Shown in pieces: positions 1-35,195 of a stretch of 35,195 nucleotides of DNA. The notes beneath the pieces are model-generated. The model saw only the letters and a program-made list of their open reading frames with translations. It was not told the DNA's origin and searched no databases. Made by a program: the position numbers and the translations under genes. This DNA is from Bradyrhizobiaceae bacterium (lineage in GTDB: Bacteria > Bacteroidota > Ignavibacteria > Kapaibacteriales > Kapaibacteriaceae). Location of the stretch: contig JAGFIZ010000056.1 of the NCBI GenBank assembly GCA_024103135.1, positions 1 to 35,195 on the forward strand, read 5' to 3'. Position 1 is the stretch's first letter, and each line of letters starts with the position of its first letter.

Positions 1-39
1 TGTCGAAGAATATTGTCGACGAATGATGTCGACAACTAG
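1..39. repeat. degenerate 13-bp tandem repeat, three copies
   Basis: TGTCGA recurs at positions 1, 14 and 27, exactly 13 bp apart. Copies 1 and 2 agree at about 10 of 13 positions; copy 3 agrees less well. The array touches the window edge, so more copies may lie to the left. It sits downstream of the minus-strand gene at 70-165. No function is assigned; it could be chance or the edge of a longer repeat. Confidence 0.3.
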
Positions 40-41
40 TC

Positions 42-62
42 GTTGTAGGCCAGGCCTACAAC
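42..62 (-). terminator. hairpin downstream of the small basic protein gene
   Basis: Perfect inverted repeat GTTGTAGGCC-A-GGCCTACAAC; sterically an 8-bp stem with a 5-base loop. It starts 8 bases past the stop codon of the minus-strand gene at 70-165, where a terminator would be expected. No clear T-tract follows, so it may be an mRNA-end-stabilising hairpin or a protein-binding palindrome instead. Confidence 0.45.
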
Positions 63-69
63 CATCAAC

Positions 70-165
70 CTAGCGGTTCTTCTTCTTATGTCTGTTCTTA
101 CGAAGACGTTTCTTGCGCTTGTGGGTAGCCATTTTATGGCGTTTCCGCTTCTTTCCGCATGGCAT
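70..165 (-). CDS. AURKAIP1/COX24-domain small basic protein (31 aa), probable ribosome component
   Basis: The 31-residue product begins MPCGKKRKRHKMATHKRKKR and is over half Lys, Arg and His. This matches the very short, highly conserved protein annotated as 'AURKAIP1/COX24 domain-containing' in Bacteroidota, related to mitochondrial small-subunit protein mS38. The family link suggests that it binds rRNA in the small ribosomal subunit; this is inferred from the family and not visible here. The ATG at 163-165 is preceded by a good AAGGA about 8 bases upstream, unusual in this window where most genes lack a Shine-Dalgarno. A hairpin follows the stop. Position 3 is Cys where I recall Ser in many relatives. 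Such genes are often missed because of their size. Confidence 0.8.
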   Translation of the reverse strand: MPCGKKRKRHKMATHKRKKRLRKNRHKKKNR

Positions 166-269
166 AGTGAGTTCCTTGAAAATTGAGTGTTTTGACGTTA
201 GTTAGAGTTGATTGCGATGAGTAAGTAAACCGATCTGACTTGTTTGTTACTTCGAGCCGTCATCCCGAG

Positions 270-911
270 CTATTGAGCCGAGGCCGACGAACCCGAAGGC
301 AGTTGTTGAAGAATTGCTGCAGCATTCTTGCCGATGGCACTTGCGGCATCTGCATCTCTGCATGCAGTGAGCAGGGCACGAGTACTATCAACGTTGTTCA
401 GCTGCTGGTACATGTAGGCAAGGTTGAAAAGGGCTGTCTGATTGCGCGGTTCTGACTTTAGAACGGAGCGCAGTATTCCCAATCCTCGATCCTGGTTACC
501 ACTTTGAAAAACAGCAAAACCATAGTCGATACGCACTGCCGTGTAGGGACCATGAAACGTATCAAGAAACTTGCTGTAGAACGTTGCAGCCTTTCCGTAT
601 TGCTGCAAGTCGTAGGCAATGTTCCCTGCAGAGATCAGCAGCATGCTGTCCGCAGGATTCTCGATAAGCTTCGTCTCGAGCACCTCAAGGAGATGGCTTA
701 GCGTGTCTTGTCGGGCCGCAACAAGTGCTTGTTGCTGTTCTACCCGAGCCAGTTCATCCCGTTGAGCTTGCCGTTGCTGGGCCAGAGGCAATGCTTCTTC
801 AATTCGATTGTCAATGATCACTCTTGAAATGCCGAACGAGCTAGCCGTAACAAGCACGACAAGAAGAATCACAAGAGCTGACGAGATCAGCGTAGACCGA
901 GAAGCAGGCAT
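270..911 (-). CDS. membrane-anchored tetratricopeptide (TPR) repeat protein
   Basis: 213 aa. Residues about 7-30 form one hydrophobic segment with no obvious signal-peptidase site, so a single N-terminal anchor with the rest outside the cytoplasm is likely. Residues 35-75 are Gln/Glu/Arg-rich and probably coiled coil. Residues about 80-200 show TPR-like helical pairs, for example around NIAYDLQQYGKAATFYSKFL and ALFNLAYMYQQLNNVDSTRA. TPRs are protein-interaction scaffolds; no enzymatic motif is seen. The ATG lies 3 bases after the HU-family stop codon, so the two genes are very likely co-transcribed. No specific partner can be named. Confidence 0.75.
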   Translation of the reverse strand: MPASRSTLISSALVILLVVLVTASSFGISRVIIDNRIEEALPLAQQRQAQRDELARVEQQQALVAARQDTLSHLLEVLETKLIENPADSMLLISAGNIAYDLQQYGKAATFYSKFLDTFHGPYTAVRIDYGFAVFQSGNQDRGLGILRSVLKSEPRNQTALFNLAYMYQQLNNVDSTRALLTACRDADAASAIGKNAAAILQQLPSGSSASAQ

Positions 912-914
912 GTA

Positions 915-1238
915 CTATGCGCCGTTTCTTTCGCCAACTGAATCCGTTCGCAGTGTATCGTGAACCTTTTCCTGGAAGTCGCTTGAGACCTTGAAAATTG
1001 GAATAAAGCGTTCTTCCAATGGCACTGGCTCGCCCGTACGAGGGTTGCGAGCCATGCGCGGTTTACGACTCTTAACACTGAAAACACCAAAGCCACGTAG
1101 CTCGATCCGCTTACCTTCGGCCAAAGCATCAATGATGCTCAGGAGAAAGCCGTCGACGACAGCCTTCGTTTCGAACTTCGTAATGCCCGTCTGGGCTGCA
1201 ATCTTGTCAACAATGTCTGCCTTTGTTACGTTTACCAC
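915..1238 (-). CDS. HU/IHF-family DNA-binding protein
   Basis: 107 aa from the chosen start. It shows the complete HU/IHF fold: N-terminal helices (TKADIVDKIAAQTGI), the segment GFLLSIIDALAEGKRIELRGFGVF, and the DNA-intercalating arm with the signature RKPRMARNPRTGEPV. It bends and compacts DNA as a dimer. An in-frame GTG at 1259 would add 7 residues, but GTG 1238 is preferred: it has AGAGGTG just upstream and gives the usual 4-5 residues before KADIV. The C-terminal tail (about 15 residues after the last helix) is longer than in minimal HU. It is first in an operon with the TPR gene, behind a promoter-like pair at 1315-1345. HU versus IHF cannot be decided. Confidence 0.92.
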   Translation of the reverse strand: MVNVTKADIVDKIAAQTGITKFETKAVVDGFLLSIIDALAEGKRIELRGFGVFSVKSRKPRMARNPRTGEPVPLEERFIPIFKVSSDFQEKVHDTLRTDSVGERNGA

Positions 1239-1314
1239 GGCACCCACCTCTTTGGACACAATACACCATGTAACACAACGTACGCTTTCTTCGCGTACTG
1301 GTTTTTGCGAACGG

Positions 1315-1345
1315 CAAAGTTACGAAAGTTGTTGGCATTACACAA
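1315..1345 (-). promoter_or_regulatory. putative Bacteroidota-type promoter for the HU-TPR operon
   Basis: Reading the minus strand, TTG at 1345-1343 is followed by 20 bases and then TAACTTTG at 1322-1315. This matches the Bacteroidota consensus (-33 TTG, 19-21 bases, -7 TAnnTTTG). Transcription would start near 1308, giving a leader of about 70 bases to the GTG at 1238. Confidence 0.55.
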
Positions 1346-1381
1346 TGTTAGGGACGTTTTACGTCTGTGGACTTCGCGTGA

Positions 1382-1409
1382 TTGAGTTTCGCATACCGTG
1401 GTATCTTTG
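1382..1409 (+). promoter_or_regulatory. putative promoter of the uppS-bamA-lpx operon
   Basis: TTG at 1382-1384, a 17-base spacer, then TATCTTTG at 1402-1409, an exact match to TAnnTTTG. An AAGGAG Shine-Dalgarno at about 1421-1426 precedes the ATG at 1438. This is the only promoter-like element seen before the run of closely packed genes up to 10128. It lies back to back with the HU promoter. Confidence 0.6.
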
Positions 1410-1437
1410 CAGCTTGCATGAAGGAGAATCATAACGG

Positions 1438-2274
1438 ATGAGGTGGGCCGACGAGGCACTAGACACCAGCGATCTACAGGTTCGTGATGCATTGGCGTCC
1501 TCAGGGAATCTCCCTAGGCACGTCGGTGTAATCATGGACGGTAACGGTCGGTGGGCACAGGAGCGGGGGAAACCACGGATTGAAGGACATCGTGAAGGCA
1601 TGGAGAGCGTGCGCAGTGTAGTCAAGGCATGCTCCCAGGTGGGCGTACGCTATTTGACGCTCTACGCCTTTTCCATGGAAAACTGGAAACGTCCACCAGC
1701 CGAGGTGCGTTTCCTCATGGGACTCCTGGAAACCTACCTCCGCAGGGAACTTGCCGAGCTCCATCACAACCATGTGCGAATCTGTACCATTGGCAAGATG
1801 AATGCCCTGCCTAAGGGCGTACAGAAGATGCTGGTACAGGCTATGGAGCAGACGAGAGAGAATGATGGACTGACGTTGACGCTGGCACTCAGCTATGGTG
1901 GACGTTGGGATATCATGCGCGCCGTCCAGCTCATTGCCATGGACGTCCGCCGTGGCAAGCTCAGTCCGGAAGATCTTAGCGAAGCAGAGTTCTCGAAGCA
2001 TTTGCAGACGCACTTCATGCCCGATCCCGACCTGATCATTCGCACGAGTGGCGAGCTGCGATTGAGCAACTTCCTGCTATGGGAAGCCGCCTATGCAGAG
2101 ATGTATGTGACTGATACGCTGTGGCCTGACTTCCGTCGGCAAGACCTTCTCAAAGCCCTTGTATCCTATGCATGCCGTGAGCGTCGGTTTGGCAAAACCT
2201 CGGCGCAGGTCCGTGATACCGAAACAGAGCAGAATACTTCCACCCTTCAACGGATCTTGCATGCATTGCGGTAA
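1438..2274 (+). CDS. uppS: isoprenyl (undecaprenyl diphosphate) synthase
   Basis: 278 aa cis-prenyltransferase. It condenses isopentenyl diphosphate units onto farnesyl diphosphate to make the C55 carrier lipid for peptidoglycan and O-antigen. Visible signatures are HVGVIMDGNGRWAQ with catalytic Asp at residue 34, TLYAFSMENWKRP, ALSYGGRWDI and DLIIRTSGELRLSNFLLW. Length is slightly above the usual 230-260 because of an N-terminal extension of about 25 residues. The ATG has an AAGGAG upstream. The 3' end overlaps the bamA start by 14 bases, so translation is probably coupled. A position next to bamA and lpx genes is common in Gram-negatives. Confidence 0.97.
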   Translation: MRWADEALDTSDLQVRDALASSGNLPRHVGVIMDGNGRWAQERGKPRIEGHREGMESVRSVVKACSQVGVRYLTLYAFSMENWKRPPAEVRFLMGLLETYLRRELAELHHNHVRICTIGKMNALPKGVQKMLVQAMEQTRENDGLTLTLALSYGGRWDIMRAVQLIAMDVRRGKLSPEDLSEAEFSKHLQTHFMPDPDLIIRTSGELRLSNFLLWEAAYAEMYVTDTLWPDFRRQDLLKALVSYACRERRFGKTSAQVRDTETEQNTSTLQRILHALR

Positions 2275-4621
2275 AGCTGCCGCCCTGTTCATCGTACTGC
2301 TTGTTTGCTCTGTACTCCTTCACGCACAGCAAAAGCCCCCTACCTATCCAGTGATTGCCGGAATCACGGTCGAGGGTCTTACGCAAGGAGCCGACATGCA
2401 AACCGTGATTGCCTACTCGGGTCTGCGCGTTGGTGCCGAAGCCCGTCCAGACGACCTGGTCATGGCCATTCGCAACCTCTGGGCACGACACACCTTTAGT
2501 GATGTCCGTATCGAGAAGGAGCGCGAAACGGCTTTGGGTGTATTCATCATCATCAAGGTGACCCCTGCGCCACGATTGCGGACGATTACGTTTACGGGGT
2601 TGAATGAGCTTACCGAAGACGACTTGCTAAAGGTCGTAGAGAAGCGACGTGGCGATTTGCTCGCTCCATCCGATACCTACAAGATTCGCAAAGCCATCAA
2701 GGATGCCTATGCCAAGGAAGGCATGCTCTTCGCCAAGGTCACCACGGAACTTGTGAACCTCGATAGCTCCAACCACTTTGACCTGGAGATTGATGTTGTC
2801 GAAGGCGTCGAATACTCCGTTGAGTCCATCACCTTCGAAGGCAATAGCATCTACACCGATGCCGAACTCGCTGGAGCGTTCAAGGAGACAAAGACCAAGT
2901 CGTGGTTTGAGTTCTGGTCCAGTAGCGACTTCGACGATAACAAGTACCGAGCCGACCTCAAGCTTCTGCATGAATGGTTCCGTGAACACGGTCTGCTCGA
3001 TGCCGAAGTGGTCCACGACACCGTGATGTATGACGAAGCATCAGAGAAGGTGCGCATTGTCATCACCGTCAACGAGGGTCCGCTTGTCTACATCCGCAGC
3101 ATCCGGTTCGTTGGCAACACCGTATATCCAGAGGATGAATTACTTCGCCGACTCGACGTGCAACCAGGCGATCTCTACAACGGCAAGAAGATTCAGCAGA
3201 ACCTCACCGTGAACGAGACGCAGACTGATGCAACGAGTTTGTATGCCGACAATGGCTACCTCGGTGCTCAACTCGAACCCGAGATCAAGCGTGCATCGAA
3301 CGACTCGGTCGACATCGAAGTCCGCGTTGTCGAAGGCGAACGCTACACCATTCGCAGAGTTAACATCGCGGGCAATACCAAGACCCGTGACAGAGTGATC
3401 CGCCGTGAACTCTATACACGTCCTGGTGACTACTTCGATCGCTCTGCCGTGATTCGTTCGTTAAGGGGCTTGGGAGTACTGAATTACTTCAATCAAGAGA
3501 AACTGCAGCCGCAGGTAACACCGGTCGACAAGACGCAGGTGGACGTTACCTACAACGTCGAAGAACGTAGTACCGACACGTTCAACGCCTCCATCGGCTT
3601 TGCCGGTGCCTTTGGTCTTACCGGTTCCGTAGGAGTTACACTAAACAACTTCGACGTGAGCGCTCCGCTTAGAGGCGGTGCAGGACAGATCTTCAGCATT
3701 CAATGGGAGTTCGGTCAGCAAAGTCGTCTGAACACCTTCCAGATCTCTCTCACCGAACCCTGGCTGTTTGGCGAGCCGACGACGTTGGGCTTCAATCTGT
3801 ATGACACCCGACAGAACTATGGCTTTTCCATTCGCAGAACGGGCGGACAAGTCAATCTCGGTCGACGATTCCGCTTCCCCGATGACTACTTCCGTGGTGA
3901 TTGGAGCATAAGCTTTGAACGTCAGGATGTTCAATCAGCCGGCACACTCTACCGTCAAGGTGTAAACACCGCTCTCACCCTAGCACAGGTAATCTCGCGC
4001 ACCAGCTACAACAGTGCGATCTTCCCAACCAGCGGTTCGCGAGTTTCTCTGAGCTTGCGTGCCACTGCTGCAGCACTTGGCATCGGGACCACAGACTTTG
4101 CCAAGGTCGGCTTCAACTTCGACATGGTGAATCCGCTCATCAACATCCACGGCAATCCACGATTGGTGATGTTGGTAGGATCGGAGTTAGGCTATGTCAA
4201 CGGCATTGCCAACGACACCACGATTCCTCCACAAGAGTTGTACTACATGGGTGGTAATGGACTCGGCGGATTCTCGTTGACGCCGTTGCGCGGATATCCC
4301 GACAACTCCATCGGACCTCTCAGTTCGACGGGAAGGAACCTTGGCGGACGTATGATGGCACGCTTTCTCGCCGAGTTTCGGTTTGCTCTTTCGCTCGATC
4401 CCTTCCCAATCTACTTGCTTAGTTTTGCCGAGGCGGGGAATGTGTGGGCGGATATCAAATCCGTCGACCCCTTCGGCCTCAAGCGTGCAGCCGGCGTAGG
4501 CATGCGATTGTTGTTGAACCCCATCGGACTCATTGGTTTCGATATGGGGTATGGTTTTGACACGGATCCCTATACAGGTCAACGCTCTGGCTGGCATTTC
4601 CATTTCCAGTTCGGTCGTTAA
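2261..4621 (+). CDS. bamA: outer-membrane protein assembly factor BamA (Omp85)
   Basis: 786 aa. The signal peptide follows ATG 2261 (about residues 1-22, cleaved near LLHAQ); longer in-frame starts from 2159 lie inside uppS and would bury it. Residues about 30-430 carry several POTRA repeats, e.g. the start TYPVIAGITVEGLTQGA and the repeat MLFAKVTTELVNLD; the rest is the 16-strand Omp85 barrel. Late motifs include GGNGLGGFSLTPLRGYPDNS, the lid-lock RGY region. BamA folds and inserts beta-barrel proteins into the outer membrane. The C-terminus is FHFQFGR, not ending exactly on Phe. The following ompH genes encode periplasmic chaperones for the same clients. Confidence 0.95.
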   Translation: MHCGKAAALFIVLLVCSVLLHAQQKPPTYPVIAGITVEGLTQGADMQTVIAYSGLRVGAEARPDDLVMAIRNLWARHTFSDVRIEKERETALGVFIIIKVTPAPRLRTITFTGLNELTEDDLLKVVEKRRGDLLAPSDTYKIRKAIKDAYAKEGMLFAKVTTELVNLDSSNHFDLEIDVVEGVEYSVESITFEGNSIYTDAELAGAFKETKTKSWFEFWSSSDFDDNKYRADLKLLHEWFREHGLLDAEVVHDTVMYDEASEKVRIVITVNEGPLVYIRSIRFVGNTVYPEDELLRRLDVQPGDLYNGKKIQQNLTVNETQTDATSLYADNGYLGAQLEPEIKRASNDSVDIEVRVVEGERYTIRRVNIAGNTKTRDRVIRRELYTRPGDYFDRSAVIRSLRGLGVLNYFNQEKLQPQVTPVDKTQVDVTYNVEERSTDTFNASIGFAGAFGLTGSVGVTLNNFDVSAPLRGGAGQIFSIQWEFGQQSRLNTFQISLTEPWLFGEPTTLGFNLYDTRQNYGFSIRRTGGQVNLGRRFRFPDDYFRGDWSISFERQDVQSAGTLYRQGVNTALTLAQVISRTSYNSAIFPTSGSRVSLSLRATAAALGIGTTDFAKVGFNFDMVNPLINIHGNPRLVMLVGSELGYVNGIANDTTIPPQELYYMGGNGLGGFSLTPLRGYPDNSIGPLSSTGRNLGGRMMARFLAEFRFALSLDPFPIYLLSFAEAGNVWADIKSVDPFGLKRAAGVGMRLLLNPIGLIGFDMGYGFDTDPYTGQRSGWHFHFQFGR

Positions 4622-4659
4622 TCATTTCATCGTTCACATCATACACCACGGTAACATTC

Positions 4660-5175
4660 ATGGTTCGTTCGTTGTTTGTAGTGCTTGCCATTGGAATCCT
4701 TAGCAGTGCACTTGCCTTTGGTCAGTCGTTCAAGGCGGCCTACGTGAATTCAGAGACCATCATCAAGGAATTGCCCGAAGCCATTGCTGCCTCGAAGCAT
4801 ATTGACGAAATGGGTCAAAAGATCCGCGACACTCTGCAAATCATGCAAAAGGAATTCGAAGAGCGGATTCTGAACTATCGCAAGCAAGAGAGCATGATGA
4901 CGGCTGATGCTCGTCAGAAGGAAGAAACGGCCATCAACGGTCTGCGCACTCGCTTCATGCAGTACCAGGAGCAGAAGACGGCCGAGGTTCAACAGATTCG
5001 TGAGAACTTCCTTAAGCCAATTCGCGAGAAGGTGCAAGCAGCAATCGAAGCCATTGCCAAGGAAGAGAAGCTGAATCTCGTGTTGGACAAGGTTGCAGGT
5101 ATTGTGTTGTACTCGGAAGACAAGGCCGACATAACCTACAAGGTTCTGGATCGTATGAAGCGTGGTGAGAAGTAG
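4660..5175 (+). CDS. OmpH/Skp-family periplasmic chaperone (first copy)
   Basis: 171 aa. Signal peptide about 1-21 (SSALAFGQ), then the family opening AAYVNSETIIKELPEA, a long charged alpha-helical stretch (about 45-130), and the closing strand motif NLVLDKVAGIVLYSEDKADIT. Skp proteins are trimeric 'jellyfish' holdases that keep unfolded outer-membrane proteins soluble in the periplasm. It lies 38 bases after bamA in the same direction. No clear Shine-Dalgarno is seen before the ATG. It is shorter and closer to typical Skp than the second copy. Confidence 0.9.
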   Translation: MVRSLFVVLAIGILSSALAFGQSFKAAYVNSETIIKELPEAIAASKHIDEMGQKIRDTLQIMQKEFEERILNYRKQESMMTADARQKEETAINGLRTRFMQYQEQKTAEVQQIRENFLKPIREKVQAAIEAIAKEEKLNLVLDKVAGIVLYSEDKADITYKVLDRMKRGEK

Positions 5176-5213
5176 TCGTCAGTACGACCTTCTACCAACG
5201 CTCACAAGCCGAC

Positions 5214-5248
5214 CTAGTAAACTGATCGTTGCTCACGGTCGTTACTAG
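5214..5248 (+). promoter_or_regulatory. hairpin between the two ompH genes
   Basis: CTAGTAA (5214-5220) pairs perfectly with TTACTAG (5242-5248). Inside, GATCG pairs with CGGTC (one wobble), giving a bulged stem of about 12 pairs. It lies in the 126-base gap, the longest inside this operon. No T-run follows, so a processing or mRNA-stability element is as likely as partial termination. Confidence 0.35.
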
Positions 5249-5301
5249 CCCCGGTGTAGAACCATCCTCTACCACTCCATTTCACATCATCGGTTTTCAA
5301 C

Positions 5302-6039
5302 GTGACGCATCGTTTTCTTAGCATCGTTCTGTTGCTCTGTGCCGCCAGCACCATGGTTGCGCAGAAAATCGGTTACGTCTCGACCGACGCCATCAAGCAG
5401 AAGTACGAGCCATATCTCATGGCCCAACAACGGCTTGATCAGATGGTAACGGATTGGAAGGCAGAGATCGATCTGATGCAGAAGGACATCGAAGGCATGG
5501 AGCTGGAGATGAAGAAGAATCGATTGATCTGGGGTGATAACGAACGAGAACAGTTCCAGCGAGAGTTGGATAACAAGCGCAAGAAGCGCGAAACACTGGC
5601 TCGTGAGGTGTTCGAACCTGGCGGTAAGTACGACCAGGAGTTCGAATCAGCAATGAAGAGCATCTGGGAAAAGATCTACACCGGCATTCAACAGGTTGCT
5701 GCTACGGACGGATATGATATCGTGTGGGATAAAAGCTCCGATCCCTTGGTCTATGTGAATGCCAAGTTCGATCTCACCGTGAAGGTCATGAAGGTGCTTG
5801 GCATCAACGCCGATTCGCTCGAGAAGAAACAGCTGCAGGTCATCGACAGCGACCCACGGAATCAAGTAAAACGTGAAACACGATCGCGGAGTTCCAGACG
5901 CCGGAGTACGTCGCGTTCAGAAGCTCCCGATCCAAATCGACCCGATCCAAACTCGCAACCACCAAGCAGTATCCCGTCGATTCCAATTCCCGACAAGCCG
6001 GCAGATTCCACACGCAGCGAAGAGGACATTCCACGCTAA
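5302..6039 (+). CDS. OmpH/Skp-family protein with long low-complexity tail (second copy)
   Basis: 245 aa, starting at a GTG that gives a signal peptide (about 1-20, ending MVAQ). The Skp core covers about residues 21-175: KIGYVSTDAIKQKYEP, a coiled-coil arm about 40-115, then GYDIVWDKSSDPLVYVNAKFD. Residues about 190-245 form an appended tail, first Arg/Ser-rich (TRSRSSRRRSTSRS) and then Pro/Asp/Ser-rich, absent from ordinary Skp. The tail could bind peptidoglycan, lipopolysaccharide or nucleic acid nonspecifically; this is conjecture. The stop codon overlaps the lpxD ATG by one base (TAATG), implying translational coupling. No Shine-Dalgarno precedes the GTG. Confidence 0.88.
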   Translation: MTHRFLSIVLLLCAASTMVAQKIGYVSTDAIKQKYEPYLMAQQRLDQMVTDWKAEIDLMQKDIEGMELEMKKNRLIWGDNEREQFQRELDNKRKKRETLAREVFEPGGKYDQEFESAMKSIWEKIYTGIQQVAATDGYDIVWDKSSDPLVYVNAKFDLTVKVMKVLGINADSLEKKQLQVIDSDPRNQVKRETRSRSSRRRSTSRSEAPDPNRPDPNSQPPSSIPSIPIPDKPADSTRSEEDIPR

Positions 6040-7127
6040 TGAATTCACACTCTTCACCGGCGTTCACTCTTCAGGAAATTGCTGCGCTTGTGCAAGGTTC
6101 AGTGCTCGGCAGTGCAGACGTTTCGATTACCGGCATACAACGCCTTGAAACGGCATTATCAAATGAGTTGTCGTTTCTTAACAGCGAGGCCTACCTAAAG
6201 TTCTTGCCGATGAGCAAGGCCGGAGCAATCCTCGTAAGCCGACATGTTTGGGAGGGGGCTCAGTCAGCCGCAAAGGTTGATGTAGCCGCAGTTGCTACGC
6301 CGCTCATCCTGGTCGACGATGCCTACCGTGCCTTCGTAACCGTCATGCAACAATTCTATCCGCCACTGACGATGACGCCTGGATTGCGTCATCCCTCGGC
6401 GGTCATCCATCCATTGGCCGTAGTACATCCGTCGGCAAGTATCGGACCTGGCTGTACGGTTGACGCTGGATGCACGATTGATGCTCATGCCATGCTCTAT
6501 GCCAACGTAAGTCTCTACGAGCATGTTCACGTTGGTGAACACAGTGTGATTCACGCCAATGTGGTGTGTAGTACGGGCACCATCATCGGAAAGCGCTGCA
6601 TCATCCATCCAGGAGCAGTGTTGGGTGCAGATGGATTTGGCTTTCTGGAGAACCAGGACGGTTCGTTTGATAAGATCCCACAAGTGGGTGTTGTGGAACT
6701 TGCTGACGACGTAGAAGTCGGTGCCAACTGCACGATCGACAGAGCGGCCGTAGGCAAGACGTACGTCGGCAAGGGCGTGAAGCTTGACAATCTTGTTCAT
6801 ATCGCTCATGGCGTGACCATTGGCGATAACACAGCCATGGCAGCGCAGGCCGGCGTGTCAGGCAGTACGACGCTGGGTGAACGGAACCGCATTGCTGGTC
6901 AGGTAGGGATCGTCGGACACATGTCCACCTGCGCCGACGTTGTAGTTGAAGCTCAGTCTGGCGTGAGCAAGTCCATTACCAGTCCTGGTCATTACTTTGG
7001 CTCCCCAGCGAAGGAGCATCGTACAGCATTACGAATGGAAGCAGCATTACGACAATTGCCAGACCTGCTGCGTGAGGTCCGCGACCTTCAGCGGGAGCTG
7101 GCTGAACTAAAGGATAAGCAACCATGA
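6039..7127 (+). CDS. lpxD: UDP-3-O-acylglucosamine N-acyltransferase LpxD
   Basis: 362 aa. It transfers a 3-hydroxyacyl chain from acyl-ACP to UDP-3-O-acylglucosamine, step 3 of lipid A synthesis, at the cytoplasmic side. The N-terminal uridine-binding domain (about 5-100) contains ITGIQRLETALSNELSFLN. Left-handed beta-helix hexapeptide repeats follow (about 110-320), with HPGAVLGADGFGF and the catalytic-loop LDNLVHIAHGVTIGDN; His257 corresponds to the catalytic His239 of E. coli. A C-terminal helix (about 335-360) ends the protein. Length is close to the usual 340. It overlaps lpxC-fabZ by ATGA. Confidence 0.96.
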   Translation: MNSHSSPAFTLQEIAALVQGSVLGSADVSITGIQRLETALSNELSFLNSEAYLKFLPMSKAGAILVSRHVWEGAQSAAKVDVAAVATPLILVDDAYRAFVTVMQQFYPPLTMTPGLRHPSAVIHPLAVVHPSASIGPGCTVDAGCTIDAHAMLYANVSLYEHVHVGEHSVIHANVVCSTGTIIGKRCIIHPGAVLGADGFGFLENQDGSFDKIPQVGVVELADDVEVGANCTIDRAAVGKTYVGKGVKLDNLVHIAHGVTIGDNTAMAAQAGVSGSTTLGERNRIAGQVGIVGHMSTCADVVVEAQSGVSKSITSPGHYFGSPAKEHRTALRMEAALRQLPDLLREVRDLQRELAELKDKQP

Positions 7128-8530
7128 GTTCCCGACAACAAACATTAGCTGGTGAAGCCACCATGTCTGGTGTTGGTTTGCATACAGGCAACGATTCTAC
7201 GATGACCATCAAGCCAGCTGCCGAAAACACTGGCTTCGTTTTTGTCCGCACAGACCTTCCCGGAAACCCGGAAGTCCCGGCCTTGGTGGACCACGTCGTA
7301 AGTCTTGCGCGTGGTACGACCATCGCCGTCGGCGATGCCGACGTTCATACGGTCGAGCATGTACTTGCTGCTCTCGTGGGGATGGGCATTGACAATTGTC
7401 GGATTGAACTCACGAACAACGAACCACCAATTGGTGATGGATCTGCACAACCGTACGTTGACATGATCAAACGGGCTGGCGTCGTCGAACAAGGTGCTAG
7501 CCGACAGGAACTCGTCATCACCGACACCATCCGGTACGTCGACGAACAGCGTGGCACCGAAATCGTTGCCCTGCCGAATCCCGAATACCGCGTAACGGTG
7601 ATGGTGGACTACAACAATCCGGCACTTGGGAGTCAGCACACCGGTCTCTTCAATCTCGAAGCAGAATTCGAGAAGGAATTTGCTCCAGCACGGACATTCT
7701 GCTTTCTCCACGAAGTCGAGATGCTTCACGAAGCTGGTCTGATCAAGGGTGGAAACCTTGAGAATGCCATCGTGATCATCGACGAAGATCTCACCGCTGA
7801 AGATCTTGAGAAAACCGTAAAGAAGTTGAACATTTCCGACAACGCCCTGCTTGGCACACCGTCAGCCGCGAACAGTCAGAAACTCCGCTTCCGCAACGAA
7901 CCAGCTCGCCATAAGCTGCTGGATATGATCGGCGACCTTGCACTGGTCGGTGCACGAATCACGGGACAGGTGCTTGCTGCACGACCCGGACATGCCAGTA
8001 ACATTGCCTTTGCACGGTTGTTGCGCGAAGAGTACAAGAAGCAACGTAAGGGACCGTGGATCCGATCGGTCGACACTACGACGACGCATTTCAACTGTCA
8101 GGACATTCTGCGCATCATGCCACATCGGTATCCATTCTTGTTGGTTGATCGCATTATCGAGTTCGACGAGGTGAACAAGCGTATCCTAGGTCTGAAGAAC
8201 ATCTCCTTCAACGAGCCACAGTTCATGGGACATTTCCCTGGACGCCCCATCTTCCCAGGGGTACTCATTACCGAGGCCATGGCACAGACCGGCTGTATGC
8301 TGCTTCTCGCAGAGGGCATGGATGTTTCTCAGAAACTCGTAGTGTTCACTGGCATGAACAACGTTAAGTTTCGTAAAGAAGTCAACCCTGGCGATCAACT
8401 ACTCATGGACGTCAAGCTTATCAAGTACCGTTTCAACATAGTCCAGCTTGAAGCACGCGCATACGTTGGATCGACGCTTGTTGCTGAGGCCGATCTTTCT
8501 GCCGCCGTCGTCGACAGGGAGGTCAAGTGA
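7124..8530 (+). CDS. lpxC/fabZ: bifunctional LpxC deacetylase / FabZ dehydratase fusion
   Basis: 468 aa. Residues 1-310 are LpxC, the zinc-dependent deacetylase that commits UDP-3-O-acyl-GlcNAc to lipid A: HTVEH with metal His79, the region around Glu78, RHKLLDMIGDL with His263 and Asp267, and catalytic-type His290 in ARPGH. Residues about 325-468 are FabZ, the 3-hydroxyacyl-ACP dehydratase: MPHRYPFLLVDR, His370 in FMGHFPGRP and Glu384 in LITEAMAQ. The two enzymes compete for 3-hydroxyacyl-ACP (lipid A versus phospholipid), so fusion fixes their ratio. This fusion is characteristic of Bacteroidota, Chlorobiota and relatives. It overlaps lpxA by GTGA. Confidence 0.97.
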   Translation: MSSRQQTLAGEATMSGVGLHTGNDSTMTIKPAAENTGFVFVRTDLPGNPEVPALVDHVVSLARGTTIAVGDADVHTVEHVLAALVGMGIDNCRIELTNNEPPIGDGSAQPYVDMIKRAGVVEQGASRQELVITDTIRYVDEQRGTEIVALPNPEYRVTVMVDYNNPALGSQHTGLFNLEAEFEKEFAPARTFCFLHEVEMLHEAGLIKGGNLENAIVIIDEDLTAEDLEKTVKKLNISDNALLGTPSAANSQKLRFRNEPARHKLLDMIGDLALVGARITGQVLAARPGHASNIAFARLLREEYKKQRKGPWIRSVDTTTTHFNCQDILRIMPHRYPFLLVDRIIEFDEVNKRILGLKNISFNEPQFMGHFPGRPIFPGVLITEAMAQTGCMLLLAEGMDVSQKLVVFTGMNNVKFRKEVNPGDQLLMDVKLIKYRFNIVQLEARAYVGSTLVAEADLSAAVVDREVK

Positions 8531-9327
8531 GCACCATTCATCCCACGGCCATCGTCCACCCTGACGCTCAACTTGCTGACGATGTAGTTGTTGGACCGTT
8601 TTGTATCATCGAAGCCGACGTTCAGGTAGGCCGAGGCACGCAGTTGCTCTCCCACGTAACCCTTGCCAACGGTGCACGAATCGGCAGTGATGTGCGAATC
8701 TATCCCGGTGCCGTCATCGGTACGGCTCCGCAGGACCTTAAGTATGCCGGCGAACCAACCTTAGCCATCATAGGCGACAGGACAACCATTCGTGAGTGCG
8801 TGACGGTGAATCGTGGAACGGTTGCAACAGGGAAGGCCCAGGTTGGCAATGATGTCTTGCTCATGGCCTACGTCCATGTAGCTCATGACTGTGTAGTGAG
8901 TGATAAGGTGATCATCGCCAATTCGACACAGCTAGGCGGACATGTTGAAATCGGCTATCATGCCGTGGTAGGGGGCTTATGCGCCTTACATCAGTTCACC
9001 TGGATTGGTGCTCATACCATGATTGCTGGTGCCACACGGGTGGTCAAGGACATTCCGCCATTCACGCTGGCGGCAAGAGAACCAGTGTGTATCGAAGGAC
9101 TCAATACCGTCGGACTTCGCCGACGTGGCTTCAGTTCAGAGTCGATTGCCGAACTCAATGCCTTCTACCGTTTTATCTATGCAGGCGGTCGGAACATCAG
9201 CGACGCATTGCGCGAGTACGAAGCTTCACATCCTTCACCATCAGAGAATATCCTGTCAGCCATTGCCTTTATCCGCTCAAGCAAACGCGGGATTGCGCGC
9301 TGGCACGATCAAATTGGAACACACTGA
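8527..9327 (+). CDS. lpxA: UDP-N-acetylglucosamine O-acyltransferase LpxA
   Basis: 266 aa, GTG start overlapping the fabZ stop (GTGA). It catalyses the first lipid A step, moving a 3-hydroxyacyl group from ACP to UDP-GlcNAc. Hexapeptide beta-helix repeats run from about residue 3 to 185, with the signatures GTAPQDLKYAGE and RECVTVNRGT, and YVHVAHDCVV with catalytic His120 (His125 of E. coli). The C-terminal helical domain (about 190-262) includes LNTVGLRRRGFSSESI. Length is normal. Sitting after lpxD and lpxC-fabZ, it completes the UDP-diacylglucosamine module. Confidence 0.97.
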   Translation: MSTIHPTAIVHPDAQLADDVVVGPFCIIEADVQVGRGTQLLSHVTLANGARIGSDVRIYPGAVIGTAPQDLKYAGEPTLAIIGDRTTIRECVTVNRGTVATGKAQVGNDVLLMAYVHVAHDCVVSDKVIIANSTQLGGHVEIGYHAVVGGLCALHQFTWIGAHTMIAGATRVVKDIPPFTLAAREPVCIEGLNTVGLRRRGFSSESIAELNAFYRFIYAGGRNISDALREYEASHPSPSENILSAIAFIRSSKRGIARWHDQIGTH

Positions 9328-9330
9328 CCC

Positions 9331-10128
9331 ATGTGGTCCAAAGCCCCCTTCCTCATCATTCTTCTTTGTTGTGCCCTGCAAGGTATTGCACAACAGAGTC
9401 CCGTACCCTTTGTTGCTCCAGTTGCCAATCCATTCGAGGCACGCATCGGCAGCATGTATCAGGTAGGCGCACAGAAACTGCGGTTGGACATTGGAACGCA
9501 GCTTGAGTTGATTGACGGTAGGAACGTCGATCAACGATCACAATGGAGTGCAGGAGTCGGCTTTCAAACGTGGACGCGGCTGCGGTCGGAAGCAAACTTC
9601 AAGTTTCCGGTAGAAACGGTTGACTATTGGTTTGGCGTCCACGGCATGTATGCCTTGGACAGTTCCTGGCAGGTGCGTTTACGTGTTGCTCACATTTCGT
9701 CGCATCTAGCTGATGGGTTGGCCGATAGCTCGGCGACCCTGCATCCAAAGCAGTTTGTCTACAGCAGAGAGTTTGCCGAAGCGTTGATCGGGTATCCCAT
9801 CGGACCGCTTCGTCCATACGCAGGCCTTACCCTTGTCTGGGCTACGAAGCCCGACGACCCCTCGTCAGTCGTGCCGCAGGCAGGGATCGACGTCCGCGAG
9901 CAGCTGACCTCCGATTGGTGGATAATCGGTGGGTACGACGTCCGCCTCGTCGGACTTTCCGACGTCTACACCGCTAACCACGCAGCACAACTCGGCCTGC
10001 TATACCAGACTTCGCCGAACAAGGGCATCTGGATCGGGCTATACGGCTATCACGGGAAGAGCATGCATGGCATGTTCTATCGAGGTCAGGACTCCTACCT
10101 TGCCTGCGGGTTCCAGGTGTTTTGGTAA
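9331..10128 (+). CDS. DUF1207-like putative outer-membrane beta-barrel protein
   Basis: 265 aa; signal peptide about 1-20 (CCALQGIAQQ). The mature part alternates aromatic and polar residues like transmembrane beta-strands and ends in an aromatic (FQVFW), a BAM recognition signal. HISSHLADG (about 118-126) and GYHGKSMHGMFYRGQDSYL (about 237-255) resemble conserved blocks of DUF1207 as I recall them (HxSSHLGDE and YYNGKSxxxxFY); this should be confirmed by HMM. The function is unknown. It starts 3 bases after lpxA, so it is co-expressed with lipid A synthesis, suggesting an outer-membrane or LPS-related role. It is shorter than the roughly 400 residues I recall for the family. Confidence 0.75.
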   Translation: MWSKAPFLIILLCCALQGIAQQSPVPFVAPVANPFEARIGSMYQVGAQKLRLDIGTQLELIDGRNVDQRSQWSAGVGFQTWTRLRSEANFKFPVETVDYWFGVHGMYALDSSWQVRLRVAHISSHLADGLADSSATLHPKQFVYSREFAEALIGYPIGPLRPYAGLTLVWATKPDDPSSVVPQAGIDVREQLTSDWWIIGGYDVRLVGLSDVYTANHAAQLGLLYQTSPNKGIWIGLYGYHGKSMHGMFYRGQDSYLACGFQVFW

Positions 10129-10129
10129 G

Positions 10130-10162
10130 GGGAAATACCCACATTTATCAAGAATATTTCCC
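10130..10162. promoter_or_regulatory. inverted repeat over the ychF -33 region
   Basis: GGGAAATA (10130-10137) and TATTTCCC (10155-10162) are perfect inverted copies, 17 bases apart. They lie immediately after the DUF1207 stop and end one base before the ychF -7 box. This placement suits either an operator covering the promoter or a weak terminator for the upstream operon; there is no T-run, so an operator seems slightly likelier. Confidence 0.4.
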
Positions 10163-10163
10163 G

Positions 10164-10171
10164 TAAATTTG
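10164..10171 (+). promoter_or_regulatory. -7 promoter element of ychF, probably leaderless
   Basis: TAAATTTG is an exact TAnnTTTG match. Only 7 bases separate it from the ATG at 10179, so transcription would begin at or next to the start codon. A poor -33 (TTTA at about 10144) lies 16-17 bases upstream. No Shine-Dalgarno is present. Confidence 0.5.
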
Positions 10172-10178
10172 CTGTTCT

Positions 10179-11270
10179 ATGGGAATAGCATGTGGCATCG
10201 TGGGGCTGCCAAACGTCGGGAAGTCTACATTGTTTAACGCACTTACGGCTAACGAAGCCGAAGCTGCCAACTATCCGTTCTGCACGATTGATCCAAATGT
10301 GGGTGTGGTAAACGTACCGGATCCGCGTTTGCAGAAGCTTGCCGCGCAGTATCAAACGGATAGGGAAGTACCGACTACGGTTGAGTTCGTGGATATTGCT
10401 GGTTTGGTGAAGGGGGCTTCGAAAGGCGAAGGACTCGGCAACCAATTTCTGGGCAACATCCGCTCATGCGATGCCGTGGCACACGTTGTCCGCTGTTTCA
10501 ACGAGGACAACGTCGTCCACGTACACGGCAAGGTCGACCCCTTGCACGACATCGACATTATCGAGACGGAGCTCATCCTCAAGGATGTCGAGACCGTAAC
10601 CAAGCGCATGGAAGCCACGCAGAAGAAGGTGCGTGCCAATGACAAGGATGCCAAGGAAGAGTATGAAGTCCTTGATCAGCTCCTCAAGCATCTGGACACT
10701 GGAAAGCCGGCGCGGACATTTGCTCGTGAAGAGCCAAACACCTGGCTCAAGAGTCTGCAACTCCTTACCGACAAGCCCGTGATGTATATCGCCAATACCG
10801 ATGAGCACGGTGTTACTCACAGCAACCCGATGGTTGAAGCGGTCAAGGAGCGAGCAGCAGCAGAGGGAGCCGTCGTAGTACCCATCTGCGCAAAGATCGA
10901 AGCCGAGATTGCCCAGTTAGAACCGGAAGACAGAGCAGAATTCCTTGCCGACCTGGGTATGACCGAACCTGGACTGGACAGAGTTATTCGTGAGGCCTAT
11001 CGTTTGCTCGGTTTGCTGACCTACTTTACGGCAGGAAAGAAGGAAACTCGCGCCTGGACGGTCACGGCAGGGAGCACGGCTCCACAGGCGGCAGGCGTGA
11101 TTCACACGGACTTCGAGAAGGGCTTCATCCGGGCAGAAGTCATGGGATATGACGATTGGGTGAAACATGGATCAGAACAAGCAGTAAAAGAGGCCGGCGC
11201 ATATCGGGTTGAGGGGAAGGAGTACATCGTTCGCGATGGCGACATCATGTATTTCCGTTTTAACGTGTAA
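10179..11270 (+). CDS. ychF: YchF/Obg-family redox-regulated ATPase
   Basis: 363 aa, the usual size. The P-loop GLPNVGKS (residues 9-16) is followed by FVDIAGLVKGASKGEGLGNQ (switch II region) and YIANTDE in place of the canonical NKxD, a YchF hallmark explaining ATP rather than GTP preference. A coiled-coil arm spans about 130-195, and the C-terminal TGS domain includes FEKGFIRAEVMGYDDW and REGKEYIVRDGDIMYFRFNV-like text. YchF (OLA1 in eukaryotes) binds ribosomes and modulates stress responses. It is the first gene after a promoter-like box and is probably transcribed as a short or leaderless unit. A weak hairpin follows. Confidence 0.96.
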   Translation: MGIACGIVGLPNVGKSTLFNALTANEAEAANYPFCTIDPNVGVVNVPDPRLQKLAAQYQTDREVPTTVEFVDIAGLVKGASKGEGLGNQFLGNIRSCDAVAHVVRCFNEDNVVHVHGKVDPLHDIDIIETELILKDVETVTKRMEATQKKVRANDKDAKEEYEVLDQLLKHLDTGKPARTFAREEPNTWLKSLQLLTDKPVMYIANTDEHGVTHSNPMVEAVKERAAAEGAVVVPICAKIEAEIAQLEPEDRAEFLADLGMTEPGLDRVIREAYRLLGLLTYFTAGKKETRAWTVTAGSTAPQAAGVIHTDFEKGFIRAEVMGYDDWVKHGSEQAVKEAGAYRVEGKEYIVRDGDIMYFRFNV

Positions 11271-11273
11271 GAA

Positions 11274-11295
11274 GCACGTTCCTTCGGTATCGTGC
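11274..11295 (+). terminator. weak hairpin after ychF
   Basis: GCACG (11274-11278) pairs with CGTGC (11291-11295); the full arms have two mismatches around a TTCG loop. It starts 4 bases after the ychF stop. Only a weak T-rich region follows about 30 bases later, so partial termination at best. Confidence 0.3.
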
Positions 11296-11348
11296 CAGTG
11301 GACTTATTGGTAACTGACTTATCGACACACATTTTTTTGGGAGACAAC

Positions 11349-13277
11349 ATGCGATTACGGATACTTGCCGTCGCAACCCTAGTTCTCACCGTCGTGGGAA
11401 CACTCAGCGCTCAGGAGCGTGGTAGTGTACCATTCAGATACGGTGCACACCTAGGCCTTAACTATAACATGGCCGGCGTTGGATACTCACGCTGGATCGA
11501 ATCTGCAGAGCGTCCATTCGGTTCGTACATTCCATACGTCCGGAACGACGGTAATGGACTCGGCCTGTATGCCGGCTTGAACGCCCAGTGGATGCTGCTT
11601 GACGTTCTTGGTCTGCAGACACGTCTTTCGTACGACAATCGCTATCTACAGGCGATCGACGATCAGTCCTATACGGCAGCGGACGGTTCGGCCATCAAGG
11701 ACGAGTATGACTTCATGACATCCTTGGTGAATATCGACGTGCTTGCAAAGTGGTACCTCGGTAATGAGTTTCACCTGACTGGTGGTGGTGGACTTGGCTT
11801 CAAGCTTAACAGCACCTACGACTACCGGATGAACTCCGTCGACCCACAGGTAAAGGACGTAGAAGTCCCTGGCTCGGCAATCGTTGGTTCGGCCGTCATC
11901 GGTCTTGGTTACGACATCCCGCTCAGCGAAGCTTCGGCCAAGTCGCAAATGTTCCTCACTCCGTTCCTGGAAATGTCGTATGCCATGGGCATGCGTACAC
12001 CACAGTTTGAGTTCCAAAGCGGTCTCGCCGACGGCTTGTCGATCGTGACACTACGCGCTGGCGTTGCGGTTACGATGGGCGACGTAGACGGTGCACGCAG
12101 TGGCGACATGGGATCTGGAAAGTTCTTCATGATCACGCCACCAGAAGATGGTATCCACGCTCATCGTATTGTCGAAGAGCGCTTCCCACTTCGTCCGTTT
12201 GTTTTCTTCGACAGTGCCAACACCGCAATCCCATCACGCTACAACAACATCAATGCTGGTGATACCAATGGCTTGATTGACCGTGCGATGACACAGTGGA
12301 CAGCTGACAATATCGACGATCTTCAAGAGCGTAAGTATCTACAGGGCGAAGTCTACTACAACCTGCTGAACATTATCGGATATCGTGCAAATCGTACTCC
12401 AAATGCACAGCTAACACTCGTCGGTTCAGACCCACGTGAAAAGAACGGTCAAACTCTTGCTGAAACCGTCAAGAACTACCTCGTGAACACCTGGAACATT
12501 GCTCCTGACCGCATCACGGTCAAGGGACAGTTGAATCCAAAGCGTCCATCTGGTACTGACCGCACACCACCAGAAGACAAGCCGTTCGCCGAAGCTGAAA
12601 ACCGTCGTGTTGAGGTAGAGTCGAACGTTGCCGACATTACTCGTCGTGCCGTACTCAAGACCGAACAACCAGCTCGCGAAGAAAACCAGGTGAACGTCAA
12701 GATCACCACAAACGAGAACATCGAATCGTGGCAGATGACCATTTCTGGTAATGGCGAGCGTAAGAGCTACGGACCATTCACAGGACGCGAAGCCTACATC
12801 GACCCAACAGGCCTGCTTAAGGATGGTCAGTCAGAAGAGACCTTTACTGCCGAAGTCATTGCGAAGACAACGGACGGACGTACACTGAGCGACGCCGCAA
12901 CGTTTGAGCTCAAGATGAGCAACGAATCGTCACATGCCGATCGTTACACCTTGATCTTCGAGTATAACGACGATGACCCAATCGGTCGTACCCGTGACTT
13001 CATTAACGACCTTGTACCACACATCCCCAATGGTGCTACAATCTTCATTAGTGGCTATACGGACAACCTCGGTAAGGAAGACGTGAACATGAAGCTTTCG
13101 CAGAGCCGTGCCGATCAGGTCAAGGCTCAACTTGAGCAAGGCCTCAAGGCAGCTGGCAAGAAGGCAACCATCCGTGCTACAGGTTACGGTGAAGACCCAA
13201 CCTATACACCGTTCTCGAACAACCTTCCTGAAGGCAGAATGTACAACCGTACGGTAATTGTTGACATTCTTCCATAA
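11349..13277 (+). CDS. OmpA-family outer-membrane protein with two OmpA-like domains
   Basis: 642 aa from ATG 11349, chosen because GGGAGA lies just upstream and the signal peptide (about 1-21, GTLSAQE) is then N-terminal; an upstream in-frame GTG at 11292 would precede it with 19 unlikely residues. Residues about 28-255 look like an 8-strand-type barrel (FRYGAHLGLNYNMAGVGYSR). A first, divergent OmpA-like domain covers about 283-425, ending AENRRVEVES. A Pro/Thr-rich linker domain follows, then a canonical OmpA peptidoglycan-binding domain (about 530-642) with FISGYTDNLG and LSQSRADQVKAQL. It likely tethers the outer membrane to the cell wall. Codon choice looks biased as for a highly expressed gene. 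Confidence 0.9.
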   Translation: MRLRILAVATLVLTVVGTLSAQERGSVPFRYGAHLGLNYNMAGVGYSRWIESAERPFGSYIPYVRNDGNGLGLYAGLNAQWMLLDVLGLQTRLSYDNRYLQAIDDQSYTAADGSAIKDEYDFMTSLVNIDVLAKWYLGNEFHLTGGGGLGFKLNSTYDYRMNSVDPQVKDVEVPGSAIVGSAVIGLGYDIPLSEASAKSQMFLTPFLEMSYAMGMRTPQFEFQSGLADGLSIVTLRAGVAVTMGDVDGARSGDMGSGKFFMITPPEDGIHAHRIVEERFPLRPFVFFDSANTAIPSRYNNINAGDTNGLIDRAMTQWTADNIDDLQERKYLQGEVYYNLLNIIGYRANRTPNAQLTLVGSDPREKNGQTLAETVKNYLVNTWNIAPDRITVKGQLNPKRPSGTDRTPPEDKPFAEAENRRVEVESNVADITRRAVLKTEQPAREENQVNVKITTNENIESWQMTISGNGERKSYGPFTGREAYIDPTGLLKDGQSEETFTAEVIAKTTDGRTLSDAATFELKMSNESSHADRYTLIFEYNDDDPIGRTRDFINDLVPHIPNGATIFISGYTDNLGKEDVNMKLSQSRADQVKAQLEQGLKAAGKKATIRATGYGEDPTYTPFSNNLPEGRMYNRTVIVDILP

Positions 13278-13946
13278 GTGGCTTCCCTTGGTCATACAGC
13301 ACGCCTTGTTCTAGCATCGCGTGACAGAGTCACTGCCGTTGCCGCATGGCAAGCACTTGGCTTTGAGACTACTAGTGAGCACCAAGGAATAACGTTTTTG
13401 ACAGATGGACAACTCCTGCTTGGCATTGCCGGGCAGGAGTTTCCTTTTTGTAGTCTTCTGTATCTAGCGGCAGGTGTCGACCCATCAACACCAAAACGTG
13501 TACAGTCAGACTTTCCACTACCCATCTTTCAACTCGGCACACCAGTCGACGATGCAGAGCGCGTAACCAAGGAACAGAATCCACTGCTTGGTTATGCCGA
13601 TGCAATCACCATCGGAGTGAAGGATGTGAACGGGGCTAAGGCAATCGCAGAGAACTGCGGCTTCTTTGTCCTCGAAGAATATGGTCAGCCATACCCACAA
13701 TGTGATCTTACCGATGGACTAATCACCATCGCCTTACAAGAAGGGCTCGTCGGCACGTACCTGACCTACATCACTGACATCGATGGTGACTTGGCTTCTG
13801 ATATTACAGCCTCGCTAAGCGATGCACTTGGCGATGCCCCCGGGTTCCGGGTGGAGTCGATTGAGCAAGCTGGCAGCCACACCTCAATGATTCGCATTAC
13901 CATGCCCGATGGAATGGTTGTGCTGGTTTCACAAGACGTTGATTAA
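13278..13946 (+). CDS. VOC (glyoxalase-fold) family protein
   Basis: 222 aa. The GTG start abuts the OmpA stop codon directly (TAAGTG), with no room for a separate ribosome site, so translation is probably coupled. The opening HTARLVLASRDRVTAVAAWQALGFETTSEHQGITFLTDG has the beta-alpha-beta-beta-beta pattern of a VOC module, with a second module from about residue 110 (DAITIGVKDVNGAKAIAENCGF). The metal-ligand set of glyoxalase I is not clear, so substrate and reaction are unknown. A strong terminator-like hairpin lies inside the gene at 13411-13451, which should lower expression relative to ompA. Confidence 0.65.
   Translation: MASLGHTARLVLASRDRVTAVAAWQALGFETTSEHQGITFLTDGQLLLGIAGQEFPFCSLLYLAAGVDPSTPKRVQSDFPLPIFQLGTPVDDAERVTKEQNPLLGYADAITIGVKDVNGAKAIAENCGFFVLEEYGQPYPQCDLTDGLITIALQEGLVGTYLTYITDIDGDLASDITASLSDALGDAPGFRVESIEQAGSHTSMIRITMPDGMVVLVSQDVD
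13411..13451 (+). terminator. intrinsic-terminator-like hairpin inside the VOC coding sequence
   Basis: Positions 13411-13424 pair with 13428-13441: 14 continuous base pairs (two G-T wobbles) around the 3-base loop ATT, followed by TTCCTTTTTG. Outer arms read AACTCCTGC and GCAGGAGTT. By shape this is the best Rho-independent terminator seen in the window, yet it lies at codons 45-55 of the open VOC frame, 134 bases after the ompA stop. Ribosomes translating the VOC gene would melt it, so it may end most ompA transcripts unless coupled translation continues. Confidence 0.65.
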
Positions 13947-14003
13947 CCTTGCAGGTTGACAACGTAACGTGTTCACTCATTCCACCAATAACCCACAACG
14001 TGC

Positions 14004-14666
14004 ATGAAACCAAGGCTGATCCTCTTTGATTTGGACGGAACACTACTCGACTCACAACGTGGAATTGAGCACACACTGCGGTTGACGCTGGCTGCGCATA
14101 ACGTCGACGTACCACTTGAAACATCAATGCGTTGGTGTATTGGCTCTTCGCTGTGGAGCATCTTTGAACACTACCTTCAAACGTCCGATCCACACGTGAT
14201 CAACGGGGCTGTGGCGATGTACCGACATATCTATCGCGACGGACCGATGTTCGAGTTTTCAATCTACCCTGGTGTGCAGGAATCACTGGCCATGTTACAC
14301 AGTCAGGGTGTGCGGATGGTCCTCGCAACAGCCAAGGTGCATGAACAGGCCAGAGAGATCGTGAACGCAACACCACTGTCGGCTTACCTTGCACATGTCT
14401 ACGGATCGGAGATTGACGGGACCAATGTGCACAAACGCGATCTGATCAGGCATATCCTACAGCAGGAACAAGTTGCTGCCGATCAAGCCATCATGGTTGG
14501 CGATAGGCACCACGATATTGATGGAGCAGCCGCCAACGGCATTTCCAGCATTGCCGCTGCCTATGGGTACGGCGACGTTGCAGAATATGAACGAGCATCA
14601 GCCATCATACACAATGCAATGCAACTTCCTGACGTGGTGTTTGCCTTGCCGACCACATCGCGGTAG
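14004..14666 (+). CDS. HAD-superfamily hydrolase, phosphoglycolate phosphatase-like
   Basis: 220 aa. HAD motif I is LFDLDGTLLDS with nucleophile Asp9 and acid Asp11. Motif II is the LATAK region (Thr), motif III is the Lys in HKRD, and motif IV is MVGDRHHDIDGA. The helical cap between about residues 18 and 80 is of the C1 type found in Gph/PgmB-like enzymes. Likely substrates are small phosphoesters such as 2-phosphoglycolate, which arises in DNA repair; the exact substrate cannot be read from sequence. It lies 57 bases after the VOC gene and 72 before the hydrolase gene. No Shine-Dalgarno is seen. Confidence 0.88.
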   Translation: MKPRLILFDLDGTLLDSQRGIEHTLRLTLAAHNVDVPLETSMRWCIGSSLWSIFEHYLQTSDPHVINGAVAMYRHIYRDGPMFEFSIYPGVQESLAMLHSQGVRMVLATAKVHEQAREIVNATPLSAYLAHVYGSEIDGTNVHKRDLIRHILQQEQVAADQAIMVGDRHHDIDGAAANGISSIAAAYGYGDVAEYERASAIIHNAMQLPDVVFALPTTSR

Positions 14667-14738
14667 TTTCGGCAGAGCGGTACTTGACGTACACTCAATG
14701 TACGGTCCTGAATGGCCCAGCGAATGTCTAGCTAGAAC

Positions 14739-15350
14739 ATGAAACCACAAATCCTCATCCTACACGGTGCATTGGGGTCAGCCTCGCAGTTCCAACAGTT
14801 CCAGCAGCAGCTGGGTTTTCCAACACTGGCGATGGACTTCATCGGACACGGCCAGGAGCCCGATGGTGATTCACCCTGGTCCATCCAGCTCTTTGCCGAT
14901 CAGCTGGAGCGTTACATCGAGTCCATGCCTGAGCCCCTTTCCATCTTCGGCTACTCCATGGGTGGATACGTTGCACTATGGCTATCGCTGCGCAGACCTG
15001 ATCTTGTGCCACGACTGCTGACCTTAGGAACGAAACTGGATTGGCAACAAGCCGACGTAGACAAGGCAGCCGAGAAGATGTCGCATGCAAAGACTCTCGA
15101 GCTCATGCAAGGTCTGGCATCCACGCCGCTGCTCACACCAGAGGTCATGAGCACCGTTACCATTCCTGTACGCTATTGTGTCGGTGACAGAGATTCAATG
15201 GTTCGCATCGACGAAACACAACGCTTCTATCGCGCAACACCCAATGCAGAGTTTGCCGTGTTGCCCAACACCCGTCATCCATTCGAGCGGGTACCTCTCC
15301 ACGAGATTTCGTGGCACGTGAGTCAATTCTTGGTCACTGCAACGCCGTGA
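14739..15350 (+). CDS. alpha/beta-hydrolase, MenH/BioH-like
   Basis: 203 aa, compact for the fold. The oxyanion-side HGALGSASQF follows strand 3, the nucleophile elbow is GYSMGG with Ser73, the acid is probably Asp152 (VGDRDSMV), and the base His180 (NTRHPFE). The lid is short. Relatives include MenH and BioH, but no neighbouring menaquinone or biotin gene supports either, so the substrate is open. The stop codon overlaps the queG GTG (GTGA), so the two genes are probably co-translated. Confidence 0.82.
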   Translation: MKPQILILHGALGSASQFQQFQQQLGFPTLAMDFIGHGQEPDGDSPWSIQLFADQLERYIESMPEPLSIFGYSMGGYVALWLSLRRPDLVPRLLTLGTKLDWQQADVDKAAEKMSHAKTLELMQGLASTPLLTPEVMSTVTIPVRYCVGDRDSMVRIDETQRFYRATPNAEFAVLPNTRHPFERVPLHEISWHVSQFLVTATP

Positions 15351-16312
15351 ACCAAACTGAGCTCACAGAGTTGGTCAAGGATGCTGCAATTGACTGCGGC
15401 TTCCACGCTGTGGGTGTCGCCGAAGCGGTGCCGCTGGTTGATCCGATCAACCGATACCAGCAGTGGCTTGACAACGGTTATCATGGCATGCTGCAGTACA
15501 TGGAGCGGAATGTAGATGTGCGAGCTGATGTTACGCGAATGCTCGATGGTGCGCAAAGCGTCATTGTTGTCGCAATGAACTACTACACCGACCACCAGCA
15601 TGCACCAGAGGCTGACGGAAAGATTTCCCGCTATGCGTGGGGCGATGACTATCACGACATCATGCGGCCGATGCTCAATACGCTATGCGAACGTATCGAC
15701 CTCCTGGTGCCGGGCAGTACATCGCGTGGTGTGGTCGACACCACGCCCGTGCTTGAGAAAGAGTGGGCCGTGCGAGCAGGATTGGGCTGGCAGGGCAAGC
15801 ACACACTTGTCCTCCGTAGGGACATCGGCTCCTGGTTCTTTCTTGGCATCGTCATCACCACAGCCAAGCTCGTACCCGACAGACCCATGGACGAGTTCTG
15901 CGGCACCTGCACTGCCTGCATCGATGCATGTCCCACGCAAGCCATCGTGCAGCCCAACCTGCTTGATGCTACCCGTTGCATCTCATACTGGACCATCGAG
16001 GTAAAGCCAGAACACCAGATGCCCCAGGAAATCGTCAATGGCCTCGAACATTGGTTGTTCGGCTGCGATATCTGTCAGGAAGTATGTCCATGGAATCGCT
16101 TTCAACAACCAACAACAGAACCAAGTTTTCAACCCAGATTTAACGTACTATCAATCTCGCCAGCCTCCCTTGTAGATTTGCAGCAGGCCGATTTTGTTGA
16201 GCGCTTTCGCAAGAGTCCACTCAAGCGCCCCAAGCTTGCAGGCCTACAGCGCAATGCCCGCACATTGATGGGGGAGGGGGCGAAGGATTACGGAGACTAT
16301 GAACACGACTGA
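15347..16312 (+). CDS. queG: epoxyqueuosine reductase QueG
   Basis: 321 aa. It performs the last step of queuosine synthesis, reducing epoxyqueuosine in tRNA using cobalamin and two [4Fe-4S] clusters. Seen are the N-terminal [25 protein letters not shown], catalytic-region [13 protein letters not shown], the first ferredoxin cluster [12 protein letters not shown] (from residue 185) and the second [11 protein letters not shown] (from 240). Start chosen: GTG 15347, overlapping the upstream stop as GTGA, like lpxA; an in-frame start at 15311 would add 12 residues inside the hydrolase gene. The usual C-terminal HEAT-like extension is absent, as in many short QueG proteins. It overlaps trxB by 14 bases. 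Confidence 0.94.
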
Positions 16313-17240
16313 CACAGACATTGCCATTATCGGATCGGGTCCTGCAGGCTTTACCGCTGCCTTGTACGCCAGCCGCTCAAATCTGAGCGTCGTGGTTTTC
16401 GAGGGCGTGCAGCCAGGTGGACAGCTTACGATTACCACGGATGTAGAGAACTATCCTGGCTTTGAACATGGGATACTTGGACCAGAGTTGATGGACGTGA
16501 TGCGCAAGCAAGCCCATCGGTTCGGTGCAACATCACGGTACGAGACCATTGCACGCGTAGACTTTTCTCAACGACCCTTTACGTTGTGGAATGAGCGTGG
16601 TGACCAGACGCGAGCCAAGGCCGTCATCATTGCCACTGGTGCAAGTGCCAAGCTTCTTGGCGTACCTGGAGAGTCCGAGTACATGGGCTATGGCGTGAGT
16701 GCCTGCGCAACCTGCGATGGCTTCTTCTTCCGCGAGCAACCGGTGTTCATCATCGGTGGTGGCGATACGGCCATGGAAGAAGCGATCTACCTGACCAAGT
16801 TTGCTTCGAAGGTTACCATCGTACACCGCAGACGAGACTTCCGTGCCTCGCGTATCATGCTGGAGAGAGCACAGAGTAATCCGAAGATCGACTTCATGCT
16901 TGACAGTGTAGTCGAGGAATACCTTGGTGCTACGAACGGACACCTTAAGCAACTCACTCATCTTCGCATTCGCAATACCGTCACGAACGATGTGCAGGAT
17001 GTCCCAGCTAGCGGTGTGTTCGTAGCCATTGGACATCAGCCGAACACGCAGTTGTTTTCTGGCATTCTTGATATGGACGACGTTGGCTACATCCAGACGA
17101 AGGGAAAGAGTAGTCAGACCAACATCCCTGGTGTGTTCGCTTGTGGTGACGCCCAGGACAGTGTCTACCGTCAGGCAATTACTGCTGCCGGATCGGGATG
17201 TATGGCAGCCATCGACGCAGAACGCTGGTTAGGTCACTAA
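16299..17240 (+). CDS. trxB: thioredoxin-disulfide reductase
   Basis: 313 aa flavoenzyme that uses NADPH to reduce thioredoxin. It has the FAD-binding [15 protein letters not shown] near the N-terminus, the redox pair Cys136-Ala-Thr-Cys139 ([10 protein letters not shown]), the NADPH-binding [13 protein letters not shown] and [10 protein letters not shown], and the late FAD contact [15 protein letters not shown]. All hallmarks and length are typical. The start lies inside the queG 3' end. A strong bidirectional hairpin follows at 17257-17283. Confidence 0.96.
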
Positions 17241-17256
17241 GAAAGTATCTCACGCA

Positions 17257-17283
17257 AGGCTGTGGGGGACGCCTCCACGGCCT
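17257..17283. terminator. bidirectional hairpin between convergent trxB and the vWA-OmpA-SPOR gene
   Basis: A 12-pair stem (two G-T wobbles) pairs 17257-17268 with 17272-17283, loop ACG; core GTGG and CCAC. It sits midway between the two stop codons. No long T-run on either side, but position and strength fit a shared terminator. Confidence 0.6.
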
Positions 17284-17293
17284 AAGCATGTAA

Positions 17294-18883
17294 TCAACGG
17301 ATGGTGTACTCCTTTACACCATGCTGCTTTAGCCCCTTACCGGCCTTCTCTGCATCTGTGCGTGTTGCATAGCCCCAGAGGACAACGTTGCACTGCGGCA
17401 TGCCTTCAATAACAACTGGCTCAAAGTATGCTTTGTAGCCCTTCTTTGTCCACCACTGTACGCGACTTGCGGCCTTTTCTTCACTCGGCACATGTTCGAC
17501 GGCAATCGTGTAAGGGAGATCCGTCGGATTCAGGTACATGGCCTCGACGCGATTGTTGAGCAGGCGTTGTGACCCGTCCATTTGCAGGAAGTACATGGGC
17601 TTGGAGTTCCCAGCCGATTCGATTTCCAATTGATGTGTTGCTACACCAAGAGCGGTCAGGAAACCGGCAACGTTCTCTGCTCTATCTCGACCGCGAAGTA
17701 CAGCGTTCGTGGTAATGTCCTGTGCAACGTGTCCGGTTATTCGAATGCGTTTGTTAGGGTTTGCAACTAGGTCGGCTGCAACGTCTTCGAGAATGACGTT
17801 GTAGCTACGCAGACCACGATCCGTGTTATCGGAGAAAGCAGCGATGACGGCTGTAGTTGTTCTGTATTCGTGATCGCGTAGGTCAACGACCATCGTGTCG
17901 GTCAGCGAACTGCCACCTTCTTCTGTCCATGAAAGTCGAACTACGGCTTCGTCGCATGATGCAGGTAGGGGGCTTGTTGACGTGATCGTGACGTGGTGCT
18001 TTGCACTATAGAGAATCTCGCGAATGATTTGACCAGCTACGCTAACACTTTCTGGTGTGATCGTGTACAGACGTCCACCAGTACCCGTACTTAGGTAGCG
18101 GTAGACATGTCCGTACGGACTCATCCCGATTCTTACGACGTAGATTCTTGTTCCGGTACCACGGGCCTGCTTCACAATGTCCTGCGTTGAGTAGGCAAGC
18201 GAAGCAAGGTCATTGCTTGCCGTAACAAGGATCAAGATGTTGTTTGATTTGTCACGTCCCCATTCCTCCATCGTGTGCATCATTGCGCTGTATACGGCTG
18301 GGATGCCCTCTGGGTCAGAAACACTATCGGCGACTACGAGTTCGCTGGCTTCAAGCAGACTTACGTTGGTGCAGAGGGGATGTATGTGGTGGTCGAACGT
18401 CGAGATACTTACAAGGTCACTACCGCTCATGGTCGGAAGAACATCCTGGATGCTTCTAACAACGTCTCGAGCAGTATTCTGTGACACAACGCTATTGTCG
18501 ATCAATACGGCGACCTTCGACGGCGCATCACCAGCCTGCCAGGCATGTTCACTTACGGTATGTGGCGTGTAGGTGGACAATGCCGCATCAACACAACCAA
18601 CCTGTGTTTGCCAAGCTCCACGGTCGACCAGTGCTCCCATGGCATTCCCATACTCGTCGATGAGTACCGCTTGAACCGTGACATCGTTGCCCTTGCGTTG
18701 GATAGCGACAATATGTACTGCCGATGGCGCTGCTGCCGAACTCCCGATGCCGCGCATGTAGGAGCTAGTGGTAGTGCTGGAACCAGGCAGATCTGGTCCC
18801 GTGCTTACTTGGTCTTGCGCAGCTAAACTGCTGACAAGGATGACGGTGGCGAGAATGGTTGCAGGTAGTCGAGTTAGGACCAT
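17294..18883 (-). CDS. secreted vWA - OmpA - SPOR multidomain protein
   Basis: 529 aa. Signal peptide about 1-22 (VSSLAAQD). Residues about 122-295 have the von Willebrand A pattern: VAVLIDNSVVSQNTARDVV, DLVSISTFDHHIHPL, NNILILVTASNDL and RIYVVRIG; the MIDAS reads DNSVV rather than DxSxS, so metal binding is uncertain. Residues about 345-450 form an OmpA-type peptidoglycan-binding domain (IRITGHVAQD, RGRDRAENVAGFL, NNRVEAMY). Residues about 457-529 fit a SPOR domain, which binds septal, stem-stripped peptidoglycan. All three point to the periplasmic cell wall. It follows the short ClpB-like gene by one base. The role is not known; an envelope scaffold is inferred. Confidence 0.78.
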   Translation of the reverse strand: MVLTRLPATILATVILVSSLAAQDQVSTGPDLPGSSTTTSSYMRGIGSSAAAPSAVHIVAIQRKGNDVTVQAVLIDEYGNAMGALVDRGAWQTQVGCVDAALSTYTPHTVSEHAWQAGDAPSKVAVLIDNSVVSQNTARDVVRSIQDVLPTMSGSDLVSISTFDHHIHPLCTNVSLLEASELVVADSVSDPEGIPAVYSAMMHTMEEWGRDKSNNILILVTASNDLASLAYSTQDIVKQARGTGTRIYVVRIGMSPYGHVYRYLSTGTGGRLYTITPESVSVAGQIIREILYSAKHHVTITSTSPLPASCDEAVVRLSWTEEGGSSLTDTMVVDLRDHEYRTTTAVIAAFSDNTDRGLRSYNVILEDVAADLVANPNKRIRITGHVAQDITTNAVLRGRDRAENVAGFLTALGVATHQLEIESAGNSKPMYFLQMDGSQRLLNNRVEAMYLNPTDLPYTIAVEHVPSEEKAASRVQWWTKKGYKAYFEPVVIEGMPQCNVVLWGYATRTDAEKAGKGLKQHGVKEYTIR

Positions 18884-18884
18884 G

Positions 18885-20222
18885 CTAGTGTTGTATTGGT
18901 GCTGGCGTTCGAACGGTAAAGGTCACCTGTCCGCTGTCGGTACAACCAACATCGACGGTGTCTCCTGCCGAAACTTCTGCACCAAGCACCTTTAATGCAA
19001 GCGGATCGGCAAGATATCTCTGAATAACCCGCTTTAGCGGACGTGCACCAAACTGCACATCGTACCCTCTGCGGGCAAGCCAATCCACACAGTCGTCACT
19101 CACGATCAGTTCGATATTGTTCTCCTTCAGGCGCTGTGCGACAGCAGCAATCTGCAGTTGTGCAATGCGAGCAACTTCCGACGGAACCAATGGCTGGAAG
19201 AGGATGACTTCGTCAATCCTGTTCAAGAACTCTGGTCGTAGCTGCTTCTTTAGCAGGGCGACGATGGAGGTGCGGAGCTGACTCATCACCTCATGACGGT
19301 TCTCCTCGGTGATTTCGAGGAGCTTCTCCTGCATCACGTCGGTGCCTAGGTTCGAGGTCATGATGATGATGGCATTCCTGAAGTCGACAACACGTCCTTG
19401 ACTGTCGGTAAGGCGTCCGTCATCCAGGACTTGGAGCAGGACGTTGAAGACGTCAGGATGTGCCTTCTCGATTTCGTCAAGCAGTACCACGCTGTAGGGC
19501 CTGCGTCGTACGGCCTCGGTAAGCTGTCCACCTTCTTCATAACCAACATAACCAGGAGGAGCACCAATGAGCCGAGAGACGGCATGCTTCTCCATGTACT
19601 CGCTCATGTCAATGCGCACGAGTGCATTCTCGTCGTCAAACAAGAACTCGGCCAGAGCACGTGCCATCTCCGTCTTTCCAACGCCCGTAGAGCCAAGGAA
19701 GATGAAGGAACCTACTGGACGTTTGGTGTCCTGCAGTCCGGCACGACTACGACGGATGGCATTCGACACGGCGGTAATTGCCTCGTCCTGACCTACCACA
19801 CGTTCATGCAAGCGGTCTTCCATACGAAGGAGCTTGGTACGTTCGGTTTCCAACATTCGTTGGACAGGTATCCCCGTCCACTTTTCTACGACCTCGGCAA
19901 TGTCTTCCGTGCCGATCTCTTCCTTGAGGAGGGCAGAGCCCTTCTGCAGCTCGACGAGTTGAGAGTTGGCTTCGTCCAACCGGTGCTGCAGGTCTGGGAG
20001 TTTGCCGTAGCGAATCTCGGCCACACGAGCGTAGTCACCCTCACGCTCGACCTCGGCGGCTTCGAGCTTGAGTTGCTCGATGTCGCTCTTGAGTCCGCGT
20101 ATGGTTTGAATGTGGAGCTTCTCCGTCTCCCAACGCGACCGTAAGTCTTCTCGCTCTACGGTGAGTTGTGCCAGCTCCTTTTCGATTTCTTCTAGTCGTT
20201 TACGTGTTGCTGTACTGTCCAT
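18885..20222 (-). CDS. half-length ClpB-like AAA+ protein (second half of M domain plus NBD2)
   Basis: 445 aa against about 860 for ClpB. The N-domain, NBD1 and first half of the coiled-coil M domain are absent. Residues 1-100 match the end of the M domain (RKRLEEIEKELAQL, EGDYARVAEIRYGKLPDL). The second nucleotide-binding domain is complete: Walker A GSTGVGKT 177-184, pore loop GYVGY 224-228, Walker B VVLLDE 245-250, sensor-1 Asn291, arginine finger Arg335 and sensor-2 GAR 392-394. The ATG at 20222 has AAGGA 7 bases upstream, and an in-frame TTG at 20240 is less likely. The bases beyond encode no NBD1 in any frame; they carry the divergent plsY promoter. It appears functional as an unusual single-ring unfoldase, or is a decayed remnant; it is co-transcribed with the vWA gene. 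Confidence 0.88.
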   Translation of the reverse strand: MDSTATRKRLEEIEKELAQLTVEREDLRSRWETEKLHIQTIRGLKSDIEQLKLEAAEVEREGDYARVAEIRYGKLPDLQHRLDEANSQLVELQKGSALLKEEIGTEDIAEVVEKWTGIPVQRMLETERTKLLRMEDRLHERVVGQDEAITAVSNAIRRSRAGLQDTKRPVGSFIFLGSTGVGKTEMARALAEFLFDDENALVRIDMSEYMEKHAVSRLIGAPPGYVGYEEGGQLTEAVRRRPYSVVLLDEIEKAHPDVFNVLLQVLDDGRLTDSQGRVVDFRNAIIIMTSNLGTDVMQEKLLEITEENRHEVMSQLRTSIVALLKKQLRPEFLNRIDEVILFQPLVPSEVARIAQLQIAAVAQRLKENNIELIVSDDCVDWLARRGYDVQFGARPLKRVIQRYLADPLALKVLGAEVSAGDTVDVGCTDSGQVTFTVRTPAPIQH

Positions 20223-20328
20223 CAATGAATCCTTACACAATCGTGCAATTCGTGTTCATGACTCTAAAGACGAATATGGGGTATTCTTATGCTTGGTTGA
20301 TTTGCACAGTGGTAGAATCGCTGTTGTG

Positions 20329-20336
20329 TATTTTTG
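20329..20336 (+). promoter_or_regulatory. -7 promoter element of plsY, probably leaderless
   Basis: TATTTTTG matches TAnnTTTG exactly, and 7 bases separate it from the plsY ATG at 20344, the same spacing as at ychF. A TTTG at 20301-20304 is a possible -33, though its 24-base spacer is long. No Shine-Dalgarno. Confidence 0.5.
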
Positions 20337-20343
20337 TATCTCT

Positions 20344-21027
20344 ATGGATCCACTCCTTCGACTTGTCATCATCATCGTCCAGAGCTACCTCATTGGCTCT
20401 ATCCCGACGGCACTCATCATCTCAAAGACATTCTTCGGAATGGACATCCGGGATCATGGTTCCGGAAACATGGGTAGCACCAACGTCTTTCGGGTGTTGG
20501 GGTGGAAGTGGGGCATCATTGTCCAGGCAGCCGACATTTTGAAAGGACTAACAGCGGTCCTCCTCGTAGCGCTCTTCTTCGAAACACAAATGCCCTTTGC
20601 CAACCGTACACCGTTCGAGGATGCAACGGTTGTCCAGTTGATTGCCGGTCTTGCTGCTGTGCTTGGGCATATGTTTTCCGTCTTCGCCGGCTTCCGTGGC
20701 GGGAAAGGTATTAACACATCGTTGGGGATGCTCATTGCCATTGCACCGGTCGAAGTAGCTGTTGCCCTTGGCATCTTTCTGCTCCTGCTCTTTGCGTCTG
20801 GCTACGTAAGTCTAGGTTCGATCATCGCCGCCGTCAGCGTGCCAAGCACGATGGCCATACGTCACAACATCCTAGGCGTGCAGATCGAGGGATACCAGAT
20901 CGTTGTCCACGCCTGCTTGCTCCTGGCCTTCATCGTGATCTGGGCTCATCGTAAGAATATCCATCGACTGATGAGCGGTACGGAGAACCGCTTTACCAAG
21001 CTACAGTTGTTCCGCCGGAAGGCCTAA
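20344..21027 (+). CDS. plsY: glycerol-3-phosphate acyltransferase PlsY
   Basis: 227 aa integral membrane enzyme that transfers an acyl group from acyl-phosphate to glycerol-3-phosphate, the first step of phospholipid synthesis. Motifs: YLIGSIPTALI, HGSGNMGSTNVFRVLG (PlsY motif 1), GHMFSVFAGFRGGKGINTS (motif 2, substrate binding) and SGYVSLGSI. About five to seven hydrophobic helices are visible. ATG 20344 is chosen because the canonical N-terminus (MDPLLRLV) begins there and the promoter box lies just before it; the open frame extends much further back but without sense. gpsA, which makes its substrate, follows after 27 bases. Confidence 0.95.
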   Translation: MDPLLRLVIIIVQSYLIGSIPTALIISKTFFGMDIRDHGSGNMGSTNVFRVLGWKWGIIVQAADILKGLTAVLLVALFFETQMPFANRTPFEDATVVQLIAGLAAVLGHMFSVFAGFRGGKGINTSLGMLIAIAPVEVAVALGIFLLLLFASGYVSLGSIIAAVSVPSTMAIRHNILGVQIEGYQIVVHACLLLAFIVIWAHRKNIHRLMSGTENRFTKLQLFRRKA

Positions 21028-21054
21028 TACCCACGTCTGTCAGGGGGCTTTGGA

Positions 21055-22059
21055 ATGCGCATTGGCGTTATTGGTGCAGGTGCCTGGGGAACAGCATTGG
21101 CAACCGTTGCCGTCGAAGGTAACCACGAGGTGCTCATGTGGGCACGTGAAGCAGAGGTGGTGGAGTCGGTTCGGCATACGCACGTCAACACCGTCTACCT
21201 GGCCGACGTGCCATTGCCCCCTTCCTTGGGGGTGACCAATGATTTGCATGATCTTGCTAACTGCGAAGTCATCATCCATGCAACGCCTACACAGTTTGCA
21301 CGACGTGTGCTAACGGATGCACAGGCGGCCGGTGTTCTTGCGAATGCAACGCTTGTGACGGCTGCAAAAGGCGTCGAACTCGTTACCCACAAGCTGCTCC
21401 ATGAAATCGTTGCTGAGGTTGCACCTGGAGTAGGGGAGTTTGTGGTGTTAAGTGGACCCAGCCATGCGGAAGAGGTCGTGCGCAGAATGCCAACGACCGT
21501 GGTCTGTGCAAGCTTGAACCTCGAAGCTGCAACCAAGGTTCAGTCACTGCTCCATACGGAGTTCTTCCGCGTGTATACGTCGACCGATGTGACAGGCGTG
21601 GAGATCTGTGGCGCATTGAAAAACGTCATTGCCATTGCTGCCGGGATCGTGGATGGGGCAGGAATGGGCGATAATACCAAGGCAGCGTTGATGACCCGAG
21701 GGTTGGCCGAGATAGCTCGTCTTGGTGCAGCCTTGAACGCCGAGCGCCAGACCTTCTACGGACTGGCCGGCATGGGTGACCTCATCGTCACGGCTGGCTC
21801 AAAACATAGTCGGAATCGCTATGTCGGTGAGCAAGTTGGTAAGGGACGTCGACTAGATGATGTCCTGGCATCGATGACCTCAGTTGCCGAAGGAGTGACG
21901 ACGACGACTGCGGCATTGGAGCTTGCCGCAGCACATAACGTGGAGTTACCCATCATCGAGCAAGTAGGCAAGGTCCTATTCCATGGGGCTAACCCGCTGG
22001 AGTCTATTCGCGAGTTGATGATGCGTCCTCTGACGCACGAAGATCCTGACTTAGCGTAA
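21055..22059 (+). CDS. gpsA: NAD(P)-dependent glycerol-3-phosphate dehydrogenase
   Basis: 334 aa; reduces dihydroxyacetone phosphate to sn-glycerol-3-phosphate for the PlsY reaction. N-terminal Rossmann motif GVIGAGAWGTALA, then TAAKGVE, LSGPSHAEEV (with the usual GPS-F/H-A-xEV), and the catalytic Lys in ICGALKNVIAIAAGIVDG, followed by GMGDNTKAALMTRGLAEI and GLAGMGDLIVT. All are typical and the length is normal. An AGGGGGCT motif ends 6 bases before the ATG, occupying the Shine-Dalgarno region. The 3' end overlaps the convergent xseB by 56 bases. Confidence 0.96.
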   Translation: MRIGVIGAGAWGTALATVAVEGNHEVLMWAREAEVVESVRHTHVNTVYLADVPLPPSLGVTNDLHDLANCEVIIHATPTQFARRVLTDAQAAGVLANATLVTAAKGVELVTHKLLHEIVAEVAPGVGEFVVLSGPSHAEEVVRRMPTTVVCASLNLEAATKVQSLLHTEFFRVYTSTDVTGVEICGALKNVIAIAAGIVDGAGMGDNTKAALMTRGLAEIARLGAALNAERQTFYGLAGMGDLIVTAGSKHSRNRYVGEQVGKGRRLDDVLASMTSVAEGVTTTTAALELAAAHNVELPIIEQVGKVLFHGANPLESIRELMMRPLTHEDPDLA

Positions 22060-22240
22060 TGATCCTGGCCTGAGCACCTTCGATGTACTCTCTGCATTGC
22101 CGTGCCAGCACCACACCCTCTTCGTAGATCGCTAGTTGCTCCTCGAGCGGAAGCGTCCCTCTATCAAGCAGATCGCCAATCTCTTCCAAGCGCTTCAGTT
22201 GTTCTTCGATTGAGCGTTGTTCCGTTGTCTTCTTAGCCAT
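22004..22240 (-). CDS. xseB: exodeoxyribonuclease VII small subunit
   Basis: 78 aa. The text SIEEQLKRLEEIGDLLDRGTLPLEEQLAIYEEGVVLARQC fits the XseB family: two helices with the conserved 'RLEEI...LE.G...LEE.L..YEEG..L...C' pattern. It wraps around XseA in the ssDNA exonuclease complex. The ATG at 22240 lies inside the end of xseA (8-base overlap), behind GGAGAA, so translation is coupled. Longer in-frame starts upstream lie within xseA and are rejected. The last 56 bases are antisense to the end of gpsA. Confidence 0.93.
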   Translation of the reverse strand: MAKKTTEQRSIEEQLKRLEEIGDLLDRGTLPLEEQLAIYEEGVVLARQCREYIEGAQARIITLSQDLRASEDASSTRE

Positions 22241-23543
22241 GGTGTTCTCCGTGAGCGTCCTGATTTGGTTGATGGTGATCAATGTGCTGTACCAGTACCG
22301 TTGCAGCGTCGTGCCAACGTCGTATCGTTAGCACATCGCCCAGCGTGAGAGGCTGTGAAACTGGTAGGGGGCTATGGTTTCGTTCAATGATGGCATAGCC
22401 AAGCTTAAGCGGACGATTAGGGTGAAGTGCTGCTAGGCGCTTGTCAAGCTGACCTACCAACGTAGTCATCGCTTGCAGGTTGCGCATGGTTGCTGACTGA
22501 ATCAGTTGCACGGTGCGGGATAACCGATCACGAAGTAGCTCAGCAAGACGCGACATGGCATTGTGCTGCCGGAGCGATTGTGCGTGAACCCGTTCCGAGA
22601 TAGATGCAAGTCTATCGCCAATGCGAAGTAGAGCTGTTCCTTGAGTAAAGTCTGCCACAAGGTCTAGCAGGTCAGTTGTCCGCGTTAGCACCACTCTCTT
22701 CATCTCATCTTCCAACTCGTCGACCATTTGCAACAATTCATTACTCGTGAAGGGAGTAACGAACTCTGCAGCAGCAGTGGGTGTCGGCGCTCGTCTGTCG
22801 GCAACAAAGTCGGCGATAGTATAATCGGTTTCATGTCCTACCGCCGAGATGATCGGCGTGTTGCACTCGACTATGGCACGAGCGACTTCTTCAGTGTTGA
22901 AGCTCCACAGGTCTTCTATGCTACCACCACCACGACCAATGATGATCACATCGACTTCACTGTCATCGAGTTGTCGGATTGCCCGTGCAATGTCTGCAGC
23001 GCTACCATCACCCTGGACCAAGGTCGGTCGAAGGACAACTTCAAGCGGCATGTACCGACGTTGAATGGTGGTGAGCATATCGTGCAAGGCAGCACCCGTG
23101 GCACTCGTTGCAATACCCACTCGTTGTGGGAATCGTGGGAGTGGACGTTTACGAGAATCATCGAACCAGCCCCTTGCCCCCAGTTCTGCCTTGAGTTTTT
23201 CGTAGGCCTTGTATAACGCTCCCACACCATCTGGGCGCATGAAGACGCAGTCGATCTGATAGTTTCCTCTGGCGGGGTAGACCGTGACACTCCCACCAAC
23301 AACCACGCTCATGCCATCGGTCGGATCAAACGGCAAGGTCCGTGAGCGCCACATCACACAGGAGATCTGTGCACCATCATCCTTGAGCGTGAAGTATCGA
23401 TGTCCGCTTGTATGTTGCTTGAAGTTGCTGACCTCACCTTTAACGAGCACCTCGTCGAAGTCTGTCTCCAGAACCGACTTGATCGCAAAGGTCAGTTCAG
23501 CCACCGACATTGTGCCAGTGGGCTGGCTTTCGCGTAAATTCAT
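22233..23543 (-). CDS. xseA: exodeoxyribonuclease VII large subunit
   Basis: 436 aa from ATG 23543. The N-terminal OB-fold contains VLVKGEVSNFKQHTSGHRYFTLKD and ISCVMWRSR. The catalytic domain includes LPRFPQRVGIATSATGAALHD, VDVIIIGRGGGSIEDLWSFN and ISAVGHETDYTIADFVADRRAPTPTAAAEF. A long coiled-coil region (about 270-375) and the C-terminal PLKLGYAIIER complete it. XseA degrades single-stranded DNA in repair. A -7-like TATGTTTG ends only 3 bases before ATG 23543, so the true start could be the in-frame ATG at 23510 (MSVAELTFAIK), which fits the family N-terminus better. xseB overlaps downstream. Confidence 0.94.
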   Translation of the reverse strand: MNLRESQPTGTMSVAELTFAIKSVLETDFDEVLVKGEVSNFKQHTSGHRYFTLKDDGAQISCVMWRSRTLPFDPTDGMSVVVGGSVTVYPARGNYQIDCVFMRPDGVGALYKAYEKLKAELGARGWFDDSRKRPLPRFPQRVGIATSATGAALHDMLTTIQRRYMPLEVVLRPTLVQGDGSAADIARAIRQLDDSEVDVIIIGRGGGSIEDLWSFNTEEVARAIVECNTPIISAVGHETDYTIADFVADRRAPTPTAAAEFVTPFTSNELLQMVDELEDEMKRVVLTRTTDLLDLVADFTQGTALLRIGDRLASISERVHAQSLRQHNAMSRLAELLRDRLSRTVQLIQSATMRNLQAMTTLVGQLDKRLAALHPNRPLKLGYAIIERNHSPLPVSQPLTLGDVLTIRRWHDAATVLVQHIDHHQPNQDAHGEHHG

Positions 23544-23546
23544 CTT

Positions 23547-23554
23547 CAAACATA
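23547..23554 (-). promoter_or_regulatory. -7 promoter-like element upstream of xseA
   Basis: On the minus strand the sequence is TATGTTTG, an exact TAnnTTTG. It lies 3 bases before ATG 23543 and 36 before ATG 23510. If real, transcription starts within the first codons of the longer frame, favouring the shorter start. Confidence 0.35.
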
Positions 23555-23580
23555 CCCTTCAAACTTGTCAGACATCATCC

Positions 23581-24051
23581 ATGATTGGTTTTGGTTTCGA
23601 CGTACATGCTCTAGCCCCCTCCCAAACCCTTGTCCTTGGTGGGGTTACCATCCCATCGGAGTTGGGCACGATTGCACATAGCGATGGTGATGTGGTCTTC
23701 CATGCCTTGGTCGACGCCTTGCTTGGAGCATTAGCGTTGGGTGATATTGGCGAGCATTTTCCCGACTCCGACGTGCGGTGGAAGGGGGCTTCGAGTGACG
23801 TGTTTGTGGCGCATGCGGTTGATCTTGTGCGTGCCGAAGGATGCTCGATCGTTAACGTTGACTGCACACTCGTTCTCCAGGCGCCAAAGATTCTCCCGTA
23901 CAAGCAACAGATGCGTGAGAACATTGCACGCTTATGTGGTTTGCCTCTGAATCGTGTAAGTGTGAAAGCCACAACCAGCGAACACCTTGGCTATGTTGGC
24001 CGGAGCGAGGGTGTCCATGCGTGGGTTGTCTGCGAGGTTCAACCAGCATGA
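23581..24051 (+). CDS. ispF: 2-C-methyl-D-erythritol 2,4-cyclodiphosphate synthase
   Basis: 156 aa enzyme of the MEP isoprenoid pathway, upstream in metabolism of the uppS product in this window. It shows GFGFDVHAL with the metal ligands Asp7 and His9, LGGVTIP, the signature HSDGDVVFHALVDALLGA, DIGEHFPDSD, NVDCTLVLQAPKI and KATTSEHLGYVGRSEGV. Length and motifs are standard. ATG 23581 is chosen because MIGFGFDVH is the family start; the frame is open further back over xseA without meaning. The stop overlaps the kinase ATG (ATGA). Confidence 0.96.
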   Translation: MIGFGFDVHALAPSQTLVLGGVTIPSELGTIAHSDGDVVFHALVDALLGALALGDIGEHFPDSDVRWKGASSDVFVAHAVDLVRAEGCSIVNVDCTLVLQAPKILPYKQQMRENIARLCGLPLNRVSVKATTSEHLGYVGRSEGVHAWVVCEVQPA

Positions 24052-26273
24052 GATGGCTGCTCGCAGCAGTGTTGTTGTGGTGGTGTTGTGCTGCGGCAGT
24101 GGCCGACAACCAGCATCCTACGTCGTGGCATGTAACGCGTGAGTGGACGTCGTATGCCATGCCTCTTGGCGATTCGTGGGTCCTTCACCGAAAACTCCCT
24201 GCATGGCAGAGTTCCGACCCCGTACTAGCTGTTGTGGACAACAACGGTAAGATCATTCGTAGGGCACTGGACGGACAGGATGTACGTGCCGTTGCCGTGT
24301 GGCGATCACTGATTATTGCCGTTCGTCTGTCGGCTAATGCTGTGGAGTTAGTTGTCCTCAATGACCGCTTGCACACGCTCGGCACGGTGCGACTACCGGA
24401 GTTGGTCGGTCTGAGTCAGACACCCGATGTGCAGGTCATGAGTCGTGACGAACGGTCACACATCCTGATTCTCTGCAACGGCTTCTTGCTGGCTTGTAAT
24501 CCAGTACAGCGTCCGTTGAACATTACCGTACTTGAGCAGCGCGTGTTTGGTGCTGCCGTTGGACGGGGGGAATGGTCAGCCATCTTCGTCCACGATGTGG
24601 GTGGCATTGCCTATGCCAGCTTGGTCGACACGCTGATGCGTCGGCGTGTTGCACCTTCTGTACCGTTGGCCAGTCATGCACGAATCGGACAAGTGAATGA
24701 TGACGTTGTCGTGATCTCTGCCGTAGAAGGCTCCTATGCCTCCCAGGTCAGTGTGATCGACTCACGGAGTAGTGTGGTGCAGACGTTAACCTTGCCGGTA
24801 TCGGAGAACAACATCGGATGGGTAGAGCAAAAAGGGAAACTGGCTCTTGCCGTCGTGAGCACACAGAAAGGCATGCAGACCCTGGCCGTAGCATCGGCCG
24901 ATAACATTCATAGCGCCATGTCCACGGGAATTGCACTACCACCGGAGGTGGGAATGCCGCAGCGCGTGTGGGCAAGTGCCGACACTGTTGGCGTATGGTG
25001 TAGTGGCGGCATAGTATCTGTTGTTGGTGGAAGCATCATTGCAGCGGATGTCTTGCATAGAAATCTGGCTGGATACGAGGTGCCGGTGCCGTCAGGACGT
25101 GGTCTACTAGTCTATGGACCGTCAGGCACGTTGGTCATCACTAGAATGTTTCAACCATGGTGGTGGATCTGGTGGCTTGCAATGAACGTTGCACCATTTG
25201 TTATTCCACTGTTGTTACTGCTCATTATCGTCCTGCTCGTCACGCAGTTGCGACGGCAAAAGCGCTACCTCTCCGCCATGTTGGAAGTACCAGGAGCGGG
25301 CCTGGTATTCGTGATTGATGGTGCTGGCAAGCTCACGCAGGCCAATGAGCGAGCGATGCGGTTGCTTCGTATCACGCCAAAGGTGCCGATGCACAGACTC
25401 TTTCGTGCCTACATGCGTCACCGCGGCGTCGAAGGCGTCCTCCATTTCGTCGAGCAAGCCATGGTCGCCCGACGTCCGATTACCGACAAAGTAAGCGTTG
25501 ACGACGACGATGATCAACGCGAGTACATGTTTACCTCGCAGTTGCTCTGGGGCACCTTGGGCAAGCGTCGAGCCACGGTCGTAACAGGAATCGACATTAC
25601 CGAAGCGTTGGAGCGACGTCGACTCGTCAACTGGGCACAGCTTGCACACGACATGCAAACGAACCTCAGCACGATTCGACTCAATGCCGAACAGATTGGC
25701 CTGAACCTCGAAGCAAAGGATTCCGAACGCGTACGACGAATTCTTTTTCAGACTGACGTTCTCATCCAACGCGTTCGTGACCTCGTGAGTGTTGGTAGGA
25801 GTGAAGAGCTACAGAAGTCTGCCGTCCACAGTGCCGAGTTCTGCACCCAACTCCGTCATGAATTCGATCCGCTCATGTTCCCTCACGTGACGTTTGTCAT
25901 GAAGCTGCGTGGAACAACGATGATGGTGGACAAGCTCAAGCTCTCTCGTGCCGTTCGCAATGCCGTCGAGAATGCCATCAAGAGTCTGCGGGGCAACCCC
26001 GGAACGGTAGAGATCGCCACGTGGTTTGATCGCACACATGTTCACATCCGCATTTCCGACACTGGGATCGGGATGGATACGCTCACGCTTGAGAACATGA
26101 TGAAACCATACTTTACTTCCGCCAAGGATGGCACAGGTACTGGCATTGGAACGATGATCATGCAACATGTAACCCACATGCATGGCGGTTCGTTGCGCGT
26201 AACGAGCGAACCAGGTGTGGGAACGCAAGTAGATTTCCGCATTCCAATCGGTACGGTAACGCCTTCACCATAG
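24048..26273 (+). CDS. sensor histidine kinase with large periplasmic domain and PAS domain
   Basis: 741 aa. Signal sequence about 1-22 (WLLAAVLLWWCCAAAVADN). Residues about 25-365 are an extracytoplasmic domain rich in short beta strands (VLAVVDNNGKIIRRALDG), compatible with a beta-propeller but without a recognised repeat signature. One transmembrane segment follows at about 370-397 (LAMNVAPFVIPLLLLLIIVLL). A PAS-like domain comes next (GLVFVIDGAGKLTQANERAM), then HisKA with phospho-acceptor His534 in LAHDMQTNLSTIRLNAEQI, and HATPase_c with NAVENAIKSL, DTGIGMD and GTGTGIGTMIM. Its ligand is unknown. ATG 24048 overlaps the ispF stop. No response regulator is adjacent. Confidence 0.9.
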   Translation: MRWLLAAVLLWWCCAAAVADNQHPTSWHVTREWTSYAMPLGDSWVLHRKLPAWQSSDPVLAVVDNNGKIIRRALDGQDVRAVAVWRSLIIAVRLSANAVELVVLNDRLHTLGTVRLPELVGLSQTPDVQVMSRDERSHILILCNGFLLACNPVQRPLNITVLEQRVFGAAVGRGEWSAIFVHDVGGIAYASLVDTLMRRRVAPSVPLASHARIGQVNDDVVVISAVEGSYASQVSVIDSRSSVVQTLTLPVSENNIGWVEQKGKLALAVVSTQKGMQTLAVASADNIHSAMSTGIALPPEVGMPQRVWASADTVGVWCSGGIVSVVGGSIIAADVLHRNLAGYEVPVPSGRGLLVYGPSGTLVITRMFQPWWWIWWLAMNVAPFVIPLLLLLIIVLLVTQLRRQKRYLSAMLEVPGAGLVFVIDGAGKLTQANERAMRLLRITPKVPMHRLFRAYMRHRGVEGVLHFVEQAMVARRPITDKVSVDDDDDQREYMFTSQLLWGTLGKRRATVVTGIDITEALERRRLVNWAQLAHDMQTNLSTIRLNAEQIGLNLEAKDSERVRRILFQTDVLIQRVRDLVSVGRSEELQKSAVHSAEFCTQLRHEFDPLMFPHVTFVMKLRGTTMMVDKLKLSRAVRNAVENAIKSLRGNPGTVEIATWFDRTHVHIRISDTGIGMDTLTLENMMKPYFTSAKDGTGTGIGTMIMQHVTHMHGGSLRVTSEPGVGTQVDFRIPIGTVTPSP

Positions 26274-26283
26274 TCATCTACGC

Positions 26284-26709
26284 ATGGAGATAGAGAAGAA
26301 ACGCATAGCAGCACTGGACTATGGACTAGCACGCATCGGTATGGCCGTGTGTGACGAGTTCCACATTAGCGTGAATACCAGGCCAGTGATACCGAACAAC
26401 GAGCAGATGTGGGAGATACTCCTTGATCAACTGCGACGTGACCGGATCGACCTTGTCCTCGTTGGTGTGCCTTTTAAGCTGGATGGCACGTCATCGCCAA
26501 TTATCGAGGCCATCCAAACGTTTATTGCAGAGTTGCGCACGAGGATTCAGATACCTGTGGTCGAGGTCGACGAGAGTTTCTCCACGAGCAGAGCACGCGA
26601 GATTATGCTTGGCAGCGGGATGAAACATAAACGTCGCTCTACCAAGGGAACCAAGGATGCCGTTGCTGCAGCCGTCATTCTCTCAGACTTTCTTGAAGAA
26701 CATCGATGA
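26284..26709 (+). CDS. ruvX: Holliday-junction resolvase-like RuvX/YqgF
   Basis: 141 aa RNase H-fold protein implicated in pre-16S rRNA 5'-end processing and proposed as a Holliday-junction resolvase. It has the N-terminal ALDYGLARIGMAVCDE with catalytic Asp12, LVLVGVPFKLDGTSSP, and VVEVDESFSTSRAREIM with the second acid, plus the late KGTKDAVAAAVILSDFL with the third Asp. Size is standard. It starts 10 bases after the kinase stop, and its TGA overlaps the next ATG (ATGA). Confidence 0.93.
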   Translation: MEIEKKRIAALDYGLARIGMAVCDEFHISVNTRPVIPNNEQMWEILLDQLRRDRIDLVLVGVPFKLDGTSSPIIEAIQTFIAELRTRIQIPVVEVDESFSTSRAREIMLGSGMKHKRRSTKGTKDAVAAAVILSDFLEEHR

Positions 26710-28124
26710 GTAGCGACTATCTAGCTGGACAGGACCACACAACAATTCGGAGAGTCTGCGTAGGAGTATTGTGCGGACTGCTTGCTGTTGCCATGGGTGT
26801 GAACACGACCATTGCTCAGCCACGAGCCATGGTGGCAAAAACACTGCAGACTACAGGAGAGCGGTTCTTTGGTGATGCCTATGTAATTCCCGGGAATACG
26901 CCGGACAGTGCATCAATCGTAGTCATGTTTCGTTTTGCCAATGACTTTCTGACCTTCACCAAGGCCTCTCAGCGTGCGTCAGTACGTGGATCGTACATGG
27001 CCCCAGTAGCGGTGAGCATCGAAGTGCAGGACTCAATGGGCGTCATAAGACAACGGCATCGCTGGGCCGATACGTTATACACCAACACGTTCGACGAAAC
27101 CAATAGTGCGACGACCTTTCACTGCGGCTGGCAGACCATACCAGTGCCGCATGGTGTGTACACGATTACGGTGGAGATACTGTCCAACCGGACCACGCAG
27201 GGGAATGAGATCGTACTTAAGGACATCAAGTCGAACGATCCAGTACAAAGCCGTCTGCTGAGTGCGCCGTTGTTTGCTCAGCCCTTACCATCAAAGGAGA
27301 AGTTCCTCCTACGTCCATATGTATTCTCAGGTAACCTCCGTTTTGGATCGTCGGATGGAATCGCCTTGATAGTTCTTTCCGATACAAAACCAGTCGAGTA
27401 CGACTACGCCATCGTGCAGAAGCCCTATCGTGCACGCGACATACGGTGGTGGCAAGTGTCTGACGTACAAGGTCAGGTAACAAGCAGCACATCCAGACAA
27501 CTGCGCATCAGCGACTTTGCCAATTCTCGTGATCCATACCTCGAAGTGGTTGACCATGCTCCTACCGGCAATGCCGTTGCCCTTGCAGAGATCAACATTC
27601 CGTTAACGACCATGGTGCCTGGCAACTACGAGCTGCAGCTCGTAGCAAATGGAAGTCGCGATACCATCGCCATCCCGTTTAGAGTGGAGTGGGAAGAGAT
27701 GCCGCGCTCGCTTCGCAATCTTGACTATGCGATGAGCATCCTCAAATACATCGTCAAGCAGGAACAGCTTGACTCACTGAACAGCGGGAACGATGTCGAG
27801 CGACGTGAGCATCTGATGGACTGGTGGCGTAGGCAAGACCCAACTCCCACAACGACGTACAATGAGCGGATGGTAGAGTACTACAAGCGGGTCGACGAGG
27901 CCTTTACTACCTTTAGCACCATCCAGGAACCAGACGGAGCAAACTCCGAACGCGGCAAGATTTACATTCTCTTTGGTCCACCGTCGACTACCGACAAGAA
28001 TCTCTCTCCTGAAAATGCTCCGCAAGAGATTTGGGCTTACACGAATGCCGTGAAGAAGAAATTCTTCTTTTCGATGGATGAAAGAGGACTCTACAAACTC
28101 AAGAGCATGGAAGATTTGAAGTAG
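26706..28124 (+). CDS. secreted GWxTD-domain protein
   Basis: 472 aa. A hydrophobic stretch at about 17-37 (VLCGLLAVAMGVNTTIAQ) gives a signal peptide after a long positively charged start. The middle (about 40-340) is mostly beta. The C-terminal part (about 365-472) matches the GWxTD domain: HLMDWWRRQDPTPTTTYNE (WWRRQD in place of the eponymous GWLTxD), EYYKRVDEAFTTFS and RGKIYILFGPPSTTD. This family is known from Acidobacteriota and several FCB lineages but has no settled function; the GxIYIxxGPP segment is the most conserved. It overlaps ruvX by ATGA. No lipobox is present. Confidence 0.8.
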   Translation: MSSDYLAGQDHTTIRRVCVGVLCGLLAVAMGVNTTIAQPRAMVAKTLQTTGERFFGDAYVIPGNTPDSASIVVMFRFANDFLTFTKASQRASVRGSYMAPVAVSIEVQDSMGVIRQRHRWADTLYTNTFDETNSATTFHCGWQTIPVPHGVYTITVEILSNRTTQGNEIVLKDIKSNDPVQSRLLSAPLFAQPLPSKEKFLLRPYVFSGNLRFGSSDGIALIVLSDTKPVEYDYAIVQKPYRARDIRWWQVSDVQGQVTSSTSRQLRISDFANSRDPYLEVVDHAPTGNAVALAEINIPLTTMVPGNYELQLVANGSRDTIAIPFRVEWEEMPRSLRNLDYAMSILKYIVKQEQLDSLNSGNDVERREHLMDWWRRQDPTPTTTYNERMVEYYKRVDEAFTTFSTIQEPDGANSERGKIYILFGPPSTTDKNLSPENAPQEIWAYTNAVKKKFFFSMDERGLYKLKSMEDLK

Positions 28125-28189
28125 GGAACCTTGGTAGGGGGCTATGTCGGTGCACGCCGATAACACATGCTAGTGGCGCGGCACGACGG

Positions 28190-28594
28190 CTATCGTGGCT
28201 CCCAAGCCTCGCCCTCGCATGGCGGCTCGGCTGACGTTACATGCTCGTCCAGGATGGTACAGAGTTGATTGGTCGGGTTAAAATGTCGGCACGTCCCGCA
28301 TAACGTCCCATCCTGCAGTTGTTCGACACTCTCGTTGAACCGACGGTATTGCAGGTAGGCAGGGTAGACGCCCACGCCCCAGGCAACAAACATCACGGTT
28401 GTCCACCACCAGCCGCTGGAACTATATGCACTACTAAAGCCCCAGGCAGCAGCACCGATGATGGTTAGTCGCATCACGGCAGCAGCCATGATGGATCCCG
28501 TGGTGTAATACGGAAGGTCCGCAGCACGATCCGGTGGAGTAACGCGAAGCAAGAACAGGTCGATGATCTGTTCTGTGGTAGTGGGCTGACTCAT
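28190..28594 (-). CDS. small two-helix membrane protein with C-terminal four-cysteine motif
   Basis: 134 aa, family not recognised. Two hydrophobic segments lie at about 33-55 and 61-80. The C-terminal tail (about 95-134) has Cys99-Gly-Thr-Cys102, Cys112 and Cys126, with His104 and His118 nearby, in the frame CGTCRHFNPTNQLCTIL...EPPCEGEAWEP. A 4-Cys tail after two helices suggests a zinc- or Fe-S-binding cytoplasmic module. It starts in the divergent region with mutL and ends convergent with the GWxTD gene. Coding appears genuine from the ordered domain pattern and single long frame. Confidence 0.65.
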   Translation of the reverse strand: MSQPTTTEQIIDLFLLRVTPPDRAADLPYYTTGSIMAAAVMRLTIIGAAAWGFSSAYSSSGWWWTTVMFVAWGVGVYPAYLQYRRFNESVEQLQDGTLCGTCRHFNPTNQLCTILDEHVTSAEPPCEGEAWEPR

Positions 28595-28643
28595 AGTACC
28601 GAGAAAAATGACGTCCGATGTGAACCTACGGATGTCTGGTTAA

Positions 28644-28651
28644 TATCTTCG
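28644..28651 (+). promoter_or_regulatory. -7-like element just before mutL
   Basis: TATCTTCG differs from TAnnTTTG at one base and lies 6 bases before the mutL ATG at 28658, nearly the same spacing as for ychF and plsY. No -33 TTG or Shine-Dalgarno is evident, so this is weaker than those two. Confidence 0.35.
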
Positions 28652-28657
28652 TACTGC

Positions 28658-30445
28658 ATGGCAAACATCCACATCCTTCCTGAATACCTAGCCAACCAGA
28701 TTGCTGCTGGAGAAGTAGTTCAACGACCAGAAAGCGTCGTCAAGGAACTCGTGGAGAATGCCGTGGACGCTGGAGCAACGGCCATCAGCGTGGTTGTTCG
28801 TGATGCAGGTAAACAGTTGATTCATGTGATTGACAATGGCGGGGGAATGTCCAAAGACGACCTTGCCATGAGCGTAGTGCGCCATGCTACGAGCAAGATC
28901 AAGACTGAGCACGACCTTCATGCAATTAGAACGTTGGGCTTCAGAGGCGAGGCCTTGGCCTCCATCGCAGCCGTTGCCGATGTTGAAATCCGTACGAAGC
29001 TTCAACCGTCAGCCGAGGATGATGGTGTCAGCTCTACAGGGTGGGTACTAGCATCCAGACCTGGTGAGTCCCCTGACATTCGTCCCATTGCTACTTCAGT
29101 GGGGACACAGATTCTTGTACGCAATCTGTTCTACAATGTCCCTGCACGACGAAAGTTTCTGAAGAGTGATCTTACGGAGTTCAGGCACGTAAGCGAAACC
29201 ATGCAGCGCATGGCTCTCTCTCGTACCGATGTTCGATTCACCTTCCACGATGGCGATGTACTGGTTTTCGATGTTCGTCCATCCTCGTTGCTTCAACGCA
29301 TTCGAGACGTGCTGGGCATCAACGCCGATCGAGCACTCGTCCCAGTTAGCATGGTAGAGGACGGCATTTCCGTAAGCGGGTACGTAGGGCTTCCGGAGAT
29401 TGCTAGACAGAGCAGGAGTGGACAGTTTCTCTTCCTCAATGGTCGTCCCATTACAAGCAGACCACTGGCTCATGCCATTCTCACTGCGTACGAACAGTTG
29501 TTGAGTACTGGCTCCCACCCAGTGTTCGTTGTGAACATCGAGATTGATCCCAACAAGGTCGACGTCAACGTCCACCCACAGAAGCACGAAGTCAAGTTCG
29601 ACAACGAGCGTGCTGCCTACCTCCTCATTCAGGTAGCCGTCACCAAGGCATTGCGTGAAGCCGATGTACTTCCTGCCTTTCTTGGCGATCTACCGTTGGC
29701 CAGCAAGCCATTACAAGGTCTAGCGACGCCCGCGGCTGGCGGGATTACCTATGTGAACAGACTTACGGGAGAAATCGTCCACAGTCAAACCTCTTCGTCA
29801 CCTCCGCCTACGTTCCCGCCAGTACGGTCAGCTCATGGTGGTGCGGTGGCTGCTGCCTTGTTCACACCACCTCCCAAAACAGAACAAGCACCAGTGTTCC
29901 AAGCTGGATCACAATACATACTCACACCAACAGCCGATGGTGTGATGGTGATCGATCAGCATGCTGCACATGAGCGAGTGATCTACGAGCGTGTGATGAA
30001 CAAGCATGCCACACCAGCTCATGCCGAGCAGGCCTTGTTGTTTTCGGTGAAGATTACACGATCGCCCAGTGAAATCGTCATTGTTCGCGAATACCTCGCT
30101 GAGTTTCAGAAGCTTGGGTTTCGGTTGGACATTTTGGATTCAACAACGATTGAAATCCATAGTGTGCCGACCGACGTTCAACCAGGTAACGAAGAACAGG
30201 TGCTCGGTAAGTTGATTGACAGTCTGCAACACGGAGGAACGATTCCGAAGGAACGACGCTTCGATCACATCGCTACCATGTTTGCTGCAAAACAAGCAAT
30301 TCGGCGTGGTGATCGTCTCGGGACCGAGGAGATGCAGACCTTGGTGGAGAACCTCCTCAAATGTGCTTTGCCACATTTGACGCCAGAGGGGAAACCCACA
30401 TTCTTTCTGCTTCCGTTCGACGAACTCTCATCAAGATTAACATGA
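28658..30445 (+). CDS. mutL: DNA mismatch repair endonuclease MutL
   Basis: 595 aa. The N-terminal GHKL ATPase has IAAGEVVQRPESVVKELVENAVDAGA, VIDNGGGMSKDDL, HATSKI and TLGFRGEALASIAAV, followed by GTQILVRNLFYNVPARRKFL and NVDVNVHPQKHEVKF-like text. After a variable Pro/Ser-rich linker (about 340-415), the C-terminal domain carries the endonuclease motif DQHAAHERVIYE, matching DQHAx2Ex4E, so this MutL should nick DNA itself, as expected where MutH is absent. The C-terminal CALPHLTPEGKPTFFLL completes the metal site region. A stop/ATG overlap (ATGA) couples the next gene. Confidence 0.97.
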   Translation: MANIHILPEYLANQIAAGEVVQRPESVVKELVENAVDAGATAISVVVRDAGKQLIHVIDNGGGMSKDDLAMSVVRHATSKIKTEHDLHAIRTLGFRGEALASIAAVADVEIRTKLQPSAEDDGVSSTGWVLASRPGESPDIRPIATSVGTQILVRNLFYNVPARRKFLKSDLTEFRHVSETMQRMALSRTDVRFTFHDGDVLVFDVRPSSLLQRIRDVLGINADRALVPVSMVEDGISVSGYVGLPEIARQSRSGQFLFLNGRPITSRPLAHAILTAYEQLLSTGSHPVFVVNIEIDPNKVDVNVHPQKHEVKFDNERAAYLLIQVAVTKALREADVLPAFLGDLPLASKPLQGLATPAAGGITYVNRLTGEIVHSQTSSSPPPTFPPVRSAHGGAVAAALFTPPPKTEQAPVFQAGSQYILTPTADGVMVIDQHAAHERVIYERVMNKHATPAHAEQALLFSVKITRSPSEIVIVREYLAEFQKLGFRLDILDSTTIEIHSVPTDVQPGNEEQVLGKLIDSLQHGGTIPKERRFDHIATMFAAKQAIRRGDRLGTEEMQTLVENLLKCALPHLTPEGKPTFFLLPFDELSSRLT

Positions 30446-31104
30446 CAGTCTACGCCAAGAAGCCAACTCCAATGTATTCGCCGAACTGTGTGATTGCAGC
30501 CCTCTGCATGGCGTTGTTCTTGCCATTGAGCACCACTGCGGCTACACCTCGCACCGAAGTACTGCTGAGTAGCAATGCAGCGACCATGCATGAGCAGCAG
30601 AAGCCCGATCCCGACATGGATTCCTTGCGTGCATGGTTGCAAGGGGATTTTGATACGAAGGAGCAGATTAGGCACGATAGCACGGCTCGCTATGCCAAGC
30701 TTGCTATCCGCGAGTTTTCACAGGAAGGTATGGATGGACTGTGGTTCACCTTTACGTTGTATGCGGACCCCGACACCACAGCCCCCTTCCAAACTCTTGT
30801 CCTCCAGGTCCATCGCGTCGAAGATGGCATGATCGAAGTGATTCAGTACGACCAAGCAGAGAGCGGACAGAAACTCAAACGTCGATTCGGATGCGAATGG
30901 TACCTCCAGTTTAGTGGTAAGGGCTTTGGTGGAGGCACTCATGGGTATGCCTGTGCAGCAACGGCTGGGGGAGCATATTCCACGACGGAAGTAGACATTC
31001 GGAGCTTTGGCATCAAGTACTGGCTGCGGAATTACACATCGGATCGGTTGTTGGCTGATGGCATAAGGCAGACTCCGCTTTTGTTTATGCGATCGACCCC
31101 ATGA
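30442..31104 (+). CDS. CpcT/CpeT-like secreted protein
   Basis: 220 aa from ATG 30442, which overlaps the mutL stop (ATGA); a longer frame from 30361 would lie inside mutL. A signal peptide follows Lys-rich residues (about 1-35, ending TTAATPR). The mature part has SLRAWLQGDFDTKEQ, GLWFTFTLYADPDTTAPFQTLVLQVHRV, CEWYLQFSGKGFGGGT and GYACAATAGGAYSTTEVDI, which resemble the CpcT/CpeT fold: LxxWLxGxFD/S at the start, a YRQRVYRL-like strand replaced by LVLQVHRV, and paired Cys. Those lyases attach bilin to phycobiliproteins, but homologues occur in non-phototrophs without bilins. Here a periplasmic lipocalin-like role is plausible. Assignment is from memory of family patterns. Confidence 0.55.
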   Translation: MTVYAKKPTPMYSPNCVIAALCMALFLPLSTTAATPRTEVLLSSNAATMHEQQKPDPDMDSLRAWLQGDFDTKEQIRHDSTARYAKLAIREFSQEGMDGLWFTFTLYADPDTTAPFQTLVLQVHRVEDGMIEVIQYDQAESGQKLKRRFGCEWYLQFSGKGFGGGTHGYACAATAGGAYSTTEVDIRSFGIKYWLRNYTSDRLLADGIRQTPLLFMRSTP

Positions 31105-31142
31105 GCCACTCCGTACTGAGTCATGCTATGGTGTGGTTTGCC

Positions 31143-31150
31143 TAACTTTG
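31143..31150 (+). promoter_or_regulatory. -7 promoter element upstream of the enoyl-ACP reductase-like gene
   Basis: TAACTTTG is an exact TAnnTTTG match in the 77-base gap before ATG 31182, leaving a leader of about 25 bases. No convincing -33 TTG is placed 17-21 bases upstream. The leader shows no Shine-Dalgarno. Confidence 0.4.
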
Positions 31151-31181
31151 CCAAACTTTTAGACTCACCTACGGTACGAAC

Positions 31182-32000
31182 ATGACAAATTCCTACGTTC
31201 TCATTCTTGGTGCATCCAGCGGGTTTGGCCGTGCAGCTGCACTGAAACTTGCACGCGAAGGGTTCGGCGTCTTTGGCGTCCACCTTGATCGTGCTGCTGG
31301 AATGAAGCAAGTAGAGGAGCTCCAGGCGGAACTCACTGCTCTTGGTGTACCGTTCAAGTTCTGGAACGTCAATGCCGTTGATGCTGCACAGCGCAGTGCC
31401 ATTGTTGCAGAGATTTCAGAGCAGTTCAAGAACAACCCTGGTTCTGAAGTTCGCCTACTCTTGCACTCACTTGCCTTTGGAACCCTCAAGCCCTTTGTGG
31501 ACGTCGATGGCGGTGATACCGTATCGCAGAAGAGTCTGGAGATGACCTTGGACGTCATGGCCAATTCGCTGATCTACTGGGTGCAGGATGTTGTCCGCGC
31601 TGGCATTATGGGGCAAGGGGGCAGGGTAGTTGGTCTTACCAGTGCGGGTAGTACGCGTGTGCTGCCAACCTACGGTGCTGTAAGCGCAGCAAAGGCCGCC
31701 TTGGAAAGTTATGGACGTCAGCTTGCCCTTGAACTCACGCCATACGGCATCACCTCGAACACCATTCGCGCCGGCGTTACCCATACACCGGCACTAGCGA
31801 AAATCCCTGGCAACGATGTGATTATGGCCAATGCCTTCATGCGTAATCCGCACCATCGTCTTACCACACCGGAAGACGTAGCCAATGTGCTTTCGCTACT
31901 TGTACGACCAGAAGCCCAGTGGATCAACGGCGAAGTAATCGGAGTAGATGGTGGCGAAGACTCCGTCGATCTTACCTGGTGGAAGGCACCGCAAGCATAA
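31182..32000 (+). CDS. SDR-family enoyl-ACP reductase-like protein (FabI/FabL type)
   Basis: 272 aa. Rossmann motif GASSGFGRAAALKLA near the N-terminus, then NVNAVDAAQ and the catalytic motif: Tyr164 followed six residues later by Lys171 (YGAVSAAK). Tyr-x6-Lys separates enoyl-ACP reductases from ordinary Tyr-x3-Lys SDRs. The opening GASSGFG is more FabL-like than the FabI GxxxxxSxA signature. HSLAFGTLKPFVD resembles the FabI/FabL HSIAF region. The expected reaction is NAD(P)H-dependent reduction of trans-2-enoyl-ACP in fatty-acid elongation, downstream of the FabZ domain in this window. A C-terminal IGVDGGEDSV fits the family. FabL versus another SDR is not certain. Confidence 0.75.
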   Translation: MTNSYVLILGASSGFGRAAALKLAREGFGVFGVHLDRAAGMKQVEELQAELTALGVPFKFWNVNAVDAAQRSAIVAEISEQFKNNPGSEVRLLLHSLAFGTLKPFVDVDGGDTVSQKSLEMTLDVMANSLIYWVQDVVRAGIMGQGGRVVGLTSAGSTRVLPTYGAVSAAKAALESYGRQLALELTPYGITSNTIRAGVTHTPALAKIPGNDVIMANAFMRNPHHRLTTPEDVANVLSLLVRPEAQWINGEVIGVDGGEDSVDLTWWKAPQA

Positions 32001-32100
32001 CGGCACGGTGACCATGAACGAGACGTCGGCAGGACAGGTACAAGGTGCCAAGACAATACATGGTGTGCCTTATAACTTGTTGACCTCAAGAATTCTACGG

Positions 32101-32979
32101 ATGCGTTCGGGTGTGGTGACCTTGCTGGCATTGTTATGCTGTTCTGTCGGTCTTCTCCATGCACAGTCATCTGATCCAAACGTGCAGAGCATCGTCAATG
32201 CAGTGATCGACACGTGCTCTCGTCCGACTTCGATTGCCGTCCTTAAACTTGATGGATCACGTCCGGTCGTTGCATCGCGTAACGTCCGTCCGACAGAGAA
32301 ATTCTCCGAACCTGGTTCAAGCGTAAAGCCGATACTGGCCTGGCTTGCGGCGTCCAAAGACGTCCTCTCGGCTGGCGAAAGCATTGTCTGCACGGGTACC
32401 ACTGGCGAACCACGATGCTTTGCCAACCACGGACGTGTTGATCTGCGTAAGGCACTAGCCACATCGTGTAATGCGTTTGCCTTTGAATTGGCTGGACGTC
32501 TCGGTGCTGACAATGTAGTACAAGGGTTTGTGAACTTCGGCTTTCCAAGGTTGGATACGGCACTTCCAAACACCTTGCAGGCAGCTTGGTCGTATGGAAC
32601 GGGACACCATCCATGCTACCTGGAACCGGCACAACTTGTCAGCGCCTATGCACGACTGATCGACAGTCTGTTTTCCGAGAGCAGTACGGTGAATGCTACG
32701 CTCCGCGAGGAGATTCTTGATGGTATGCGATTGGTTGTGGAGGGGGCTGAAGGCACGGCTCCGTTAGCACGGAACGATAGGGTGACGATTGCTGGAAAGA
32801 CTGGCACAGGAGTAGGAGTGAAGGGAGGAGCAGGGGAGCGGACATCATCGTGGTTCGTTGGCTATGCACCTGTGGATCGTCCACGCTACATCGTCGTGGT
32901 TTCCGTCCTCGATGGCACAAACGGCGGCACCGATGCTGCTCCGATTGCACGCGAGGTGTTGATTCGGCTGTTGAAGTAA
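32101..32979 (+). CDS. minimal penicillin-binding transpeptidase-domain protein
   Basis: 292 aa from ATG 32101, which starts a signal peptide (MRSGVVTLLALLCCSVGLLHAQ). An alternative ATG at 32014 would add 29 residues ahead of it. The serine-transpeptidase triad is intact: Ser73-Ser-Val-Lys76 in EPGSSVKPI, Ser122-Cys-Asn124 in TSCNAFAFEL, and Lys233-Thr-Gly in IAGKTGTGVGV. It consists of a transpeptidase domain alone, without the N-terminal dimerisation or glycosyltransferase modules of PBP2/PBP3 or PBP1, so it is about half the usual length. Class D beta-lactamase-like enzymes share SxxK/SxN/KTG; a role in D,D-transpeptidation or beta-lactam binding is inferred. Convergent with the MauG gene. 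Confidence 0.8.
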   Translation: MRSGVVTLLALLCCSVGLLHAQSSDPNVQSIVNAVIDTCSRPTSIAVLKLDGSRPVVASRNVRPTEKFSEPGSSVKPILAWLAASKDVLSAGESIVCTGTTGEPRCFANHGRVDLRKALATSCNAFAFELAGRLGADNVVQGFVNFGFPRLDTALPNTLQAAWSYGTGHHPCYLEPAQLVSAYARLIDSLFSESSTVNATLREEILDGMRLVVEGAEGTAPLARNDRVTIAGKTGTGVGVKGGAGERTSSWFVGYAPVDRPRYIVVVSVLDGTNGGTDAAPIAREVLIRLLK

Positions 32980-32990
32980 ATGAAGGGGCG

Positions 32991-33007
32991 GAGTGCTTGC
33001 CGCACTC
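32991..33007. terminator. hairpin between the PBP-like gene and mauG-type gene
   Basis: GAGTGC (32991-32996) and GCACTC (33002-33007) form a 6-pair stem with a TTGCC loop, between convergent stop codons. No T-run; a weak shared terminator is possible. Confidence 0.4.
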
Positions 33008-33037
33008 TACGGTCCATCGATGTGCGTTGTGCAATGC

Positions 33038-34006
33038 CTAGTGTGCATCGGTAAGCAGCGAGAGAAACTGCAGGAGGTCAGCAACGTCGTGATCTGTTAG
33101 CACTACAGATTCGAAGCGCTCTTCAGCCACAATGTGCGGATGTTGATGATGTTGGTAGCCTTTTAGCACGTCGATCAACGTCGATACCGAGCCATCGTGC
33201 ATGTAGGGATAGGTAAGAGCAACATTGCGCAGTGATGGTACTCGAATGGAGTCAAGTTGCTCCATGCCATGTTCATCCAGGAAGCGTCCGCTATTGCCAA
33301 CCTTGATGAGCTCGTGATTGGTGAGCAATACACCAGAGTGACATGACGTACATTGCCCCCTTCCTTCAAAAACCGTCCAGCCACGTTTTTGCGACTCAGT
33401 AAGCCTTTGTGGTTTTGCATAGACCGTCACGCTGTCGAACACGGAACTGAATCGTGGTAGCGTGCGCTCGAATGCGCTGATGGCACGGGTTAGAACCCAC
33501 GGGTCCAGATCTCGTCCATACGCCCTCCGACTCATCGCTTGGTAGGTTGTGTCAGTACTGAGTTTTCGTACCACGGCAAGAATGTTCTCGGCAAACTCAT
33601 GCTGCTCCTGGATCGGAACGAGCACCTGCATTTCAAGTGTCGGTACGGTGTTGCCACGCAGGAGACGTGGTTCGAAAGCGGCATAGGTGATGCTTGGGAC
33701 GTTGGCCTTACCAGGTCTGCCGAACGCCCCTGCATTCATTACTGTAGTGCTGGCGAAGGCTGACGATTCTTGGTGACATGATGCACAGGATGTGGATGCA
33801 TCGGCAGAAAGGCGCACGTCGTGAAACAAAGCCCTGCCTAGTGCAACACGCTCCGGTGTTGACAAATTGTCTTCCGGGAATGGTACGGCAGGTATCGCAT
33901 AGTGGCTGCTAGGCCACCATCCATCATCAACGACGGTTGTGTCGCATGAACACAACAGGCAGCCAAGTGCGCTGACTACGGTGATGATCGTGCGCGTAGC
34001 CGACAT
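33038..34006 (-). CDS. di-haem cytochrome c peroxidase/MauG family lipoprotein (MbnH-like)
   Basis: 322 aa. The N-terminus carries a signal peptide with a possible lipobox ending at Cys21 (CLLCSC). Two c-type haem sites are present: CASCH at 74-78 and CTSCH at 219-223. The family frame is complete: FPEDNLSTPERVALGRALFHD, DASTSCASCHQ, RLLRGNTVPTLEMQVLVP, ISAFERTLPRFSS, SIRVPSLRNVALTYPYMHDGS. MauG-type enzymes form high-valent di-haem species and oxidise protein tryptophans. It follows the MbnP-like gene by 4 bases; in methanobactin and related loci MbnH modifies MbnP, so this pairing is the best guide to substrate. Distal-haem ligand not resolved. Confidence 0.88.
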   Translation of the reverse strand: MSATRTIITVVSALGCLLCSCDTTVVDDGWWPSSHYAIPAVPFPEDNLSTPERVALGRALFHDVRLSADASTSCASCHQESSAFASTTVMNAGAFGRPGKANVPSITYAAFEPRLLRGNTVPTLEMQVLVPIQEQHEFAENILAVVRKLSTDTTYQAMSRRAYGRDLDPWVLTRAISAFERTLPRFSSVFDSVTVYAKPQRLTESQKRGWTVFEGRGQCTSCHSGVLLTNHELIKVGNSGRFLDEHGMEQLDSIRVPSLRNVALTYPYMHDGSVSTLIDVLKGYQHHQHPHIVAEERFESVVLTDHDVADLLQFLSLLTDAH

Positions 34007-34010
34007 GCCA

Positions 34011-35003
34011 TTAACGTTGAATGATGACGACTGACGATTGCGGCTTACGTCCGACCGATGTCTGAATCAGTTGATATGCGCCGGTTGGGATAGACGAAAC
34101 ATCAATGCGTGACTCGCCGGAATCCAACTCCAAGTTGAAAACAACGGCACCTAGCGAATTCACCAATTGAACTGTGCACGGTTGCATGGCCGAGACGGAC
34201 AGCACCGTATTGGCAGGGGTGGGAAACACTGCGGACGTGAAGTCATGGACATTGTTGACGCTTGTAGCCGTGCCGCTGAAGACCTTCGTGCTCATGTTGT
34301 CCATGACCGTGATTGCCTCGCCTTCGGCGCTGTGATTGATCAAACCCAGGTCTACGCGAATATCATCGAGCATCGCGCCAATGTCCATGTTAATGTTTAG
34401 TACCAAGGTGTCGTTGGTCCACGTCTGCCCGACGATTGTTTGTGCCTGACGGTACAGCGAATCGTCCACCGTATGAATTTCAAACAGGTTTTCTGGCGCA
34501 GATGCATTGCTTCGTGCCTGACCTTCGATGACCACAAATCGATAGCCCGCTGTCCAACCCCAATGCATGGACGGGTCTTGATTGCCTAGTGGGTGACCTG
34601 CAGGGTAGGTACTGGGATCAAGGTGGTTGTAGATAGGAGGAACACCAATGCCAAAGATTACCGAGGCAGCACTGTCGACCTCTGCATAGCCGATCATGTA
34701 GGTCGTGTCTTCAAAAACATTGCCGAGTACGACTGATTCTTTGACAAGCACTGGGTCGCCCACTGGCGGCACGACCCGCATAGCAGTCAAGTAGAACTGA
34801 AGGCGGGTAACGTTGATCTGTTGAGATCCATCGCCGATGGTGGCATACTCACCAGGGACAAAGGGACGTCCACCAACGTGGTAGTGAATCTTTACGCCAA
34901 TGGGACGAGCATTGACCAGAAGGGTGGATAGCAACAGGACGACAAAACCCGTTATCGTCGCCAATCGATAGTCGGTCGTGAACTTTGAAGTATGCATAAT
35001 CAT
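34011..35003 (-). CDS. MbnP-like copper-binding-family protein with T9SS type A sorting domain
   Basis: 330 aa. Signal segment about 13-33 (TITGFVVLLLSTLLVNARP). Residues about 36-235 match the MbnP family: IHYHVGGRPF, INVTRLQFYLTAMRVVPP, FGIGVPPIYNHLDPSTYPAG, and SMHWGWTAGYRFVVIEG with Trp148 and Trp150. In characterised MbnP a tryptophan is oxidised to kynurenine and helps bind copper with nearby His; His127, His147 and His177 are candidates here. Residues about 255-330 form a type IX secretion sorting domain: FPTPANTVLSV, GAVVFNLELDSGESRIDVSS and PTGAYQL. So it is probably exported and anchored outside the cell. ATG 35003 or ATG 34997 are both possible starts. First gene of the pair. Confidence 0.82.
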   Translation of the reverse strand: MIMHTSKFTTDYRLATITGFVVLLLSTLLVNARPIGVKIHYHVGGRPFVPGEYATIGDGSQQINVTRLQFYLTAMRVVPPVGDPVLVKESVVLGNVFEDTTYMIGYAEVDSAASVIFGIGVPPIYNHLDPSTYPAGHPLGNQDPSMHWGWTAGYRFVVIEGQARSNASAPENLFEIHTVDDSLYRQAQTIVGQTWTNDTLVLNINMDIGAMLDDIRVDLGLINHSAEGEAITVMDNMSTKVFSGTATSVNNVHDFTSAVFPTPANTVLSVSAMQPCTVQLVNSLGAVVFNLELDSGESRIDVSSIPTGAYQLIQTSVGRKPQSSVVIIQR

Positions 35004-35015
35004 TGCATCATGATT
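34998..35015 (-). promoter_or_regulatory. inverted repeat at the MbnP-like gene start
   Basis: AATCAT (34998-35003) and ATGATT (35010-35015) are inverted copies separated by TGCATC. The repeat covers ATG 35003 and directly precedes ATG 34997. It may be an operator, an RNA hairpin hiding the start, or chance (6-bp arms). Confidence 0.25.
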
Positions 35016-35118
35016 GTAGTAGTTTGTGCGTGCAAATTATCGCTTCGCACGGAACCGTCCGCCTGGAGATAGGGATACTTCCAAATGTTGTGGATGAGGA
35101 CACCTGTGGTTGGCTGAA

Positions 35119-35195
35119 TTATGCGACCATTTTGGGTTCTCCGTCAGTGTACACAATGCCGTCAAGCACGTTGGCAATGTGATTGAATCCGTCGA
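35119..35195 (-). CDS. 3' fragment of a gene entering from the right edge
   Basis: An open frame enters at the window edge and ends with TAA at 35119-35121, giving 24 C-terminal residues: DGFNHIANVLDGIVYTDGEP then KMVA. The composition is protein-like. The pattern N-x-I-x-x-V-L-D-G-I-V-Y-x-D loosely recalls the metal-site region of RusA-type resolvases, but the protein ends too soon after it. The other two frames of this strand close early. Too little is visible for identification. Confidence 0.35.
   Translation of the reverse strand, partial: DGFNHIANVLDGIVYTDGEPKMVA

Follow-up and report, generated by a model that had tools for sequence, protein, structure and literature searches.

The two genes that lie close to the end of the window (i.e., the whole stretch of 35,195 nucleotides analysed here) raise the question whether a member of the Bacteroidota exports a protein whose metal site is completed by an enzyme-made kynurenine. 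An earlier sequence-only reading had described an MbnP-like gene followed after 4 bases by a di-haem MauG-family gene; the open reading frames lie exactly where it placed them, with the enzyme gene downstream, and its residue numbering (W148, W150, H127, H147 and H177) was right. The features on which the analysis relies are listed here.

34011..35003, minus strand: MbnP-family protein of 330 aa (Pfam and predicted fold), with a signal peptide (about residues 1-33), an MbnP domain (34-246) and a type A T9SS sorting domain (about 255-330)
34554..34568, minus strand: codons of M146-H147-W148-G149-W150, the WxW motif (conservation and 7L6G alignment), W148 being the predicted kynurenine
34473..34475, minus strand: codon of H177, likely metal ligand (aligned with 7L6G)
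34014..34241, minus strand: T9SS type A C-terminal sorting domain, residues about 255-330
33038..34006, minus strand: di-haem MauG/MbnH-like lipoprotein of 322 aa, of the type labelled A below
33656..33658, minus strand: codon of R117, at the site of the inter-haem Trp in MauG and MbnH

About 190 bases separate mbnP from the upstream end of the contig (position 35195), and the gene downstream of the pair (31948-32979, a transpeptidase) is convergent, so that the visible operon consists of the pair alone. A profile search of the whole genome found no MbnB homologue (0 matches to PF05114) and thus no sign of methanobactin; a methanobactin link was ruled out, and the earlier statement that no methanobactin gene is seen holds genome-wide. 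A phage origin of the locus was also rejected (no PHROG match). Elsewhere in the window (7124-8530), an LpxC-FabA/FabZ-like domain fusion lies inside an lpxD-lpxC-lpxA run.

The first protein of the pair matched the Pfam MbnP domain (PF20243; E 1.4e-21; 77.7 bits, cut-off 27), and its match to the NCBIfam model of the MbnP copper-binding equivalog (TIGR04052) was well under cut-off (43.9 versus 140 bits). A PDB sequence search with this protein alone retrieved no MbnP; profiles built from relatives and a comparison of folds were needed instead. In a structure model built on 83 sequences (mean pLDDT 92.4), residues 30-246 resemble the solved MbnP of Methylosinus trichosporium, deposited as a "metallo-mystery pair" protein (7L6G; Z 17.1, 203 residues, rmsd 3.0).

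In the alignment of these two proteins, GMAWNW of 7L6G corresponds to SMHWGW and MVHVG to FEIH, such that W148 is aligned with the first Trp of the WxW motif. Among 83 T9SS-type homologues, M146, H147, W148, W150, H177 and H224 are identical throughout, while H137 is present in 78 and H127 in 65. When T9SS-type MbnPs are pooled with those that lack the C-terminal domain (CTD-less), W148, W150 and H177 remain invariant and M146 nearly so. The window protein and 7L6G have M146, W148, W150 and H177 in common, H177 being the only His conserved between them in the alignments. H147 is invariant in the T9SS-type subfamily only, with Ala at that position in 7L6G. Of the residues singled out before for alignment to MbnP, both Trp and H177 were thus recovered and H147 and H127 were not. 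In OB3b MbnP, the first Trp of WxW is reportedly converted to kynurenine, and Cu(I) is said to be held by one His, one Met and solvent. Judged by conservation, the M146/W148/H177 set fits such a His/Met/kynurenine site and differs from the three-His site put forward earlier. We consider a metal site at these three residues decidedly probable, and, with less confidence, we favor a kynurenine at W148.

The C-terminal tail of the protein matched Por_Secre_tail (PF18962) barely above cut-off (E 3.3e-6; 27.7 versus 27 bits) and TIGR04183 barely below it (21.7 versus 23 bits). These weak profile scores are backed by the predicted fold and by the occurrence of the same tail in homologues: model residues 250-330 resemble solved T9SS CTDs (8qb1, Z 11.3; 8glk, Z 10.5; RgpB 5ag8, Z 9.3), and a sorting domain was found in 72 of the 83 T9SS-type homologues as compared to 0 of 14 CTD-less paralogues. 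The type A T9SS sorting domain noted in the sequence-only reading is therefore retained. The window genome also encodes SprA (a frame of 2243 aa) and a C25 PorU-type peptidase, and contains 84 sorting-domain hits. Overall, profile matches and modelled folds support both assignments well, i.e., membership in the MbnP family and export by the T9SS, and we regard the predicted export as very likely. Since periplasmic folding ahead of export has been proposed for T9SS substrates (PMC10202324), room would be left for modification before export. The literature searched, which omits the main MbnP papers, contained no paper on MbnP with type IX secretion.

The adjacent enzyme matched CCP_MauG (E 2.1e-38) and carries two CxxCH haem motifs (C74-H78 and C219-H223) and a lipobox Cys (Cys21). 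Its match to the NCBIfam MbnH model (TIGR04039) was well under cut-off (173.2 versus 362.85 bits). Among solved structures, MbnH (6E1C) was the best match by sequence (E 2.5e-32) and by fold (Z 28.3, 280 residues), narrowly above MacA and other peroxidases and also above MauG. The distal pocket is kept (Q127/P131/E137); in MauG the distal residues are Gln103/Pro107/Glu113, which are conserved across peroxidases, MauG and BthA (PMC6405878). Alignments place R117 where MbnH, MauG and bacterial peroxidases have an inter-haem Trp. In MauG this residue is Trp93, which has a role in charge hopping (PMC6405878), and the MauG route is thus missing in the window enzyme. BthA, with Ser at the inter-haem position, still forms bis-Fe(IV) (PMC6405878), which shows that the Trp is not essential for this state. 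With Arg117 in place of the Trp, kynurenine formation by the window enzyme is an extrapolation, plausible and less certain than the sequence-only reading assumed; fold, haem motifs and gene position agree with an MbnH, while the inter-haem residue and the TIGR04039 score do not.

A scan of GTDB genomes found 382 relatives, and 80 loci of these were taken for comparison, spanning Kapabacteria/Ignavibacteria, Flavobacteriales, Saprospirales, Chitinophagales and others. MbnP was found in 25 of 40 genomes of the family and order of the window, nearly always with an adjacent di-haem enzyme, and a di-haem enzyme adjoins MbnP in 78 of the 80 loci. The ATGCAYTGGGGNTGG motif (MHWGW; HWGW) occurred in 34 of 395 sampled Bacteroidota genomes (reversed-motif control, 1). 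By these sequence searches, MbnP-T9SS cassettes are widespread across Bacteroidota. The di-haem enzymes were labelled A or B by profile score; 59 of the 80 loci have both, 9 have A only, 10 have B only and 2 have none, some loci being cut by contig ends. The order is AB in 46 loci and BA in 13. An MbnP with one enzyme, as described before, is thus true of the window, but the usual arrangement in relatives is MbnP with two di-haem enzymes. The two labels separate cleanly at residue 117, with Trp in 0 of 69 A enzymes versus 64 of 64 B enzymes; 65 of the 69 A enzymes have Arg, usually within a REGG motif. In trees, A and B form separate supported clades, B being nearest to the partners of CTD-less MbnPs; in an unrooted tree, OB3b MbnH lies apart from a group formed by A, B and the enzymes that accompany short MbnPs. 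As the lipobox Cys is conserved (67/69 A and 64/64 B enzymes), the window enzyme is probably an envelope-anchored lipoprotein that is not itself exported.

One relative (G023, L142:6878-10671) has the gene order short MbnP (HWGW, no sorting domain), B, T9SS MbnP, A. This order points to A as the enzyme of the T9SS form and to B as that of another MbnP, the two having later come together. This pairing is not a strict rule, as B-only loci with a T9SS MbnP exist. Among the 83 homologues, no link was found between A-only or B-only status and changes in MbnP site residues. In a further locus (L050:17-2984), two tandem T9SS-type MbnP genes are followed by a single A enzyme.

The neighbour genes of the relatives' loci included no copper genes conserved beside the T9SS-form cassette; those identified encode beta-lactamase-fold proteins, DUF6992 and housekeeping functions, with a multicopper oxidase in one four-locus family. 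In several relatives, the cassette is followed by genes for beta-lactamase-fold proteins that may carry a T9SS tail (L042:9098-10366, L051:9973-11232), and an eight-locus beta-lactamase-fold family occupies gene positions +3 or +4. Two loci of the CTD-less form were also observed. The neighbours of one CTD-less MbnP/di-haem pair, in Kapabacteria (L141:1936-7660), include a multicopper oxidase and a YHYH protein, both T9SS-tailed, and a redoxin/SCO-like protein, and this is likely a copper locus. Within a few genes of the other pair (L144:469-8794), a P-type ATPase that has a heavy-metal domain is encoded. Both settings speak for the kynurenine-copper explanation set out below.

Both the window genome (G000) and a complete same-genus relative (G005) have MbnP and A and no B, and the two loci have the flanking genes mutL, cpeT-like and enoyl reductase in common. 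The cpeT-like gene of the window (30361-31104), which adjoins mutL and is kept in G005, encodes a CpeT/CpcT-family (phycobiliprotein-related) protein in a Bacteroidota host. Neither of the two other CCP_MauG genes in the window genome is a B enzyme: that at C95 encodes a typical Trp-bearing peroxidase, and that at C84 belongs to a different subfamily that also occurs in a genome without MbnP. B was thus lost from the window lineage or never present in it, and A alone must serve there if the Trp is modified. The A enzymes of this lineage (window 33038-34006 and L028:2351-3370) evolve fast; those of the window and G005 sit on long branches in the tree and lack N235/N236, which are otherwise almost universal, and a stretch of loop has been lost as well in the window enzyme and its nearest relative. 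These changes could reflect a changed or relaxed function. All invariant MbnP site residues are kept in the window lineage.

These data bear on the alternative that survives best, namely that A is a peroxidase or structural partner that forms no kynurenine, that B modifies MbnP in most genomes, and that the B-less window lineage displays an unmodified MbnP, which would bind copper through Met and His only or would bind another metal. The confinement of the inter-haem Trp to B enzymes favors B over A as the modifier, the absence of B from the window genome and the complete relative fits an unmodified MbnP there, and the fast evolution of the window A enzyme fits an A that does not make kynurenine. 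However, neither the A-only loci nor the window show any change at W148, W150, M146 or H177, which indicates that the Trp is still under selection; the gene order in G023 suggests that the T9SS form has A as its cognate enzyme; and BthA reaches the bis-Fe(IV) state without the Trp. We regard this alternative as unlikely but deserving of weight, and we consider the chances that the window A enzyme makes kynurenine alone to be evenly balanced.

In a second alternative, MbnP is exported to serve as an electron carrier or donor to di-haem cytochrome c peroxidases that act against envelope peroxide, with WxW, Met and His forming a redox site that does not serve copper acquisition. In its favor, the peroxide-binding pocket known from bacterial peroxidases is retained in the enzymes, and a cassette with two peroxidase-like enzymes would be suited to detoxification; however, the enzyme is a predicted lipoprotein while its partner leaves the cell, the nearest solved match is MbnH, and a typical Trp-bearing peroxidase is already present at C95, all of which render this explanation improbable. 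Least probable is that A and B each modify one Trp of WxW, or make another product such as a crosslink or a hydroxylated Trp, since both Trp are unchanged in A-only and B-only loci and only the first Trp of OB3b MbnP is reportedly oxidised; in its favor are the presence of both enzymes in 59 of 80 loci, the invariance of both Trp and, for another product, the Trp-Trp crosslink formed by MauG (PMC3912023).

We thus return to a protein that is exported by the T9SS and has a metal site with an enzyme-made kynurenine, the core of the explanation that we prefer by a slight margin of belief. MbnP would cross the inner membrane by Sec and fold in the periplasm, where W148 would be oxidised to kynurenine (or N-formylkynurenine) by the neighbouring di-haem lipoprotein, with peroxide reacting at the high-spin haem of the enzyme. 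The kynurenine, M146, H177 and probably H147 would complete a Cu(I) site. The sorting domain would then carry the folded, modified MbnP through the SprA/PorV translocon, and PorU would cleave the tail, leaving MbnP attached to the surface or released; modification of W148 in the periplasm before T9SS export is the most likely order. Outside the cell, MbnP may bind scarce copper or keep copper off the cell, like methanotroph MopE/CorA. A role in copper handling appears fairly likely.

What is most interesting in this system is the A enzyme, which lacks the inter-haem Trp, and the fact that it is paired with B. Tentatively, two ancient enzymes, the Trp-bearing B and the Arg-bearing A, may jointly or separately convert the WxW of a T9SS-displayed MbnP in Bacteroidota, A by another charge route, and the two genes of the window may represent this system in its minimal form, with A as the sole maker of the cofactor; we hold this extended proposal to be doubtful. 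If the preferred explanation is true, kynurenine-copper sites would be a common surface feature of Bacteroidota and no methanotroph curiosity, and would be made by periplasmic tailoring ahead of type IX export. With the A enzyme, nature provides a test of whether di-haem enzymes that tailor proteins need an inter-haem Trp, and the small size of the two-gene form would allow it to be rebuilt in a laboratory host. Our literature search found no biochemistry on the T9SS-MbnP/A-enzyme subfamily.

Among known systems, the closest is OB3b MbnP/MbnH (7L6G and 6E1C; TIGR04052/TIGR04039), with which the window pair has in common the MbnP fold, M-x-W-x-W, a conserved His and an adjacent di-haem enzyme whose best fold match is MbnH. 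The window differs in having no methanobactin genes, an added T9SS sorting domain, His for Ala before the first Trp and Arg for the inter-haem Trp, and neither of its proteins reaches the NCBIfam cut-off. MbnP/H pairs were already described in 2013 from well outside the methanobactin producers (PMC3621798), and for MopE/CorA, encoded beside di-haem enzymes, both the kynurenine-copper site and the surface location are established (PMC3912023). The idea of a surface kynurenine-copper protein, as put forward from the sequence, is thus less new than it seemed, the T9SS route being its new element. MopE/SACCP of Methylococcus capsulatus and CorA/CorB of Methylomicrobium album resemble the proposed system as surface or secreted kynurenine-copper proteins beside a di-haem enzyme (PMC3912023, PMC3621798), but MopE/CorA are not markedly similar to MbnP in sequence (PMC3621798), bind copper by two His and kynurenine, and are not exported via the T9SS.

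MauG and the bacterial di-haem peroxidases have two c-type haems, the fold and the distal Gln/Pro/Glu in common with the window enzyme; MauG, however, acts on methylamine dehydrogenase, and its Trp93 is Arg in the window enzyme. BthA of Burkholderia (PDB 6NX0) likewise lacks the inter-haem Trp (Ser), but belongs to another subfamily with no MbnP partner described, whereas A enzymes have a conserved Arg. Finally, the predicted Sec signal and Ig-like C-terminal domain of the window MbnP, together with SprA and PorU in the genome, resemble what is found for T9SS type A substrates (PF18962), from which the protein differs in its cargo, an MbnP domain, a combination that no paper of the literature searched describes.
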